Source of the DNA: Synergistaceae bacterium
GTDB taxonomy: Bacteria > Synergistota > Synergistia > Synergistales > Aminobacteriaceae
Assembly (NCBI GenBank): GCA_012521675.1
Contig: JAAYLU010000016.1
Location: 1 to 45,900, forward strand
Reading direction: 5' to 3'
DNA: 45,900 nt
Numbering within the stretch: the first letter of the stretch is position 1; each line of letters starts with the position of its first letter. A model generated the notes under the pieces. It searched no databases. It had not been told where the DNA came from and saw nothing but the letters and a program-made list of their open reading frames with translations. This document shows, one piece after another, positions 1 to 45,900 of this stretch. The position numbers and the translations under genes were made by a program.

Positions 1-60
1 ATCCAAGAGGGATCTACAATGGTCAGGATAGGTTCGGCCGTTTTCGGAAGCCGACACTGA
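1..60 (+). CDS. C-terminal end of a YggS-family PLP homeostasis protein (partial)
   Basis: Frame 1 is open from the window edge to a TGA at 58-60 and encodes 19 residues containing GSTMVRIGSAVFGSR. This matches the conserved end of YggS/YlmE-type PLP-binding proteins, where the Gly-Ser-Thr-x-Val-Arg-Ile-Gly stretch contacts the pyridoxal phosphate. Family members control vitamin B6 and amino-acid homeostasis. The position just before sepF is the standard gene order (ylmE-ylmF) in many Gram-positive-type division clusters. Only the last turn of the barrel is visible, so the call rests on this motif and the neighbourhood. Confidence 0.7.
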   Translation: MQEGSTMVRIGSAVFGSRH

Positions 61-79
61 GCGCCGGGAGCCTAGGGTC

Positions 80-457
80 GTGCTGGACAGGGTGATGTCG
101 CTTTTGGGGCTTGTGGACAGATCGATCGACGAAGAGGCCTCCGCCGAGTCCGCCGAGCTTGAGGCGAGGGAGGAACGTGTCCTCCAGCCTCTCTCGGAGA
201 GCGCGGCCATTATTGTCGCCAGGGGCGCCGAGGGCATCCGCCGGAAGGAGGACCTCGTCCAGGAGCTTCGCAGGGGCAGGATGGTTCTGGTCGACCTAAG
301 GGGCCTCGAGCGGGAGACAGGCCAGAGCCTGCTCGACTTTCTCTGCGGAGCGGCCTTCGCCAACAGGGGTACTGTCATTCGCGCAGCGGGGGGGGTCTTC
401 ATCGCGGCGCCTAGGAAGAGCATGATTGAGGAATGGGAGGAGGAGGACGGTGCCTGA
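80..457 (+). CDS. sepF: SepF/YlmF-like cell division protein
   Basis: A 125-residue protein starting at GTG 80. It begins with a short amphipathic stretch (MLDRVMSLLGLVD) like the membrane-binding helix of SepF. An acidic linker follows (about residues 16-35), then the compact SepF domain from about residue 42 to 115, including DLVQELRRGRMVLVDL and the glycine-rich end ANRGTVIRAAGGVFIAAP. SepF tethers FtsZ to the membrane and bundles its filaments. The GTG start is preferred over the internal ATG at 95 because it keeps the amphipathic helix. It overlaps divIVA by 8 bases, and the yggS-sepF-divIVA order supports the call. The C-terminal tail is short and acidic. Confidence 0.82.
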   Translation: MLDRVMSLLGLVDRSIDEEASAESAELEAREERVLQPLSESAAIIVARGAEGIRRKEDLVQELRRGRMVLVDLRGLERETGQSLLDFLCGAAFANRGTVIRAAGGVFIAAPRKSMIEEWEEEDGA

Positions 458-944
458 TCTGCTGACAGCTCGCGACATCGAAAGCAAGCGGTTCTCCAGG
501 GCGGTTAGAGGCTACTCCGCCACGGAGGTGGACAGGTTTTTGGACCGGGTGGCGGAGGACATCCAGAAGTACTGCATTCAGTACGCCGATCTCGAGCGCT
601 ACGCGGCGCGCCTGGAGGACAAGATCCGGGAGCATGAGGAGCTCAAGGAGACTCTCTCGGGCACTCTGCTGATGGCTCAGAAGACAGCTGACGCCAAGGC
701 CGAGGCCGCCGAGACGGAGGCGAAAAACATCATAGAGACGGCCAAGTCGAAGGCCGAGCGCCTCTACCTCGAGGCGGAGGCGCGAAAGGAGCGCACGAAG
801 AAGGAGATCGACCACTTCCTCAAGCTCAGGCAGGAGTTCAAAGCCGACTTCAAGGCACTTTTATCCCGTTTCGCCTCGCTTATAGAGATGGACACGATAT
901 ACGAGGACGAGGAGGCCGCGACGGAGGAAGCGCTTCCCAGTTGA
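450..944 (+). CDS. divIVA: DivIVA-family cell division/polarity protein
   Basis: A 164-residue protein. GTG 450 is chosen because a GGAGGAGGA Shine-Dalgarno lies directly upstream (about 437-446); the earlier in-frame ATG at 426 would lengthen it inside sepF. The N-terminus (LTARDIESKRFSRAVRGYS followed by EVDRFLDRVAED) is the DivIVA membrane-curvature binding domain. The rest is a long, charged coiled coil rich in Ala, Glu and Lys (about residues 45-135). DivIVA proteins mark negatively curved membrane at poles and septa and recruit division or wall-growth factors. The gene sits between sepF and recG, its stop overlapping the recG start (TTGA). Confidence 0.85.
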   Translation: MPDLLTARDIESKRFSRAVRGYSATEVDRFLDRVAEDIQKYCIQYADLERYAARLEDKIREHEELKETLSGTLLMAQKTADAKAEAAETEAKNIIETAKSKAERLYLEAEARKERTKKEIDHFLKLRQEFKADFKALLSRFASLIEMDTIYEDEEAATEEALPS

Positions 945-3013
945 CGAGCGCGGCCCCCTCTCTGTCCGATCCGGTGCGCTACGTCAAGGGTGTGGGCCCG
1001 GTAAGGGAAAGAAAACTGGCTAATCTTGATGTCCTCACGGCGGAGGATTTACTCTTCCTTTTCCCTCGTCGCTACGAGGACAGAAGGTCGCTCACGCCCC
1101 TTTCCTCCCTCGACCCGGGGACGACGGCCTCCGTCATCGCCCGGGTGGTCGCGCTGGAGAAGAGACGAACCGCCAAAAGGAACCTGTCTCTTTCGACCCT
1201 CCTGGTGACGGACGGGCGAAGCATGGTTAGGGCCGTGTGGTTCAACCGCAAGGGCCTCGAGAATATATTCATCCCCGGGATGAGGGTCGCTCTCTACGGC
1301 AGGGTCGAGTCGAGAGGGGGCGGAGTCCAGTTGACGTCCCCCGACTTCGAGGTGCTCGACGAGGACGACCCGGACGATGGCTTCCTATCCATAGTCCCGA
1401 TATATCCCACGACGGCGGGGCTTCACCAGAAGACTCTCCGACGAATAGTCAGAAACGCCCTTGAGAGATACCTCCCGCAGCTCGATGATTATCTTCCCGA
1501 AGACGTAAAAAACCGCCACTCGTTCAAGGACCTCGCTCCCTGCATGATGGAGATGCACTATCCCACGTCGAGAGATGCATGGAAGGAGGCCAGGAGGCGG
1601 CTCGTATTCGACGAGTTTTTTCTGCTCCAGGCCGGACTGGCACTGCGCCGGGCGAGAGGCGGGATCGGATCGCCCGCCCCCTCCATCGCGAGGGGCCGAC
1701 ACGTGGCCGAGTACCTGGCGAGGCTCGTCCCGTTCGAACTCACCCCCGGACAGAAAGTGGTGCTTGACGAGATACTCTCCGACATGGAGAGGACAGTGCC
1801 GATGAACCGCCTGCTCCAAGGGGATGTAGGCTCGGGAAAGACGGTTGTGGCCCTGGTCGCGCTGCTCGCCGCCATCGACGGTGGCTGCCAGGGGGCCCTG
1901 CTGGCGCCCACGGAGATACTTGCCCGCCAGCACTATCTCAACCTGCGCCCTGTATTCGAGTCACTCGGCCTGCCCTGCTCCCTGCTCACGGGATCGACCG
2001 GAGCAAGGGAGAAGAGGGAGGCCCACGCAGGGCTGGAGTCAGGTGAGATCGCGGCCGTGATAGGCACGCACGCCCTGCTCTCCGAGGGAGTCTCATTCTC
2101 GAAGCTCGGGCTCGCCATAGTGGATGAGCAGCACCGATTCGGCGTCCTGCAGAAGCACAGCTTCCGCACCAAGGGGGAGTCCCCCCACGTGCTTGTCATG
2201 ACGGCCACACCAATACCGAGGACTCTTACTTTGACCGTGTACGGAGACCTCTCCGTCTCCAGGATACCCGACATGCCGCCGGGGAGGAAGGGTGTCGCGA
2301 CTCGCGTCGTCCCCCCGAGTCAACTGCCCGGGGTGATCGGCTTCCTGAAGAAGCGCTTCGCGGCGGGAGAGAGGGCCTTTTGGATCTGCCCTCTCATCGA
2401 GGAGAGCGAATCCGATCTCGCGGCTGCCACGGAGCGCTTCGATCACCTGTCCAAGGAGCTGTCGGGCTTCGGAGTGGGGCTGGTGCACGGTAGGCTCGGC
2501 ATGGAGGAAAAGGAGCGGGCCATGGATGACTTCACGGGCGGCGCCTCCTCCCTGCTGGTCGCGACCACCGTGGTGGAGGTCGGGGTGGACGTGCCGGAGG
2601 CCACGGTGATGGTCATCGAGGACGCGGAGCGGTTCGGCCTCTCGCAGCTGCACCAGCTTCGGGGCCGGGTGGGCAGGGGAGACAGGGAGGGCTGCTGCAT
2701 CCTGATCTGTTCGCCGAAGTCGCCGGAGAGTTATCAGAGGGTCAGAGCTTTCAGCTCCACATCCGACGGCTTCGAGATAGCGGAGGCGGACCTGAGGCTC
2801 AGGGGCCCCGGCGAGGTGTGCGGCGTCCGCCAGTCGGGCATCACGGACTTCAGGATCGCCGACCTGAGAAGGGACCAGGAGCTGCTGCTTCTCGCCCGCA
2901 AAGAGGCCTTCTCCCTGGTGGATAGGGATGGGGCGCTGCAGGGCAGTCCGTTGCTAGCACAGAGGGTGAATCACGTGCTGGGGAGGTCGCTGAACCTTGT
3001 CGAGACAGCGTGA
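941..3013 (+). CDS. recG: ATP-dependent DNA helicase RecG
   Basis: A 690-residue superfamily 2 helicase, the usual RecG length. An N-terminal wedge/OB domain (about residues 10-170) binds branched DNA. Walker A GDVGSGKT follows near residue 293, then the DEQHRFGV helicase box, the MTATPIPRTL motif III region, and the C-terminal helicase core ending in the QLRGRVGRG motif. RecG remodels stalled forks and Holliday junctions. TTG 941 is used as start: it overlaps the divIVA stop and is preceded by GGAGGAAG at 923-930. The 3' end overlaps the recX start by 17 bases, implying co-transcription. Confidence 0.97.
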   Translation: MTSAAPSLSDPVRYVKGVGPVRERKLANLDVLTAEDLLFLFPRRYEDRRSLTPLSSLDPGTTASVIARVVALEKRRTAKRNLSLSTLLVTDGRSMVRAVWFNRKGLENIFIPGMRVALYGRVESRGGGVQLTSPDFEVLDEDDPDDGFLSIVPIYPTTAGLHQKTLRRIVRNALERYLPQLDDYLPEDVKNRHSFKDLAPCMMEMHYPTSRDAWKEARRRLVFDEFFLLQAGLALRRARGGIGSPAPSIARGRHVAEYLARLVPFELTPGQKVVLDEILSDMERTVPMNRLLQGDVGSGKTVVALVALLAAIDGGCQGALLAPTEILARQHYLNLRPVFESLGLPCSLLTGSTGAREKREAHAGLESGEIAAVIGTHALLSEGVSFSKLGLAIVDEQHRFGVLQKHSFRTKGESPHVLVMTATPIPRTLTLTVYGDLSVSRIPDMPPGRKGVATRVVPPSQLPGVIGFLKKRFAAGERAFWICPLIEESESDLAAATERFDHLSKELSGFGVGLVHGRLGMEEKERAMDDFTGGASSLLVATTVVEVGVDVPEATVMVIEDAERFGLSQLHQLRGRVGRGDREGCCILICSPKSPESYQRVRAFSSTSDGFEIAEADLRLRGPGEVCGVRQSGITDFRIADLRRDQELLLLARKEAFSLVDRDGALQGSPLLAQRVNHVLGRSLNLVETA

Positions 3014-3434
3014 TAGGAGGAGGGGCAGATCGCCCGAGGATTACCTCGTATCGCTGCTCGATCACTCCCCCCAGACCAGGGGAGTCGCCCTGGAGAAGCT
3101 TCTTCGAAGGGGCGTTCCGCGAGATGAGGCGGAGGAGCTGCTCGACAGGTTCGAGCAGGCCGGCTGGATCGACGACGCCGCCTACGCCGTGCTGTTCGTG
3201 GACTCCCACGAAGAGTGGGGCCTCCGCAGGCTGCGCGACGAGCTCGCCGCGAGGGGGGTCGCTCGCGACCTGGTAGAGAGGGCGTTGGAGGAGGTCGACG
3301 AGGAGGATCGGGCGGCCGCTCTCGTGGAGGAGTGGTCGAGCCTGGGTATGGAGCGTTCGAAGATGGAGGGCAGGCTGCTGCGGCGCGGTTTTTCCCCCTC
3401 CGTCTGCAGAAATTCACTTGACGGGGCTTGTTAG
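2997..3434 (+). CDS. recX: RecX-family regulatory protein
   Basis: A 145-residue basic/acidic helical protein built from tandem three-helix repeats. It carries the RecX-type motifs EKLLRRGVPRDEAEELLDRF and GLRRLRDELAARGV, followed by LVERAL. RecX modulates RecA filaments. The start TTG 2997 lies inside the end of recG, with a GGGGAGG-type site about 10 bases upstream. The sequence fits the RecX fold but the family is weakly conserved, so a divergent regulatory helical-repeat protein is possible. The rny promoter -35 overlaps its stop codon. Confidence 0.75.
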   Translation: MSRQRDRRRGRSPEDYLVSLLDHSPQTRGVALEKLLRRGVPRDEAEELLDRFEQAGWIDDAAYAVLFVDSHEEWGLRRLRDELAARGVARDLVERALEEVDEEDRAAALVEEWSSLGMERSKMEGRLLRRGFSPSVCRNSLDGAC

Positions 3435-3456
3435 GGGCGAATATCAACTGTACAAT
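3428..3456 (+). promoter_or_regulatory. Probable sigma-70 promoter for rny-ymdB
   Basis: TTGTTA at 3428-3433 and TACAAT at 3451-3456 are separated by exactly 17 bases. The -35 overlaps the last codons of recX. It lies about 85 bases before the rny start and gives the RNase Y-ymdB pair its own transcription. Confidence 0.55.
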
Positions 3457-3540
3457 ATCAGTGGCATGGAGGAGAGTGCCCCCCATGTCTTGTAGACTTA
3501 TGGCACCTTGAAAATAAAATCGAGGAGTGATAGTTGCGCA

Positions 3541-5082
3541 ATGAATCTTTTCAACGTGATAATGGCGTTTTTACTTGGTATCGCCGCCGGCGCCGGAGCA
3601 GGCTTCCTGTTCTCAAAGTCCTTCGGGAAGAAGAACATAATGAACGCCAAGGTGCAGGCCCAGGTGATACTTAGAGAGGCGTCGATAGCGGCCGAACAGG
3701 CGAAGCGCGAGAGGCTCACCGAGGCGAAAGAGGAGGCCTTCAGGCTTCGCCAGGAGATAGAGCGCGAGGGCAAGGAGCGCCGATCGGAGCTTCAGCGAGC
3801 GGAGCGGCGGCTGGAGCAAAAGGAGGAGAACCTGGATCGCAAGCTCGACAGGGTGGCTCACCGCGAGGACGAGCTGAAGGCCAGGCAGGAGGAGCTCGAC
3901 TCCAGGATGATCGAGGTCGACGGGATCAAAAAGAGGCAGCTAGAGCGCCTCGAGGAGATCGCTAGGATGACCTCGGACGAGGCGAGGGATCTTCTCCTTC
4001 GGAGGACGGAGGAGGAGGCGCAGCATATTCTGGGCCTTCGTCTGAAGGAGCTGGAGGAGAAGTCGAAGAGAGAGGCCGACAGGAAGGCACGGGAGATAAT
4101 AGTGACCGCGGTTCAGCGCTGCGCGGTCGAGCACACGTCGGAGGCGGCGGTCAGCGTGGTTCACCTGCCTTCCGACGAGATGAAGGGGCGCATAATAGGC
4201 AGGGAAGGCAGAAACATAAGGACGTTCGAGACCATCGCCGGTGTCGACCTCATAGTGGACGACACCCCCGAGGCGGTGACTCTCAGCAGCTTCGATCCCG
4301 TAAGGCGCGAGATAGCCAGGATTGCGCTGGAGCGCTTGGTGGTCGACGGGAGGATACATCCCGCCCGGATAGAGGAGCTGATAGAAAAGGCGACACGCGA
4401 CGTCGAGGCGCAGATAGTGGAGGCAGGAGAGGGTGCCCTTCTGGACACCGGCGTCAAGAACATGCACCCGGAGCTGGTCCACACTCTAGGTCAGCTTAAG
4501 TTCCGCTTCAGCTACGGGCAGAACGCCCTGCAACATAGCCTCGAGGTGGCCTACCTGTCCGGCATGATAGCGGCCGAACTGGGGATAGACGAGGAGATCG
4601 CCCGCCGAGCCGGGCTGCTGCACGACCTGGGCAAGGCGGTGGACCACAAGATAGAGGGGCCGCACGCCCTGATCGGGGCTGACCTGGCGAAGAGGTTCAA
4701 CGAGAGCCCCGAGGTAGTGAACGCCATAGCCGCGCACCATGAGGACCAGGAGGCCAAGAGCGTCTACGACGTGATAGTGGCCGCGGCGGACGCGGTGAGC
4801 GCGTCACGGCCGGGAGCAAGGCGCGAGAGTTTGGACGCGTACGTCAAGAGGCTCGAGAAGCTCGAGGAACTTGCGAAGACTTTCAACGGCGTAAGCAAGG
4901 CCTACGCCATACAGGCGGGCCGCGAGATACGGGTGGTGGTGAGCCCCAACATCTCCGACGACGCGATTGTGCACAAGATCGCATTCGACGTGGCGCGGAA
5001 GATCGAGGAGGAGCTGAAGTACCCGGGGCAGATAAAGGTCACGGCGACCAAGGAGACCCGCGCCACCGAGTACGCAAAGTAG
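3541..5082 (+). CDS. rny: Ribonuclease Y
   Basis: A membrane-anchored endoribonuclease that initiates mRNA decay. From ATG 3541 it has 513 residues, the usual size. One N-terminal transmembrane helix (about residues 3-25) is followed by a long Arg/Glu/Lys coiled coil (about 30-200). A KH RNA-binding domain carries GRIIGREGRNIRTFE (about 215-280), and a metal-dependent HD domain carries HSLEVAYLSG and the HD pair in LLHDLGKAVDHK (about 330-430). AGGAG at 3523-3527 is a little far (13 bases) from ATG 3541; TTG 3508 is the alternative in-frame start but would put charged residues before the membrane helix. ymdB follows after 5 bases, the common rny-ymdB pairing. Confidence 0.95.
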   Translation: MNLFNVIMAFLLGIAAGAGAGFLFSKSFGKKNIMNAKVQAQVILREASIAAEQAKRERLTEAKEEAFRLRQEIEREGKERRSELQRAERRLEQKEENLDRKLDRVAHREDELKARQEELDSRMIEVDGIKKRQLERLEEIARMTSDEARDLLLRRTEEEAQHILGLRLKELEEKSKREADRKAREIIVTAVQRCAVEHTSEAAVSVVHLPSDEMKGRIIGREGRNIRTFETIAGVDLIVDDTPEAVTLSSFDPVRREIARIALERLVVDGRIHPARIEELIEKATRDVEAQIVEAGEGALLDTGVKNMHPELVHTLGQLKFRFSYGQNALQHSLEVAYLSGMIAAELGIDEEIARRAGLLHDLGKAVDHKIEGPHALIGADLAKRFNESPEVVNAIAAHHEDQEAKSVYDVIVAAADAVSASRPGARRESLDAYVKRLEKLEELAKTFNGVSKAYAIQAGREIRVVVSPNISDDAIVHKIAFDVARKIEEELKYPGQIKVTATKETRATEYAK

Positions 5083-5087
5083 CGGTT

Positions 5088-5867
5088 ATGAAGATACTCT
5101 TCATAGGCGACATCATTGGTCGTCCCGGCAGGAAGGTCGTGGCGGAGGTTCTGCCGCGACTGGCCGAGAGGGAGGGAGGCTTCGACTTCGTCCTGGCCAA
5201 CTGCGAGAACGCGGCGGCCGGCAAGGGTATAACAAGAAAGGTCGCGGACGAGCTCTTCGCGGCCGGCATATCGGGCTTGACATCGGGCAATCATATCTGG
5301 GACAAGCCCGAGGGGATCCAGTTCATGGCGGAGGAGCCGAGGGTCGTGCGCCCCGCGAACTACCCGGACGCCTGCCCCGGCCAGGGGTGGATGACCCTTG
5401 AGAAGGGGGATCGCAAGCTGGTGGTGGCCAACCTTATCGGAAGGGTCTTCATGGCACCGCTGGACTGCCCCTTCAGGAAGGCGGACGAGATAGTGGCCGC
5501 CGCCGGCGATCTGCCGGTGTTCGTCGATTTTCACGCAGAGGCGACGTCAGAGAAGAGGGCCCTCGGCTACTACCTCGACGGAAGGGTCGCCGCGTTCGTG
5601 GGCACGCACACTCATGTGCAGACCGCGGACGAGGAGATCCTCCCCGGGGGGACGGCCTTCATCACCGACGCGGGGATGACCGGCGGGCACAGAAGCTCGA
5701 TCGGCGTGAAGCTCGAAGGCGTCATCTCAAGGTACCTCACCGGCATGCCGGCGAAGTACGAGGTCTCCTCCGACGGGCTTGCGTTGAACGGGGTGATAAT
5801 AACTCTGGACGACGAGACCGGTAGGGCGACCGGTATAACAAGGGTGTTCGAGAGGCTTTCCTTCTAG
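5088..5867 (+). CDS. ymdB: YmdB-family metallophosphoesterase (2',3'-cyclic nucleotide phosphodiesterase type)
   Basis: A 259-residue protein of the TIGR00282/YmdB family. Metal-ligand motifs are seen in order: GDIIGRPGRK at the N-terminus, ANCENAAAGKGIT, TSGNHIWDK, DFHAEATSEK and GTHTHVQTADE. In Bacillus the homologue hydrolyses 2',3'-cAMP-type cyclic nucleotides and influences biofilm/motility switching, and is encoded next to rny as here. These cyclic nucleotides can be RNA-decay products, which may explain the pairing. The gene ends 33 bases before a strong terminator. Confidence 0.9.
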   Translation: MKILFIGDIIGRPGRKVVAEVLPRLAEREGGFDFVLANCENAAAGKGITRKVADELFAAGISGLTSGNHIWDKPEGIQFMAEEPRVVRPANYPDACPGQGWMTLEKGDRKLVVANLIGRVFMAPLDCPFRKADEIVAAAGDLPVFVDFHAEATSEKRALGYYLDGRVAAFVGTHTHVQTADEEILPGGTAFITDAGMTGGHRSSIGVKLEGVISRYLTGMPAKYEVSSDGLALNGVIITLDDETGRATGITRVFERLSF

Positions 5868-5900
5868 AAGAGGAGCCCCGGACTTTACGATGACAGACCG

Positions 5901-5939
5901 AGACGAGCGGTGAGCAGCTTTCCGCTCGTCTTCTTTTTT
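5901..5939 (+). terminator. Rho-independent terminator after ymdB
   Basis: Perfect 10-bp stem AGACGAGCGG (5901-5910) with CCGCTCGTCT (5922-5931), 11-base loop, followed by a T-rich run to 5939. The run abuts the stop codon of the convergent hypE gene. The reverse strand lacks a U-tract, so it acts mainly on the plus strand. Confidence 0.88.
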
Positions 5940-6928
5940 CAGCAGATTCGGGGCAGTAGCTCCCCGAACGGCATGTCAACCAGCCGCTCTCCGCCGATCG
6001 ATGTCCTCATGGACACCATCCCTCTCGGTTCGCCGGCCGTGACCTCGCCGATCAGAGAGGCCCCCGAACAGAGGGGGGACTCGGACAGGAGGGAGAGGAC
6101 GGCGTCCGCGTCGGACGGGTCGCACGCCGCCACTGCGCACCCCTCGCACGCCATGTAGACAGGGTCGAAGCCAAGGACGTCGCACACGGACCACACCTCG
6201 TCGTCGATGGGGATGCTCTCCTCGTCGAGGGAGAGGTGCAGCCCGGAGGCCTCGGCCCACTCGCAGAGCACTGCCCCGAGCCCCCCCCGCGTGCAGTCCC
6301 TCATGCAGCGCAGTCCATCGAGGGCGAGCAGTGGCTCGAGCGCGGACCAAAGCGGGGCGCAGTCGCTGATCAGGCCGGATACAGAGAGGTTGTAGCGGGC
6401 AGCGGCGATGGTCGCCCCGTGGCGTCCGACGGGGCCGGATACGATGAGCGAGTCCCCGGGCCTGATGTTTCCCGCCTGCAGAGGGGCGCGGCTTTTGACC
6501 TTCCCGAAGGCGGTCCCGAAGAAATAGACACCGTCGATCGCCCCGGAGGGAACCACCTTGGTGTCCCCCGCCGCCAAACTCATCCCTATCGATTCGCAGG
6601 TTCGCGCGGCGCTCTCCATGTACGTCGCCAGCTCATCCGCTGGAAAACCCTCCTCGATGATCAGGCCGATGCCGAGGAAATCCGGTGATGCCCCTCTCAC
6701 GGCAAGATCGTTTACACAGCCGCAGACGCAGAGATGCCCCATGTCGCCGCCGGGGAAGGTCCTAGGTGAGACTGTGAAGCCGTCCACCGTCATGGCGTAC
6801 CCTCCGGGGAGCAGTGCGGAGTCCTCCAGCTCCGGCCCTATCCCTCGCCGGTAAAAGGGCGCCAGCAGGGCCTGAACCAGCTTCTGGCTCTGCCTTCCGC
6901 CGCTTCCGTGCCCAAGCCCTATAAGCAT
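5939..6928 (-). CDS. hypE: Hydrogenase maturation protein HypE
   Basis: A 329-residue PurM/SelD-like ATPase that dehydrates the carbamoyl group delivered by HypF to a cyanide on its C-terminal cysteine, for the Fe(CN)2CO centre of [NiFe]-hydrogenases. The N-terminus has the typical GHGSGGRQSQKLV motif and the protein ends in the diagnostic PRIC with the acceptor cysteine last. The start is placed at ATG 6928; a longer in-frame opening exists but is coding for hypD in another frame. The start overlaps the hypD end by 10 bases. Internal motifs include GGDMGHLCVCG and RDCTRGGLGAVL. Confidence 0.95.
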   Translation of the reverse strand: MLIGLGHGSGGRQSQKLVQALLAPFYRRGIGPELEDSALLPGGYAMTVDGFTVSPRTFPGGDMGHLCVCGCVNDLAVRGASPDFLGIGLIIEEGFPADELATYMESAARTCESIGMSLAAGDTKVVPSGAIDGVYFFGTAFGKVKSRAPLQAGNIRPGDSLIVSGPVGRHGATIAAARYNLSVSGLISDCAPLWSALEPLLALDGLRCMRDCTRGGLGAVLCEWAEASGLHLSLDEESIPIDDEVWSVCDVLGFDPVYMACEGCAVAACDPSDADAVLSLLSESPLCSGASLIGEVTAGEPRGMVSMRTSIGGERLVDMPFGELLPRIC

Positions 6929-7998
6929 CGCGAACCTCCCTCTTTTCGGTAAAAACGGAAGAAAGCGCCGCACGACCCCTCCGCCGAGACCATGCACGGC
7001 CCGACAGGGGAGGCCGGGGTGCAGCTCGTGCCGAACAGATCGCACTCCGGTGGGGATATCCTGCCCGTCAACACCTCGCCGCATCTGCAGCCGGGCGGCG
7101 TTCTTCCCGGAGACGGCGCAAGCGAGAATCGTCTCTCCGCGTCGAACTGCGAGAACTCCTCGCGAAGCGCCATGCCCGATTCTGGCAGCACGCCGAGCCC
7201 TCTCCAACAGGAGTCGCGCCCTTCGAAGATCCGGTCCATCAAGGCGCGCGCCCTGCTGTTCCCCTCCGGGCGGACGGCTCGTCCGTACACGGAGGCGAGG
7301 CGAGGCTCTCCTTTTTGAACCTGCAGCGCTATCTCGACCAGTCCCGCCATTATCTGCCCGGGATCGAATCCCGCGATCACCGAGGGAATTCCCCTATCAT
7401 CGGCGAGAAAGCGAAATGGCTCGTGCCCGAGTATCACGCTTACATGACCAGGCAGAAGAAAGCCGGACAGCTCCAGCTCCTGGTCGGACGAGAGGGCCGC
7501 CAGGGCAGGAGGGGTGCGCTTGTGGAAGGACAGGACCGACAGGTTGGGTATTCCTCGCCTGGATGCCTCCAGCACCAGCGCGGCCGTGGCGGGAGCGGTC
7601 GTCTCGAAGCCGACCGCCAGAAAGACGACCTCCCTGCCGGGCGAGTTCAGCGCGATCTCCAGCGGGTCCATGGCGCTGGTGACGACGCGCGCGTCGAAGC
7701 CCTTCTCGCGCCTCGAGGCGAGCGAGCCCGACTCTCCGGGAACGCGGAACATATCTCCGTAGGCCGCGACTATGAAGCCTCGGTCGAGAAGCGACAGGGC
7801 GCAGTCCACCTCCCCCTGATCCGTTACGCACACAGGGCATCCGGGGCCGGAGACCAAGCGCAGCTCCGGCGGCAGGAGGCACCTGAGCCCGGCGCGGAAG
7901 ATCGACACTGTGTGGGTGCCGCAGACCTCCATCACGGAGATCGGCGATGATATAACGCGGTGAAGCGCCAGGGACGCCTCGGACACGAAGGACTTCAT
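6919..7998 (-). CDS. hypD: Hydrogenase maturation protein HypD
   Basis: A 359-residue Fe-S scaffold protein on which, with HypC, the Fe(CN)2CO unit is assembled. Signature cysteines are visible: MEVCGTHT near the N-terminus, SGPGCPVC, and the C-terminal cluster region with GCRCGEVLTG, PPECDLFG, TSCTP and GPCMVS. ATG 7998 is chosen because it gives the family N-terminus and forms an ATGA overlap with the hypC stop. The longer opening upstream is frame-shifted hypC sequence. Confidence 0.95.
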   Translation of the reverse strand: MKSFVSEASLALHRVISSPISVMEVCGTHTVSIFRAGLRCLLPPELRLVSGPGCPVCVTDQGEVDCALSLLDRGFIVAAYGDMFRVPGESGSLASRREKGFDARVVTSAMDPLEIALNSPGREVVFLAVGFETTAPATAALVLEASRRGIPNLSVLSFHKRTPPALAALSSDQELELSGFLLPGHVSVILGHEPFRFLADDRGIPSVIAGFDPGQIMAGLVEIALQVQKGEPRLASVYGRAVRPEGNSRARALMDRIFEGRDSCWRGLGVLPESGMALREEFSQFDAERRFSLAPSPGRTPPGCRCGEVLTGRISPPECDLFGTSCTPASPVGPCMVSAEGSCGAFFRFYRKEGGSRCL

Positions 7999-8249
7999 CT
8001 CTGCGGAGCTTCGGGTAGTCGCGACGCCTCGGCCAGCCTCCTCACCTCGTCCCACAGAGCCAAAAGCTCGTCCGACTCGGAGGGGGACAGCCTCTCTATG
8101 GCGAAGCCGGCGTGAACCAGGACGACGTCCCCCGGCGCGGGAGAGTCCAGCAGGTCCGTCCTGATCTCCGCGGCCACGGCGCCCGCCGCGGCAATCGCCC
8201 TGCCCTCCCCCAGGATCTCGGAGATAACGTGAGGAACTGCAAGACACAT
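7995..8249 (-). CDS. hypC: Hydrogenase maturation chaperone HypC
   Basis: An 84-residue HypC/HupF-family chaperone. It starts MCLAVP, where the cysteine exposed after Met removal binds HypD and the hydrogenase large subunit. The OB-like core has GDVVLVHAGFAIERLS. ATG 8249 is preferred over GTG 8258 because the essential Cys must be residue 2 and GGGGAG lies at correct spacing. A small CCCC-TGAA-GGGG hairpin covers that ribosome-binding site. hypC-D-E are overlapping and co-transcribed; hypA, B, F and the hydrogenase itself are not in the window. Confidence 0.93.
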   Translation of the reverse strand: MCLAVPHVISEILGEGRAIAAAGAVAAEIRTDLLDSPAPGDVVLVHAGFAIERLSPSESDELLALWDEVRRLAEASRLPEAPQR

Positions 8250-8309
8250 AAAAACCACTCCCCTTCAGGGGGTCATTGTACTCCAGAAATGAAAAAATGC
8301 ATCTTTCGC

Positions 8310-8337
8310 TTGGAAGAATGGAGTTCTGGTGTATAAT
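8310..8337 (+). promoter_or_regulatory. Promoter of the NSS transporter gene
   Basis: TTGGAA (8310-8315), 16-base spacer, perfect TATAAT (8332-8337). It faces the transporter and would give a leader of roughly 115-120 bases. It is divergent from hypC. Confidence 0.75.
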
Positions 8338-8461
8338 ACGACTCGATTATAGGGCATTGTAAGTACTATGACGCTGAGGGAGGTGGGCGGGAGAAAGAAT
8401 GTTTTGTATGCAACGTTTTGCTTGACGTACTAATCGATTACAAAGGAGGGGTATCGGAATA

Positions 8462-9784
8462 ATGACACAGAATGCAGAAAGAGAGCAGTGGGGTAGCAAG
8501 TTAGGATTCATCCTGGCAGCGGCCGGCTCCGCGGTCGGACTTGGGAACATATGGCGCTTCCCGTATGTGACCGGGCAGAGCGGCGGAGCGGCCTTCGTCG
8601 TGGTCTACTTGGCACTTGTGATCATCATCGGTTCCTCCGTGATGCTGGCGGAGGTGGCGATAGGCAGAAAGGCACGCCTCAACGCGGTCGGCTCCTTCCA
8701 GAAGCTTGCAGGAGGCCTCTGGCCGGTCGTCGGCTGGATGGGGATCGTCTCCGGCTTCACCATTCTGTCGTTCTACGGGGTCATCGGCGGATGGACGATC
8801 AAGTACTTCTTCCACTCCTTCACCGGCCTGATGGCCGCGGACGCCGGGACCGTGTTCGGCGAATTCGTGTCCAACCAGATGCTGGTCGTCGCCTACCAGG
8901 CGGTCTTCATGGCAGTGACGATCTGGGTGGTCTACAGGGGCGTGGGCGAGGGAATCGAGAAGTACTGCAAGTTCCTCATGCCGGCCCTCTTCCTCATCCT
9001 GATAGTTCTGATCGCGAGATCCGTGACTCTCGAAGGTGCCGGCGCGGGGCTCGACTTCTACCTTAAGCCGGACTTCTCAAAGATCACCGGAACGACAATA
9101 GCGGTCGCGCTGGGACAGGCGTTCTTCTCGCTATCTCTCGGCATGGGCTGCATGATCACCTACGGAAGCTACGTAGACAAGCAGACGGCCCTGCCAAGCT
9201 CGGCGGTGCAGGTCTGCGTCATCGACAGCCTCGTGGCCTTCCTCGCCGGACTCGTCATCTTCCCGGCGGTCTTTGCGTTCGGAGTTGACGCTGGTGCGGG
9301 CCCCGGTCTGACCTTCGTCACTCTTCCCTCGGTCTTCGCCATGATGCCCGGCGGAATGATCTGGTCCGCCCTCTTCTTCCTGCTCCTCTTTATCGCCGCC
9401 CTCACCTCGGCCATCTCGCTTCTCGAGGTCTGCGCCGCGTACTTCATCGACCAGGGATGGACCAGGCCCAAGGCCGCAGTCATCATGGGTTTCCTCATTT
9501 TCCTACTGGGCGTGCCTTGCGCTACCTCCCTGTCGGGAGCACCCAAGGTCTACGGCAAGGACTTCTTCGACGCGATGGACTTCCTTTCCTCCAACGTCCT
9601 CCTTCCGCTCGGCGGAGTCTTCATCTCCCTGTTCGTGGGCTGGTTCTGGACGGACGACGCCCGCAAGGAGGTCACCAACGAGGGCACGATTGGATTCGGT
9701 CTCATGGAGATCTGGATCTGGATATGCCGCGTGGTTGCCCCTGCGGCCATCCTCTACATCTTCTACACCGGCCTTAAGTGGTAA
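8462..9784 (+). CDS. Neurotransmitter:sodium symporter (NSS/SNF) family amino-acid transporter
   Basis: A 440-residue polytopic membrane protein. The unwound TM1 signature GSAVGLGNIWRFPY binds Na+ and substrate in LeuT/MhsT relatives, and the early EVAIGRKAR loop is also typical. About 11-12 hydrophobic segments span the protein, the compact bacterial form. Family members drive uptake of amino acids with Na+; the substrate cannot be told from sequence. Aromatic or branched-chain amino acids or alanine/glycine are all possible. AAGGAGGG lies at 8443-8450, slightly distant from the ATG. It is monocistronic, with its own promoter and terminator, directly upstream of the glycine reductase operon, which suggests a role in feeding amino-acid fermentation. 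Confidence 0.93.
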   Translation: MTQNAEREQWGSKLGFILAAAGSAVGLGNIWRFPYVTGQSGGAAFVVVYLALVIIIGSSVMLAEVAIGRKARLNAVGSFQKLAGGLWPVVGWMGIVSGFTILSFYGVIGGWTIKYFFHSFTGLMAADAGTVFGEFVSNQMLVVAYQAVFMAVTIWVVYRGVGEGIEKYCKFLMPALFLILIVLIARSVTLEGAGAGLDFYLKPDFSKITGTTIAVALGQAFFSLSLGMGCMITYGSYVDKQTALPSSAVQVCVIDSLVAFLAGLVIFPAVFAFGVDAGAGPGLTFVTLPSVFAMMPGGMIWSALFFLLLFIAALTSAISLLEVCAAYFIDQGWTRPKAAVIMGFLIFLLGVPCATSLSGAPKVYGKDFFDAMDFLSSNVLLPLGGVFISLFVGWFWTDDARKEVTNEGTIGFGLMEIWIWICRVVAPAAILYIFYTGLKW

Positions 9785-9843
9785 CCACACCGCGGCGAGT
9801 GGATAAGGCAAGACAAGTATGATGCGCTTCCATTAGGAGGCCT

Positions 9844-9891
9844 GGGCGGCGATCGAACCCTGTGAGGGGAGCGACGCCGCCCGCTTTTTTT
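9844..9891 (+). terminator. Rho-independent terminator after the NSS transporter
   Basis: GGGCGGCG (9844-9851) pairs with CGCCGCCC (9875-9882), then a run of seven T. It isolates the transporter from the riboswitch-controlled operon. Confidence 0.88.
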
Positions 9892-9912
9892 ATGTTGGTT
9901 TGGCGAAAAGGC

Positions 9913-9941
9913 TTGACGCGCTTTTTTCTATGTGTGAAAAT
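9913..9941 (+). promoter_or_regulatory. Promoter of the glycine reductase operon
   Basis: TTGACG at 9913-9918 and GAAAAT at 9936-9941 with 17-base spacing. The predicted transcript starts just before the glycine aptamer at 9965. Confidence 0.6.
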
Positions 9942-9964
9942 GAGTGCGCCTACGGATGAAGGCA

Positions 9965-10052
9965 GCAAGAGAGACTCTCCTGCAAAGTAGGAGAGCGCCG
10001 AAGGGGCAATGCCACCCGGGAGGGGGCGGAAACTCTCAGGCGAAAGGATTGC
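9965..10052 (+). promoter_or_regulatory. Glycine riboswitch aptamer
   Basis: The conserved glycine-binding core is clear: GGAGAG followed by CGCCGAAGGGGCAA (9996-10009), then GGAAACTCTCAGGCGAAAGGA (about 10027-10047). P1 is GCAA/TTGC (9965-9968 with 10049-10052) and P2 is GAGAG (9969-9973) with CTCTC (10033-10037). A side hairpin CTCTCCT/AGGAGAG (9975-9981 with 9989-9995) precedes the core. It lies between the operon promoter and grdX, so glycine should control the glycine reductase operon, most simply by switching it on. Only one full aptamer is present; the next helix is listed separately. Confidence 0.93.
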
Positions 10053-10064
10053 GGCTGGACGGGC

Positions 10065-10110
10065 CTCTGAAGAATATAATAGCTCCCCCCGAAGGGGCTA
10101 TGCGACAGAG
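10065..10110 (+). promoter_or_regulatory. Helix after the glycine aptamer: ghost aptamer or expression platform
   Basis: Outer stem CTCTG (10065-10069) with CAGAG (10106-10110) encloses a hairpin in which ATAGC and CCC (10079-10087) pair with GGGGCTAT (10094-10101) around a CCGAA loop. Singleton glycine riboswitches are known to keep a short helix, called a ghost aptamer, in place of the missing second aptamer; this matches in position and size. No U-tract terminator follows, and the grdX ribosome-binding site GAGGAGG (10138-10144) can pair with upstream GCTCC, so control at translation is plausible. Confidence 0.6.
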
Positions 10111-10152
10111 AGTTGAACCAACCTTGCTCCGCTTCTTCGAGGAGGCGTTAGG

Positions 10153-10545
10153 ATGGCCTGTCGCAGCGTTCTTGTGACCAACAATCCATTTCTTAAAAAC
10201 AGATCGTCGGCATGCGATTTCATCGACGGTTCATCTCTGGATGTCCTGAGACGAACAAGGGACCTGGTTCACATGGGATGGGTCCTCCTCACGCACCCTC
10301 TGTATGGCAACCTTAGGCCGCATCAACACCCCTATCGCTCTGTACTTTTGGAAGGGCCCCGAGGCGGCGCAGCCTCGACGGATCAGCTGTCGCTTGAGTA
10401 CATTGAAAACGCGATAGCCGTCTTCTCCGCGCCCTCGGCGCGCATCATGAGGCCGGAGGACGCCCCGCCCGATGTCAGGGGGGATTTTGCACTCATCGAC
10501 GCGGAGCTGATGAAAGAGAGTCTTTCCCGGTACGGGATTGTCTGA
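10153..10545 (+). CDS. grdX: GrdX family protein
   Basis: A 130-residue protein of the GrdX family, found at the head of glycine/sarcosine/betaine reductase operons; its function is not established. Recognisable features are the N-terminal VTNNPFLKN, the FIDGSSLDVLRRTRDLVH block, LLTHPLYGNLRPHQHPYRS, and an ENAIAVF segment near the C-terminus. No signal peptide or membrane segment is present. Start ATG 10153 has GAGGAGG about 9 bases upstream. Being the first gene behind the glycine riboswitch, it is co-regulated with the reductase. A role in maturation, regulation or stability of the complex is only inference. Confidence 0.88.
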   Translation: MACRSVLVTNNPFLKNRSSACDFIDGSSLDVLRRTRDLVHMGWVLLTHPLYGNLRPHQHPYRSVLLEGPRGGAASTDQLSLEYIENAIAVFSAPSARIMRPEDAPPDVRGDFALIDAELMKESLSRYGIV

Positions 10546-10585
10546 TTGTCACTGTTTCAGTTCTTAACAAAGGGGGTGAATGTCA

Positions 10586-10906
10586 ATGGTCGAACTGACA
10601 AAGGAGAACTTCGACGCCGAGGTCAAGGAGAGCGCCCTTCCGGTGCTGGTTGACTTCTGGGGCCCGAAATGCGGTCCCTGCATGGCGCTGCTTCCCAACG
10701 TCAAGGAGATGGCGAAGGAGTACGAGGGCAAGGTCAAGTTCTGCTCCGTGGATATTTCCGGGAACCGCAGGGTCGCGATCGCCAACAAGGTCATGGGGCT
10801 TCCAGCCTTCCTGTTCTGGAAGGGGGGAGAGGAGGTGGCCCGCATCAGCGGTGGCGAGGTCACTCTGGAGAAGATCAAGGAGAACGTCGAGGGGCTTTTG
10901 AAGTAG
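10586..10906 (+). CDS. trxA: Thioredoxin of the glycine reductase system
   Basis: A 106-residue thioredoxin with the fold motifs LVDFWGPKCGPC (active-site Cys29 and Cys32), VDISGNRRVA and a cis-proline loop GLPAFLFWKGG. The residue before the first Cys is Lys, not the usual Trp (KCGPC instead of WCGPC), in line with the non-standard thioredoxins seen in grd operons. It should pass electrons to selenoprotein A during glycine reduction. ATG 10586 is preferred because the SD-like AGGGGGTGA (10571-10579) is correctly spaced; ATG 10580 is possible and adds two residues. No thioredoxin reductase gene is nearby. Confidence 0.93.
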   Translation: MVELTKENFDAEVKESALPVLVDFWGPKCGPCMALLPNVKEMAKEYEGKVKFCSVDISGNRRVAIANKVMGLPAFLFWKGGEEVARISGGEVTLEKIKENVEGLLK

Positions 10907-10940
10907 CCTTCGGCATCTGAAAAGGGGGGAAAAAGACAGC

Positions 10941-12227
10941 ATGAAACTAGAGCTGCACAGGGTGAAGGTGAACAGGCTGGCCTGGGGCGACAGGACCTTT
11001 GCCGAGAACGGAGTTCTAACGGTCGACAAGCAGGAGCTGCTCTCCGTGCTCTCGGGCGACGAACGCCTGGCCAAGGTCGACGTCGACTTCGCCATGCCCG
11101 GGGAGAGCGTGAGGATACTGCCGGTCAAGGACGTTATCGAGCCGAGGTTCAAGATGGATGGCCCCGGAGGGGTCTTCCCGGGAATGATATCCGACGTGGA
11201 CACGGTGGGCGAGGGCAAGACTCTTGTCCTCACCGGAGCGGCGGTGGTCACCACCGGAAAGATAGTGCGCTTCCAGGAGGGCATAATCGACATGAAGGGG
11301 CCGGGGGCGGAGTACACCCCCTATTCCGGCACCTGCAACATTGTCGTCATACTCGAGAACGTGGACGGAATCGATAAGCACGATCACGAAACCGCATGCA
11401 GGATAGCCGGGTTGAAGGCGGCCGCCTACCTGGCGGAGAAGTGCCTCGACGCGAAGGTGGATTCGGTCGAGACCTACGAGACACCGCCGCTCAAGGACGC
11501 CATGCACGCCCACCCCGGGCTGCCCAAGGTCGCCTATCTCTACATGCTGCAATCGCAGGGGCTTCTGCACGACACCTACGTCTACGGAGTGGACGCCAAG
11601 AAGATACTGCCTACTCTGATCAACCCGACGGAGGTCATGGACGGCGCGATAGTGTCCGGAAACTGCGTCTCGGCGTGCGACAAGAACAACACATACTCGC
11701 ACCAGAACAACCCCATCATCTATAATATGTTCAAGCGCCACGGCAAGGACTTCAACTTCCTCGGCTGCATAATCACCAACGAGAACGTGACACTGGCCGA
11801 CAAGAAGAGAAGCTCCTCCTACTCGATAAACCTGGCGAAGACCCTGGGAGTCGAGGGACTGCTGATCTCCGAAGAGGGCTTCGGCAACCCGGACGCCGAC
11901 CTGATCATGAACTGCTGGAAGGCGGAGCGCTCCGGCATCAAGACCACTCTTCTCACCGACGAGTACGCCGGCCAGGACGGAGCGAGCCAGTCGCTCGCCG
12001 ACTCCTGCCCGGAGGGGGACGCCTGCGTGACGGCGGGGAACGCCAACGAGGTCATAGTTCTGCCTCCGATGGAAAAGGTCATAGGGTTCCCGGAGGAGGC
12101 TAACGTGATAGCCGGAGGTTGGCAGGGGTCCCTCGCCGACGACGGCACGATCACGGTCGAGCTCCAGGCGATACTTGGTTCCACTAACGAGCTCGGTTTT
12201 ACCAAGCTCGGGGCGTACACAATCTGA
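10941..12227 (+). CDS. grdE: Glycine reductase component B, alpha/beta proprotein GrdE
   Basis: A 428-residue proprotein of protein B, the substrate-specific subunit of glycine reductase. It is cleaved so that a cysteine becomes a pyruvoyl group that forms a Schiff base with glycine. The cleavage site is seen as Asn241-Cys242 in VSGNCVSACDKN, at the position known for clostridial GrdE. The following TYSHQNNP is also conserved. It lacks selenocysteine, as expected for GrdE. The SD is a GGGGGGA run (about 10922-10928). A 65-base gap with a weak GGTTGC/GCAACC hairpin (12231-12253) precedes grdA. Confidence 0.95.
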   Translation: MKLELHRVKVNRLAWGDRTFAENGVLTVDKQELLSVLSGDERLAKVDVDFAMPGESVRILPVKDVIEPRFKMDGPGGVFPGMISDVDTVGEGKTLVLTGAAVVTTGKIVRFQEGIIDMKGPGAEYTPYSGTCNIVVILENVDGIDKHDHETACRIAGLKAAAYLAEKCLDAKVDSVETYETPPLKDAMHAHPGLPKVAYLYMLQSQGLLHDTYVYGVDAKKILPTLINPTEVMDGAIVSGNCVSACDKNNTYSHQNNPIIYNMFKRHGKDFNFLGCIITNENVTLADKKRSSSYSINLAKTLGVEGLLISEEGFGNPDADLIMNCWKAERSGIKTTLLTDEYAGQDGASQSLADSCPEGDACVTAGNANEVIVLPPMEKVIGFPEEANVIAGGWQGSLADDGTITVELQAILGSTNELGFTKLGAYTI

Positions 12228-12292
12228 TCCGGTTGCACGAACGACGGGCAACCAAAACAGTCAATAGAGAATAAACCAGGAGGTACGAGAGC

Positions 12293-12769
12293 ATGGGAAA
12301 GCTCGCAGGAAAGAAATTGCTTCTCCTCGGTGAAAGAGACGGCGTCCCCGGCCCCGCTATGGAGGCTTGCCTCAAGGATAGCGGAGCGGAGATCACCTTC
12401 TCGGTCACCGAGTGCTTCGTATGAACCGCCGCAGGCGCCATGGATCTGCAGAATCAGCAGCGCATCAAAGACGCCGCTGAGAAGTACGGGCCGGAGAATC
12501 TGGTCGTCGTCTTGGGATCGTCCGACGCCGAGGGCGCGGAGATCTACGCCGAGACGGTGAGCAACGGAGACCCGACATTTGCAGGTCCATTGGCCGGAGT
12601 CCAGTCTGGACTCGCTGTATACCACGTGTTCGAGCAGGAGATTAGGGACGAGTGCGACGCGGCCGCTTGGGAGGAGCAGATCAGCATGATGGAGATGGTG
12701 CTCGACCCCGAGAAGCTGGCGGAGTCCGTTAGCGGCATCAGGTCGCAGTTCAGCAAGTTCGCCCTGTAG
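12293..12769 (+). CDS. grdA: Glycine reductase selenoprotein A (Sec44, in-frame UGA)
   Basis: A 158-residue selenoprotein if the in-frame TGA at 12422-12424 is read as selenocysteine 44. The surrounding residues ECFV[14 protein letters not shown] are the invariant GrdA active site, where Sec carries the carboxymethyl group from protein B to protein C. The frame is continuous before and after the TGA and ends at 12769. ATG 12293 has AGGAGG about 10 bases upstream. Gene callers would split it into a short piece and an ORF from 12440. A small CGCC-GCA-GGCG hairpin (12427-12437) follows the TGA. The length and active site match clostridial GrdA, so this is not a pseudogene. Confidence 0.96.
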
Positions 12770-12786
12770 GAGGGGAGGTCGTCATC

Positions 12787-14094
12787 GTGTCATACCGGAT
12801 CATTCACTACATCAACCAGTTTTACGCCGGCATAGGTGGAGAGGAGAAGGCGGACATCGCCCCCGAGATCCGCGAGGGCATTGTCGGGCCCGGGCAGGCG
12901 TTCAAGGCCGCGCTCGGCGCCGATGCCGAGATCGTAGCTACAGTGATCTGCGGCGACTCCTACTTCGCATCGAACATGGAGAAGACCGCGGACGAAATTC
13001 TGGGTATGATGAAAAAGTACAAGCCCGATGCGGTAATCGCCGGCCCCGCCTTCAACGCGGGCCGCTACGGAACCGCGTGCGGCGCTCTTGGCGAGGCGGT
13101 AGTCAAGGAGCTGGGCATACCGGTCGTTTCCGGAATGTACCCGGAGAACCCCGGCGCAGAGATGTACAAGAAGAGCTTCTTCATCGTCGAGACTCCCGAC
13201 AGCGCCGCCGGGATGAGGAAGGCCGTCCCCGCGATGGCCGCTCTCGTGCTCAAGCTGCTCAAGGGAGAGGAGCTCGGGACCCCGACAGAGGAGGGCTACA
13301 TCGAGCGAGGCATCAGGAAGAACAAGTTCTACGAGAAGCTCGCCGCCGAGCGGGCGGTCGACATGTTCGTAGCCAAGCTCAAGGGCGAGCCCTTCGTCAC
13401 CGAGTATCCGATGCCCGTCTTCGACCGGGTTCCACCCAGTCCGGCCATAAAGGACATGAAGGAAGCGGTCATCGCCCTCGTCACGTCGGGCGGCATCTGC
13501 CCGGTCGGCAACCCGGACCACATCGAGGCCTCCAGCGCCAGCAAGTTCGGCGAGTACGACATCACCGGCGTGGACGACCTCACGTGCGACGCATACTGCA
13601 CTGCGCACGGCGGCTACGACGCCACCTACGCGGACCAGGACGCCGACAGAGTGCTTCCGGTCGACGTTCTGCGCGAGATGGAGAGAGAGGGCGTCTTCAA
13701 GAAGCTGCACAACAAGTTCTACTCGACGGTAGGCAACGGCACCGCCGTCGCCAGCTCCAAGCGCTTCGCTGTCGAGATAGCCGAGAGGCTCATTGCCGAC
13801 GGGGTCACCGCCGTGATCCTCACCTCCACCTGAGGCACCTGCACTCGTTGCGGTGCAACGATGGTGAAGGAGATAGAGAGAGCGGGGCTTCCGGTGGTTC
13901 ACGTGTGCACCATCGTCCCGATATCCCTGACGGTGGGCGCCAACAGGATAGTCCCGGCGGTGGCGATACCCTACCCGCTGGGCGACCCGTCCAGGACCAT
14001 GGCCGAAGAGAAGGAGATCAGGCGTCACTTGGTGGAGAAGTCCCTAAAGGCGCTTCAGACGGAGATAACGGAACAGACGGTATTCACCGACTGA
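12787..14094 (+). CDS. grdB: Glycine reductase component B gamma, selenoprotein GrdB (Sec349, in-frame UGA)
   Basis: A 435-residue selenoprotein from GTG 12787 to the stop at 14092-14094, reading the TGA at 13831-13833 as Sec349. The context is TST-Sec-GTCTRCGATMVKEIE, the active site of GrdB, which attacks the glycine carbon bound to GrdE. N-terminal features are IHYINQFYAGIGGEEKAD and ICGDSYFASN. AGGAGGGGAGG lies just upstream of the start (12768-12778). A well-formed SECIS-type hairpin follows the UGA. Paired with GrdE, it specifies glycine rather than sarcosine or betaine reductase, whose B subunits have other names. Confidence 0.96.
13842..13866 (+). promoter_or_regulatory. Bacterial SECIS element of grdB
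   Basis: A perfect 6-bp stem CGTTGC (13846-13851)/GCAACG (13855-13860) is closed by a GGT loop 19-21 bases after the UGA. It is extended below by CAC (13842-13844)/GTG (13864-13866) across an internal loop. Bacterial SelB recognises such a hairpin immediately downstream of the Sec codon, with a G/U in the loop. Confidence 0.7.
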
Positions 14095-14107
14095 TTCCGT
14101 TGCGTAT

Positions 14108-14133
14108 GCGGCCGGGCCACCAGGCCCGGCCGC
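14108..14133 (+). other. GC-rich hairpin between grdB and grdC
   Basis: A perfect 11-bp stem GCGGCCGGGCC (14108-14118)/GGCCCGGCCGC (14123-14133) with an ACCA loop lies in the 69-base grdB-grdC gap. No U-tract follows, so it is not a classical terminator. A stability or processing element that separates the grdE-A-B and grdC-D parts of the message is plausible. Confidence 0.65.
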
Positions 14134-14163
14134 GCGAGAAAAGTACAAGGAGGTTGGTACGCC

Positions 14164-15696
14164 ATGGCAACAGTAGGTATCAAAGGATACGCCTACTGCC
14201 TTAACCACGCCCCCGAGACCGGTCTTCACTACGGGAACACACCTTACGTGGAGAGGATGACGAAGGGAGAGACGGAGTTTTTAAAAGAACTGCCCTCGTT
14301 CATGCAGAGCTTCGAGGAGGCCAGGGATTACGCCCCGAACCAGGCCTACATCGGCGGGATCCCCATAGAGAAGCTCGGGGATACCCCGCAGCCCTGGTAC
14401 GAGAACAGGCTTCCGGATTCCAGCCGTTACGGTGCTTATGGTGAGATCATGCCCGAGGACGAGTTCCTCGGACTGATGGATATATGCGATGTCTTCGACA
14501 TAATCTGGTTGGAGAAGGGCTTCGCGGCGTCCGTGAGGGAGAAGTTGAAGCAGAGCCCCGTGATGAACGACGCCATCCTCTCGCGGCTGGAGGAGGGACA
14601 CGACCTCTCCGAGATAGAAAATGAGACGACCAACCGCAAGGCGGTGCCTCTCTTCCACGGAGGGAAGACGGTCGGATGCGTGCGCAACGGGCATGATATA
14701 GACGACTGTTTGTTTGCCTACGTCCTGCTTGAGAACCTTGCCAGCAAGACTAGCGCGCTGCTCTCGCTGCTGCACCTGCTGAAGAACACCGGCATGGCCC
14801 CGGAGGAGGTCGACTTCATCGTCGAGTGCTCCGAGGAGGCCGCCGGCGACATGAACCAGCGCGGAGGGGGCAACTTCGCCAAGGCGATAGCCGAGATAGC
14901 CGGATGCGTGAACGCCAGCGGCTTCGACGTCAGGAGTTTCTGCGCCGGTCCTGTAAACGGCATGATCGCGGCGGCGACCCAGGTCGCCTGCGGTGCCCGG
15001 GACAACTGCATCGTAGTCGCCGGAGGGGCTGTGCCGAAACTCTTCATGAATGGCCGGGATCACGTGAAGAAGAAGCTCCCCGCGCTCGAGGACTGTCTGG
15101 GAAGCTTCGCCGTCCTGCTGACGCCCGACGATGGCACTCTGCCCGTCATGCGACTCGACGTGCTCGGCAAGCACTCGGTCGGTGCCGGGTCGTCCCCCCA
15201 GGCGGTGACGACAGCCCTCATCCTCGAGCCCCTCGAGAAGGCCGGTCTCTCCTTCCTTGACGTTGACAAGTACGCCTCCGAGATGCACATCAACGAGATC
15301 ACCCTGCCCGCGGGCGCGGGTGACGTCCCGCTGGCCAACATCAAGATTACAGCGGCTCTTGCCGTCACCAAGAAGGCGATAGAGAGGGCCGACATGATGA
15401 AGTTCGTGGAGGAGCGCGGGGTCCCCGGAATAGCCCACACCCAGGGGCACATTCCCTCGGGCGTGCCCTTCATAGGTCACGCATGTGACGCGATGAAGGA
15501 GGGCAGGATGAAGAGGGCCATGGTCATCGGCAAGGGAAGCCTCTTCCTCGCTCGCCTCACCAACCTCGCCGACGGCGCCTCCTTCCTGATAGAGCCGCCG
15601 ACCGGTGCGAAGGGCGGGGTGTCGGCCGTCTCAAAGGACGACATCAAGTCCCTTCTCCTCGAGGTCCTGTCCGAGCTTGCGAGCAAGCTCGAATAA
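14164..15696 (+). CDS. grdC: Glycine reductase component C, beta subunit GrdC
   Basis: A 510-residue beta subunit of protein C, the acetyl-phosphate-forming part of glycine reductase. It resembles thiolase-fold condensing enzymes (FabH-like): EVDFIVECSEEAAGD, a cysteine-containing CAGPVNGMIAAATQVACG stretch, and HTQGHIPSGVPFIGHACD near the C-terminus. With GrdD it accepts the carboxymethyl group from selenoprotein A and releases acetyl phosphate. AAGGAGG sits about 8-10 bases before ATG 14164. grdD follows six bases after its stop. Confidence 0.95.
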   Translation: MATVGIKGYAYCLNHAPETGLHYGNTPYVERMTKGETEFLKELPSFMQSFEEARDYAPNQAYIGGIPIEKLGDTPQPWYENRLPDSSRYGAYGEIMPEDEFLGLMDICDVFDIIWLEKGFAASVREKLKQSPVMNDAILSRLEEGHDLSEIENETTNRKAVPLFHGGKTVGCVRNGHDIDDCLFAYVLLENLASKTSALLSLLHLLKNTGMAPEEVDFIVECSEEAAGDMNQRGGGNFAKAIAEIAGCVNASGFDVRSFCAGPVNGMIAAATQVACGARDNCIVVAGGAVPKLFMNGRDHVKKKLPALEDCLGSFAVLLTPDDGTLPVMRLDVLGKHSVGAGSSPQAVTTALILEPLEKAGLSFLDVDKYASEMHINEITLPAGAGDVPLANIKITAALAVTKKAIERADMMKFVEERGVPGIAHTQGHIPSGVPFIGHACDAMKEGRMKRAMVIGKGSLFLARLTNLADGASFLIEPPTGAKGGVSAVSKDDIKSLLLEVLSELASKLE

Positions 15697-15702
15697 GCGG
15701 CG

Positions 15703-16860
15703 GTGACGGAGATGTCGGAGATTAAAACTCTTGTAGGAAAGGCGCTTGCCGATATCGTGGCCGAGGCCCGTTCGGGCGGGCCGAGCGTCCCGGTGGGGCT
15801 CATGTCCATGGGCAGCGAGATGGGCGGGGAGGAGCTGGCCCGGGGCGCGACCCAGGCATTGGACGGGGGTTCCCGGGTAGAGGTGGTCATGATAGGCCCC
15901 AGGGTCCCCGGCTTCGAGCAGCTCCAATGGATTGAGACCGGGCCGTGCGAGGAGGAGGTCTCCAGCGCGATGGAGAAGGCTCTGTCCGACGGGCGCATCG
16001 CGGGAGCGGTGGCTCTTCACTACCCCTTCCCGCTTGGCGTTACGACGATCGGCAGGGTGCTTACCCCCGGAAGGGGCAGACCGATGATAATTGCCTCCTC
16101 CACCGGCACGTCCGCCGTGGGCAGGGTGGAGGCGATGGTGCGCAACGCCGTGTACGGAACTGCGGTCGCCAAGGCCCTCGGGATCGCCGATCCCACGGTG
16201 GGCATCCTGAACGTCGACGGGGCGCAGATAGTACACAAGGCCCTGGCGAAGATGAAGGAGAAAGGCTACTCGTTCTCCTTCGGGACGAGCGTCAGGAAGG
16301 ACGGGGGCGCCGTGCTGCGCGGCAACGATCTTCTCGCCGGAGCGGTCGACGTCTGCGTGGCAGACACATTGACGGGCAACGTGCTGATGAAGCTCTTCTC
16401 GTCCTTCACCACGGGCGGCTCGTACGAGTCGCTCGGATGGGGGTACGGCCCGTCGGTCGGCGAGGGGTGGAGCAAGGTCATATCCATCATCTCGCGCGCC
16501 TCGGGTGCGCCGGTGATAGCGGGCGCGCTCGAGTACACCGCCAAGGTCGTCGCGGGTGGCCTTCCGGAGAAGGTCGCGTCCGAGCTGAAGGCTGCGAAGA
16601 GGGCCGGGATGCTGGATATAATCGATTCGCTGACGCCGAAGGCTGTCGCCTCCGAGGAGGTGGAAGCGCCTCCCGCAGAGCCCACGGACGACGAGATCGG
16701 CGGTATCGACGTGCTGTCGATCGAGGACGGGGTCAAGGCCCTGTGGAAGGAGGACATATACGCGGAGTCCTCCATGGGCTGCACCGGCCCTGTCATCAAG
16801 GTCGCGGCAAAAAACCTTGAGAAGGCCGAGGCGATCCTGAAAAAGGGCGGCTATATCTGA
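15703..16860 (+). CDS. grdD: Glycine reductase component C, alpha subunit GrdD
   Basis: A 385-residue subunit of protein C with a phosphate acetyl/butyryltransferase/PlsX-like fold. It phosphorolyses the acetyl-thioester to acetyl phosphate. The thioester cysteine lies in SSMGCTGPVIK (Cys360 from GTG 15703, Cys357 from ATG 15712), matching Cys359 of the clostridial protein. STGTSAVGRVEAMVRNAVYGTA is also typical in content. Start choice is uncertain: GTG 15703 leaves room for a weak upstream site, while ATG 15712 is too close to GGAG. It is the last grd gene, and no clear terminator follows. Confidence 0.94.
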   Translation: MTEMSEIKTLVGKALADIVAEARSGGPSVPVGLMSMGSEMGGEELARGATQALDGGSRVEVVMIGPRVPGFEQLQWIETGPCEEEVSSAMEKALSDGRIAGAVALHYPFPLGVTTIGRVLTPGRGRPMIIASSTGTSAVGRVEAMVRNAVYGTAVAKALGIADPTVGILNVDGAQIVHKALAKMKEKGYSFSFGTSVRKDGGAVLRGNDLLAGAVDVCVADTLTGNVLMKLFSSFTTGGSYESLGWGYGPSVGEGWSKVISIISRASGAPVIAGALEYTAKVVAGGLPEKVASELKAAKRAGMLDIIDSLTPKAVASEEVEAPPAEPTDDEIGGIDVLSIEDGVKALWKEDIYAESSMGCTGPVIKVAAKNLEKAEAILKKGGYI

Positions 16861-16911
16861 TGATAATGAGGGATTGAGGGCGCCATTGTTGTCCTGTTTT
16901 ACCGATTGTTG

Positions 16912-16920
16912 TGGTATACT
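16912..16920 (+). promoter_or_regulatory. Extended -10 promoter before the AGCS symporter
   Basis: TGG-TATACT (16912-16920) is an extended -10. There is no good -35 at 17 bases. It lies 180 bases before the symporter start, upstream of two hairpins, so the message would have a long structured leader. Read-through from grdD is also possible. Confidence 0.45.
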
Positions 16921-16996
16921 CCATTCCGGACGCGGGCGTTTCTCTTTATAGAATTCCTTGAGGGGGGTGGTCGATGAAGACCTGCCGGCTTTAGGG

Positions 16997-17062
16997 CGCG
17001 GATACGTTCCGCGGTCGATCCAGTGAAACCCCTTGCTTTTCAAGGGGCGGAAATGCTTTCAC
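16997..17062 (+). other. Structured leader (two hairpins) upstream of the AGCS symporter
   Basis: Hairpin 1: CGCGGA (16997-17002)/TCCGCG (17008-17013), loop TACGT. Hairpin 2: CCCCTTG (17029-17035)/CAAGGGG (17041-17047), loop CTTTT, with an outer helix GTGAAA (17023-17028)/TTTCAC (17057-17062) across a nine-base one-sided bulge. I do not recognise a known riboswitch class. No U-tract follows and the symporter ribosome-binding site lies about 20 bases downstream. Confidence 0.5.
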
Positions 17063-17099
17063 TTAGCTCTTTCTATTTAACAAAGGGGGAATTGACAGC

Positions 17100-18494
17100 A
17101 TGGAAAAGATCATGGAGATCAACAGTTTTGTCAACGGTATTGTTTGGGGGCCCTGGATGTTGGCCCTGCTGGTCGGGACCGGCGTCTATCTCACCGTCAT
17201 TCTCGGCTTTCCGCAGCTTCGCTACTTCTTCCTCAGCTTCAAGGAGATCTTTGGTAACCTAGGCAAGAGGAAGGAGGGAGAGGGCGCCATATCATCCTTT
17301 GCGGCCCTGTCCACCGCCATGGCGTCCACGATCGGCACCGGCAACATCGCCGGCGTGGCCACGGCGATTCACCTCGGCGGCCCCGGAGCTCTCTTCTGGA
17401 TGCTCGTGTCCGCGTTCTTCGGCATGGCGACGAAGATGGCGGAGGTCATCCTCGCCGTCCACTTCCGCGAGAAGGACGACATAGGCGACTGGCGCGGAGG
17501 CACGATGTACATACTCGAGAAGGGCGCGAACGCCAAGTGGCTCGCCTGGCTCTTCGCCCTATTCGGGTTCCTTGCCTCCTTCGGAATCGGATGCGCTGTT
17601 CAGTCCAACTCGGTCGCCGAGGGCTTCGAGATGGGCTTCGGCATCCCCTACCTGTACAGTGGCATAGCGGTCGCCATACTCACGGCGCTCGTGATCATCG
17701 GAGGCCTCAAGAGGATCTCCGACGTCACCACCTACCTTGTGCCCTTCATGGCGGTCTTCTACATCATCGGCGCGATAATCGTCGTAGTCACGAAGAGCGA
17801 CCAGATAGGCCCCGCGTTCGCAAGCGCATTCAACTACGCGATCACCGATCCGATGGCCATGCCGGGAGCGATAGCGGGCTGGACGATAAAGCAAGCCATG
17901 GTCAGGGGAGTGGCGAGGGGCGTCTTCTCCAACGAGGCCGGACTTGGCTCCGCCCCGATGGCGCACGCCGCCGCCGTTGTCGATCACCCCTGCCGCCAGG
18001 GCCTGTACGGGATATTCGAGGTGTTCGTCGACACCATCGTGGTCTGCACCCTGACCGCCCTTGTGATCATGACCAGCGGAATGCTCACCGGAAGACCGGA
18101 TCTCTCCGGAGCTCAGCTCACCCTCTCCGGCTTCGAGGTGGTCCTCGGCAACACGGGCACGATCATCCTCTCGATCGGACTGGCCCTGTTCGCCTTCTCG
18201 ACGATCCTCGGCTGGTACTGGTATTGCGAGACCTGCGGATCCTACATTTTCGGCACGAAGCTCATCCCGGTGCTGAAGATCCTCTGGATCGTTGTCCTGT
18301 TCATAGGCGCCACCGGCGGAGTCTTCCTCGGCGACGCGATGGGATTCCTGGAGCATTTGTGGGATATGTCAGACACTCTGAACGGACTGATGGCTGTGCC
18401 CAACCTTGTGGCCCTGCTCATAGTCTCGGGAGAGGTTCGCAAGCTCGTGGCGGACTTCGACACCAAGCGCAAGAGCGGAGAGCTCAAGGTCTAA
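17100..18494 (+). CDS. Sodium:alanine/glycine symporter (AGCS family)
   Basis: A 464-residue polytopic inner-membrane protein of the alanine-or-glycine:cation symporter family. Diagnostic motifs include ALSTAMASTIGTGNIAGVATAI early in the protein, GGPGALFWMLVSAFFGMATK, the FSNEAGLGSAPMAHAAA motif in the second half, and a final YWYCETCGSY segment. About 10-11 membrane helices are evident. Homologues import D/L-alanine and/or glycine with Na+. Position between the glycine reductase operon and alanine racemase supports alanine/glycine as substrate. The ribosome-binding site is a GGGGG run (about 17086-17090) rather than AGGAGG. Confidence 0.95.
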   Translation: MEKIMEINSFVNGIVWGPWMLALLVGTGVYLTVILGFPQLRYFFLSFKEIFGNLGKRKEGEGAISSFAALSTAMASTIGTGNIAGVATAIHLGGPGALFWMLVSAFFGMATKMAEVILAVHFREKDDIGDWRGGTMYILEKGANAKWLAWLFALFGFLASFGIGCAVQSNSVAEGFEMGFGIPYLYSGIAVAILTALVIIGGLKRISDVTTYLVPFMAVFYIIGAIIVVVTKSDQIGPAFASAFNYAITDPMAMPGAIAGWTIKQAMVRGVARGVFSNEAGLGSAPMAHAAAVVDHPCRQGLYGIFEVFVDTIVVCTLTALVIMTSGMLTGRPDLSGAQLTLSGFEVVLGNTGTIILSIGLALFAFSTILGWYWYCETCGSYIFGTKLIPVLKILWIVVLFIGATGGVFLGDAMGFLEHLWDMSDTLNGLMAVPNLVALLIVSGEVRKLVADFDTKRKSGELKV

Positions 18495-18523
18495 GGATAC
18501 TCGCATCAAAACAGGTATATCAG

Positions 18524-18545
18524 AAGGGGCGGCTCGCCGCCCCTT
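18524..18545 (+). terminator. GC hairpin between the symporter and alr
   Basis: A perfect 9-bp stem AAGGGGCGG (18524-18532)/CCGCCCCTT (18537-18545) with a CTCG tetraloop. No T-run follows, so termination may be weak or Rho-assisted and some transcription may continue into alr. Confidence 0.55.
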
Positions 18546-18572
18546 AACTGTGTCTGAAAGGAGAGACGGCAG

Positions 18573-19685
18573 ATGCAGCGGGCGACAAGAATGGAAGTTC
18601 ACCTGGGCAACCTGAAGACCAACTTTTCGGCCATACGACGGCACGTTGGAGACGGGCCCGAGATATTTGGCGTTGTGAAGGCCAACGGATATGGACACGG
18701 CGCCGTCATCGTCTGCAGGGCGCTGGCGGAGGCCGGATGCAGGAGATTCGCCGTGGCCACGCCGGACGAGGGGCTCGGGCTTCGAGAGGCCGGGATCGGC
18801 GAGCCGATACTGGTGCTTGGCCCGTCGCCGGAGAAATCCGCCGACGAGTATGTGAGCCATGACATAGCCTCCTCGGTCACCGACCTGCATTTCGCCAGGG
18901 CATTGGGCGAGGCGGCCTCACGGCGCGGCAGGCAGGCTGCGGTGCACGTCAAGGTGGACAGCGGCATGGGGCGGATCGGCTTCCTCCCCGAGGATATCCC
19001 GTCCGTCCTCGATGAGCTGCTTACGATCCCCGGCCTGAAGATCGAGGGGATGTTCACCCACTTCGCAGTGGCCGACGAGAGCCGCCTCGAGTACACCGAC
19101 TACCAGTTCTCCGGCCTGACGAGGGCCTTGAAGGCGGCCGAGGAGCGAGGCGTACGGATCCCGATGCGTCACGCCTGCAACAGCGCCGGGCTGCTGGCTT
19201 GCCCGGACAAGTTCCTGGACGCGGTTCGGCCGGGGCTGATCCTCTACGGGATGTGGCCGTCGGAGGAATGCCCGAGACCGATCGAGCTGAAGCCGACCTT
19301 CGAGGTGAAGACGGAAATAGCGTTCGTCAAGCAGCTCCCGCCGCGCAGCGGGGTCGGCTACGGCCTGCGCTACATGACCCGCGGCCACGAGGAGATCGCC
19401 GTTCTGCCCGTCGGTTACGCGGACGGCTACTCCCGGGCCCTATCGATGAAAGTCCCGGTGCTGGTCAAGGGCAGGCGAGTCCCCATGAGGGGCAACATCT
19501 GCATGGACCAGACCATGATAGACGTCACCGGCTTGGACGCGAAGGTCGGGGACGAGGTGGTTCTGATCGGCAGGCAGGGCGACGAGGTCATCACCCCGGA
19601 GGAGATTGGCGCTGCGAGGAACACGATCAACTACGAGGTCCCCAACGCGTTCCTCAAGAGGGTGCCGAGGGTCTATATCCCCTAA
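18573..19685 (+). CDS. alr: Alanine racemase
   Basis: A 370-residue fold-type III PLP enzyme interconverting L- and D-alanine for peptidoglycan and, here, possibly for catabolism of D-alanine. The PLP lysine is Lys36 in GVVKANGYGHGA. Other motifs are VHVKVDSGMGRIGF, GMFTHFAVAD, the RPGLILYG phosphate-binding region and the C-terminal MRGNICMDQTMIDVT. GGAGAG precedes ATG 18573. Adjacent to an AGCS carrier, it fits import and use of either alanine enantiomer. The 3' end is separated from transketolase by only 13 bases. Confidence 0.97.
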   Translation: MQRATRMEVHLGNLKTNFSAIRRHVGDGPEIFGVVKANGYGHGAVIVCRALAEAGCRRFAVATPDEGLGLREAGIGEPILVLGPSPEKSADEYVSHDIASSVTDLHFARALGEAASRRGRQAAVHVKVDSGMGRIGFLPEDIPSVLDELLTIPGLKIEGMFTHFAVADESRLEYTDYQFSGLTRALKAAEERGVRIPMRHACNSAGLLACPDKFLDAVRPGLILYGMWPSEECPRPIELKPTFEVKTEIAFVKQLPPRSGVGYGLRYMTRGHEEIAVLPVGYADGYSRALSMKVPVLVKGRRVPMRGNICMDQTMIDVTGLDAKVGDEVVLIGRQGDEVITPEEIGAARNTINYEVPNAFLKRVPRVYIP

Positions 19686-19698
19686 GGAGGCGATGCGT

Positions 19699-21636
19699 GT
19701 GAGTACCAATCTCCCGTTACTGAAGAACTTTCCCGTGGATGTTCTCTCAGGTTCAGCCGTTCGTTCGCTTGAGGCGGCCGCGGCGAAGTGCCGCGCTGAG
19801 GCGGTGACGATGGTCGTGCTGCCGAACAGCGGCCACCCGGCGGGGTCTCTCTCCAGCATGGAGATGTACCTCGCGGTCTACGGGGTCGCGGACATCACCC
19901 CGGAGAACTGTGATTCTTTCGACCGGGACTACGTCGCAATAAGCCACGGGCATACCTCCCCGGCGGCCTACACAGCCCTCGCGGCCTGGGGCTTTTTCGA
20001 CCCGATGGATGCGGTGGCCCACTTCAGGCAGTGCGGCTCCCCCTTCCAGGGGCACGTGGAGCGATCGGTCCCGGGCATCGACTGGGGAAGCGGAAACCTG
20101 GGCCAGGGACTGTCGGCCGGCGTCGGCTTCGCCCTGGCGCAGAGGGCCCGGGGAAGCGGCAAGAGGACCTACGTTCTGATGGGCGACGGAGGACAGACGA
20201 AGGGCCAGAGCGCGGAGGCGCGCAGGATTGCCGCCAAGGAGGGGCTCTCCAACATCACCGCCCTGATCGACTGGAACAACATCCAGATATCCGGCACTCT
20301 CGACAAGGTGATGCCGGCAGACATAAAGGCCCTGTGGGCAGCGGACGGCTGGAACGTTCTCGAGTGCGACGGGCACTCCTTCCAGGAGCTCTACGCGGCC
20401 CTTAAGGAGGCGGAGTCCTCCCCGACTCTCACCATGATACTGTGCAGGACGGTGATGGGCAAGGGAGTCCCCTTCATGGAGGGCACGCCGGAGTACCACG
20501 GCAAGGCCCCGCGGGACGAACTGTACACCAAGGCGATGAGCGATCTCGGCGGCGACCCGGCAATGCTCGAGGACGCGCGTGCCAGGAGGGCGGATCCCCC
20601 TCCCGCCGGGCGCAGTGTCACACCTTCGGCGCACCGACTGGACACCGGCGAGCCGCGCACCTACGAGTACGACGCGAAGCCCACCGACAACCGGTCGGCA
20701 TTCGGCAGGGCGCTGGCGGACATAGGTGAGCTGAACTACAAGAAGGATGGAGCTACCCCGATCCTGGTCTTCGACTGCGACCTGGCGTCTTCCGTCAAGA
20801 CCTCGGACTTTGCGACCGCCTGCCCCGAGTGGTTCGTCCAGACAGGCATCCAGGAGCACGCCACCGCGACAGCCGCCGGCGCAGCCTCCATAGCAGGAGT
20901 TGCCGCCCTTTGGGCCGGGTTCGGGGTGTTCGGACTGTCCGAGACCTATAATCAGCAGAGGCTCAACGACATAAACAAGGCGGACCTGAAGACGGTGCTT
21001 ACCCATGTGGGGCTGGACGTCGGGGAGGACGGCGCTACCCACCAGGCGATAGACTACGTCGGGCTGCTCAGAAACATGTTCGGGTACAAACTCGTCGTCC
21101 CTTGCGATCCGAACCAGACGGACAGGGCGACGCGCTGGGCCCTCGGGGCGCCGGGGTGCGCCTGCCTCGCCATGGGGAGGAGCAGGCTGAAAGTCCTAGT
21201 CGACGGAGATGGAATGCCCCTCTTCGCGGGCGACTACTCCTTCGATTACGGTAGGGCCGACCAGTTGCGGAAGGGAGCTGACGGCGCGATATTCGCCCTC
21301 GGGGCGATGTCGGGGAGGGCCATGGAAGCCGCTGGGATTCTCATGGAAAAGGGGATCGAAGTGTCGGTCTACGCCGTCTCCTGCCCGTTGGAGACGGACG
21401 ACGAAGCGCTTAGAGCCGCTGCTGCCACGGGGAGGGTGCTCACCTGCGAGGATCACAATGTGAACAGCGGAATGGGCTCGATCATCGCGGCCAGGATGAT
21501 GGAGCTGGGGCTGCACCCATCGTTCCGGTCGGTCGGTGTGCACCGATACGGCGATTCCGGCCCGTCAGGGGACGTCATCCGGGCCATGGGGCTGGATCCT
21601 CTATCGCTGGCCGCGTGCTTCGAGTCTCTTGCGTGA
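19699..21636 (+). CDS. tkt: Transketolase
   Basis: A 645-residue, full-length thiamine-diphosphate enzyme with both halves in one chain. The N-terminal part has ISHGHTSPAAYTAL, WGSGNLGQGLSAGVG and the ThDP motif MGDGGQTKGQ, followed later by DWNNIQISG. The C-terminal pyrimidine-binding half has QEHATATAAGAASIAG, then HVGLDVGEDGATHQ and a C-terminal VHRYGDSGPSGD. It moves two-carbon ketol units in the non-oxidative pentose phosphate pathway. GTG 19699 is preferred because AAGGAGG ends at 19690, 8 bases upstream; ATG 19693 is the alternative (two residues longer) but only 2 bases from the site. Longer in-frame extension into alr is rejected. Confidence 0.93.
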   Translation: MSTNLPLLKNFPVDVLSGSAVRSLEAAAAKCRAEAVTMVVLPNSGHPAGSLSSMEMYLAVYGVADITPENCDSFDRDYVAISHGHTSPAAYTALAAWGFFDPMDAVAHFRQCGSPFQGHVERSVPGIDWGSGNLGQGLSAGVGFALAQRARGSGKRTYVLMGDGGQTKGQSAEARRIAAKEGLSNITALIDWNNIQISGTLDKVMPADIKALWAADGWNVLECDGHSFQELYAALKEAESSPTLTMILCRTVMGKGVPFMEGTPEYHGKAPRDELYTKAMSDLGGDPAMLEDARARRADPPPAGRSVTPSAHRLDTGEPRTYEYDAKPTDNRSAFGRALADIGELNYKKDGATPILVFDCDLASSVKTSDFATACPEWFVQTGIQEHATATAAGAASIAGVAALWAGFGVFGLSETYNQQRLNDINKADLKTVLTHVGLDVGEDGATHQAIDYVGLLRNMFGYKLVVPCDPNQTDRATRWALGAPGCACLAMGRSRLKVLVDGDGMPLFAGDYSFDYGRADQLRKGADGAIFALGAMSGRAMEAAGILMEKGIEVSVYAVSCPLETDDEALRAAAATGRVLTCEDHNVNSGMGSIIAARMMELGLHPSFRSVGVHRYGDSGPSGDVIRAMGLDPLSLAACFESLA

Positions 21637-21670
21637 GGGACGGGCGCCCGGGACGAAAAATGGGTAAATC

Positions 21671-22261
21671 ATGACACGAGAAGGACCGGCGGCAGGAAGG
21701 AGGATCCTTCTGCACGTCTGCTGCGCCCCGGACGCCACGGTGCCCTGGGCCGATCTTGAATCCGAGGGGTACGAGGTGCTGCCCTACTGGTACGGGTGCA
21801 ACATCCACCCGGCCGATGAGGAGGCGAGAAGGCGCGACTCCATGGTCAGGCTCAAGTCCATCATGGGAGGAGAGGCGATAATAGAGGAATACCGTCCCGA
21901 GTCGTGGCTTGAGGCGGTAGCCCACCTCGCGGACGAGCCAGAGGGGGGGCGAAGGTGCTCCCTCTGCTTCAGGCTCCAGCTTGATGCGGCGGCCTCGGCG
22001 GCCGCAGCCGCGGGGATCGGCATGTTATGCACCACTCTCACGATCAGCCCGCACAAGGACGTCGACGAGATCAACAGGATCGGCACCGAGTGCGCTGCCC
22101 GGCACGGGCTTGAATGGCTGCTCCGCGTCTTCCGCAGGAGGGCCGGCTTCCTTCGCTCGGTGGCCCTGTCGAGGGAGTACGGGCTGTACAGGCAGAAATA
22201 CTGCGGATGCATCCACAGCATTCGCCGGGACGTCGAACTTTCGAAGGAGGAGTGCAGATGA
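21671..22261 (+). CDS. queH: Epoxyqueuosine reductase QueH
   Basis: A 196-residue QueH (DUF208) protein, the non-cobalamin enzyme that reduces epoxyqueuosine to queuosine in tRNA. Cysteine motifs are all present: LHVCCAPDA at the N-terminus, RCSLCFRLQLDAAA in the middle, and KYCGCIHS near the end, together with FRRRAGFLRSVALS-type basic motifs. They supply [4Fe-4S] and accessory metal ligands. The stop overlaps the next start (ATGA). The N-terminus is a little longer than the fold requires. Confidence 0.92.
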   Translation: MTREGPAAGRRILLHVCCAPDATVPWADLESEGYEVLPYWYGCNIHPADEEARRRDSMVRLKSIMGGEAIIEEYRPESWLEAVAHLADEPEGGRRCSLCFRLQLDAAASAAAAAGIGMLCTTLTISPHKDVDEINRIGTECAARHGLEWLLRVFRRRAGFLRSVALSREYGLYRQKYCGCIHSIRRDVELSKEECR

Positions 22262-23364
22262 CATTCGATCATATAGAGGGCCGTCTCTCGCGGCTCCGGA
22301 CGCGCATGGCGGAGGAGGGAACTGACGTCATGGTCGTCCTGGCCCACGAGAATTTCAATGGCGAGTCGCTGTCTTACATATCGGGCTTCCGCGGCAGCAG
22401 CGGAGCGGCGGTGATTTCGGCCGACGAGGCCCTGCTGGTGACGGATGGTCGCTATTCGCTCCAAGCGGCGGAACAGTCGCCGTTCGAGGTCGTCCACCAG
22501 GGCCAGAAGCTACTGCAGGAGAGGACCGCAGAGCTGTTGCGCGAGCGAAAGTGGCGCCGCGGCGGCTACGAGGGGGAGAGGCTTGTCGTGTCCGTCTACA
22601 GAGCCCTGGAGGGGTCTCTGAGCCATTGGAATGACTGTTCGAACCTGCTGCCGGAGCTCCGCAGGCGCAAGGACGACGCCGAGGTCGCCGCCATCGCCAA
22701 GGCCGCCGAGATAGCCTATTCCGCCTACGAGGAGGCGCTGAAGGAGGTCCGCCCCGGCATGTCCGAGAACGAGTTCAATGCCCTTCTGGAGTACCTGGTA
22801 AGAAAGGGTGGCGCCGAGTCGGGCTGGCAGGGCGGCAAGTTCATTGTCGCGTCGGGCGAGAGGGGGGCTCTGCCTCACGGAAGGGCGTCGGACAGGCTAT
22901 TTCAAAGAGGGGACATGGTGACGGTGGACTTCGGCGCCACGGTCGACGGGTATGTCTCCGACATAACTAGGAACTTCTGCCTCGGTCCGATGCCGGCCAA
23001 GGGCCGCGAGATCGAGGCCGCCCTCCTGGAGGCGGCGGATGCCGCGGTGGCCGAGATCCGTCCCGGCGTCGAGGGAAGATACGTGGACTCGGTTGCGCGC
23101 GATATACTGGGCGAGAAGGGCTGGGGGAAGTACTTCATTCACAGCCTCGGTCACGGACTGGGGCTGGAGGTGCACGAGACGCCTCGCCTCTCCCCCCTGT
23201 CGAAGGACGTCCTCTGTGAGGGGGACGTGGTCACGGTCGAGCCGGGCATCTATATCGACGGGTGGGGCGGCATGAGGATAGAGGACGACTACCTCGTCAC
23301 CGCTTCGGGCGCAGTGTGCATATCCGGCTGCCGGGGCAGGGAGGCGGTCGAGATACCGGTCTGA
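22258..23364 (+). CDS. M24-family Xaa-Pro aminopeptidase
   Basis: A 368-residue creatinase-fold metallopeptidase that removes N-terminal residues preceding proline (PepQ/PepP type), cytoplasmic. The N-terminal domain is about residues 1-135; the catalytic pita-bread domain has the dimetal ligands in order: [12 protein letters not shown] (two Asp), [13 protein letters not shown] (His), [11 protein letters not shown] (Glu) and MRIEDD (Glu). ATG 22258 follows AAGGAGG (22243-22249) and overlaps queH by 4 bases; a longer in-frame opening lies within queH and is rejected. It fits a peptide-fermenting lifestyle. Confidence 0.93.
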
Positions 23365-23373
23365 CATCGCGGC

Positions 23374-23401
23374 TTGTTTTTTCGCCACTGGCATATATAA
23401 T
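23374..23401 (+). promoter_or_regulatory. Promoter of the rubredoxin gene
   Basis: TTGTTT (23374-23379), 16-base spacer, TATAAT (23396-23401). It starts ten bases after the peptidase stop and gives a leader of about 35 bases. Confidence 0.7.
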
Positions 23402-23440
23402 AGCCCCGAGATGATCCTGAACCGAAAAGGGGGAACTGTC

Positions 23441-23602
23441 ATGAAGAAGTACGTTTGCACCGTTTGCGGCTACGTCTACGATCCTGCGGAGGGAGATCCG
23501 GACAACGGAGTCGCGCCGGGGACGGCCTTTGAAGATGTCCCCGAGGACTGGCTCTGCCCGGTCTGCGCAGTGGCGAAGGATATGTTCGAGCCGGAGGACT
23601 AG
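23441..23602 (+). CDS. Rubredoxin
   Basis: A 53-residue rubredoxin holding one Fe in a Cys4 site: CTVCGY near the N-terminus and [11 protein letters not shown] near the C-terminus, with the usual [12 protein letters not shown] and aromatic [11 protein letters not shown] between them. It is a small cytoplasmic electron carrier, often serving oxygen/peroxide detoxification partners in anaerobes; no such partner is adjacent. ATG 23441 has AGGGGG upstream; an in-frame ATG at 23411 lacks a ribosome-binding site and would precede the fold. Confidence 0.97.
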
Positions 23603-23622
23603 GCCCGATCGAACGACGAACA

Positions 23623-23650
23623 CGAGGGAGGGGCGATCGCCCCTCCCTCG
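23623..23650 (+). terminator. Perfect 28-base palindrome between converging genes
   Basis: CGAGGGAGGGGCGA followed by its exact reverse complement, centred on GATC. It lies between rubredoxin (+) and the secreted protein gene (-), so it can serve both strands. No U-tract is present on either side. Confidence 0.6.
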
Positions 23651-23654
23651 AACT

Positions 23655-24119
23655 CTACTCGGAGCGGAGCATCGCCATCGCGGCCCTCTCCAGCTCCTCC
23701 CTTCCGAGCGAGCGAGACTCGAGCGTGAGGACGACGTCCGAGTCCACCGCCACGGCGAGCGAGCTTCCAAGGTCGGGGGACGATTCGAAGACGGACCTCA
23801 TCCCGTCCAGCTCGAAGACCTCGTAGGTGGCGCCGAAGCCTATCGGTCGATCATCCGTCCTCGTCCCGACTGGCGCGCTGACCAGCGGCCCCGCCCCGGG
23901 ACCGGACATCAGGGTCGCCTCGATCCTCCCTCCGAAGGCGTTCACGTAGGTGCGAGACAACCACTCGCCGAAGTTCCCCGAGGGGGCCTCCAGAGGCACC
24001 GCCTTCGTGGGGCCGGCCGAGTAGCCCGCGATCTCCGGAAGCCCTGCCCCCGCATAAGAGGCCCCTCCCCAAAAAATCACGAGAGAGGCGAACAAGGCGG
24101 TCAAGCATCGTTCCATCAT
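23655..24119 (-). CDS. Secreted protein of unknown function
   Basis: A 154-residue protein that I do not recognise. The N-terminus (MMERCLTALFASLVIFWGG) is a signal peptide with probable cleavage after ASYAGA near residue 25. The mature part contains WLSRTYVNAFGGRIEATL, an Ala/Gly/Pro-rich middle, and FELDGMRSVFESSPDLG followed by an AVAVDSDVVLTLES strand, suggesting a small alpha/beta periplasmic domain. No lipobox or catalytic motif is evident. GGGGGAG lies 8 bases upstream of ATG 24119. It is a single gene flanked by divergent miaB and convergent rubredoxin. Confidence 0.7.
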   Translation of the reverse strand: MMERCLTALFASLVIFWGGASYAGAGLPEIAGYSAGPTKAVPLEAPSGNFGEWLSRTYVNAFGGRIEATLMSGPGAGPLVSAPVGTRTDDRPIGFGATYEVFELDGMRSVFESSPDLGSSLAVAVDSDVVLTLESRSLGREELERAAMAMLRSE

Positions 24120-24162
24120 AATAACTCCCCCTTGTCATGTTCCGAAGCATATTTTACCTCAT

Positions 24163-24192
24163 TTGCCCGCTTTTTCCCTCCGAGGGTATAAT
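24163..24192 (+). promoter_or_regulatory. Promoter of the miaB-comEA-comEC operon
   Basis: TTGCCC (24163-24168), 18-base spacer, perfect TATAAT (24187-24192), about 36 bases before the miaB start and divergent from the secreted-protein gene. Confidence 0.72.
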
Positions 24193-24228
24193 GGCTTTGA
24201 ACAGTCATTCGTCCAAGGAGGTCTTTCC

Positions 24229-25575
24229 TTGCATAAGTTCTCGATAAAAGTCTACGGGTGTCAGATGAACGTCTACGACGGGGACAAGATAAAAACCGCC
24301 CTCGTCGAGCGCGGCTGGATGGAGGCCCCCGAGGAGGAGGCCGATCTGGTCATACTGAATGGGTGCAGCATCCGCGACAAGGCCGAGCAGAAGGTCTGGA
24401 GCGACCTGGGCCGCTACGCTGTGCGATGGAACAGGGAGGGCAGGCCGCTCGTGGCGGTCGTCGGATGTGTTGCCCAGAGGGTCGGGCGCAGAATGGCGGT
24501 TCGCTTTCCGTGGGTTCGCTTCGTGTCCGGCCCCAGGCATATCGGCGAAGTCCCCGACGCCCTCTCGCGCCTCTTCGAGGTGGAGGGAGCCCCGGTCTTT
24601 CTGATGGACGACGACCCGAGTGAGTTCGTCGAGCTGCCCGGCGCGCCGATCGAGAGGGGCAACCGATGGAGGGCGTTCGTGACGATAGCTCACGGCTGCG
24701 ACAACTTCTGCTCCTACTGCATAGTCCCCTACGTCAGGGGGCGCTTCCTCTCCCGTGCGCCGAGGGAGATAATCGACGAGGTCAAGGCCCTCGTCGCCGA
24801 CGGGGTCCTCGAGGTCACTCTGCTTGGGCAGAACGTGAACAGCTACGGCAGCGATTTCTCGAACGGCTACAGGTTCTCCTCCCTCCTGCGGGACGTCGCG
24901 GAGAGGACGGGAGTGCGCCTGCTGCGCTTCGTCACCTCCCACCCCCGGGATTTCTCTCCCGACATAGTCGACGTCATGGCCGAGCGCTCCGACGTCCTAT
25001 GCCCCTCGATCAACCTTCCCATTCAGTCGGGCAGCGACAGGATGCTGAAGATGATGAGAAGGGGCTACGATCTCCAGAGCTACAGGGCCGCCGTCGCCTC
25101 GATCCGGGAGAGGCTCCCGGACGCAGGGCTGACCACGGACCTGATTATCGGCCATCCGGGCGAGACGGAGGAGGACTTTCAACTGTCGTTGAACGCGCTG
25201 GAGGAGTTCCGATTCGACCTGGTGCACTCCGCCGCCTACTCCCCCAGGGAGGGGACATCCGCCGCGGCCAGGGAGGACCAGGTCCCGCACGATGTCAAGA
25301 TGAGCCGCCTGAACGAGGTAAACGTCCTTCAGGCCAGGATAGCGAGGGAGATAAACAGGGCCCTCATAGGCAGGAGGTTCGAGATACTGCTGGACGACGT
25401 CGCCCCCAGGGGGCGAGGGCTGATCCAGGGCCGGACCCCGTCGGACAAGGTCGTGCTGGTGGAGGGCGGGGAGGAGCTGTTGGGGCGCTTCGCCACTGTG
25501 GAGATAACGGACGGGGAGAGCTGGCGCTTGAACGGACGCTTGGTATCGATCTCCGGCCGAGGCGGCGTCCCATGA
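24229..25575 (+). CDS. miaB: tRNA-2-methylthio-N6-dimethylallyladenosine synthase MiaB
   Basis: A 448-residue radical SAM methylthiotransferase that adds a methylthio group to i6A37 of tRNA. The UPF0004 domain carries the first-cluster cysteines (GCQMN Cys11, NGCSIRDKA, GCVAQRVG). The radical SAM CxxxCxxC is GCDNFCSYC (Cys157, 161, 164), followed by VPYVRGRFLSR and LLGQNVNSYG, which are MiaB rather than RimO or MtaB. A C-terminal TRAM domain follows. TTG 24229 is chosen because AAGGAGGT (24215-24222) is ideally spaced; the upstream ATG 24163 would overlap the promoter. The stop overlaps comEA (ATGA). Confidence 0.94.
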   Translation: MHKFSIKVYGCQMNVYDGDKIKTALVERGWMEAPEEEADLVILNGCSIRDKAEQKVWSDLGRYAVRWNREGRPLVAVVGCVAQRVGRRMAVRFPWVRFVSGPRHIGEVPDALSRLFEVEGAPVFLMDDDPSEFVELPGAPIERGNRWRAFVTIAHGCDNFCSYCIVPYVRGRFLSRAPREIIDEVKALVADGVLEVTLLGQNVNSYGSDFSNGYRFSSLLRDVAERTGVRLLRFVTSHPRDFSPDIVDVMAERSDVLCPSINLPIQSGSDRMLKMMRRGYDLQSYRAAVASIRERLPDAGLTTDLIIGHPGETEEDFQLSLNALEEFRFDLVHSAAYSPREGTSAAAREDQVPHDVKMSRLNEVNVLQARIAREINRALIGRRFEILLDDVAPRGRGLIQGRTPSDKVVLVEGGEELLGRFATVEITDGESWRLNGRLVSISGRGGVP

Positions 25576-26291
25576 GGGGTGGCGGGATGAAAGAAAAGCT
25601 CGGCCGCAACGCGGGGCTGGGCTTCTTCGCCATAGGGGTCGCCTGCTTTCTACTGGCGGGTTTGCTGGTCTACAAATTCTCCGGGAGGTTCGTGGACACT
25701 CCGTCCGGTGCGGTCGCCGGTCCTGCTCACACGTTCCGCGACAGATCGGACGTCAGGCAGGACACGGCGCCTGCCGACCCGGCTGCCGGAGGGGGAGCGA
25801 GGACGGAGCCTCGCGAGGAGAGCCATTGGGTGCTCTATATCACAGGAGAGGTGAGAAATCCGGGTGTCTACAACCTGCCTCCTGGAAGCAGGGTCTTTCA
25901 GCTGGTCGAGGCCGCCGGGGGGATAGGGCCGCAGGCGGACCCGGTGAGGATAAACATGGCGTCGCCACTCGCGGACGGCATGCACATCCATGTTCCCTCG
26001 ATACGGCCCGGCGGCGGGATAATGGACATCCCCGAGGGGAGCGCTCACTCGCTGATGTCGCTCGCTCCAAGCATGTCCCCCTCGGGCGGGCATGGTGCCA
26101 TGGTGAACGTGAACTCGGCCTCCGCCGCAGAGCTGCAGACCCTGCCGGGAATCGGCCCGGTGACGGCCAGGGCGATAATTGAGCACAGGGAGAGGGTCGG
26201 TCCCTTCCGCTCGCTCGAGTCGCTGATGGACGTCAGCGGCATCGGCCCGAAGAAGCTCGAGGCGATCAGGGGAATGGTCGTCGTCCAATGA
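25572..26291 (+). CDS. comEA: ComEA-like DNA-binding competence protein
   Basis: A 239-residue membrane-anchored protein: an N-terminal transmembrane helix (about residues 15-37), a Pro/Ala/Gly-rich linker, a SLBB domain (VLYITGEVRNPGVYNLPPGS, about 90-145) and a C-terminal helix-hairpin-helix pair (VNVNSASAAELQTLPGIGP and VSGIGPKKLEAIRG). This is the ComEA architecture: it binds incoming double-stranded DNA on the cell surface and delivers it to ComEC. ATG 25572 overlaps the miaB stop; ATG 25587 is an equally possible start that drops five residues. Confidence 0.9.
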   Translation: MRGGGMKEKLGRNAGLGFFAIGVACFLLAGLLVYKFSGRFVDTPSGAVAGPAHTFRDRSDVRQDTAPADPAAGGGARTEPREESHWVLYITGEVRNPGVYNLPPGSRVFQLVEAAGGIGPQADPVRINMASPLADGMHIHVPSIRPGGGIMDIPEGSAHSLMSLAPSMSPSGGHGAMVNVNSASAAELQTLPGIGPVTARAIIEHRERVGPFRSLESLMDVSGIGPKKLEAIRGMVVVQ

Positions 26292-27775
26292 GCGGGACGC
26301 GCCTGCCGGAGGATCACAGCGAGGTCCCGTTCGTCCCTCGCGAGGGAGTGGCGCGAGCGCCGCTTCTTTTTATCCTCGCGGGGCTGTCGTTTTCTCTTGC
26401 CGCGACCAATAGAGGCGTCCCGCCGATCGTTTCGGCTCTGCTAGCTCCTCTGACGGTAATGGGGCTGGCCTTAGTGCTGTCGGAGACCCGTCCGCTTCGC
26501 CTGCTGTCGTATGCGTCGGGCGTGGCACTTCTCTCCCTAGCGGCGGCCCTGCTCTGCTGCCTGTCGCTCCTGCGGCCGCCATCCCTGCCCGAGGGAAGGG
26601 TCGAGGGAAAGGGCGTCGTCGTATATGAACGCTCGTGGGGCACCCGACGAGCCGTGCTGGTAGACGCCGCCACAGGAAGGTACATGCTCAAGATCAATCC
26701 CGACCGGCACGTGTTGGAGGGGGACACCCTCTTGTTCACCGGAACAGCCCGCGCAATCTCCCCGAGAGACGGATCGTCATTCCGAGAGGACTACTACTGG
26801 AGCGCGAGGGGCACGAGGATCGAGATAATCCCGGAGAAGGTCTCTAAGAGGTCGGGAGGCCCCTCCCTCCCCCGGTGGAGGACCTCTCTGCGCAGGCGCA
26901 TGCTGCTGACCCTGCCTCCGCGCACGAGGGGCTATCTGCTCGCGGCGGTGCTCGGCGTCCGGGACCCCGACCTTAACGAAGCTCACAGGCGCTGGGGGAC
27001 GTCCCACCTCCTGGCAGTGTCCGGTTTTCACGTCGGCCTGGTCGCTCTCGGCGTATGGAGGCTGCTTTCGTCGAGCCGGGCCAGGGCCGCCGTATCGCGA
27101 CGGTGGGCGGCGTTCGCAGCAAGCCTCGTCCTGTGGGGGTACGCCCTCCTGGCCGGAGGTGCTCCGGGGGCTCTGAGGGCTGCTCTGATGCTTCAGACGG
27201 TCCTTCTTAGCGAGGTCTTCGGGCGCAGGGGGAACCCCGTGAACTCCGTCTCCCTGGCGGCGCTGCTTCTGCTCCTGTGGCGACCCGCGTGGTTCTTCGA
27301 CGTAGGCTGGCGTCTGTCGGTCATCGCAGCCATGATCCTCGCCTCGCTGACCCAGCGAATCATCAACCTGTGGTTGCTTCCCCTGTCGAGCGCACTCGTA
27401 TGGCTCGCGACCTCCCCCCAGGTCACATCGGTCTTCGGAAGCGTGCCGACGGCAGGGCTGCTGCTGAACCTGGTCGCCCTGCCTCTCTTCTCGGCCCTCT
27501 ACCCGGTAGCGTTTTTCTTCTCCCTCCCCCTTCTCATTGGCATTCCGGGGGGAAGATCCCCGGCCTTCGCCGCCGAGGGCCTGTTCACCCTGTGGGAGGC
27601 CTGCGCCGACTTCATCGCGGGACTCGTGCCCTGGTCCGTCGGGTGGACCCCGGCTCTTGCGATGATCGGGGGCGGGATGTTCGTCCTCGTCCTCGCGGGA
27701 GGAGTTCATCCATTTCGCGGGAGGACTGTCGCCGGCGCGGGGATGATTCTGCTGGCCGGGGTGTTCATACTGTGA
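26288..27775 (+). CDS. comEC: ComEC/Rec2-type DNA uptake channel, membrane part only
   Basis: A 495-residue inner-membrane protein. N-terminal helices and an OB-like segment (about 100-165) are followed by the competence domain starting at HLLAVSGFHVGLVALG near residue 240 and about eight further membrane helices. ComEC forms the channel for single-stranded DNA in transformation. It stops after the last membrane helix: the C-terminal metallo-beta-lactamase domain of long ComEC proteins is absent and no HxHxDH motif is found. The short form is known in several lineages. The start overlaps comEA (ATGA), so miaB-comEA-comEC form one unit. Confidence 0.88.
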   Translation: MSGTRLPEDHSEVPFVPREGVARAPLLFILAGLSFSLAATNRGVPPIVSALLAPLTVMGLALVLSETRPLRLLSYASGVALLSLAAALLCCLSLLRPPSLPEGRVEGKGVVVYERSWGTRRAVLVDAATGRYMLKINPDRHVLEGDTLLFTGTARAISPRDGSSFREDYYWSARGTRIEIIPEKVSKRSGGPSLPRWRTSLRRRMLLTLPPRTRGYLLAAVLGVRDPDLNEAHRRWGTSHLLAVSGFHVGLVALGVWRLLSSSRARAAVSRRWAAFAASLVLWGYALLAGGAPGALRAALMLQTVLLSEVFGRRGNPVNSVSLAALLLLLWRPAWFFDVGWRLSVIAAMILASLTQRIINLWLLPLSSALVWLATSPQVTSVFGSVPTAGLLLNLVALPLFSALYPVAFFFSLPLLIGIPGGRSPAFAAEGLFTLWEACADFIAGLVPWSVGWTPALAMIGGGMFVLVLAGGVHPFRGRTVAGAGMILLAGVFIL

Positions 27776-27788
27776 CCGACCGTCGAGG

Positions 27789-27797
27789 TGGTATAAT
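27789..27797 (+). promoter_or_regulatory. Extended -10 promoter before coaX
   Basis: TGG-TATAAT (27789-27797) is an extended -10 perfect hexamer about 39 bases before the coaX start. No convincing -35 is present, as is common with extended -10 sites. Confidence 0.6.
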
Positions 27798-27835
27798 ATT
27801 TCGTTGTCCAAAGTCTTATTATCAGGGAGGCGGAG

Positions 27836-28603
27836 ATGCTTCTAGTAATCGACGTCGGCAACACCACCACGGTCATAGGGATCTACGACGGGGAGGAATT
27901 GAGATACCACTGGCGGCTTATATCCGAGCGTCACACGTCCGACGAGCTGGGGATATACCTGCTCAACCTGCTGTCCATATCCGGGATGGACCAAAGGGAG
28001 ATCGACGGCGCGATATTCTCCAGCGTCGTTCCCTCTCTGGACAGCGCCCTGTGCGAGGGGCTGGAGAACTACCTGGGAGTTCGGCCGGTTAAGGTTACCG
28101 CGGATCTGGATCTCGGGATCGAGATAGCCTACTCGCCCAGGCACGAGGTCGGCGCGGACAGGCTGGTGAACTCCGTGGCGGGGATAGCCCGCTACGGCGC
28201 TCCCCTGATAGTGGTCGACTTCGGCACGGCCATAACCCTGGACATACTGAATGCCGAGGGAGCATATATCGGGGGCGCCATAGCCCCTGGGCTGGTCACT
28301 GGCATGGAGGCCCTGTTCGGCAGGACGGCCAAGCTGCCGCAGGTCTCGCTCGTCCCGCCGAAGAGCGTGATAGGCAACAACACCATCGGCTCGATCCAGG
28401 CTGGGATAATGTTCGGCAACGCCGGCCTGGTCGATGCGCTGGTCGGGAGGGCCTGGAGCGAGATGGGGACGGAGACGAGGGTGGTCGCCACGGGAGGACA
28501 CTCGTCCGAGATAGCCTCCCTTTCCCGGACCATCACGGATGTGGACCAGTGGCTTGCGCTCGAGGGCCTGAGAATCATCCACGACAGGAACAGCGATAGG
28601 TGA
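27836..28603 (+). CDS. coaX: Type III pantothenate kinase
   Basis: A 255-residue ASKHA-fold kinase for the first step of coenzyme A synthesis, phosphorylating pantothenate. Motifs: the N-terminal phosphate loop DVGNTTTVIGIY, HEVGADRLVNSVA, VVDFGTAITLD and GGAIAPGLVTGMEALF. Length and motifs are standard for CoaX. GGGAGGCGGAG precedes ATG 27836. Its stop overlaps the GTG start of the dus gene. CoA supply is relevant here, but the gene's place is the usual housekeeping coaX-dus-lysS order. Confidence 0.96.
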   Translation: MLLVIDVGNTTTVIGIYDGEELRYHWRLISERHTSDELGIYLLNLLSISGMDQREIDGAIFSSVVPSLDSALCEGLENYLGVRPVKVTADLDLGIEIAYSPRHEVGADRLVNSVAGIARYGAPLIVVDFGTAITLDILNAEGAYIGGAIAPGLVTGMEALFGRTAKLPQVSLVPPKSVIGNNTIGSIQAGIMFGNAGLVDALVGRAWSEMGTETRVVATGGHSSEIASLSRTITDVDQWLALEGLRIIHDRNSDR

Positions 28604-29611
28604 CCGTAACCATAGGAGGTCTTCGCCTCTCCAACCCAGTGCTGCTGGCGCCGATGGCCGGGATCACCATACCGCCCTTGCGACGCCTCTTCGCTAGGCT
28701 TGGCGCGGGGGCGACCCACACCGAGATGATAAGCTGCGCGGGGCTGTTGGCGGGCGGTGACGGATCCAAAGGCCCCGCGACGAAGACGGAACGGATGCTG
28801 TCGGTCATGGAGGGGGAGGCACCGGTGGTGCTTCAACTGTTCGCCGGGGACGAGGAGACTCTCTATCGGGGCGCCTCGCTCGCCCTGGAGGTGAGACCCG
28901 GCTTCCCCGCCCTGGGGATCAACATGGCCTGTCCTATGCCCAAGGTTTTGAAGAAGGGGGCCGGCTCCAGGCTTCTCGACAGGCCGGAGACGGCGTTTGG
29001 AATGGTGCGGCGGATGGCCGGGTTCGGGATGCCCGTATGGCCGAAGATCCGAAAGTCCCCTCCCTCGGCGCCCCTGTCCACCGAGGCCTTCTGCGAGGGC
29101 CTGCTGAATGCGGGCGCGGCCCTCGTGACAGTGCACGGACGCACCCCTGCACAGAGGTACGAGGGGGAGGCGGATGTATCCCTGCCCGTTACGCTCGCGA
29201 GGCTCTTTCCCGGCAGGATATGCGCCAGCGGGGATATATTCTCGGTCGAGCAAGCGATCGAGTACCTGGACGGGGGCTGCTCGGCGGTGATGCCCGCAAG
29301 GGGCGCGATAGCCGACCCCTTCCTGGTCCCTAGGATCCTTGCTCGCCTGGGCTGCGACGTGGTTGCAGAGCTGTTGGATCCCTCGCTGGAGATGCGGATA
29401 GAGATGTTGACGGGCTTCGGCGACGATGTGAGCTCCGAGGCCGATCCCCGCATAGCCTGTCTGATGGTGAAACGCCTCCTCCCGGGTATGTTCAAGGGGC
29501 GGCCGGGGGTGGGGGCTCTGAGGCGCGCCGCCGCGACGGTCCTCTCGTGGGACGACCTCAGGGAGATGATTATGGAGTCCGAAGGGTTTTTCGAAAGGAG
29601 AGAGTTTCATA

Positions 29612-29628
<17 letters not shown>
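28600..29628 (+). CDS. tRNA-dihydrouridine synthase (DusB-type)
   Basis: A 342-residue FMN-dependent TIM-barrel enzyme that reduces specific uridines in tRNA to dihydrouridine. Motifs: PVLLAPMAGITIPPLRRLF, GINMACPMPKVLKKGAGS (catalytic Cys in ACPMPK, with the usual Asn one step changed to MACP), VHGRTPAQRYEG and SGDIFSVEQAIEYLDGG. The GTG 28600 start overlaps the coaX stop, and the 3' end overlaps lysS by 17 bases. Subfamily assignment to DusB rests on the motifs and neighbourhood with lysS. Confidence 0.9.
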
Positions 29629-33218
<3,590 letters not shown>

Positions 33219-33264
33219 GGGCATAAGGATGGAAGAGGTCGCTTTAGTCGGGAGGTTGCACTGA

Positions 33265-33579
33265 ATGACGCTCAAAAGGAGAAGCATGGGCGCGCCCGGG
33301 CCGGAGACGGCGGCGCGCGCCGCCGAGACGGCGAGGATTGGCATGGACGAGGGGGAGATAGAGGCACTTGCCCGGTACATGGACGAGCTTCTGGACTTCG
33401 CGGACAGGCTGGCGGACGCCCCGACGGGGGAGATCGGGGACGCGCCTTCAAGCGGCGAGGCGAGGGAGGACGTGGTAATACCCTCCGACGTCCGGAGCTC
33501 AGTGCTGGAAGCCGCGCACTCGAGAAGGGACTCCTTCTTCGTCGTGCCCAGGATACTTGACGAACGGGAGGATTCGTAG
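33265..33579 (+). CDS. gatC: Glutamyl/aspartyl-tRNA amidotransferase subunit C
   Basis: A 104-residue GatC, which wraps GatA and GatB together. It has the typical helical start EGEIEALARYMDELLDFADRL and a C-terminal SRRDSFFVVPRILD that resembles the GatC tail. The first 20 residues are extra and basic compared with the family. GGGAGG lies at 33250-33255, about 9 bases before ATG 33265. It leads the gatC-gatA-gatB operon with 2-base gaps. Confidence 0.88.
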   Translation: MTLKRRSMGAPGPETAARAAETARIGMDEGEIEALARYMDELLDFADRLADAPTGEIGDAPSSGEAREDVVIPSDVRSSVLEAAHSRRDSFFVVPRILDEREDS

Positions 33580-33581
33580 AC

Positions 33582-35000
33582 ATGAGCCGGGCGTGCATTA
33601 CCGCGGTCGAGATCGCCTCCGACGTTCGGGATGGCGCCATGTCGGTGTCCGACGCAACCTCGGCCTTCCTAGAGATCTCCCGCGAACATGAACCGAGGCT
33701 CAACGCACTGCTTCACTCGATCGAGGGAGGCGATAGCAAGGGCGGCGCACGCACGGGCCCCCTCGCCGGCGTTCCGGTGCTGCTGGACGACGGCATCTGC
33801 GCGTCGGGAATGCCGACGACCTGCGCTAGCAGAATGCTCGAGGGTTGGATTCCGCCTTACAACTCGGCAGCGGTCGAGCTGCTGGAGGCGGCAGGTGCTA
33901 CGATCTGCGGCAAGTGCAACATGGACGAGTTCGGCATAGGCTGCTCCACCGAGACCTCCGTCTTCGGGCCGGTTTCGAACCCGCACGATCCGGGGCGGAC
34001 CTCCGGGGGGTCGGCGGGAGGATGCGCCGCAGCGGTCGCGGCTGGGTACGCGCCCTTGGCAATAGCGTGCGACACGGGAGGCTCCGTGCTTCAACCCGCG
34101 TCCTTCTGCGGGGTGTACGGCCTGAGGCCGACCTACGGCCTGGTCAGCAGGTGGGGCATCACCGCACTGGCTCCGTCCATGGACCAGCTCGGGATATTCT
34201 CACTCACGGTCGAGGACATCGCGCTCGCGCTTTCTGTCCTGTCGAGGCACGACTCAAGGGATGGGACGTCTGCCGGCGGGGAGCGCCCAGACTATCTATC
34301 GATCTGCAAACAGGCCGCAGCCGAGGGTGCGCTGAAGGGAAAGAGGATAGCGCTCATCAGGGAGGCGCAGGACGCCAACTCATCGTCCGACATATCACGG
34401 GCCCTCGAGAGGATCGCGGACCTCTGCCGCGATCAGGGCGCGGAGGTGGTCGATCTGTCGCTGCCGCTCTCCTTCAAGCACTCTCTCCCCTGCTTCCAGC
34501 TTCTGCTGGCGGCGGAGGCGAGCTCCAGCCTCGCGAGGTTCGACGGCATAAGGTACGGTCTCTCGTCCGACGCCGACTCGCTGAACGACCTCTATCTGAA
34601 GAACAGGGCGGCCGGCCTCGGGACGAAGGTCAAGACGATGGCCGCCGCGGGGACGTACATCCTCGGTGGCGAGCGATACGAGGACTGCTACCTTCGGGCC
34701 TCCTCGGCAAGGGCGGCGATCGCCCGCGAGCTGACGGAGGCCCTCTCGAAGTGCGACCTTGCAGCCTTGCCGGCGACGCCGACCGTCGCCTTCAAAAGGG
34801 GCGAGTTCGCCGATGACCCGTTTGGCATGCGGTCGTCGCAGGCCTTCACCGTCCAGGCGAGCCTTGCGGGGCTGCCCGCTCTCGTCATGGACGGCTCTGA
34901 CGGAGGACTGCCGGCGGGGGTCCAGTTCATAGCCTCGAGATGGGGAGAGGCGACCCTGCTGGCCACCGCATCGATCATCGAACGGGAGAGGGGACGCTGA
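33582..35000 (+). CDS. gatA: Amidotransferase subunit GatA with catalytic Lys replaced by Asp
   Basis: A 472-residue amidase-signature protein, the glutaminase subunit of GatCAB that makes Gln-tRNA and Asn-tRNA by amidation. Aligned by spacing, the family triad Lys-Ser-Ser (79/154/178 in S. aureus GatA) falls on Asp69, Ser144 and Ser168 here, with identical spacing of 75 and 24. The motif is PLAGVPVLLDDGICASG where others have IKDNIC; GGSAGGC replaces GGSSGGS (Ser to Ala at 145); the nucleophile motif is CDTGGSVLQPA. Catalytic Lys is therefore absent while the nucleophile and cis-serine remain. No frameshift or stop is seen and both partners are intact. It may have low activity or use another ammonia source. 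Confidence 0.9.
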   Translation: MSRACITAVEIASDVRDGAMSVSDATSAFLEISREHEPRLNALLHSIEGGDSKGGARTGPLAGVPVLLDDGICASGMPTTCASRMLEGWIPPYNSAAVELLEAAGATICGKCNMDEFGIGCSTETSVFGPVSNPHDPGRTSGGSAGGCAAAVAAGYAPLAIACDTGGSVLQPASFCGVYGLRPTYGLVSRWGITALAPSMDQLGIFSLTVEDIALALSVLSRHDSRDGTSAGGERPDYLSICKQAAAEGALKGKRIALIREAQDANSSSDISRALERIADLCRDQGAEVVDLSLPLSFKHSLPCFQLLLAAEASSSLARFDGIRYGLSSDADSLNDLYLKNRAAGLGTKVKTMAAAGTYILGGERYEDCYLRASSARAAIARELTEALSKCDLAALPATPTVAFKRGEFADDPFGMRSSQAFTVQASLAGLPALVMDGSDGGLPAGVQFIASRWGEATLLATASIIERERGR

Positions 35001-35002
35001 TC

Positions 35003-36487
35003 ATGGGGCGCGCATATCAGCCGGTCATCGGCCTCGAGATACACGTCCAACTCGCGACGAAATCAAAGCTCTTCTGCTCCTGCTCCACTGACTACATCGG
35101 GGCGGAGCCGAACAGCAACGTCTGCCCGATATGCCTCGGACTGCCGGGGGCGCTGCCGTCGCTGAACGCCAGAGCGGTAGAGCTGGCCGTGAAGGCCGCG
35201 CTCGGCCTCTCCTGCACCGTCAAGGACGGCACGATCTTCCACAGGAAGCACTACTTCTACGCCGACCTCCCCAAGGCCTACCAGGTAAGCCAGTTCGACC
35301 GCCCGGTCGCGGAGGAAGGAGAGCTGATCATAACGGGCGACGACGGCTCGCCAAAGCGAATAGGCATTACTCGCCTGCACATTGAAGAGGACGCGGGCAA
35401 GCTCGTGCACTCGGCCTCCGACGGCAGGCTGGAGGGGGCGGAGGAGTCCTTCGCGGACTACAACCGAGCGGGGGTGCCCCTCGCGGAGATAGTCTCGGAC
35501 CCGGACATAGGCTCGCCCAGAGAGGCCAGGGAGTACGTCGCTTCGCTCAGGAGGCTGGTTCGCTACCTCGGAGTGTCCGACGGCGACATGGACAAGGGCT
35601 CGATGAGGGTGGACGCCAACATCTCCATGGTCCAGCTTGACGAGGAGACGGGAAAGATAGTGCTGAGGGGGGAGAGGGCGGAGATAAAGAACATGAACTC
35701 CATGCGCTCCGTGGAGCGAGCCCTCGAGTACGAGATTCGCAGGCAGACCGAGGCCCTGGAGCGAGGCGCGACTCTTGTGCGCGAGACTCGTCACTGGAAC
35801 GACGCCGACGGGGTCACCACATCGATGAGGAGCAAGGAGGCGGCGCTCGACTACCGATGCATGCCAGACCCGGACCTGGGCCCGGTGAGAGTGACCGAGG
35901 AGATGCTCCAGGCGATCGAAAGCTCCCTGCCGGAGCTGCCGTGGGCCAGGGAGGCACGCTTCATAGCCGACTACTCGTTGAGCGAGGTCGACGCGGCCAT
36001 CTTGGTCGAGACGCCGGCCCTCGCGGACTACTACGAGGAGTGCGTCCGATCGGGTGCGGCCCCGGTGCGGGCCTCGAACTGGGTGCGCACCGAGGTGCTG
36101 CGCGTGCTGAACGAGCGGGGCGTGGCGATAGAGTCCTTCCCCGTCCCCCCGCGTGCGCTGGGAGAGCTGGTTCTCATGGTGGACGGAGGAAAACTCTCGA
36201 CCACGGCGGCCAAGGAAGTCTACGCGGAGATGACGGAGGGAACGTCCCTTGAGCGGGCCCTTGAAAAGTGCGGAGTCGGCGGGGAGATGTCCGGGGAGTC
36301 GCTGGCGGCCGTGGTGCGCAAGGTGGTGGACGAAAACCCGGACGTGCTGGCCGAGATCCTGAGCGGCAAGGACTCCAGGGGAAAGAAGAGGAAGTTCCTG
36401 TGCGGCCTCGTGATGAGGGAGACACGGGGACAGGCGGAATCGTCGGAAGTGGAGGAGATGATCGAGGCCCTCTTGAGGGAGCGATGA
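35003..36487 (+). CDS. gatB: Glutamyl/aspartyl-tRNA amidotransferase subunit B
   Basis: A 494-residue GatB that phosphorylates the misacylated Glu/Asp on tRNA and transfers ammonia from GatA. The N-terminal cradle begins YQPVIGLEIHVQLATKSKLF with a Cys-rich metal site (FCSCS and CPICLG). HYFYADLPKAYQVSQFD and VDANISM are typical. A C-terminal helical YqeY-like tail binds tRNA. The start is ATG 35003, 2 bases after the gatA stop, not the longer frame opening inside gatA. Length and motifs look normal, so the unusual GatA is not accompanied by decay of GatB. Confidence 0.95.
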   Translation: MGRAYQPVIGLEIHVQLATKSKLFCSCSTDYIGAEPNSNVCPICLGLPGALPSLNARAVELAVKAALGLSCTVKDGTIFHRKHYFYADLPKAYQVSQFDRPVAEEGELIITGDDGSPKRIGITRLHIEEDAGKLVHSASDGRLEGAEESFADYNRAGVPLAEIVSDPDIGSPREAREYVASLRRLVRYLGVSDGDMDKGSMRVDANISMVQLDEETGKIVLRGERAEIKNMNSMRSVERALEYEIRRQTEALERGATLVRETRHWNDADGVTTSMRSKEAALDYRCMPDPDLGPVRVTEEMLQAIESSLPELPWAREARFIADYSLSEVDAAILVETPALADYYEECVRSGAAPVRASNWVRTEVLRVLNERGVAIESFPVPPRALGELVLMVDGGKLSTTAAKEVYAEMTEGTSLERALEKCGVGGEMSGESLAAVVRKVVDENPDVLAEILSGKDSRGKKRKFLCGLVMRETRGQAESSEVEEMIEALLRER

Positions 36488-36501
36488 CCGCGATTATTTT
36501 A

Positions 36502-36530
36502 TTGACTAACGTCAGCGGTATTAGTAAGAT
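36502..36530 (+). promoter_or_regulatory. Promoter of the EF-G-like gene
   Basis: TTGACT (36502-36507), 17-base spacer, TAAGAT (36525-36530), 57 bases before the start codon. It is one of the best-matching promoters in the window. Confidence 0.75.
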
Positions 36531-36586
36531 ATCCTAGTTGCCCTGCGGACGCAGGGTGGATCGAACGCCGGAGGAGGTAGTAGGCA

Positions 36587-38668
36587 ATGGGAACCCGTCA
36601 GCCTGAGAACACTCGAAGTTTCGCCTTGGCTGCCCACGGAGGGGCTGGTAAGACCAGCCTCGTGGAGGCCATGCTTTTCAACTGCGGAGGCACGAACAGA
36701 CTGGGGAAGGTCGAGGACGGAAACACGGTCAGCGACTTCTCGCTGGAGGAGCAGAAGAGACAGATCTCCATCAACACGTCCCTCGTCACGATGGAGAGGG
36801 GAGAGAAGACCCTCTTCGCGCTCGATACCCCCGGATTCGCGGACTTCGTGGGCGAGATGCGCTCCGCGGTCAGCGTCGCGGACTCATTGATGATCGTCGT
36901 CAACGGAGTCAGCGGCATCGAGGTCCAGACGGACAAGGCCTGGGACACCGGCAAGGAGTTCGGCCTTCCGGTGGCCTTCTTCATCTCCAAGCTCGACCGG
37001 GAGAACTCGGACTTCGACAAGGTCCTGGCGGACATCAGGGCGGACTACAGTGACAAGGCCGTACCGGTGCTCCTTCCCATAGGCAAGGAGGTCTCCTTCA
37101 AGGGCGTTGTGGACGTCCTTCGCGGCAAGGCTTACACTTACGAGCCGGACGGCTCGGGCAAGTTCGTCGAGGGCGACATACCCGCCGATATGGCGGACGC
37201 GGCGGCATCCGCCCACGAGACCTTGGTCGAGGCCGTGGTCGAGGCCGACGACGACATGATGATGCGCTACCTCGAAGGCGAGACCATCACGGACGAGGAG
37301 CTGGCCCCGGTGCTGAGAAAGGCTATGGCCCAGCGCCAGCTGATGCCCGTATTCCCGGGAGCCTCGACGCATAACATAGGCGTGCAGCAGGTGCTCGACT
37401 TCATCGTCGAGTACTTCCCCTCGCCCGTCGACGCAAGGCCGCGCCCGGCGAAATCGGGCGACGAGGAAGTCGAGATCGTCGCCGATCCCTCGGCCGAATT
37501 CACCGCCACCTGCTTCAAGATCATGGTCGACCCCTTCGTCGGCAAACTCTCCTTCGTCAGGGTGAACTCCGGATCCCTCACGACCGACCATGGCATCTAC
37601 AACGTCAACAAGCAGGAGGACGAGCGAATCAGCTCCTTCAAGTTCATGACCGGCAAGGAGGGCAAGGACGTCAAGGAGATAGTCGCCGGGGACATACTGT
37701 CCATGCCGAAGCTGCAAAGCGTGCAGATCGGCGATACTCTGAGCGTCAAGGGATCCAAGGTCGTCTTCCCGCCGATCGAGTTCCCAAAGCCCGTCTACAG
37801 CGTCGCCATAACCGCGAAGAGCCGCGCCGACGAGGACAAGCTCGGCAACGCCATCAACAAGACGCTGGAGGAGGACCTCAGCCTAAGCTACGAGAAGAAC
37901 CCCGAGACCAACGACAGCGTGCTCTCCGGCATGGGCGACATGCACATAGATATAGTCCTTGCCAAGATGAAGGAGCGCTACGGCGTGGACCTCGACACGA
38001 GCACCCCCCAGGTCCCGTACAGGGAGACCATACGCAAAACCGCCGAGGCCCAGGGCAGGCACAAGAAGCAGACAGGAGGACACGGCCAGTACGGTGACGT
38101 CCACATAAGGTACACTCCGATCGCGAGGGGTGCCGGCTTCGAGTTCGAGGACAACATAGTCGGAGGCGCAATACCCAAGGGCTTTATACCGGCGGTGGAG
38201 AAGGGCCTGCGCGAGAACATGGTCAAGGGTCCGATGGCCGGCTTCCCGGTCGTGGACTTCAAGGCCACCCTCTACTTCGGCTCCTACCACGAGGTGGACA
38301 GCTCCGAGATGTCCTTCAAGCTCGCTGCGCGGCTGTCGTTCCGGAAGGGGATAATGGACGCGGGCCCCATACTGCTGGAGCCTATCATGAACGTCGAGGT
38401 CATGGTCCCGGAGGAATACCTGGGCGACGTCATGGGCGACTTCAACGGCAGGCGCGGACGCATCCTCGGCATAGACAGCAAGGGACACCAGCAGATAGTC
38501 AAGGCCCAGGTTCCCCTGGCGGAGATGTTCCGCTACGCTATCATCCTCAGGTCGATGACCTCCGGCCGAGGCACCTTCACGATGGAGTACGACCACTACG
38601 AAGAAGTCCCTGCGGAGATAGCGAAGAAGGTCATAGCCTCCCACAAGGATGAGGAAGAGGAGGAGTAG
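36587..38668 (+). CDS. EF-G-2-type translational GTPase (EF-G paralogue)
   Basis: A 693-residue protein with all five EF-G domains. The G domain is divergent: P-loop AHGGAGKTS, a switch I region without the canonical RGITI, DTPGFADFVGE where canonical EF-G has DTPGH, and SKLD in place of NKMD. Phe84 thus replaces the His needed for rapid GTP hydrolysis. These traits match the EF-G-2 group (as in Thermus EF-G-2), whose role is unclear and which does not replace EF-G. Domain IV has KKQTGGHGQYGDVHIRYTPI, and domain V ends with TSGRGTFTMEYDHYEEVP. GGAGG precedes ATG 36587. The true EF-G gene is presumably elsewhere. Confidence 0.88.
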   Translation: MGTRQPENTRSFALAAHGGAGKTSLVEAMLFNCGGTNRLGKVEDGNTVSDFSLEEQKRQISINTSLVTMERGEKTLFALDTPGFADFVGEMRSAVSVADSLMIVVNGVSGIEVQTDKAWDTGKEFGLPVAFFISKLDRENSDFDKVLADIRADYSDKAVPVLLPIGKEVSFKGVVDVLRGKAYTYEPDGSGKFVEGDIPADMADAAASAHETLVEAVVEADDDMMMRYLEGETITDEELAPVLRKAMAQRQLMPVFPGASTHNIGVQQVLDFIVEYFPSPVDARPRPAKSGDEEVEIVADPSAEFTATCFKIMVDPFVGKLSFVRVNSGSLTTDHGIYNVNKQEDERISSFKFMTGKEGKDVKEIVAGDILSMPKLQSVQIGDTLSVKGSKVVFPPIEFPKPVYSVAITAKSRADEDKLGNAINKTLEEDLSLSYEKNPETNDSVLSGMGDMHIDIVLAKMKERYGVDLDTSTPQVPYRETIRKTAEAQGRHKKQTGGHGQYGDVHIRYTPIARGAGFEFEDNIVGGAIPKGFIPAVEKGLRENMVKGPMAGFPVVDFKATLYFGSYHEVDSSEMSFKLAARLSFRKGIMDAGPILLEPIMNVEVMVPEEYLGDVMGDFNGRRGRILGIDSKGHQQIVKAQVPLAEMFRYAIILRSMTSGRGTFTMEYDHYEEVPAEIAKKVIASHKDEEEEE

Positions 38669-38699
38669 TACTTCTCCCGGGACGTTTAAAGGTTTTACA

Positions 38700-38725
38700 G
38701 AGAGCCCCGCATATGCGGGGCTCTC
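38700..38725 (+). terminator. GC hairpin after the EF-G-2 gene
   Basis: A perfect 11-bp stem GAGAGCCCCGC (38700-38710)/GCGGGGCTCTC (38715-38725) with an ATAT loop. Only TT follows, so the U-tract is lacking and termination may be partial, allowing the flavoprotein gene to be read through. Confidence 0.6.
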
Positions 38726-38750
38726 TTGCCAGGGTAAAGGGGTGAGAATC

Positions 38751-40316
38751 ATGAGCGGAAGGGTGATAGTGGTCGGCGCCGGGGGCGCCGGTCTGACAGC
38801 GGCGATAGCGGCGCGAAAAGGTGGCGCGGAGGTGCTTCTCCTGTGCAAGACCTCCTGCGAGAGCGCAAACTGCACCGCCTACTCGGGTGGACTCTTCTCC
38901 CTCGCGTCCGGCGAGGTGAAACCGGATGACCACTACGAGCGAATCACGCGGACGGGGCGTTTCGTCAACGACAAGGAGATGGTCAGGGTCCTGGCCGACG
39001 AGTCCGAGAGGTCCCTGCGTACACTGCGTGATTGGGGGGTGACATTGGATATCGGCTCGGGAAGGGCGTCGGCGCGGGACACCGCCCCGTCGGAGATAAT
39101 GGGCGGCGGCGGGATGGTGCGTGAGCTGGCCTCGATCGCGCGCGATGAAGGGGTGAATGTCCTCGAGTACCATGCCGCTGTTCGCCTCCTCACAGGGGAG
39201 AGGGGTGTGGAGGGAGTTGAGGCGGTCGACTGGAGGAGCGGGCGAGTCGTCTCCCTGCGGGGGTCCGCGGTGGTGCTGGCCACGGGCGGTGGAGGCGCGA
39301 TCTTCGAGCGTACCGACAATCCGGCCCGTATGACGGGCGACGGTTACGCACTGGCACTTGAGGCCGGGCTCGACCTCGTCGACATGGAGTATGTCCAGTT
39401 CTACCCGATGGGATGGGATCAACCGGGGTATCCTATGTGGATGGTGGGGCTGAACATGGTCGACTACATACCCCTGACCGACGAGGACGGCAGGGAGTTC
39501 TTGAGGGAGGCCTTCCCGTCTTGGGGGGTGTCCTCGGGGAGGGAGGCGAACCTGTTCGCGCGCGACAGGGCCGCGGTTCTGCTTGCGGGGCACGTGCAGA
39601 GCGGGCGCAAGGCGCTTCTCCACTTGGAGGAACTGAGCGAGGAGGACCTGAACGACCCCGATGTCAGGGTCGCGGTCATGTTCGACCTTCCGCCGGAGAA
39701 GCGTGCCGCTCCAGTCCAGGTAAGCCCGCTGCAGCACTACTTCTGCGGAGGAATACCCGTTGACTGCGACGGAAGGAGCGCCATCCCCGGTCTGTACGCC
39801 TGCGGGGAGGTCACGGCGGGCGTGGACGGCGCGAGCCGCATGGGGGGAAACGCCCTGACGAACATCGTCGTGTTCGGGCTTCGCGCTGGCAGGGCCGCCG
39901 CAGAAGAGGCCGGGCCCGCCACCGGAACCCTTTGCTCCGACATTTCTTCCCCGGAATCGCTTTGCTCGTTCCGGGACGGCACCCTACCGATCGAATCGAG
40001 GCGGGCGCTCCGGCGCATCGTCCAGAGGGGGCTTTCCCCGTGCAGGGACGGAGAGGGGATCAGGAGATGCATCGCGGAGATGGATAAGTGGAGCGAGTCG
40101 GCCGGAAGGTTGCGTCTGTCCTCCTCCATGGGCAGGCTGCACGCGCTTGAGATGAGGGGTCTCGAGCTGACCGCAGGGGCTGTGGCGAAGGCCGCCCTGG
40201 CCAGGGAGGAGAGCCGGGGGGTTCACTTTCGAGCCGATTTCCCTGAGGAGAGGGAGGAATGGAAGAGGCGAATCAGGGTCTCGCTTTGCGACGGCAAAGT
40301 AGTTGCCAAGGCATAA
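38751..40316 (+). CDS. FAD-dependent flavoprotein of the fumarate reductase/succinate dehydrogenase family
   Basis: A 521-residue soluble flavoprotein. The N-terminal Rossmann motif VVGAGGAGLTAAIAARKGGA binds FAD. ATGGGGAIFERTDNPARMTGDG, PLQHYFCGGIPVD (capping-domain His) and the C-terminal ASRMGGNALTNIVVFGLRAG are family motifs shared by SdhA, FrdA and NadB. No signal peptide, no iron-sulfur or membrane subunit gene is adjacent. Its helical C-terminal domain (about 430-520) resembles the SdhA/NadB tail. Possible roles are fumarate-type reduction or L-aspartate oxidase-like activity; the substrate is not decidable. GGGGTGA precedes ATG 38751. Confidence 0.85.
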   Translation: MSGRVIVVGAGGAGLTAAIAARKGGAEVLLLCKTSCESANCTAYSGGLFSLASGEVKPDDHYERITRTGRFVNDKEMVRVLADESERSLRTLRDWGVTLDIGSGRASARDTAPSEIMGGGGMVRELASIARDEGVNVLEYHAAVRLLTGERGVEGVEAVDWRSGRVVSLRGSAVVLATGGGGAIFERTDNPARMTGDGYALALEAGLDLVDMEYVQFYPMGWDQPGYPMWMVGLNMVDYIPLTDEDGREFLREAFPSWGVSSGREANLFARDRAAVLLAGHVQSGRKALLHLEELSEEDLNDPDVRVAVMFDLPPEKRAAPVQVSPLQHYFCGGIPVDCDGRSAIPGLYACGEVTAGVDGASRMGGNALTNIVVFGLRAGRAAAEEAGPATGTLCSDISSPESLCSFRDGTLPIESRRALRRIVQRGLSPCRDGEGIRRCIAEMDKWSESAGRLRLSSSMGRLHALEMRGLELTAGAVAKAALAREESRGVHFRADFPEEREEWKRRIRVSLCDGKVVAKA

Positions 40317-40345
40317 AAATGGAGCCTGCGTTGATCGCAGGCTCC
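40315..40345 (-). terminator. Rho-independent terminator of the binding-protein gene
   Basis: On the minus strand the 10-bp stem GGAGCCTGCG/CGCAGGCTCC (40336-40345 with 40321-40330) is followed by ATTTTTA. It ends the minus-strand gene 24 bases after its stop and can also slow plus-strand transcription arriving from the flavoprotein gene. Confidence 0.82.
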
Positions 40346-40368
40346 CATCGTATCTTGACTTAAGTGCC

Positions 40369-41550
40369 CTAGAAGTTGTCCTGAGGCGCCCACATCTCCA
40401 GGAAGTTCAGCTTGCCGTCCTTCCATACCATCATGGCCGCCGGCTTGTTCAGAGGGTTGTGCGTCTCCTCGTCCACGGTGAGGGTGAAATGGACCAGGCG
40501 CAGATCCTGCGTGTCCTCCAGCGCGTCCCTGACAGCGACCGGGTCGTCCGTGCCGGCCCTCCTGATGGCGTCGGCCACCCAGGTTATCAGGTCGTAGGCG
40601 TAGGCGACGTTGCTCGGTTCGGTCACGGGCCTGCCGTACTCCTTCTCGAAGCGTGAAAACAGCAGGGTCATCTGCGGGTTGAGCAGGTCCATGTTGTAGA
40701 CCCAGTAGCTGCCCTCCATCGCCTCTCCCGCTATCTCCTGCATGCTCGGGCTGAAGCCGTCCCCGCCGATGAAGGCGGGAGTCCAGTCGAGCTCGGCGGC
40801 CTGCTTCATGATGAGCCCCATCTCCTTGTACAGAAGAGGTAGTGCGACCCCCTCAGCCCCGGAGGCCTTCATCTCGGTCAGCAGCGCGCGGAAGTCGACA
40901 TCCCCGCTGCGGAATCCCCAGATGCCCTTAAGATCGCCGCCCAACTCCTCGTAGCGTTCAACGAAGAACTCCTTGAGCCCCTCGGAGTAGTCGCTCCCCA
41001 CGTCGGTGATGACCGCTGCCGACTTGATGTTCAACTTGTTGAAAAAGTAGTCGGCCATGACCTTGCCCTGGTAGGGGTCGGTGTAGCTGAGGCGGAAGGC
41101 AAAGGGGCGCACTTTGTTCGTCTCCGGGTCCACTGTGACCGTCGGGTTGGTCGCGGAGGTCCCGATCTGGGCCACCTTGCCGTTCTCGACCACGGAGGCG
41201 GTGGCAAGGTTCAGACCGCTGTAGTTCGTCCCCCCGATGACGCAGACCTTGTCCTCGTAGATGAGCCTGCGTGCGGCATTTATAGCGTCCTCCTGCCGTC
41301 CCCTCACGTCGTAGCAGATGAGCTCCAGCGGGCGACCCAGCACCCCGCCCGCCTCGTTGAACTCCTTGACCGCGAGTTGCGCACCCTCCTTCTCATGCTG
41401 CCCCCACGTGGAGCCGTCCCCGGTCAGTATGGCCAGGTAGCCGATCTTTATCGGCTCCCCGGTCGGCACAGCGGCGCAGGACGCAACGGAAAAGAAGACC
41501 ATAAATGCAGCGGCAACCACCAAAACCCTAATGTTCAGCACTCTTCTCAT
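40369..41550 (-). CDS. Branched-chain amino-acid-type ABC substrate-binding lipoprotein
   Basis: A 393-residue periplasmic-binding protein of the LivJ/LivK type (type I fold). The N-terminal signal ends in a lipobox-like SVASC near residue 24, so it should be a lipid-anchored protein. The mature part begins EPIKIGYLAILTGDGSTWGQ, with GGTNYSGLNLATASVVENGKVAQ, the SATNP loop and FRLSYTDPYQGK, all classical LivK-like segments. It would capture an amino acid or small amide outside the membrane. No permease or ATPase genes lie in the window, so it is an orphan binding protein or its partners are elsewhere. ATG 41550 has GGGGAGG upstream; it has its own promoter and terminator. Confidence 0.9.
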   Translation of the reverse strand: MRRVLNIRVLVVAAAFMVFFSVASCAAVPTGEPIKIGYLAILTGDGSTWGQHEKEGAQLAVKEFNEAGGVLGRPLELICYDVRGRQEDAINAARRLIYEDKVCVIGGTNYSGLNLATASVVENGKVAQIGTSATNPTVTVDPETNKVRPFAFRLSYTDPYQGKVMADYFFNKLNIKSAAVITDVGSDYSEGLKEFFVERYEELGGDLKGIWGFRSGDVDFRALLTEMKASGAEGVALPLLYKEMGLIMKQAAELDWTPAFIGGDGFSPSMQEIAGEAMEGSYWVYNMDLLNPQMTLLFSRFEKEYGRPVTEPSNVAYAYDLITWVADAIRRAGTDDPVAVRDALEDTQDLRLVHFTLTVDEETHNPLNKPAAMMVWKDGKLNFLEMWAPQDNF

Positions 41551-41594
41551 ACAGCTCTCTACCTCCCCTTGTGGTGTTGGAAAAAGTTCGGTCA

Positions 41595-41623
41595 ATTTTA
41601 AGCGGACGCACTGCCGTTGTCAA
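41595..41623 (-). promoter_or_regulatory. Promoter of the binding-protein gene
   Basis: Read on the minus strand: TTGACA (41623-41618), 17-base spacer, TAAAAT (41600-41595), the closest match to consensus in the window. The start codon lies 44 bases downstream. Confidence 0.85.
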
Positions 41624-41643
41624 ACACTCTTTCGGTGAATGAG

Positions 41644-41682
41644 AAAAAACGCGGAGCCGCTGTTGAGTTAAGCGGCCCCGCG
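41644..41682 (-). terminator. Rho-independent terminator of the oxidoreductase operon
   Basis: On the minus strand CGCGGGGCCGCT pairs with AGCGGCTCCGCG (41682-41671 with 41661-41650; one mismatch) and is followed by TTTTTT. It lies 22 bases after the stop of the 1102-residue gene. Confidence 0.88.
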
Positions 41683-41704
41683 TGGTTCTTGCCCTGTTTT
41701 GACC

Positions 41705-44700
41705 CTACGCCGTCGCCGTCGGGTTGGCGTGGAGCCTGCCCCCGCGCGGGATGGCGGCCGCGGCCAGCAGAGCACAGAGGTTTGTGCCGGTCTTTTCGGC
41801 CAGAGGGCCTCTGCGCACCGGCAGGCACCGCCCCTCCAGGTTGACCGTGTCCCCGTCCTTCTCCGTCCAGGGGAGGAGCGGAATGAGTACATCGGCCTTC
41901 TCTGCGAGGTTTGTCAGCTTCGAGGCCGCTACGGCGTACCTTCTGCCCGAGAGGTCGGCGGCGTCGAAGCCCGCCTCCTCTGGCGTCGTGCCCAGGAAGA
42001 CCAGCGGTGCCTCGCCTTTCGAGCGCAGCTCGGCGGCGTCGACGATACTCTCGCCCGCCGCGAGCAGGGAGGCGCTGCCGGTTCCCTTGAACAGGAGGAG
42101 GTATTCGCCGTTGAGCGAGGCCGCCGCATCGAACGCCTCCTTCGCCGGGGCAGCCCCCCCGATCAGGGTCAGCGGTTTCTTCGCGCCTGACAGTCGGCTG
42201 GCGGCTGATTTTATCTGCTCCGCGGAGACACCGGTGCCCTCAAGCCGAGAGCCCTGTTCGTCCTCCCCCTTGATGGCAGCAGTAAGAGCCTGCAGCACCC
42301 GCGTCATCTTCCCCTCCGCCGGCCTGAGTATCAGCGAGCCGCCCCTGTCGAGCAGGCCTGGCGTGTCGCCCACGTATACCAGCGCGTTCTTCTTGTGGCG
42401 CACGGCCCTGCGGAGCCAGGATGTCAGCACCGGCTGGTCCTCGTCCGTGTTCGCGCCGACGAGCAAGAAAGCGTCGCTCTCGCCGTAGCGGAAGACTCCA
42501 TCCGGCGAGACTCCGCTGAGACTGGAGTAAGAGGCTCTCTTGAGCCCCTCGCGGCCTGTCGCCTCCCTCAGGTGCGGCGAAAGTTCGGAGTCGGCTGTCA
42601 TGGCGATCCGAGCTTCGGAAGCGCGCAGCTTAATGTATTCTAAGATCGACCGAACCTCCTGCTCGGTGAGGGAGGGGCCGAGCACGAAGGACGCACTCTC
42701 CTCCTCCGATGTCAGTTCGTCGAAGGCTGCGATCGCCTCGCCAGGTTCCACGGGCGCGCCCTTGACGGCGTGATCGAAGTTTCCGTCCAGAGCGACCTCC
42801 TTGAAGCCGTATCGTCCCTTGACGCAGCAGCTGCCACCTGTGGGCGCCTCGGGGTCATCCAAGTCGGTGGTTACTCGCGCGACCTGGGACCTCCCCCGGT
42901 CAAGATTGAGCTCCAGCTCGCACCCTGCGGGGCAAAGGAGGCAGGTGGTCTTCACTATCTCCGGCTCCTCCAGGTGCGGCCAGCGGTCGACTCGGTTCTC
43001 GATCAAAGCTCCGACCGGGCAGACCTGTGTGCACAGGCCGCAGAAGGTGCAGTCGGAGTCCTCCATGTCGCGGTAGAACTGCGGGGTCAGCACCGACTCG
43101 AATCCCCGCTTGGCGAAGTCTATCGCGTGGAACCCCGCCACCTCGTCGCACGCCCTCACGCACTTGGCGCACAGGATGCACTTGTCCAGGTTGCGCGCGT
43201 AGTAGGGGTTCGCGTCCTCGATCTTCTCGATATGCTCCCCCGCGAGCTTCTCCGGATGGACCTCGTGGGTTATGGCGTACTCCCTCAGCTTGCACTCGAA
43301 GACGTCCGGGCATCCGCACTCCATGCAGCGGTTGGCGTCGCGCAAAGTCTGCTCCTCGGAGAGTCCGACGCTGTACTCGTCGAACTTCATCTTTAGCCGG
43401 GTCTCGCCCGGGACATGCGGAACCTCCTCCTGCACGGAACGGACAATGTGGGCGAAGTCCTCGGGACCCAAGTCCTCGCGCACTATGTCGTAGAAGAAGG
43501 GTTTCTTCGGCTTTCCGTGCGCCAGATAGTGGTCTAGCGAGTCGGCCGCCCAGTGGCCGTTGCCGATGGCCTCTATCGCTATCTTGGGCCCGGTCTGCTG
43601 GTCGCCGCAGACGAACACTCCCGGAAGCGCTGTGTCGTAGTCCTTGCCCACCTTCATCCTTCTGCCGTCGTGAATGTCGGAGGGCAGTCCGGTGAAGTCT
43701 ATGCCCTGGCCTATGGCGGCGATGACCATATCGGCCTCAAGCACGAAGGTCTCGCCCGTGGGCACGGGGCTTCTCCTGCCGGAGGCGTCCGGCTCGCCGA
43801 GCTCCATCTTCTCGCAGAGAATTCGCTCGACCCTTCCGGAACCCTCGATGGTCTTAGGGGCCGCGAGGAAGATGAACTCGACTCCCTCCTCGTCCGCTTC
43901 GACTATCTCTATCTCCTCGGCGGGCATCTCCTCGCGCGAGCGACGGTAGAGCACGGAGACCTTCTCCGCACCCAGGCGTTTCGCCGAACGGGCGGCATCC
44001 ATAGCTGTGTTGCCGCCTCCAACGACCACGACCCTCGCGCCGACCTTCACTTCGGGGTCGGTTTTGACCTTGTAGAGGAAGTCGATGCCGCCGACGACCC
44101 CGTCGAGCTCCTCTCCCGATACTCTCATCGGCGAGGACCTCCAGCACCCCATCGCAAGGATGACACCGTCGAAGTCCCTTCGCAGCTCGTCCAGCGTCAC
44201 GTCCCTCCCCAGGGCCGTCCCGGCACGAACTTCAATGCCGTGGGAGAGCAGCCAGTCTATCTCCGTCTGCAGGATCTTCTGCGGCAGCCGGTAGTCGGGG
44301 ATGCCGTAGCGCATCATACCGCCGAGCAGCTTCTCCTTCTCGAAGATCACCGGCCTGTACCCCTTGAGCCTCAGATAGTAGGCCGCGGATACACCTGCGG
44401 GGCCGCCGCCCACAATCGCGACTCGTTTGCCGTTCTCCTTGATCTCCGGCACAAAGCCCATCCTGCCGTTGTCAATCCCCCAGTCGCCGACGAAGCGCTT
44501 TATCTCCCTGATGGAGACGGGCGCGTCGTCCACGAAACGCCTGCGGCAGACCTCCTCGCACGGCGCGGGGCAGACCCGCCCTATGCAGGAGGGGAGTGTG
44601 ACGTGATGGTGCAGCGCGTCCAGCGACTCGCCGTACTTTCCCTGGGCCGCCAGGTTGACGTAGCCCTGCACGTTGCCCTGGCCCGGGCAGGCCAGGGTGC

Positions 44701-45013
44701 AGGGGGGACGGCAGTCTCCCACGTGGTCCGAGAGCAGCAGTTCAAGTGCCGTGCGCCTGGCGCTGATGGCGCGCTGTGTATCGGTTTTTATCACCATGCC
44801 CGGGGTTATAGTATTGGCGCAGGCCCTCAGCAGGGTCCTCGCTCCTTCGACCTCCACCAGGCATACGGAGCACCCTCCGTGAAGACTCAGGTGTGGGTCG
44901 TAGCAGAGGGTCGGGACCTCGATGCCGCACTCGGCGCACAGGTCGAGGATGCGCTGCCCCTTGTATCCGTATACGGTCTTTCCGTTTAGAGTAACTTTTA
45001 TATTCTTCTTCAT
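41705..45013 (-). CDS. NuoG-like/GltD-like fusion oxidoreductase, StnA-like candidate bifurcating transhydrogenase subunit
   Basis: A 1102-residue multi-cluster redox protein. The order is: an N-terminal [2Fe-2S] ferredoxin domain (1-80; CAECGIEVPTLC and GGCSVCLVEVEG); a GltD-type Fe-S domain (about 100-190; DCRPPCTLACPGQ and CIGRVCPAPCEEVC); FAD- and NAD(P)H-binding Rossmann folds with GGGPAG near 200 and GGGNTAMDAA near 330; two [4Fe-4S] sites (CILCAKCVRACDEV near 611, CTFCGLCTQVCPVGAL near 655); a NuoG/molybdopterin-type 4Fe4S motif CLLCPAGCEL near 692; and a degenerate NuoG-like C-terminal domain. No molybdopterin, hydrogenase or formate dehydrogenase signature is seen. An NfnB/GltD module in a NuoG scaffold beside a NuoF-like subunit is the Stn layout (ferredoxin/NAD/NADP bifurcation). 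AGGAGG precedes ATG 45013. Confidence 0.8.
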   Translation of the reverse strand: MKKNIKVTLNGKTVYGYKGQRILDLCAECGIEVPTLCYDPHLSLHGGCSVCLVEVEGARTLLRACANTITPGMVIKTDTQRAISARRTALELLLSDHVGDCRPPCTLACPGQGNVQGYVNLAAQGKYGESLDALHHHVTLPSCIGRVCPAPCEEVCRRRFVDDAPVSIREIKRFVGDWGIDNGRMGFVPEIKENGKRVAIVGGGPAGVSAAYYLRLKGYRPVIFEKEKLLGGMMRYGIPDYRLPQKILQTEIDWLLSHGIEVRAGTALGRDVTLDELRRDFDGVILAMGCWRSSPMRVSGEELDGVVGGIDFLYKVKTDPEVKVGARVVVVGGGNTAMDAARSAKRLGAEKVSVLYRRSREEMPAEEIEIVEADEEGVEFIFLAAPKTIEGSGRVERILCEKMELGEPDASGRRSPVPTGETFVLEADMVIAAIGQGIDFTGLPSDIHDGRRMKVGKDYDTALPGVFVCGDQQTGPKIAIEAIGNGHWAADSLDHYLAHGKPKKPFFYDIVREDLGPEDFAHIVRSVQEEVPHVPGETRLKMKFDEYSVGLSEEQTLRDANRCMECGCPDVFECKLREYAITHEVHPEKLAGEHIEKIEDANPYYARNLDKCILCAKCVRACDEVAGFHAIDFAKRGFESVLTPQFYRDMEDSDCTFCGLCTQVCPVGALIENRVDRWPHLEEPEIVKTTCLLCPAGCELELNLDRGRSQVARVTTDLDDPEAPTGGSCCVKGRYGFKEVALDGNFDHAVKGAPVEPGEAIAAFDELTSEEESASFVLGPSLTEQEVRSILEYIKLRASEARIAMTADSELSPHLREATGREGLKRASYSSLSGVSPDGVFRYGESDAFLLVGANTDEDQPVLTSWLRRAVRHKKNALVYVGDTPGLLDRGGSLILRPAEGKMTRVLQALTAAIKGEDEQGSRLEGTGVSAEQIKSAASRLSGAKKPLTLIGGAAPAKEAFDAAASLNGEYLLLFKGTGSASLLAAGESIVDAAELRSKGEAPLVFLGTTPEEAGFDAADLSGRRYAVAASKLTNLAEKADVLIPLLPWTEKDGDTVNLEGRCLPVRRGPLAEKTGTNLCALLAAAAIPRGGRLHANPTATA

Positions 45014-45035
45014 GTCAGCCGAATCCTCCTGCCGC

Positions 45036-45900
45036 TTATTCCACAGAAATAGCGCCCACGGGGCAGACCTTCTTGCACTGGCCGCACCTGATGCACTTCT
45101 CGTCGTCGATCACGTGGGGCTTCTTCGGCGCCCCGTCGATGCAGGAGACCGGGCAGTTCCTGGCGCAGAGGGTGCAGCCGATGCACACCGCCGGGTCTAT
45201 GACGTAGTGGATGAGGTTCGTGCACACCTTGGCAGGGCATTTCTTGTCCCTGATGTGCGCCTCGTACTCGTCGCGGAAGTACTTCAAGGTTGTAAGCACC
45301 GGGTTGGGCGCTGTCTGTCCCAGTCCGCACAGCGACCCCTCCTTTACCTGGAGGGCCAGGTCGTAGAGTGCGTCCAAGTCCTCCATGACGCCCTTTCCCT
45401 CGGTGATGCGCTCCAGGATCTCCAGCATCCTCTTCGTGCCTATTCGGCAGAAGGGGCACTTTCCGCACGACTCCTCCTGGACGAAGGAGAGGAAGAACTT
45501 GGCCACGTCCACCATGCAGTTGGTATCGTCCATGACGACGAGGCCCCCCGAGCCCATGATCGCACCGAGAGCGGTAAGGGACTCGTAGCTCACCGGGGTG
45601 TCCAGGTGGTCGGCTGTCAGACAGCCGCCGCTTGGTCCTCCTATCTGAACCGCCTTGAATTCCCTGTCGTCGGGTATGCCTCCGCCTATTTCGTATATGA
45701 TCTCGCGCAGCGTGATGCCCATCGGCACTTCGACAAGTCCGGTCTGCCTCACCTTGCCCGTGAGGGCGAATACCTTGGTGCCCTTCGACCTGTCCGTGCC
45801 CATCGACGAGTACCACTCGCCGCCGTTGACGACTATCCGGGGGATGTTGGCCCAGGTCTCGACGTTGTTTATGTTGGTCGGACGGCCCCATAGTCCGGAA
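45036..45900 (-). CDS. NuoF/HydB-like NADH-binding subunit (N-terminus beyond the window)
   Basis: The open frame continues through the right edge; 287 complete codons plus the stop are visible. The edge-proximal part contains [19 protein letters not shown], the NuoF/HydB segment following the FMN site. Then come [20 protein letters not shown], the [4Fe-4S] motif [12 protein letters not shown], and [15 protein letters not shown]-terminal 2[4Fe-4S] ferredoxin extension ([15 protein letters not shown] and [15 protein letters not shown]) is typical of HydB and StnB rather than plain NuoF. It is 22 bases upstream of the 1102-residue gene, so they form a complex. A NuoE/HydC-like gene is expected just outside the window. 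Confidence 0.88.

Follow-up and report, generated by a model that had tools for sequence, protein, structure and literature searches.

GatCAB is commonly defined by glutamine-dependent ammonia channelling. The gatA gene of a Synergistaceae bacterium carries an Asp codon in place of the catalytic lysine, which raises the question of whether the complex can still use glutamine and, if it cannot, what such a GatA is kept for. We analyzed a window of 45,900 nucleotides (contig JAAYLU010000016.1, positions 1 to 45,900) belonging to a 2.2-Mb assembly of 121 contigs that is 97.6% complete, and compared its gat genes with those of related genomes.

An intact amidase-family protein encoded in a gat operon

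The genes lysS, ligA, gatC, gatA and gatB and a gene for an EF-G-type GTPase are all located on the plus strand of the window. As the initial annotation had described, the gatA gene (33582..35000, +) is an intact open reading frame within an operon. It encodes 472 aa, starts 2 nt past gatC and ends 2 nt ahead of gatB. The deduced protein displayed the amidase-signature domain (PF01425, 379 bits; cut-off 27). Its score of 421.1 bits with TIGR00132 was below the curated equivalog cut-off of 481.1, and the same was observed for the GatA of a sister species (410.8 bits). Nonetheless, TIGR00132 was the top-scoring family by a wide margin. Furthermore, an AF2 model of the protein resembled the GatA structures 3h0l, 2df4 and 3kfu (TM about 0.9), and trees of GatA and of GatB placed both species among the members of the family, consistent with vertical descent of an operon gene. 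The protein thus has the fold, the operon, the cis-Ser, the nucleophile Ser and the partner GatB in common with GatA of S. aureus (2df4) and A. aeolicus (3h0l). In contrast to these, it lacks the catalytic Lys and the glutamine-binding Arg and Asp and scores under the TIGR00132 cut-off. Low-confidence loops of the AF2 model (117-123, 319-331 and 333-362) were considered as a sign of a disordered pocket and discarded, as an ordinary relative modelled with the same rows likewise showed weak loops at 127-133 and 353-370.

Loss of catalytic and glutamine-binding residues

To map residues, GatA was aligned by MAFFT to its homologues from S. aureus and A. aeolicus and to relatives, using S. aureus numbering for the reference; all codons are on the plus strand. 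The catalytic residues of the family are Ser-cisSer-Lys (PMC4027206). Both serines were present, cis-Ser154 at codon 144 (34011..34013) and the nucleophile Ser178 at codon 168 (34083..34085), while the triad was left incomplete by Asp (GAC) at codon 69 (33786..33788) in the position of Lys79. In the vicinity, Gly replaced Asn81 at codon 71 (33792..33794), Ala replaced Ser155 at codon 145 (34014..34016) and Leu replaced Arg180 at codon 170 (34089..34091). The exchanges of Lys79 and Ser155 had both been noticed initially. According to the alignment, this observation is right but understated, as the losses extend to the residues that bind glutamine. Arg358 was replaced by Met at codon 353 (34638..34640) and Asp425 by Gln at codon 420 (34839..34841); the equivalent residues of the yeast protein, R334 and D418, contact glutamine (PMC4027206). 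An E349K exchange occurred in the window species only, at a site that appears to correspond to the Glu supporting the glutamine-contacting Arg (yeast E330).

Among 130 aligned GatA-family proteins, which were picked by similarity and two conserved motifs and are no census of bacteria, column 79 was Lys in 126. Asp was found only in the window genome and its sister (present twice in the sample), and Ser in one other genome. We then counted broken near-invariant columns; 97 columns qualified as such by a conservation of 95% or more among 107 other GatAs. The window species had lost 20 of the 97 and the sister 16, with 15 in common, 12 of which carried an identical new residue in both species. 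The 107 other GatAs, evaluated by leave-one-out, had a median of 1 and a maximum of 8. Moreover, the two species agreed in 36 residues that are rarely found in 126 other GatAs, and many of these lie in active-site motifs. No new conserved Lys, such as a migrated one that could have compensated for the loss, was detected in the GatAs of the two species.

A sister species with the same changes

The sister species (G001) is the MAG 'Synergistetes bacterium UR.bin68' (JAKJGK010000012.1). Its GatA is 63% identical to that of the window species, and the gene order ligA-gatC-gatA-gatB is the same. The Asp codon is GAC as well, and the positions of Arg358 and Asp425 are occupied by Val and Leu. Substrate-binding positions hence differ between the window species and the sister (353 M/V, 420 Q/L, 118 G/S).

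A draft assembly of 121 contigs might give rise to sequencing, assembly or binning artefacts, but such an origin has practically no probability here. A change from Lys to Asp requires at least two base changes, so that a single base-call error is insufficient. In addition, the pattern is common to an independent MAG, which excludes a sequencing error as the source of Asp69, and both the GatA and the GatB tree group the two species with family members.

Degeneration of the glutaminase side

Rates of evolution were determined by the Nei-Gojobori method between the window species and the sister. The dN and dS values were 0.289 and 1.055 for gatA, 0.399 and 1.129 for gatC, 0.171 and 0.979 for gatB, 0.160 and 1.094 for ligA, and 0.060 and 0.876 for lysS, corresponding to dN/dS ratios of about 0.27 for GatA, about 0.17 for GatB and 0.15 for ligA. 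Between G003 and G006, two relatives whose GatA is ordinary, GatA was 78% identical and thereby better conserved than GatB (71%). In the window species and its sister the order was reversed, with 63% for GatA and 76% for GatB. The stem leading to these two species measured 0.56 in the GatA tree and 0.18 in the GatB tree, and their tips 0.41 and 0.34 for GatA and 0.18 each for GatB. The ratio of GatA to GatB path lengths between them was 2.05, compared with a median of 1.01 and a maximum of 1.77 in 230 pairs of ordinary genomes. By these measures GatA evolves at approximately double the rate of GatB in the window lineage. Selection on GatA is relaxed or shifted but still present. The dN/dS ratios, the intact frames and the recurrence of the changes in a second species support the earlier notion of a maintained but altered protein.

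The description of the neighbouring genes as normal was true for gatB and failed for gatC. The gatC gene (33265..33579, +; 104 aa) is fast-evolving. Its product matched PF02686 with 29.4 bits and TIGR00135 with 37.5 bits, below the cut-off of 47.1, and was 51% identical between window species and sister versus 68.5% for two relatives whose GatA is ordinary. The product of gatB (35003..36487, +; 494 aa) reached 513 bits with TIGR00133 (cut-off 315) and kept 70 of 72 near-invariant columns, which is the ordinary level. Judged by broken columns, and for GatC by rate, degeneration lies mainly on the side of the glutaminase, and GatB is spared. The sole two near-invariant changes in GatB, Y286C and F287M (35858..35863, +), affect the Tyr-Phe of the DYRYFPEPD motif, which is Cys-Met in the window species and Cys-Leu in the sister.

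Synthetases, amidases and tRNA in the genome

The genome contains only one gene of the amidase family (PF01425), which speaks against the second gatA that had been considered as a substitute. AsnRS (469 bits) and GlnRS (734 bits) were found above cut-off, and AspRS and GluRS are encoded as well. AsnA was not found in the genome, and matches to the asparagine-synthetase domain (PF00733) were weak, all below 30 bits. Since AsnRS and GlnRS are encoded, GatCAB should be dispensable for bulk charging of either tRNA.

A substrate for GatCAB would have to come from a non-discriminating AspRS or GluRS. Position 87 of AspRS, which we take to be a specificity determinant and number according to the E. 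coli AspRS sequence, was Met in the window genome and in 11 of 12 sampled genomes with AsnRS (Ile in the remaining one) and Leu in 12 of 12 sampled genomes without AsnRS, a correlation with about four independent changes behind it and with significance out of reach. This residue is a possible marker of a discriminating AspRS in Synergistota. With Met87, Asp-tRNA(Asn) is perhaps not formed, which would leave GatCAB without its usual substrate. Relatives with the same residue 87 retain a fully conserved GatA.

The gene set of the window genome is the same as that of Bdellovibrio and other bacteria with AsnRS and GlnRS that lack an Asn synthetase (PMC4206432). In Bdellovibrio, the combination of AsnRS, GlnRS, GatCAB and one AspRS with no AsnA or AsnB supports tRNA-dependent Asn synthesis, and the AspRS has proved non-discriminating and supplies GatCAB with Asp-tRNA(Asn) (PMC4206432). 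In the window genome, by contrast, the AspRS may be discriminating, and GatA is degenerate. A tRNA(Asn), sought for the U1-A72 pair that goes with GatCAB, was absent among the 40 tRNA matches in the assembly, and two anticodon patterns gave nothing in five genomes. No match among the 40 could be assigned to Asn, Asp, Cys or Phe, despite the completeness rating of the assembly.

A proposed structural role for GatA and its alternatives

We slightly favor the explanation that GatA has become a pseudo-glutaminase, kept as a structural component beside an intact GatB; this transamidase, if it is active, would draw on free ammonia. The catalytic Lys and the glutamine-binding Arg and Asp of GatA would have been lost in the ancestor shared by the window species and the sister. 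GatA would have retained the amidase fold, its position between gatC and gatB in the operon and, as we infer, its association with the complex. The ATP-dependent transamidase GatB would have been preserved, and a complex that still amidates misacylated tRNA would have to take free ammonia from solvent. Ample ammonia had initially been offered as the reason for tolerance; the loss would be tolerable as much because AsnRS and GlnRS charge both tRNAs directly. Since the catalytic Lys and the substrate contacts are gone, a replacement Lys is missing and the substrate-binding positions vary, glutaminase activity of GatA is very probably lost. Assembly of the complex was presumably kept, and the chances that the complex uses ammonia directly are about even. 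The retained nucleophile and cis-Ser count against this explanation, as do Met87 of AspRS and the acceleration of GatA and GatC, which resembles decay.

Free ammonia, which had been suggested initially, is a plausible and feasible source for the amidation. Yeast mitochondrial GatFAB with a truncated GatF has reduced glutaminase activity and still transamidates with NH4Cl, by which the glutaminase is bypassed (PMC4027206). Unlike this GatA, the yeast case is an engineered mutant with intact active-site residues. Human CPS1 lost its glutaminase cysteine. It is a natural enzyme that swapped glutamine for free ammonia and kept the ancestral glutaminase module in an inactivated form (PMC4655335). 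CPS1 differs in being another enzyme with another fold, and ammonia use by the GatCAB described here is proposed from comparison of sequences. The part of the literature covered yielded no report of a glutaminase-dead GatA in nature. If true, a lineage without glutaminase but with transamidase would mean that the two modules are separable in evolution, provide a natural system for studying ammonia entry and make a translation step of amino-acid-fermenting bacteria dependent on ambient ammonia.

A serious rival, and the main one, is that GatCAB is a slowly decaying relic, left without substrate by AsnRS, GlnRS and a discriminating AspRS, in which GatA erodes first. The presence of both synthetases, Met87 of AspRS and the acceleration of GatA and GatC would fit a relic, which we regard as a real but clearly minor probability. 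However, all three gat frames are intact in two species at a synonymous divergence near 1, GatB is constrained about as strongly as ligA and holds its near-invariant columns, and the AspRS correlation has the few independent changes mentioned above. Moreover, relatives that have an ordinary GatA and encode these same synthetases conserve GatA better than GatB, so GatCAB has a job there.

Re-purposing of GatA, with the pocket of Asp69, cis-Ser144 and Ser168 performing another reaction or binding another ligand, would account for the 36 residues common to this pair but otherwise rare, and for the identical Asp69. It is unlikely, as the substrate-binding positions differ between the species and the rate pattern fits relaxation; we also know of no precedent for Asp replacing the amidase lysine. 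The rewired mechanism suggested at the outset finds little support, given the differing glutamine-binding positions and the want of a new conserved Lys. That GatCAB still works on glutamine, because a catalytic base has been restored or because another glutaminase docks to GatB, is most improbable. The nucleophile and the cis-Ser are in its favor, but no new Lys is conserved, the glutamine-binding Arg and Asp are gone and the genome encodes a single PF01425 protein, a search that covers amidase-type glutaminases only.

Further unusual GatA proteins

Erosion of GatA in a genome from another family of the same order of Synergistota (G039) is independent of that in the window lineage. This GatA carries K79S, S154P and S155F and keeps Ser178, Arg358 and Asp425. 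Its tip branch measured 0.66 versus 0.23 for its sister G056, while the GatB tips were equal (0.23 and 0.24). GatB of G039 is intact; it deviates in 4 of 112 invariant columns, as many as in the window genome. The genome is listed as 100% complete and contains GlnRS but no AsnRS above cut-off, so that GatCAB should be essential there. This case provides the strongest indirect support for an ammonia-dependent function of GatCAB. A natural ammonia-specific GatCAB is put forward tentatively, at somewhat less than even probability. Synergistota would then have lost the glutaminase two or more times (in the window genus and in G039), and an intact GatB would amidate tRNA with free NH3; for G039, no other route to Asn-tRNA(Asn) is evident. 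G039 encodes two further amidase-like proteins, about 30% identical, with amidase motifs of their own and an N-terminal hydrophobic segment, by which they are apparently membrane-anchored. Convergent compensation by changes in the DYRYFPEPD loop of GatB was discarded, as G056, with an ordinary GatA, has an altered loop like that of G039.

Several other genomes displayed peculiarities at gat genes. In G015, listed as 100% complete, no gatA, gatB, AsnRS or GlnRS was found; its congener G029 has gatA and gatB, and an assembly gap is probable. The gatA gene L018 of another MAG (G051) has the nucleophile Ser178 changed to Phe (DTGGFIRQP), and GlnRS of the same MAG is split over two frames, possibly by an assembly error. 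Finally, the gatA gene of a Sumerlaeota MAG (L073) encodes Thr in place of cis-Ser154 (PGGTSGG) and keeps Lys79, Ser178, Arg358 and Asp425.
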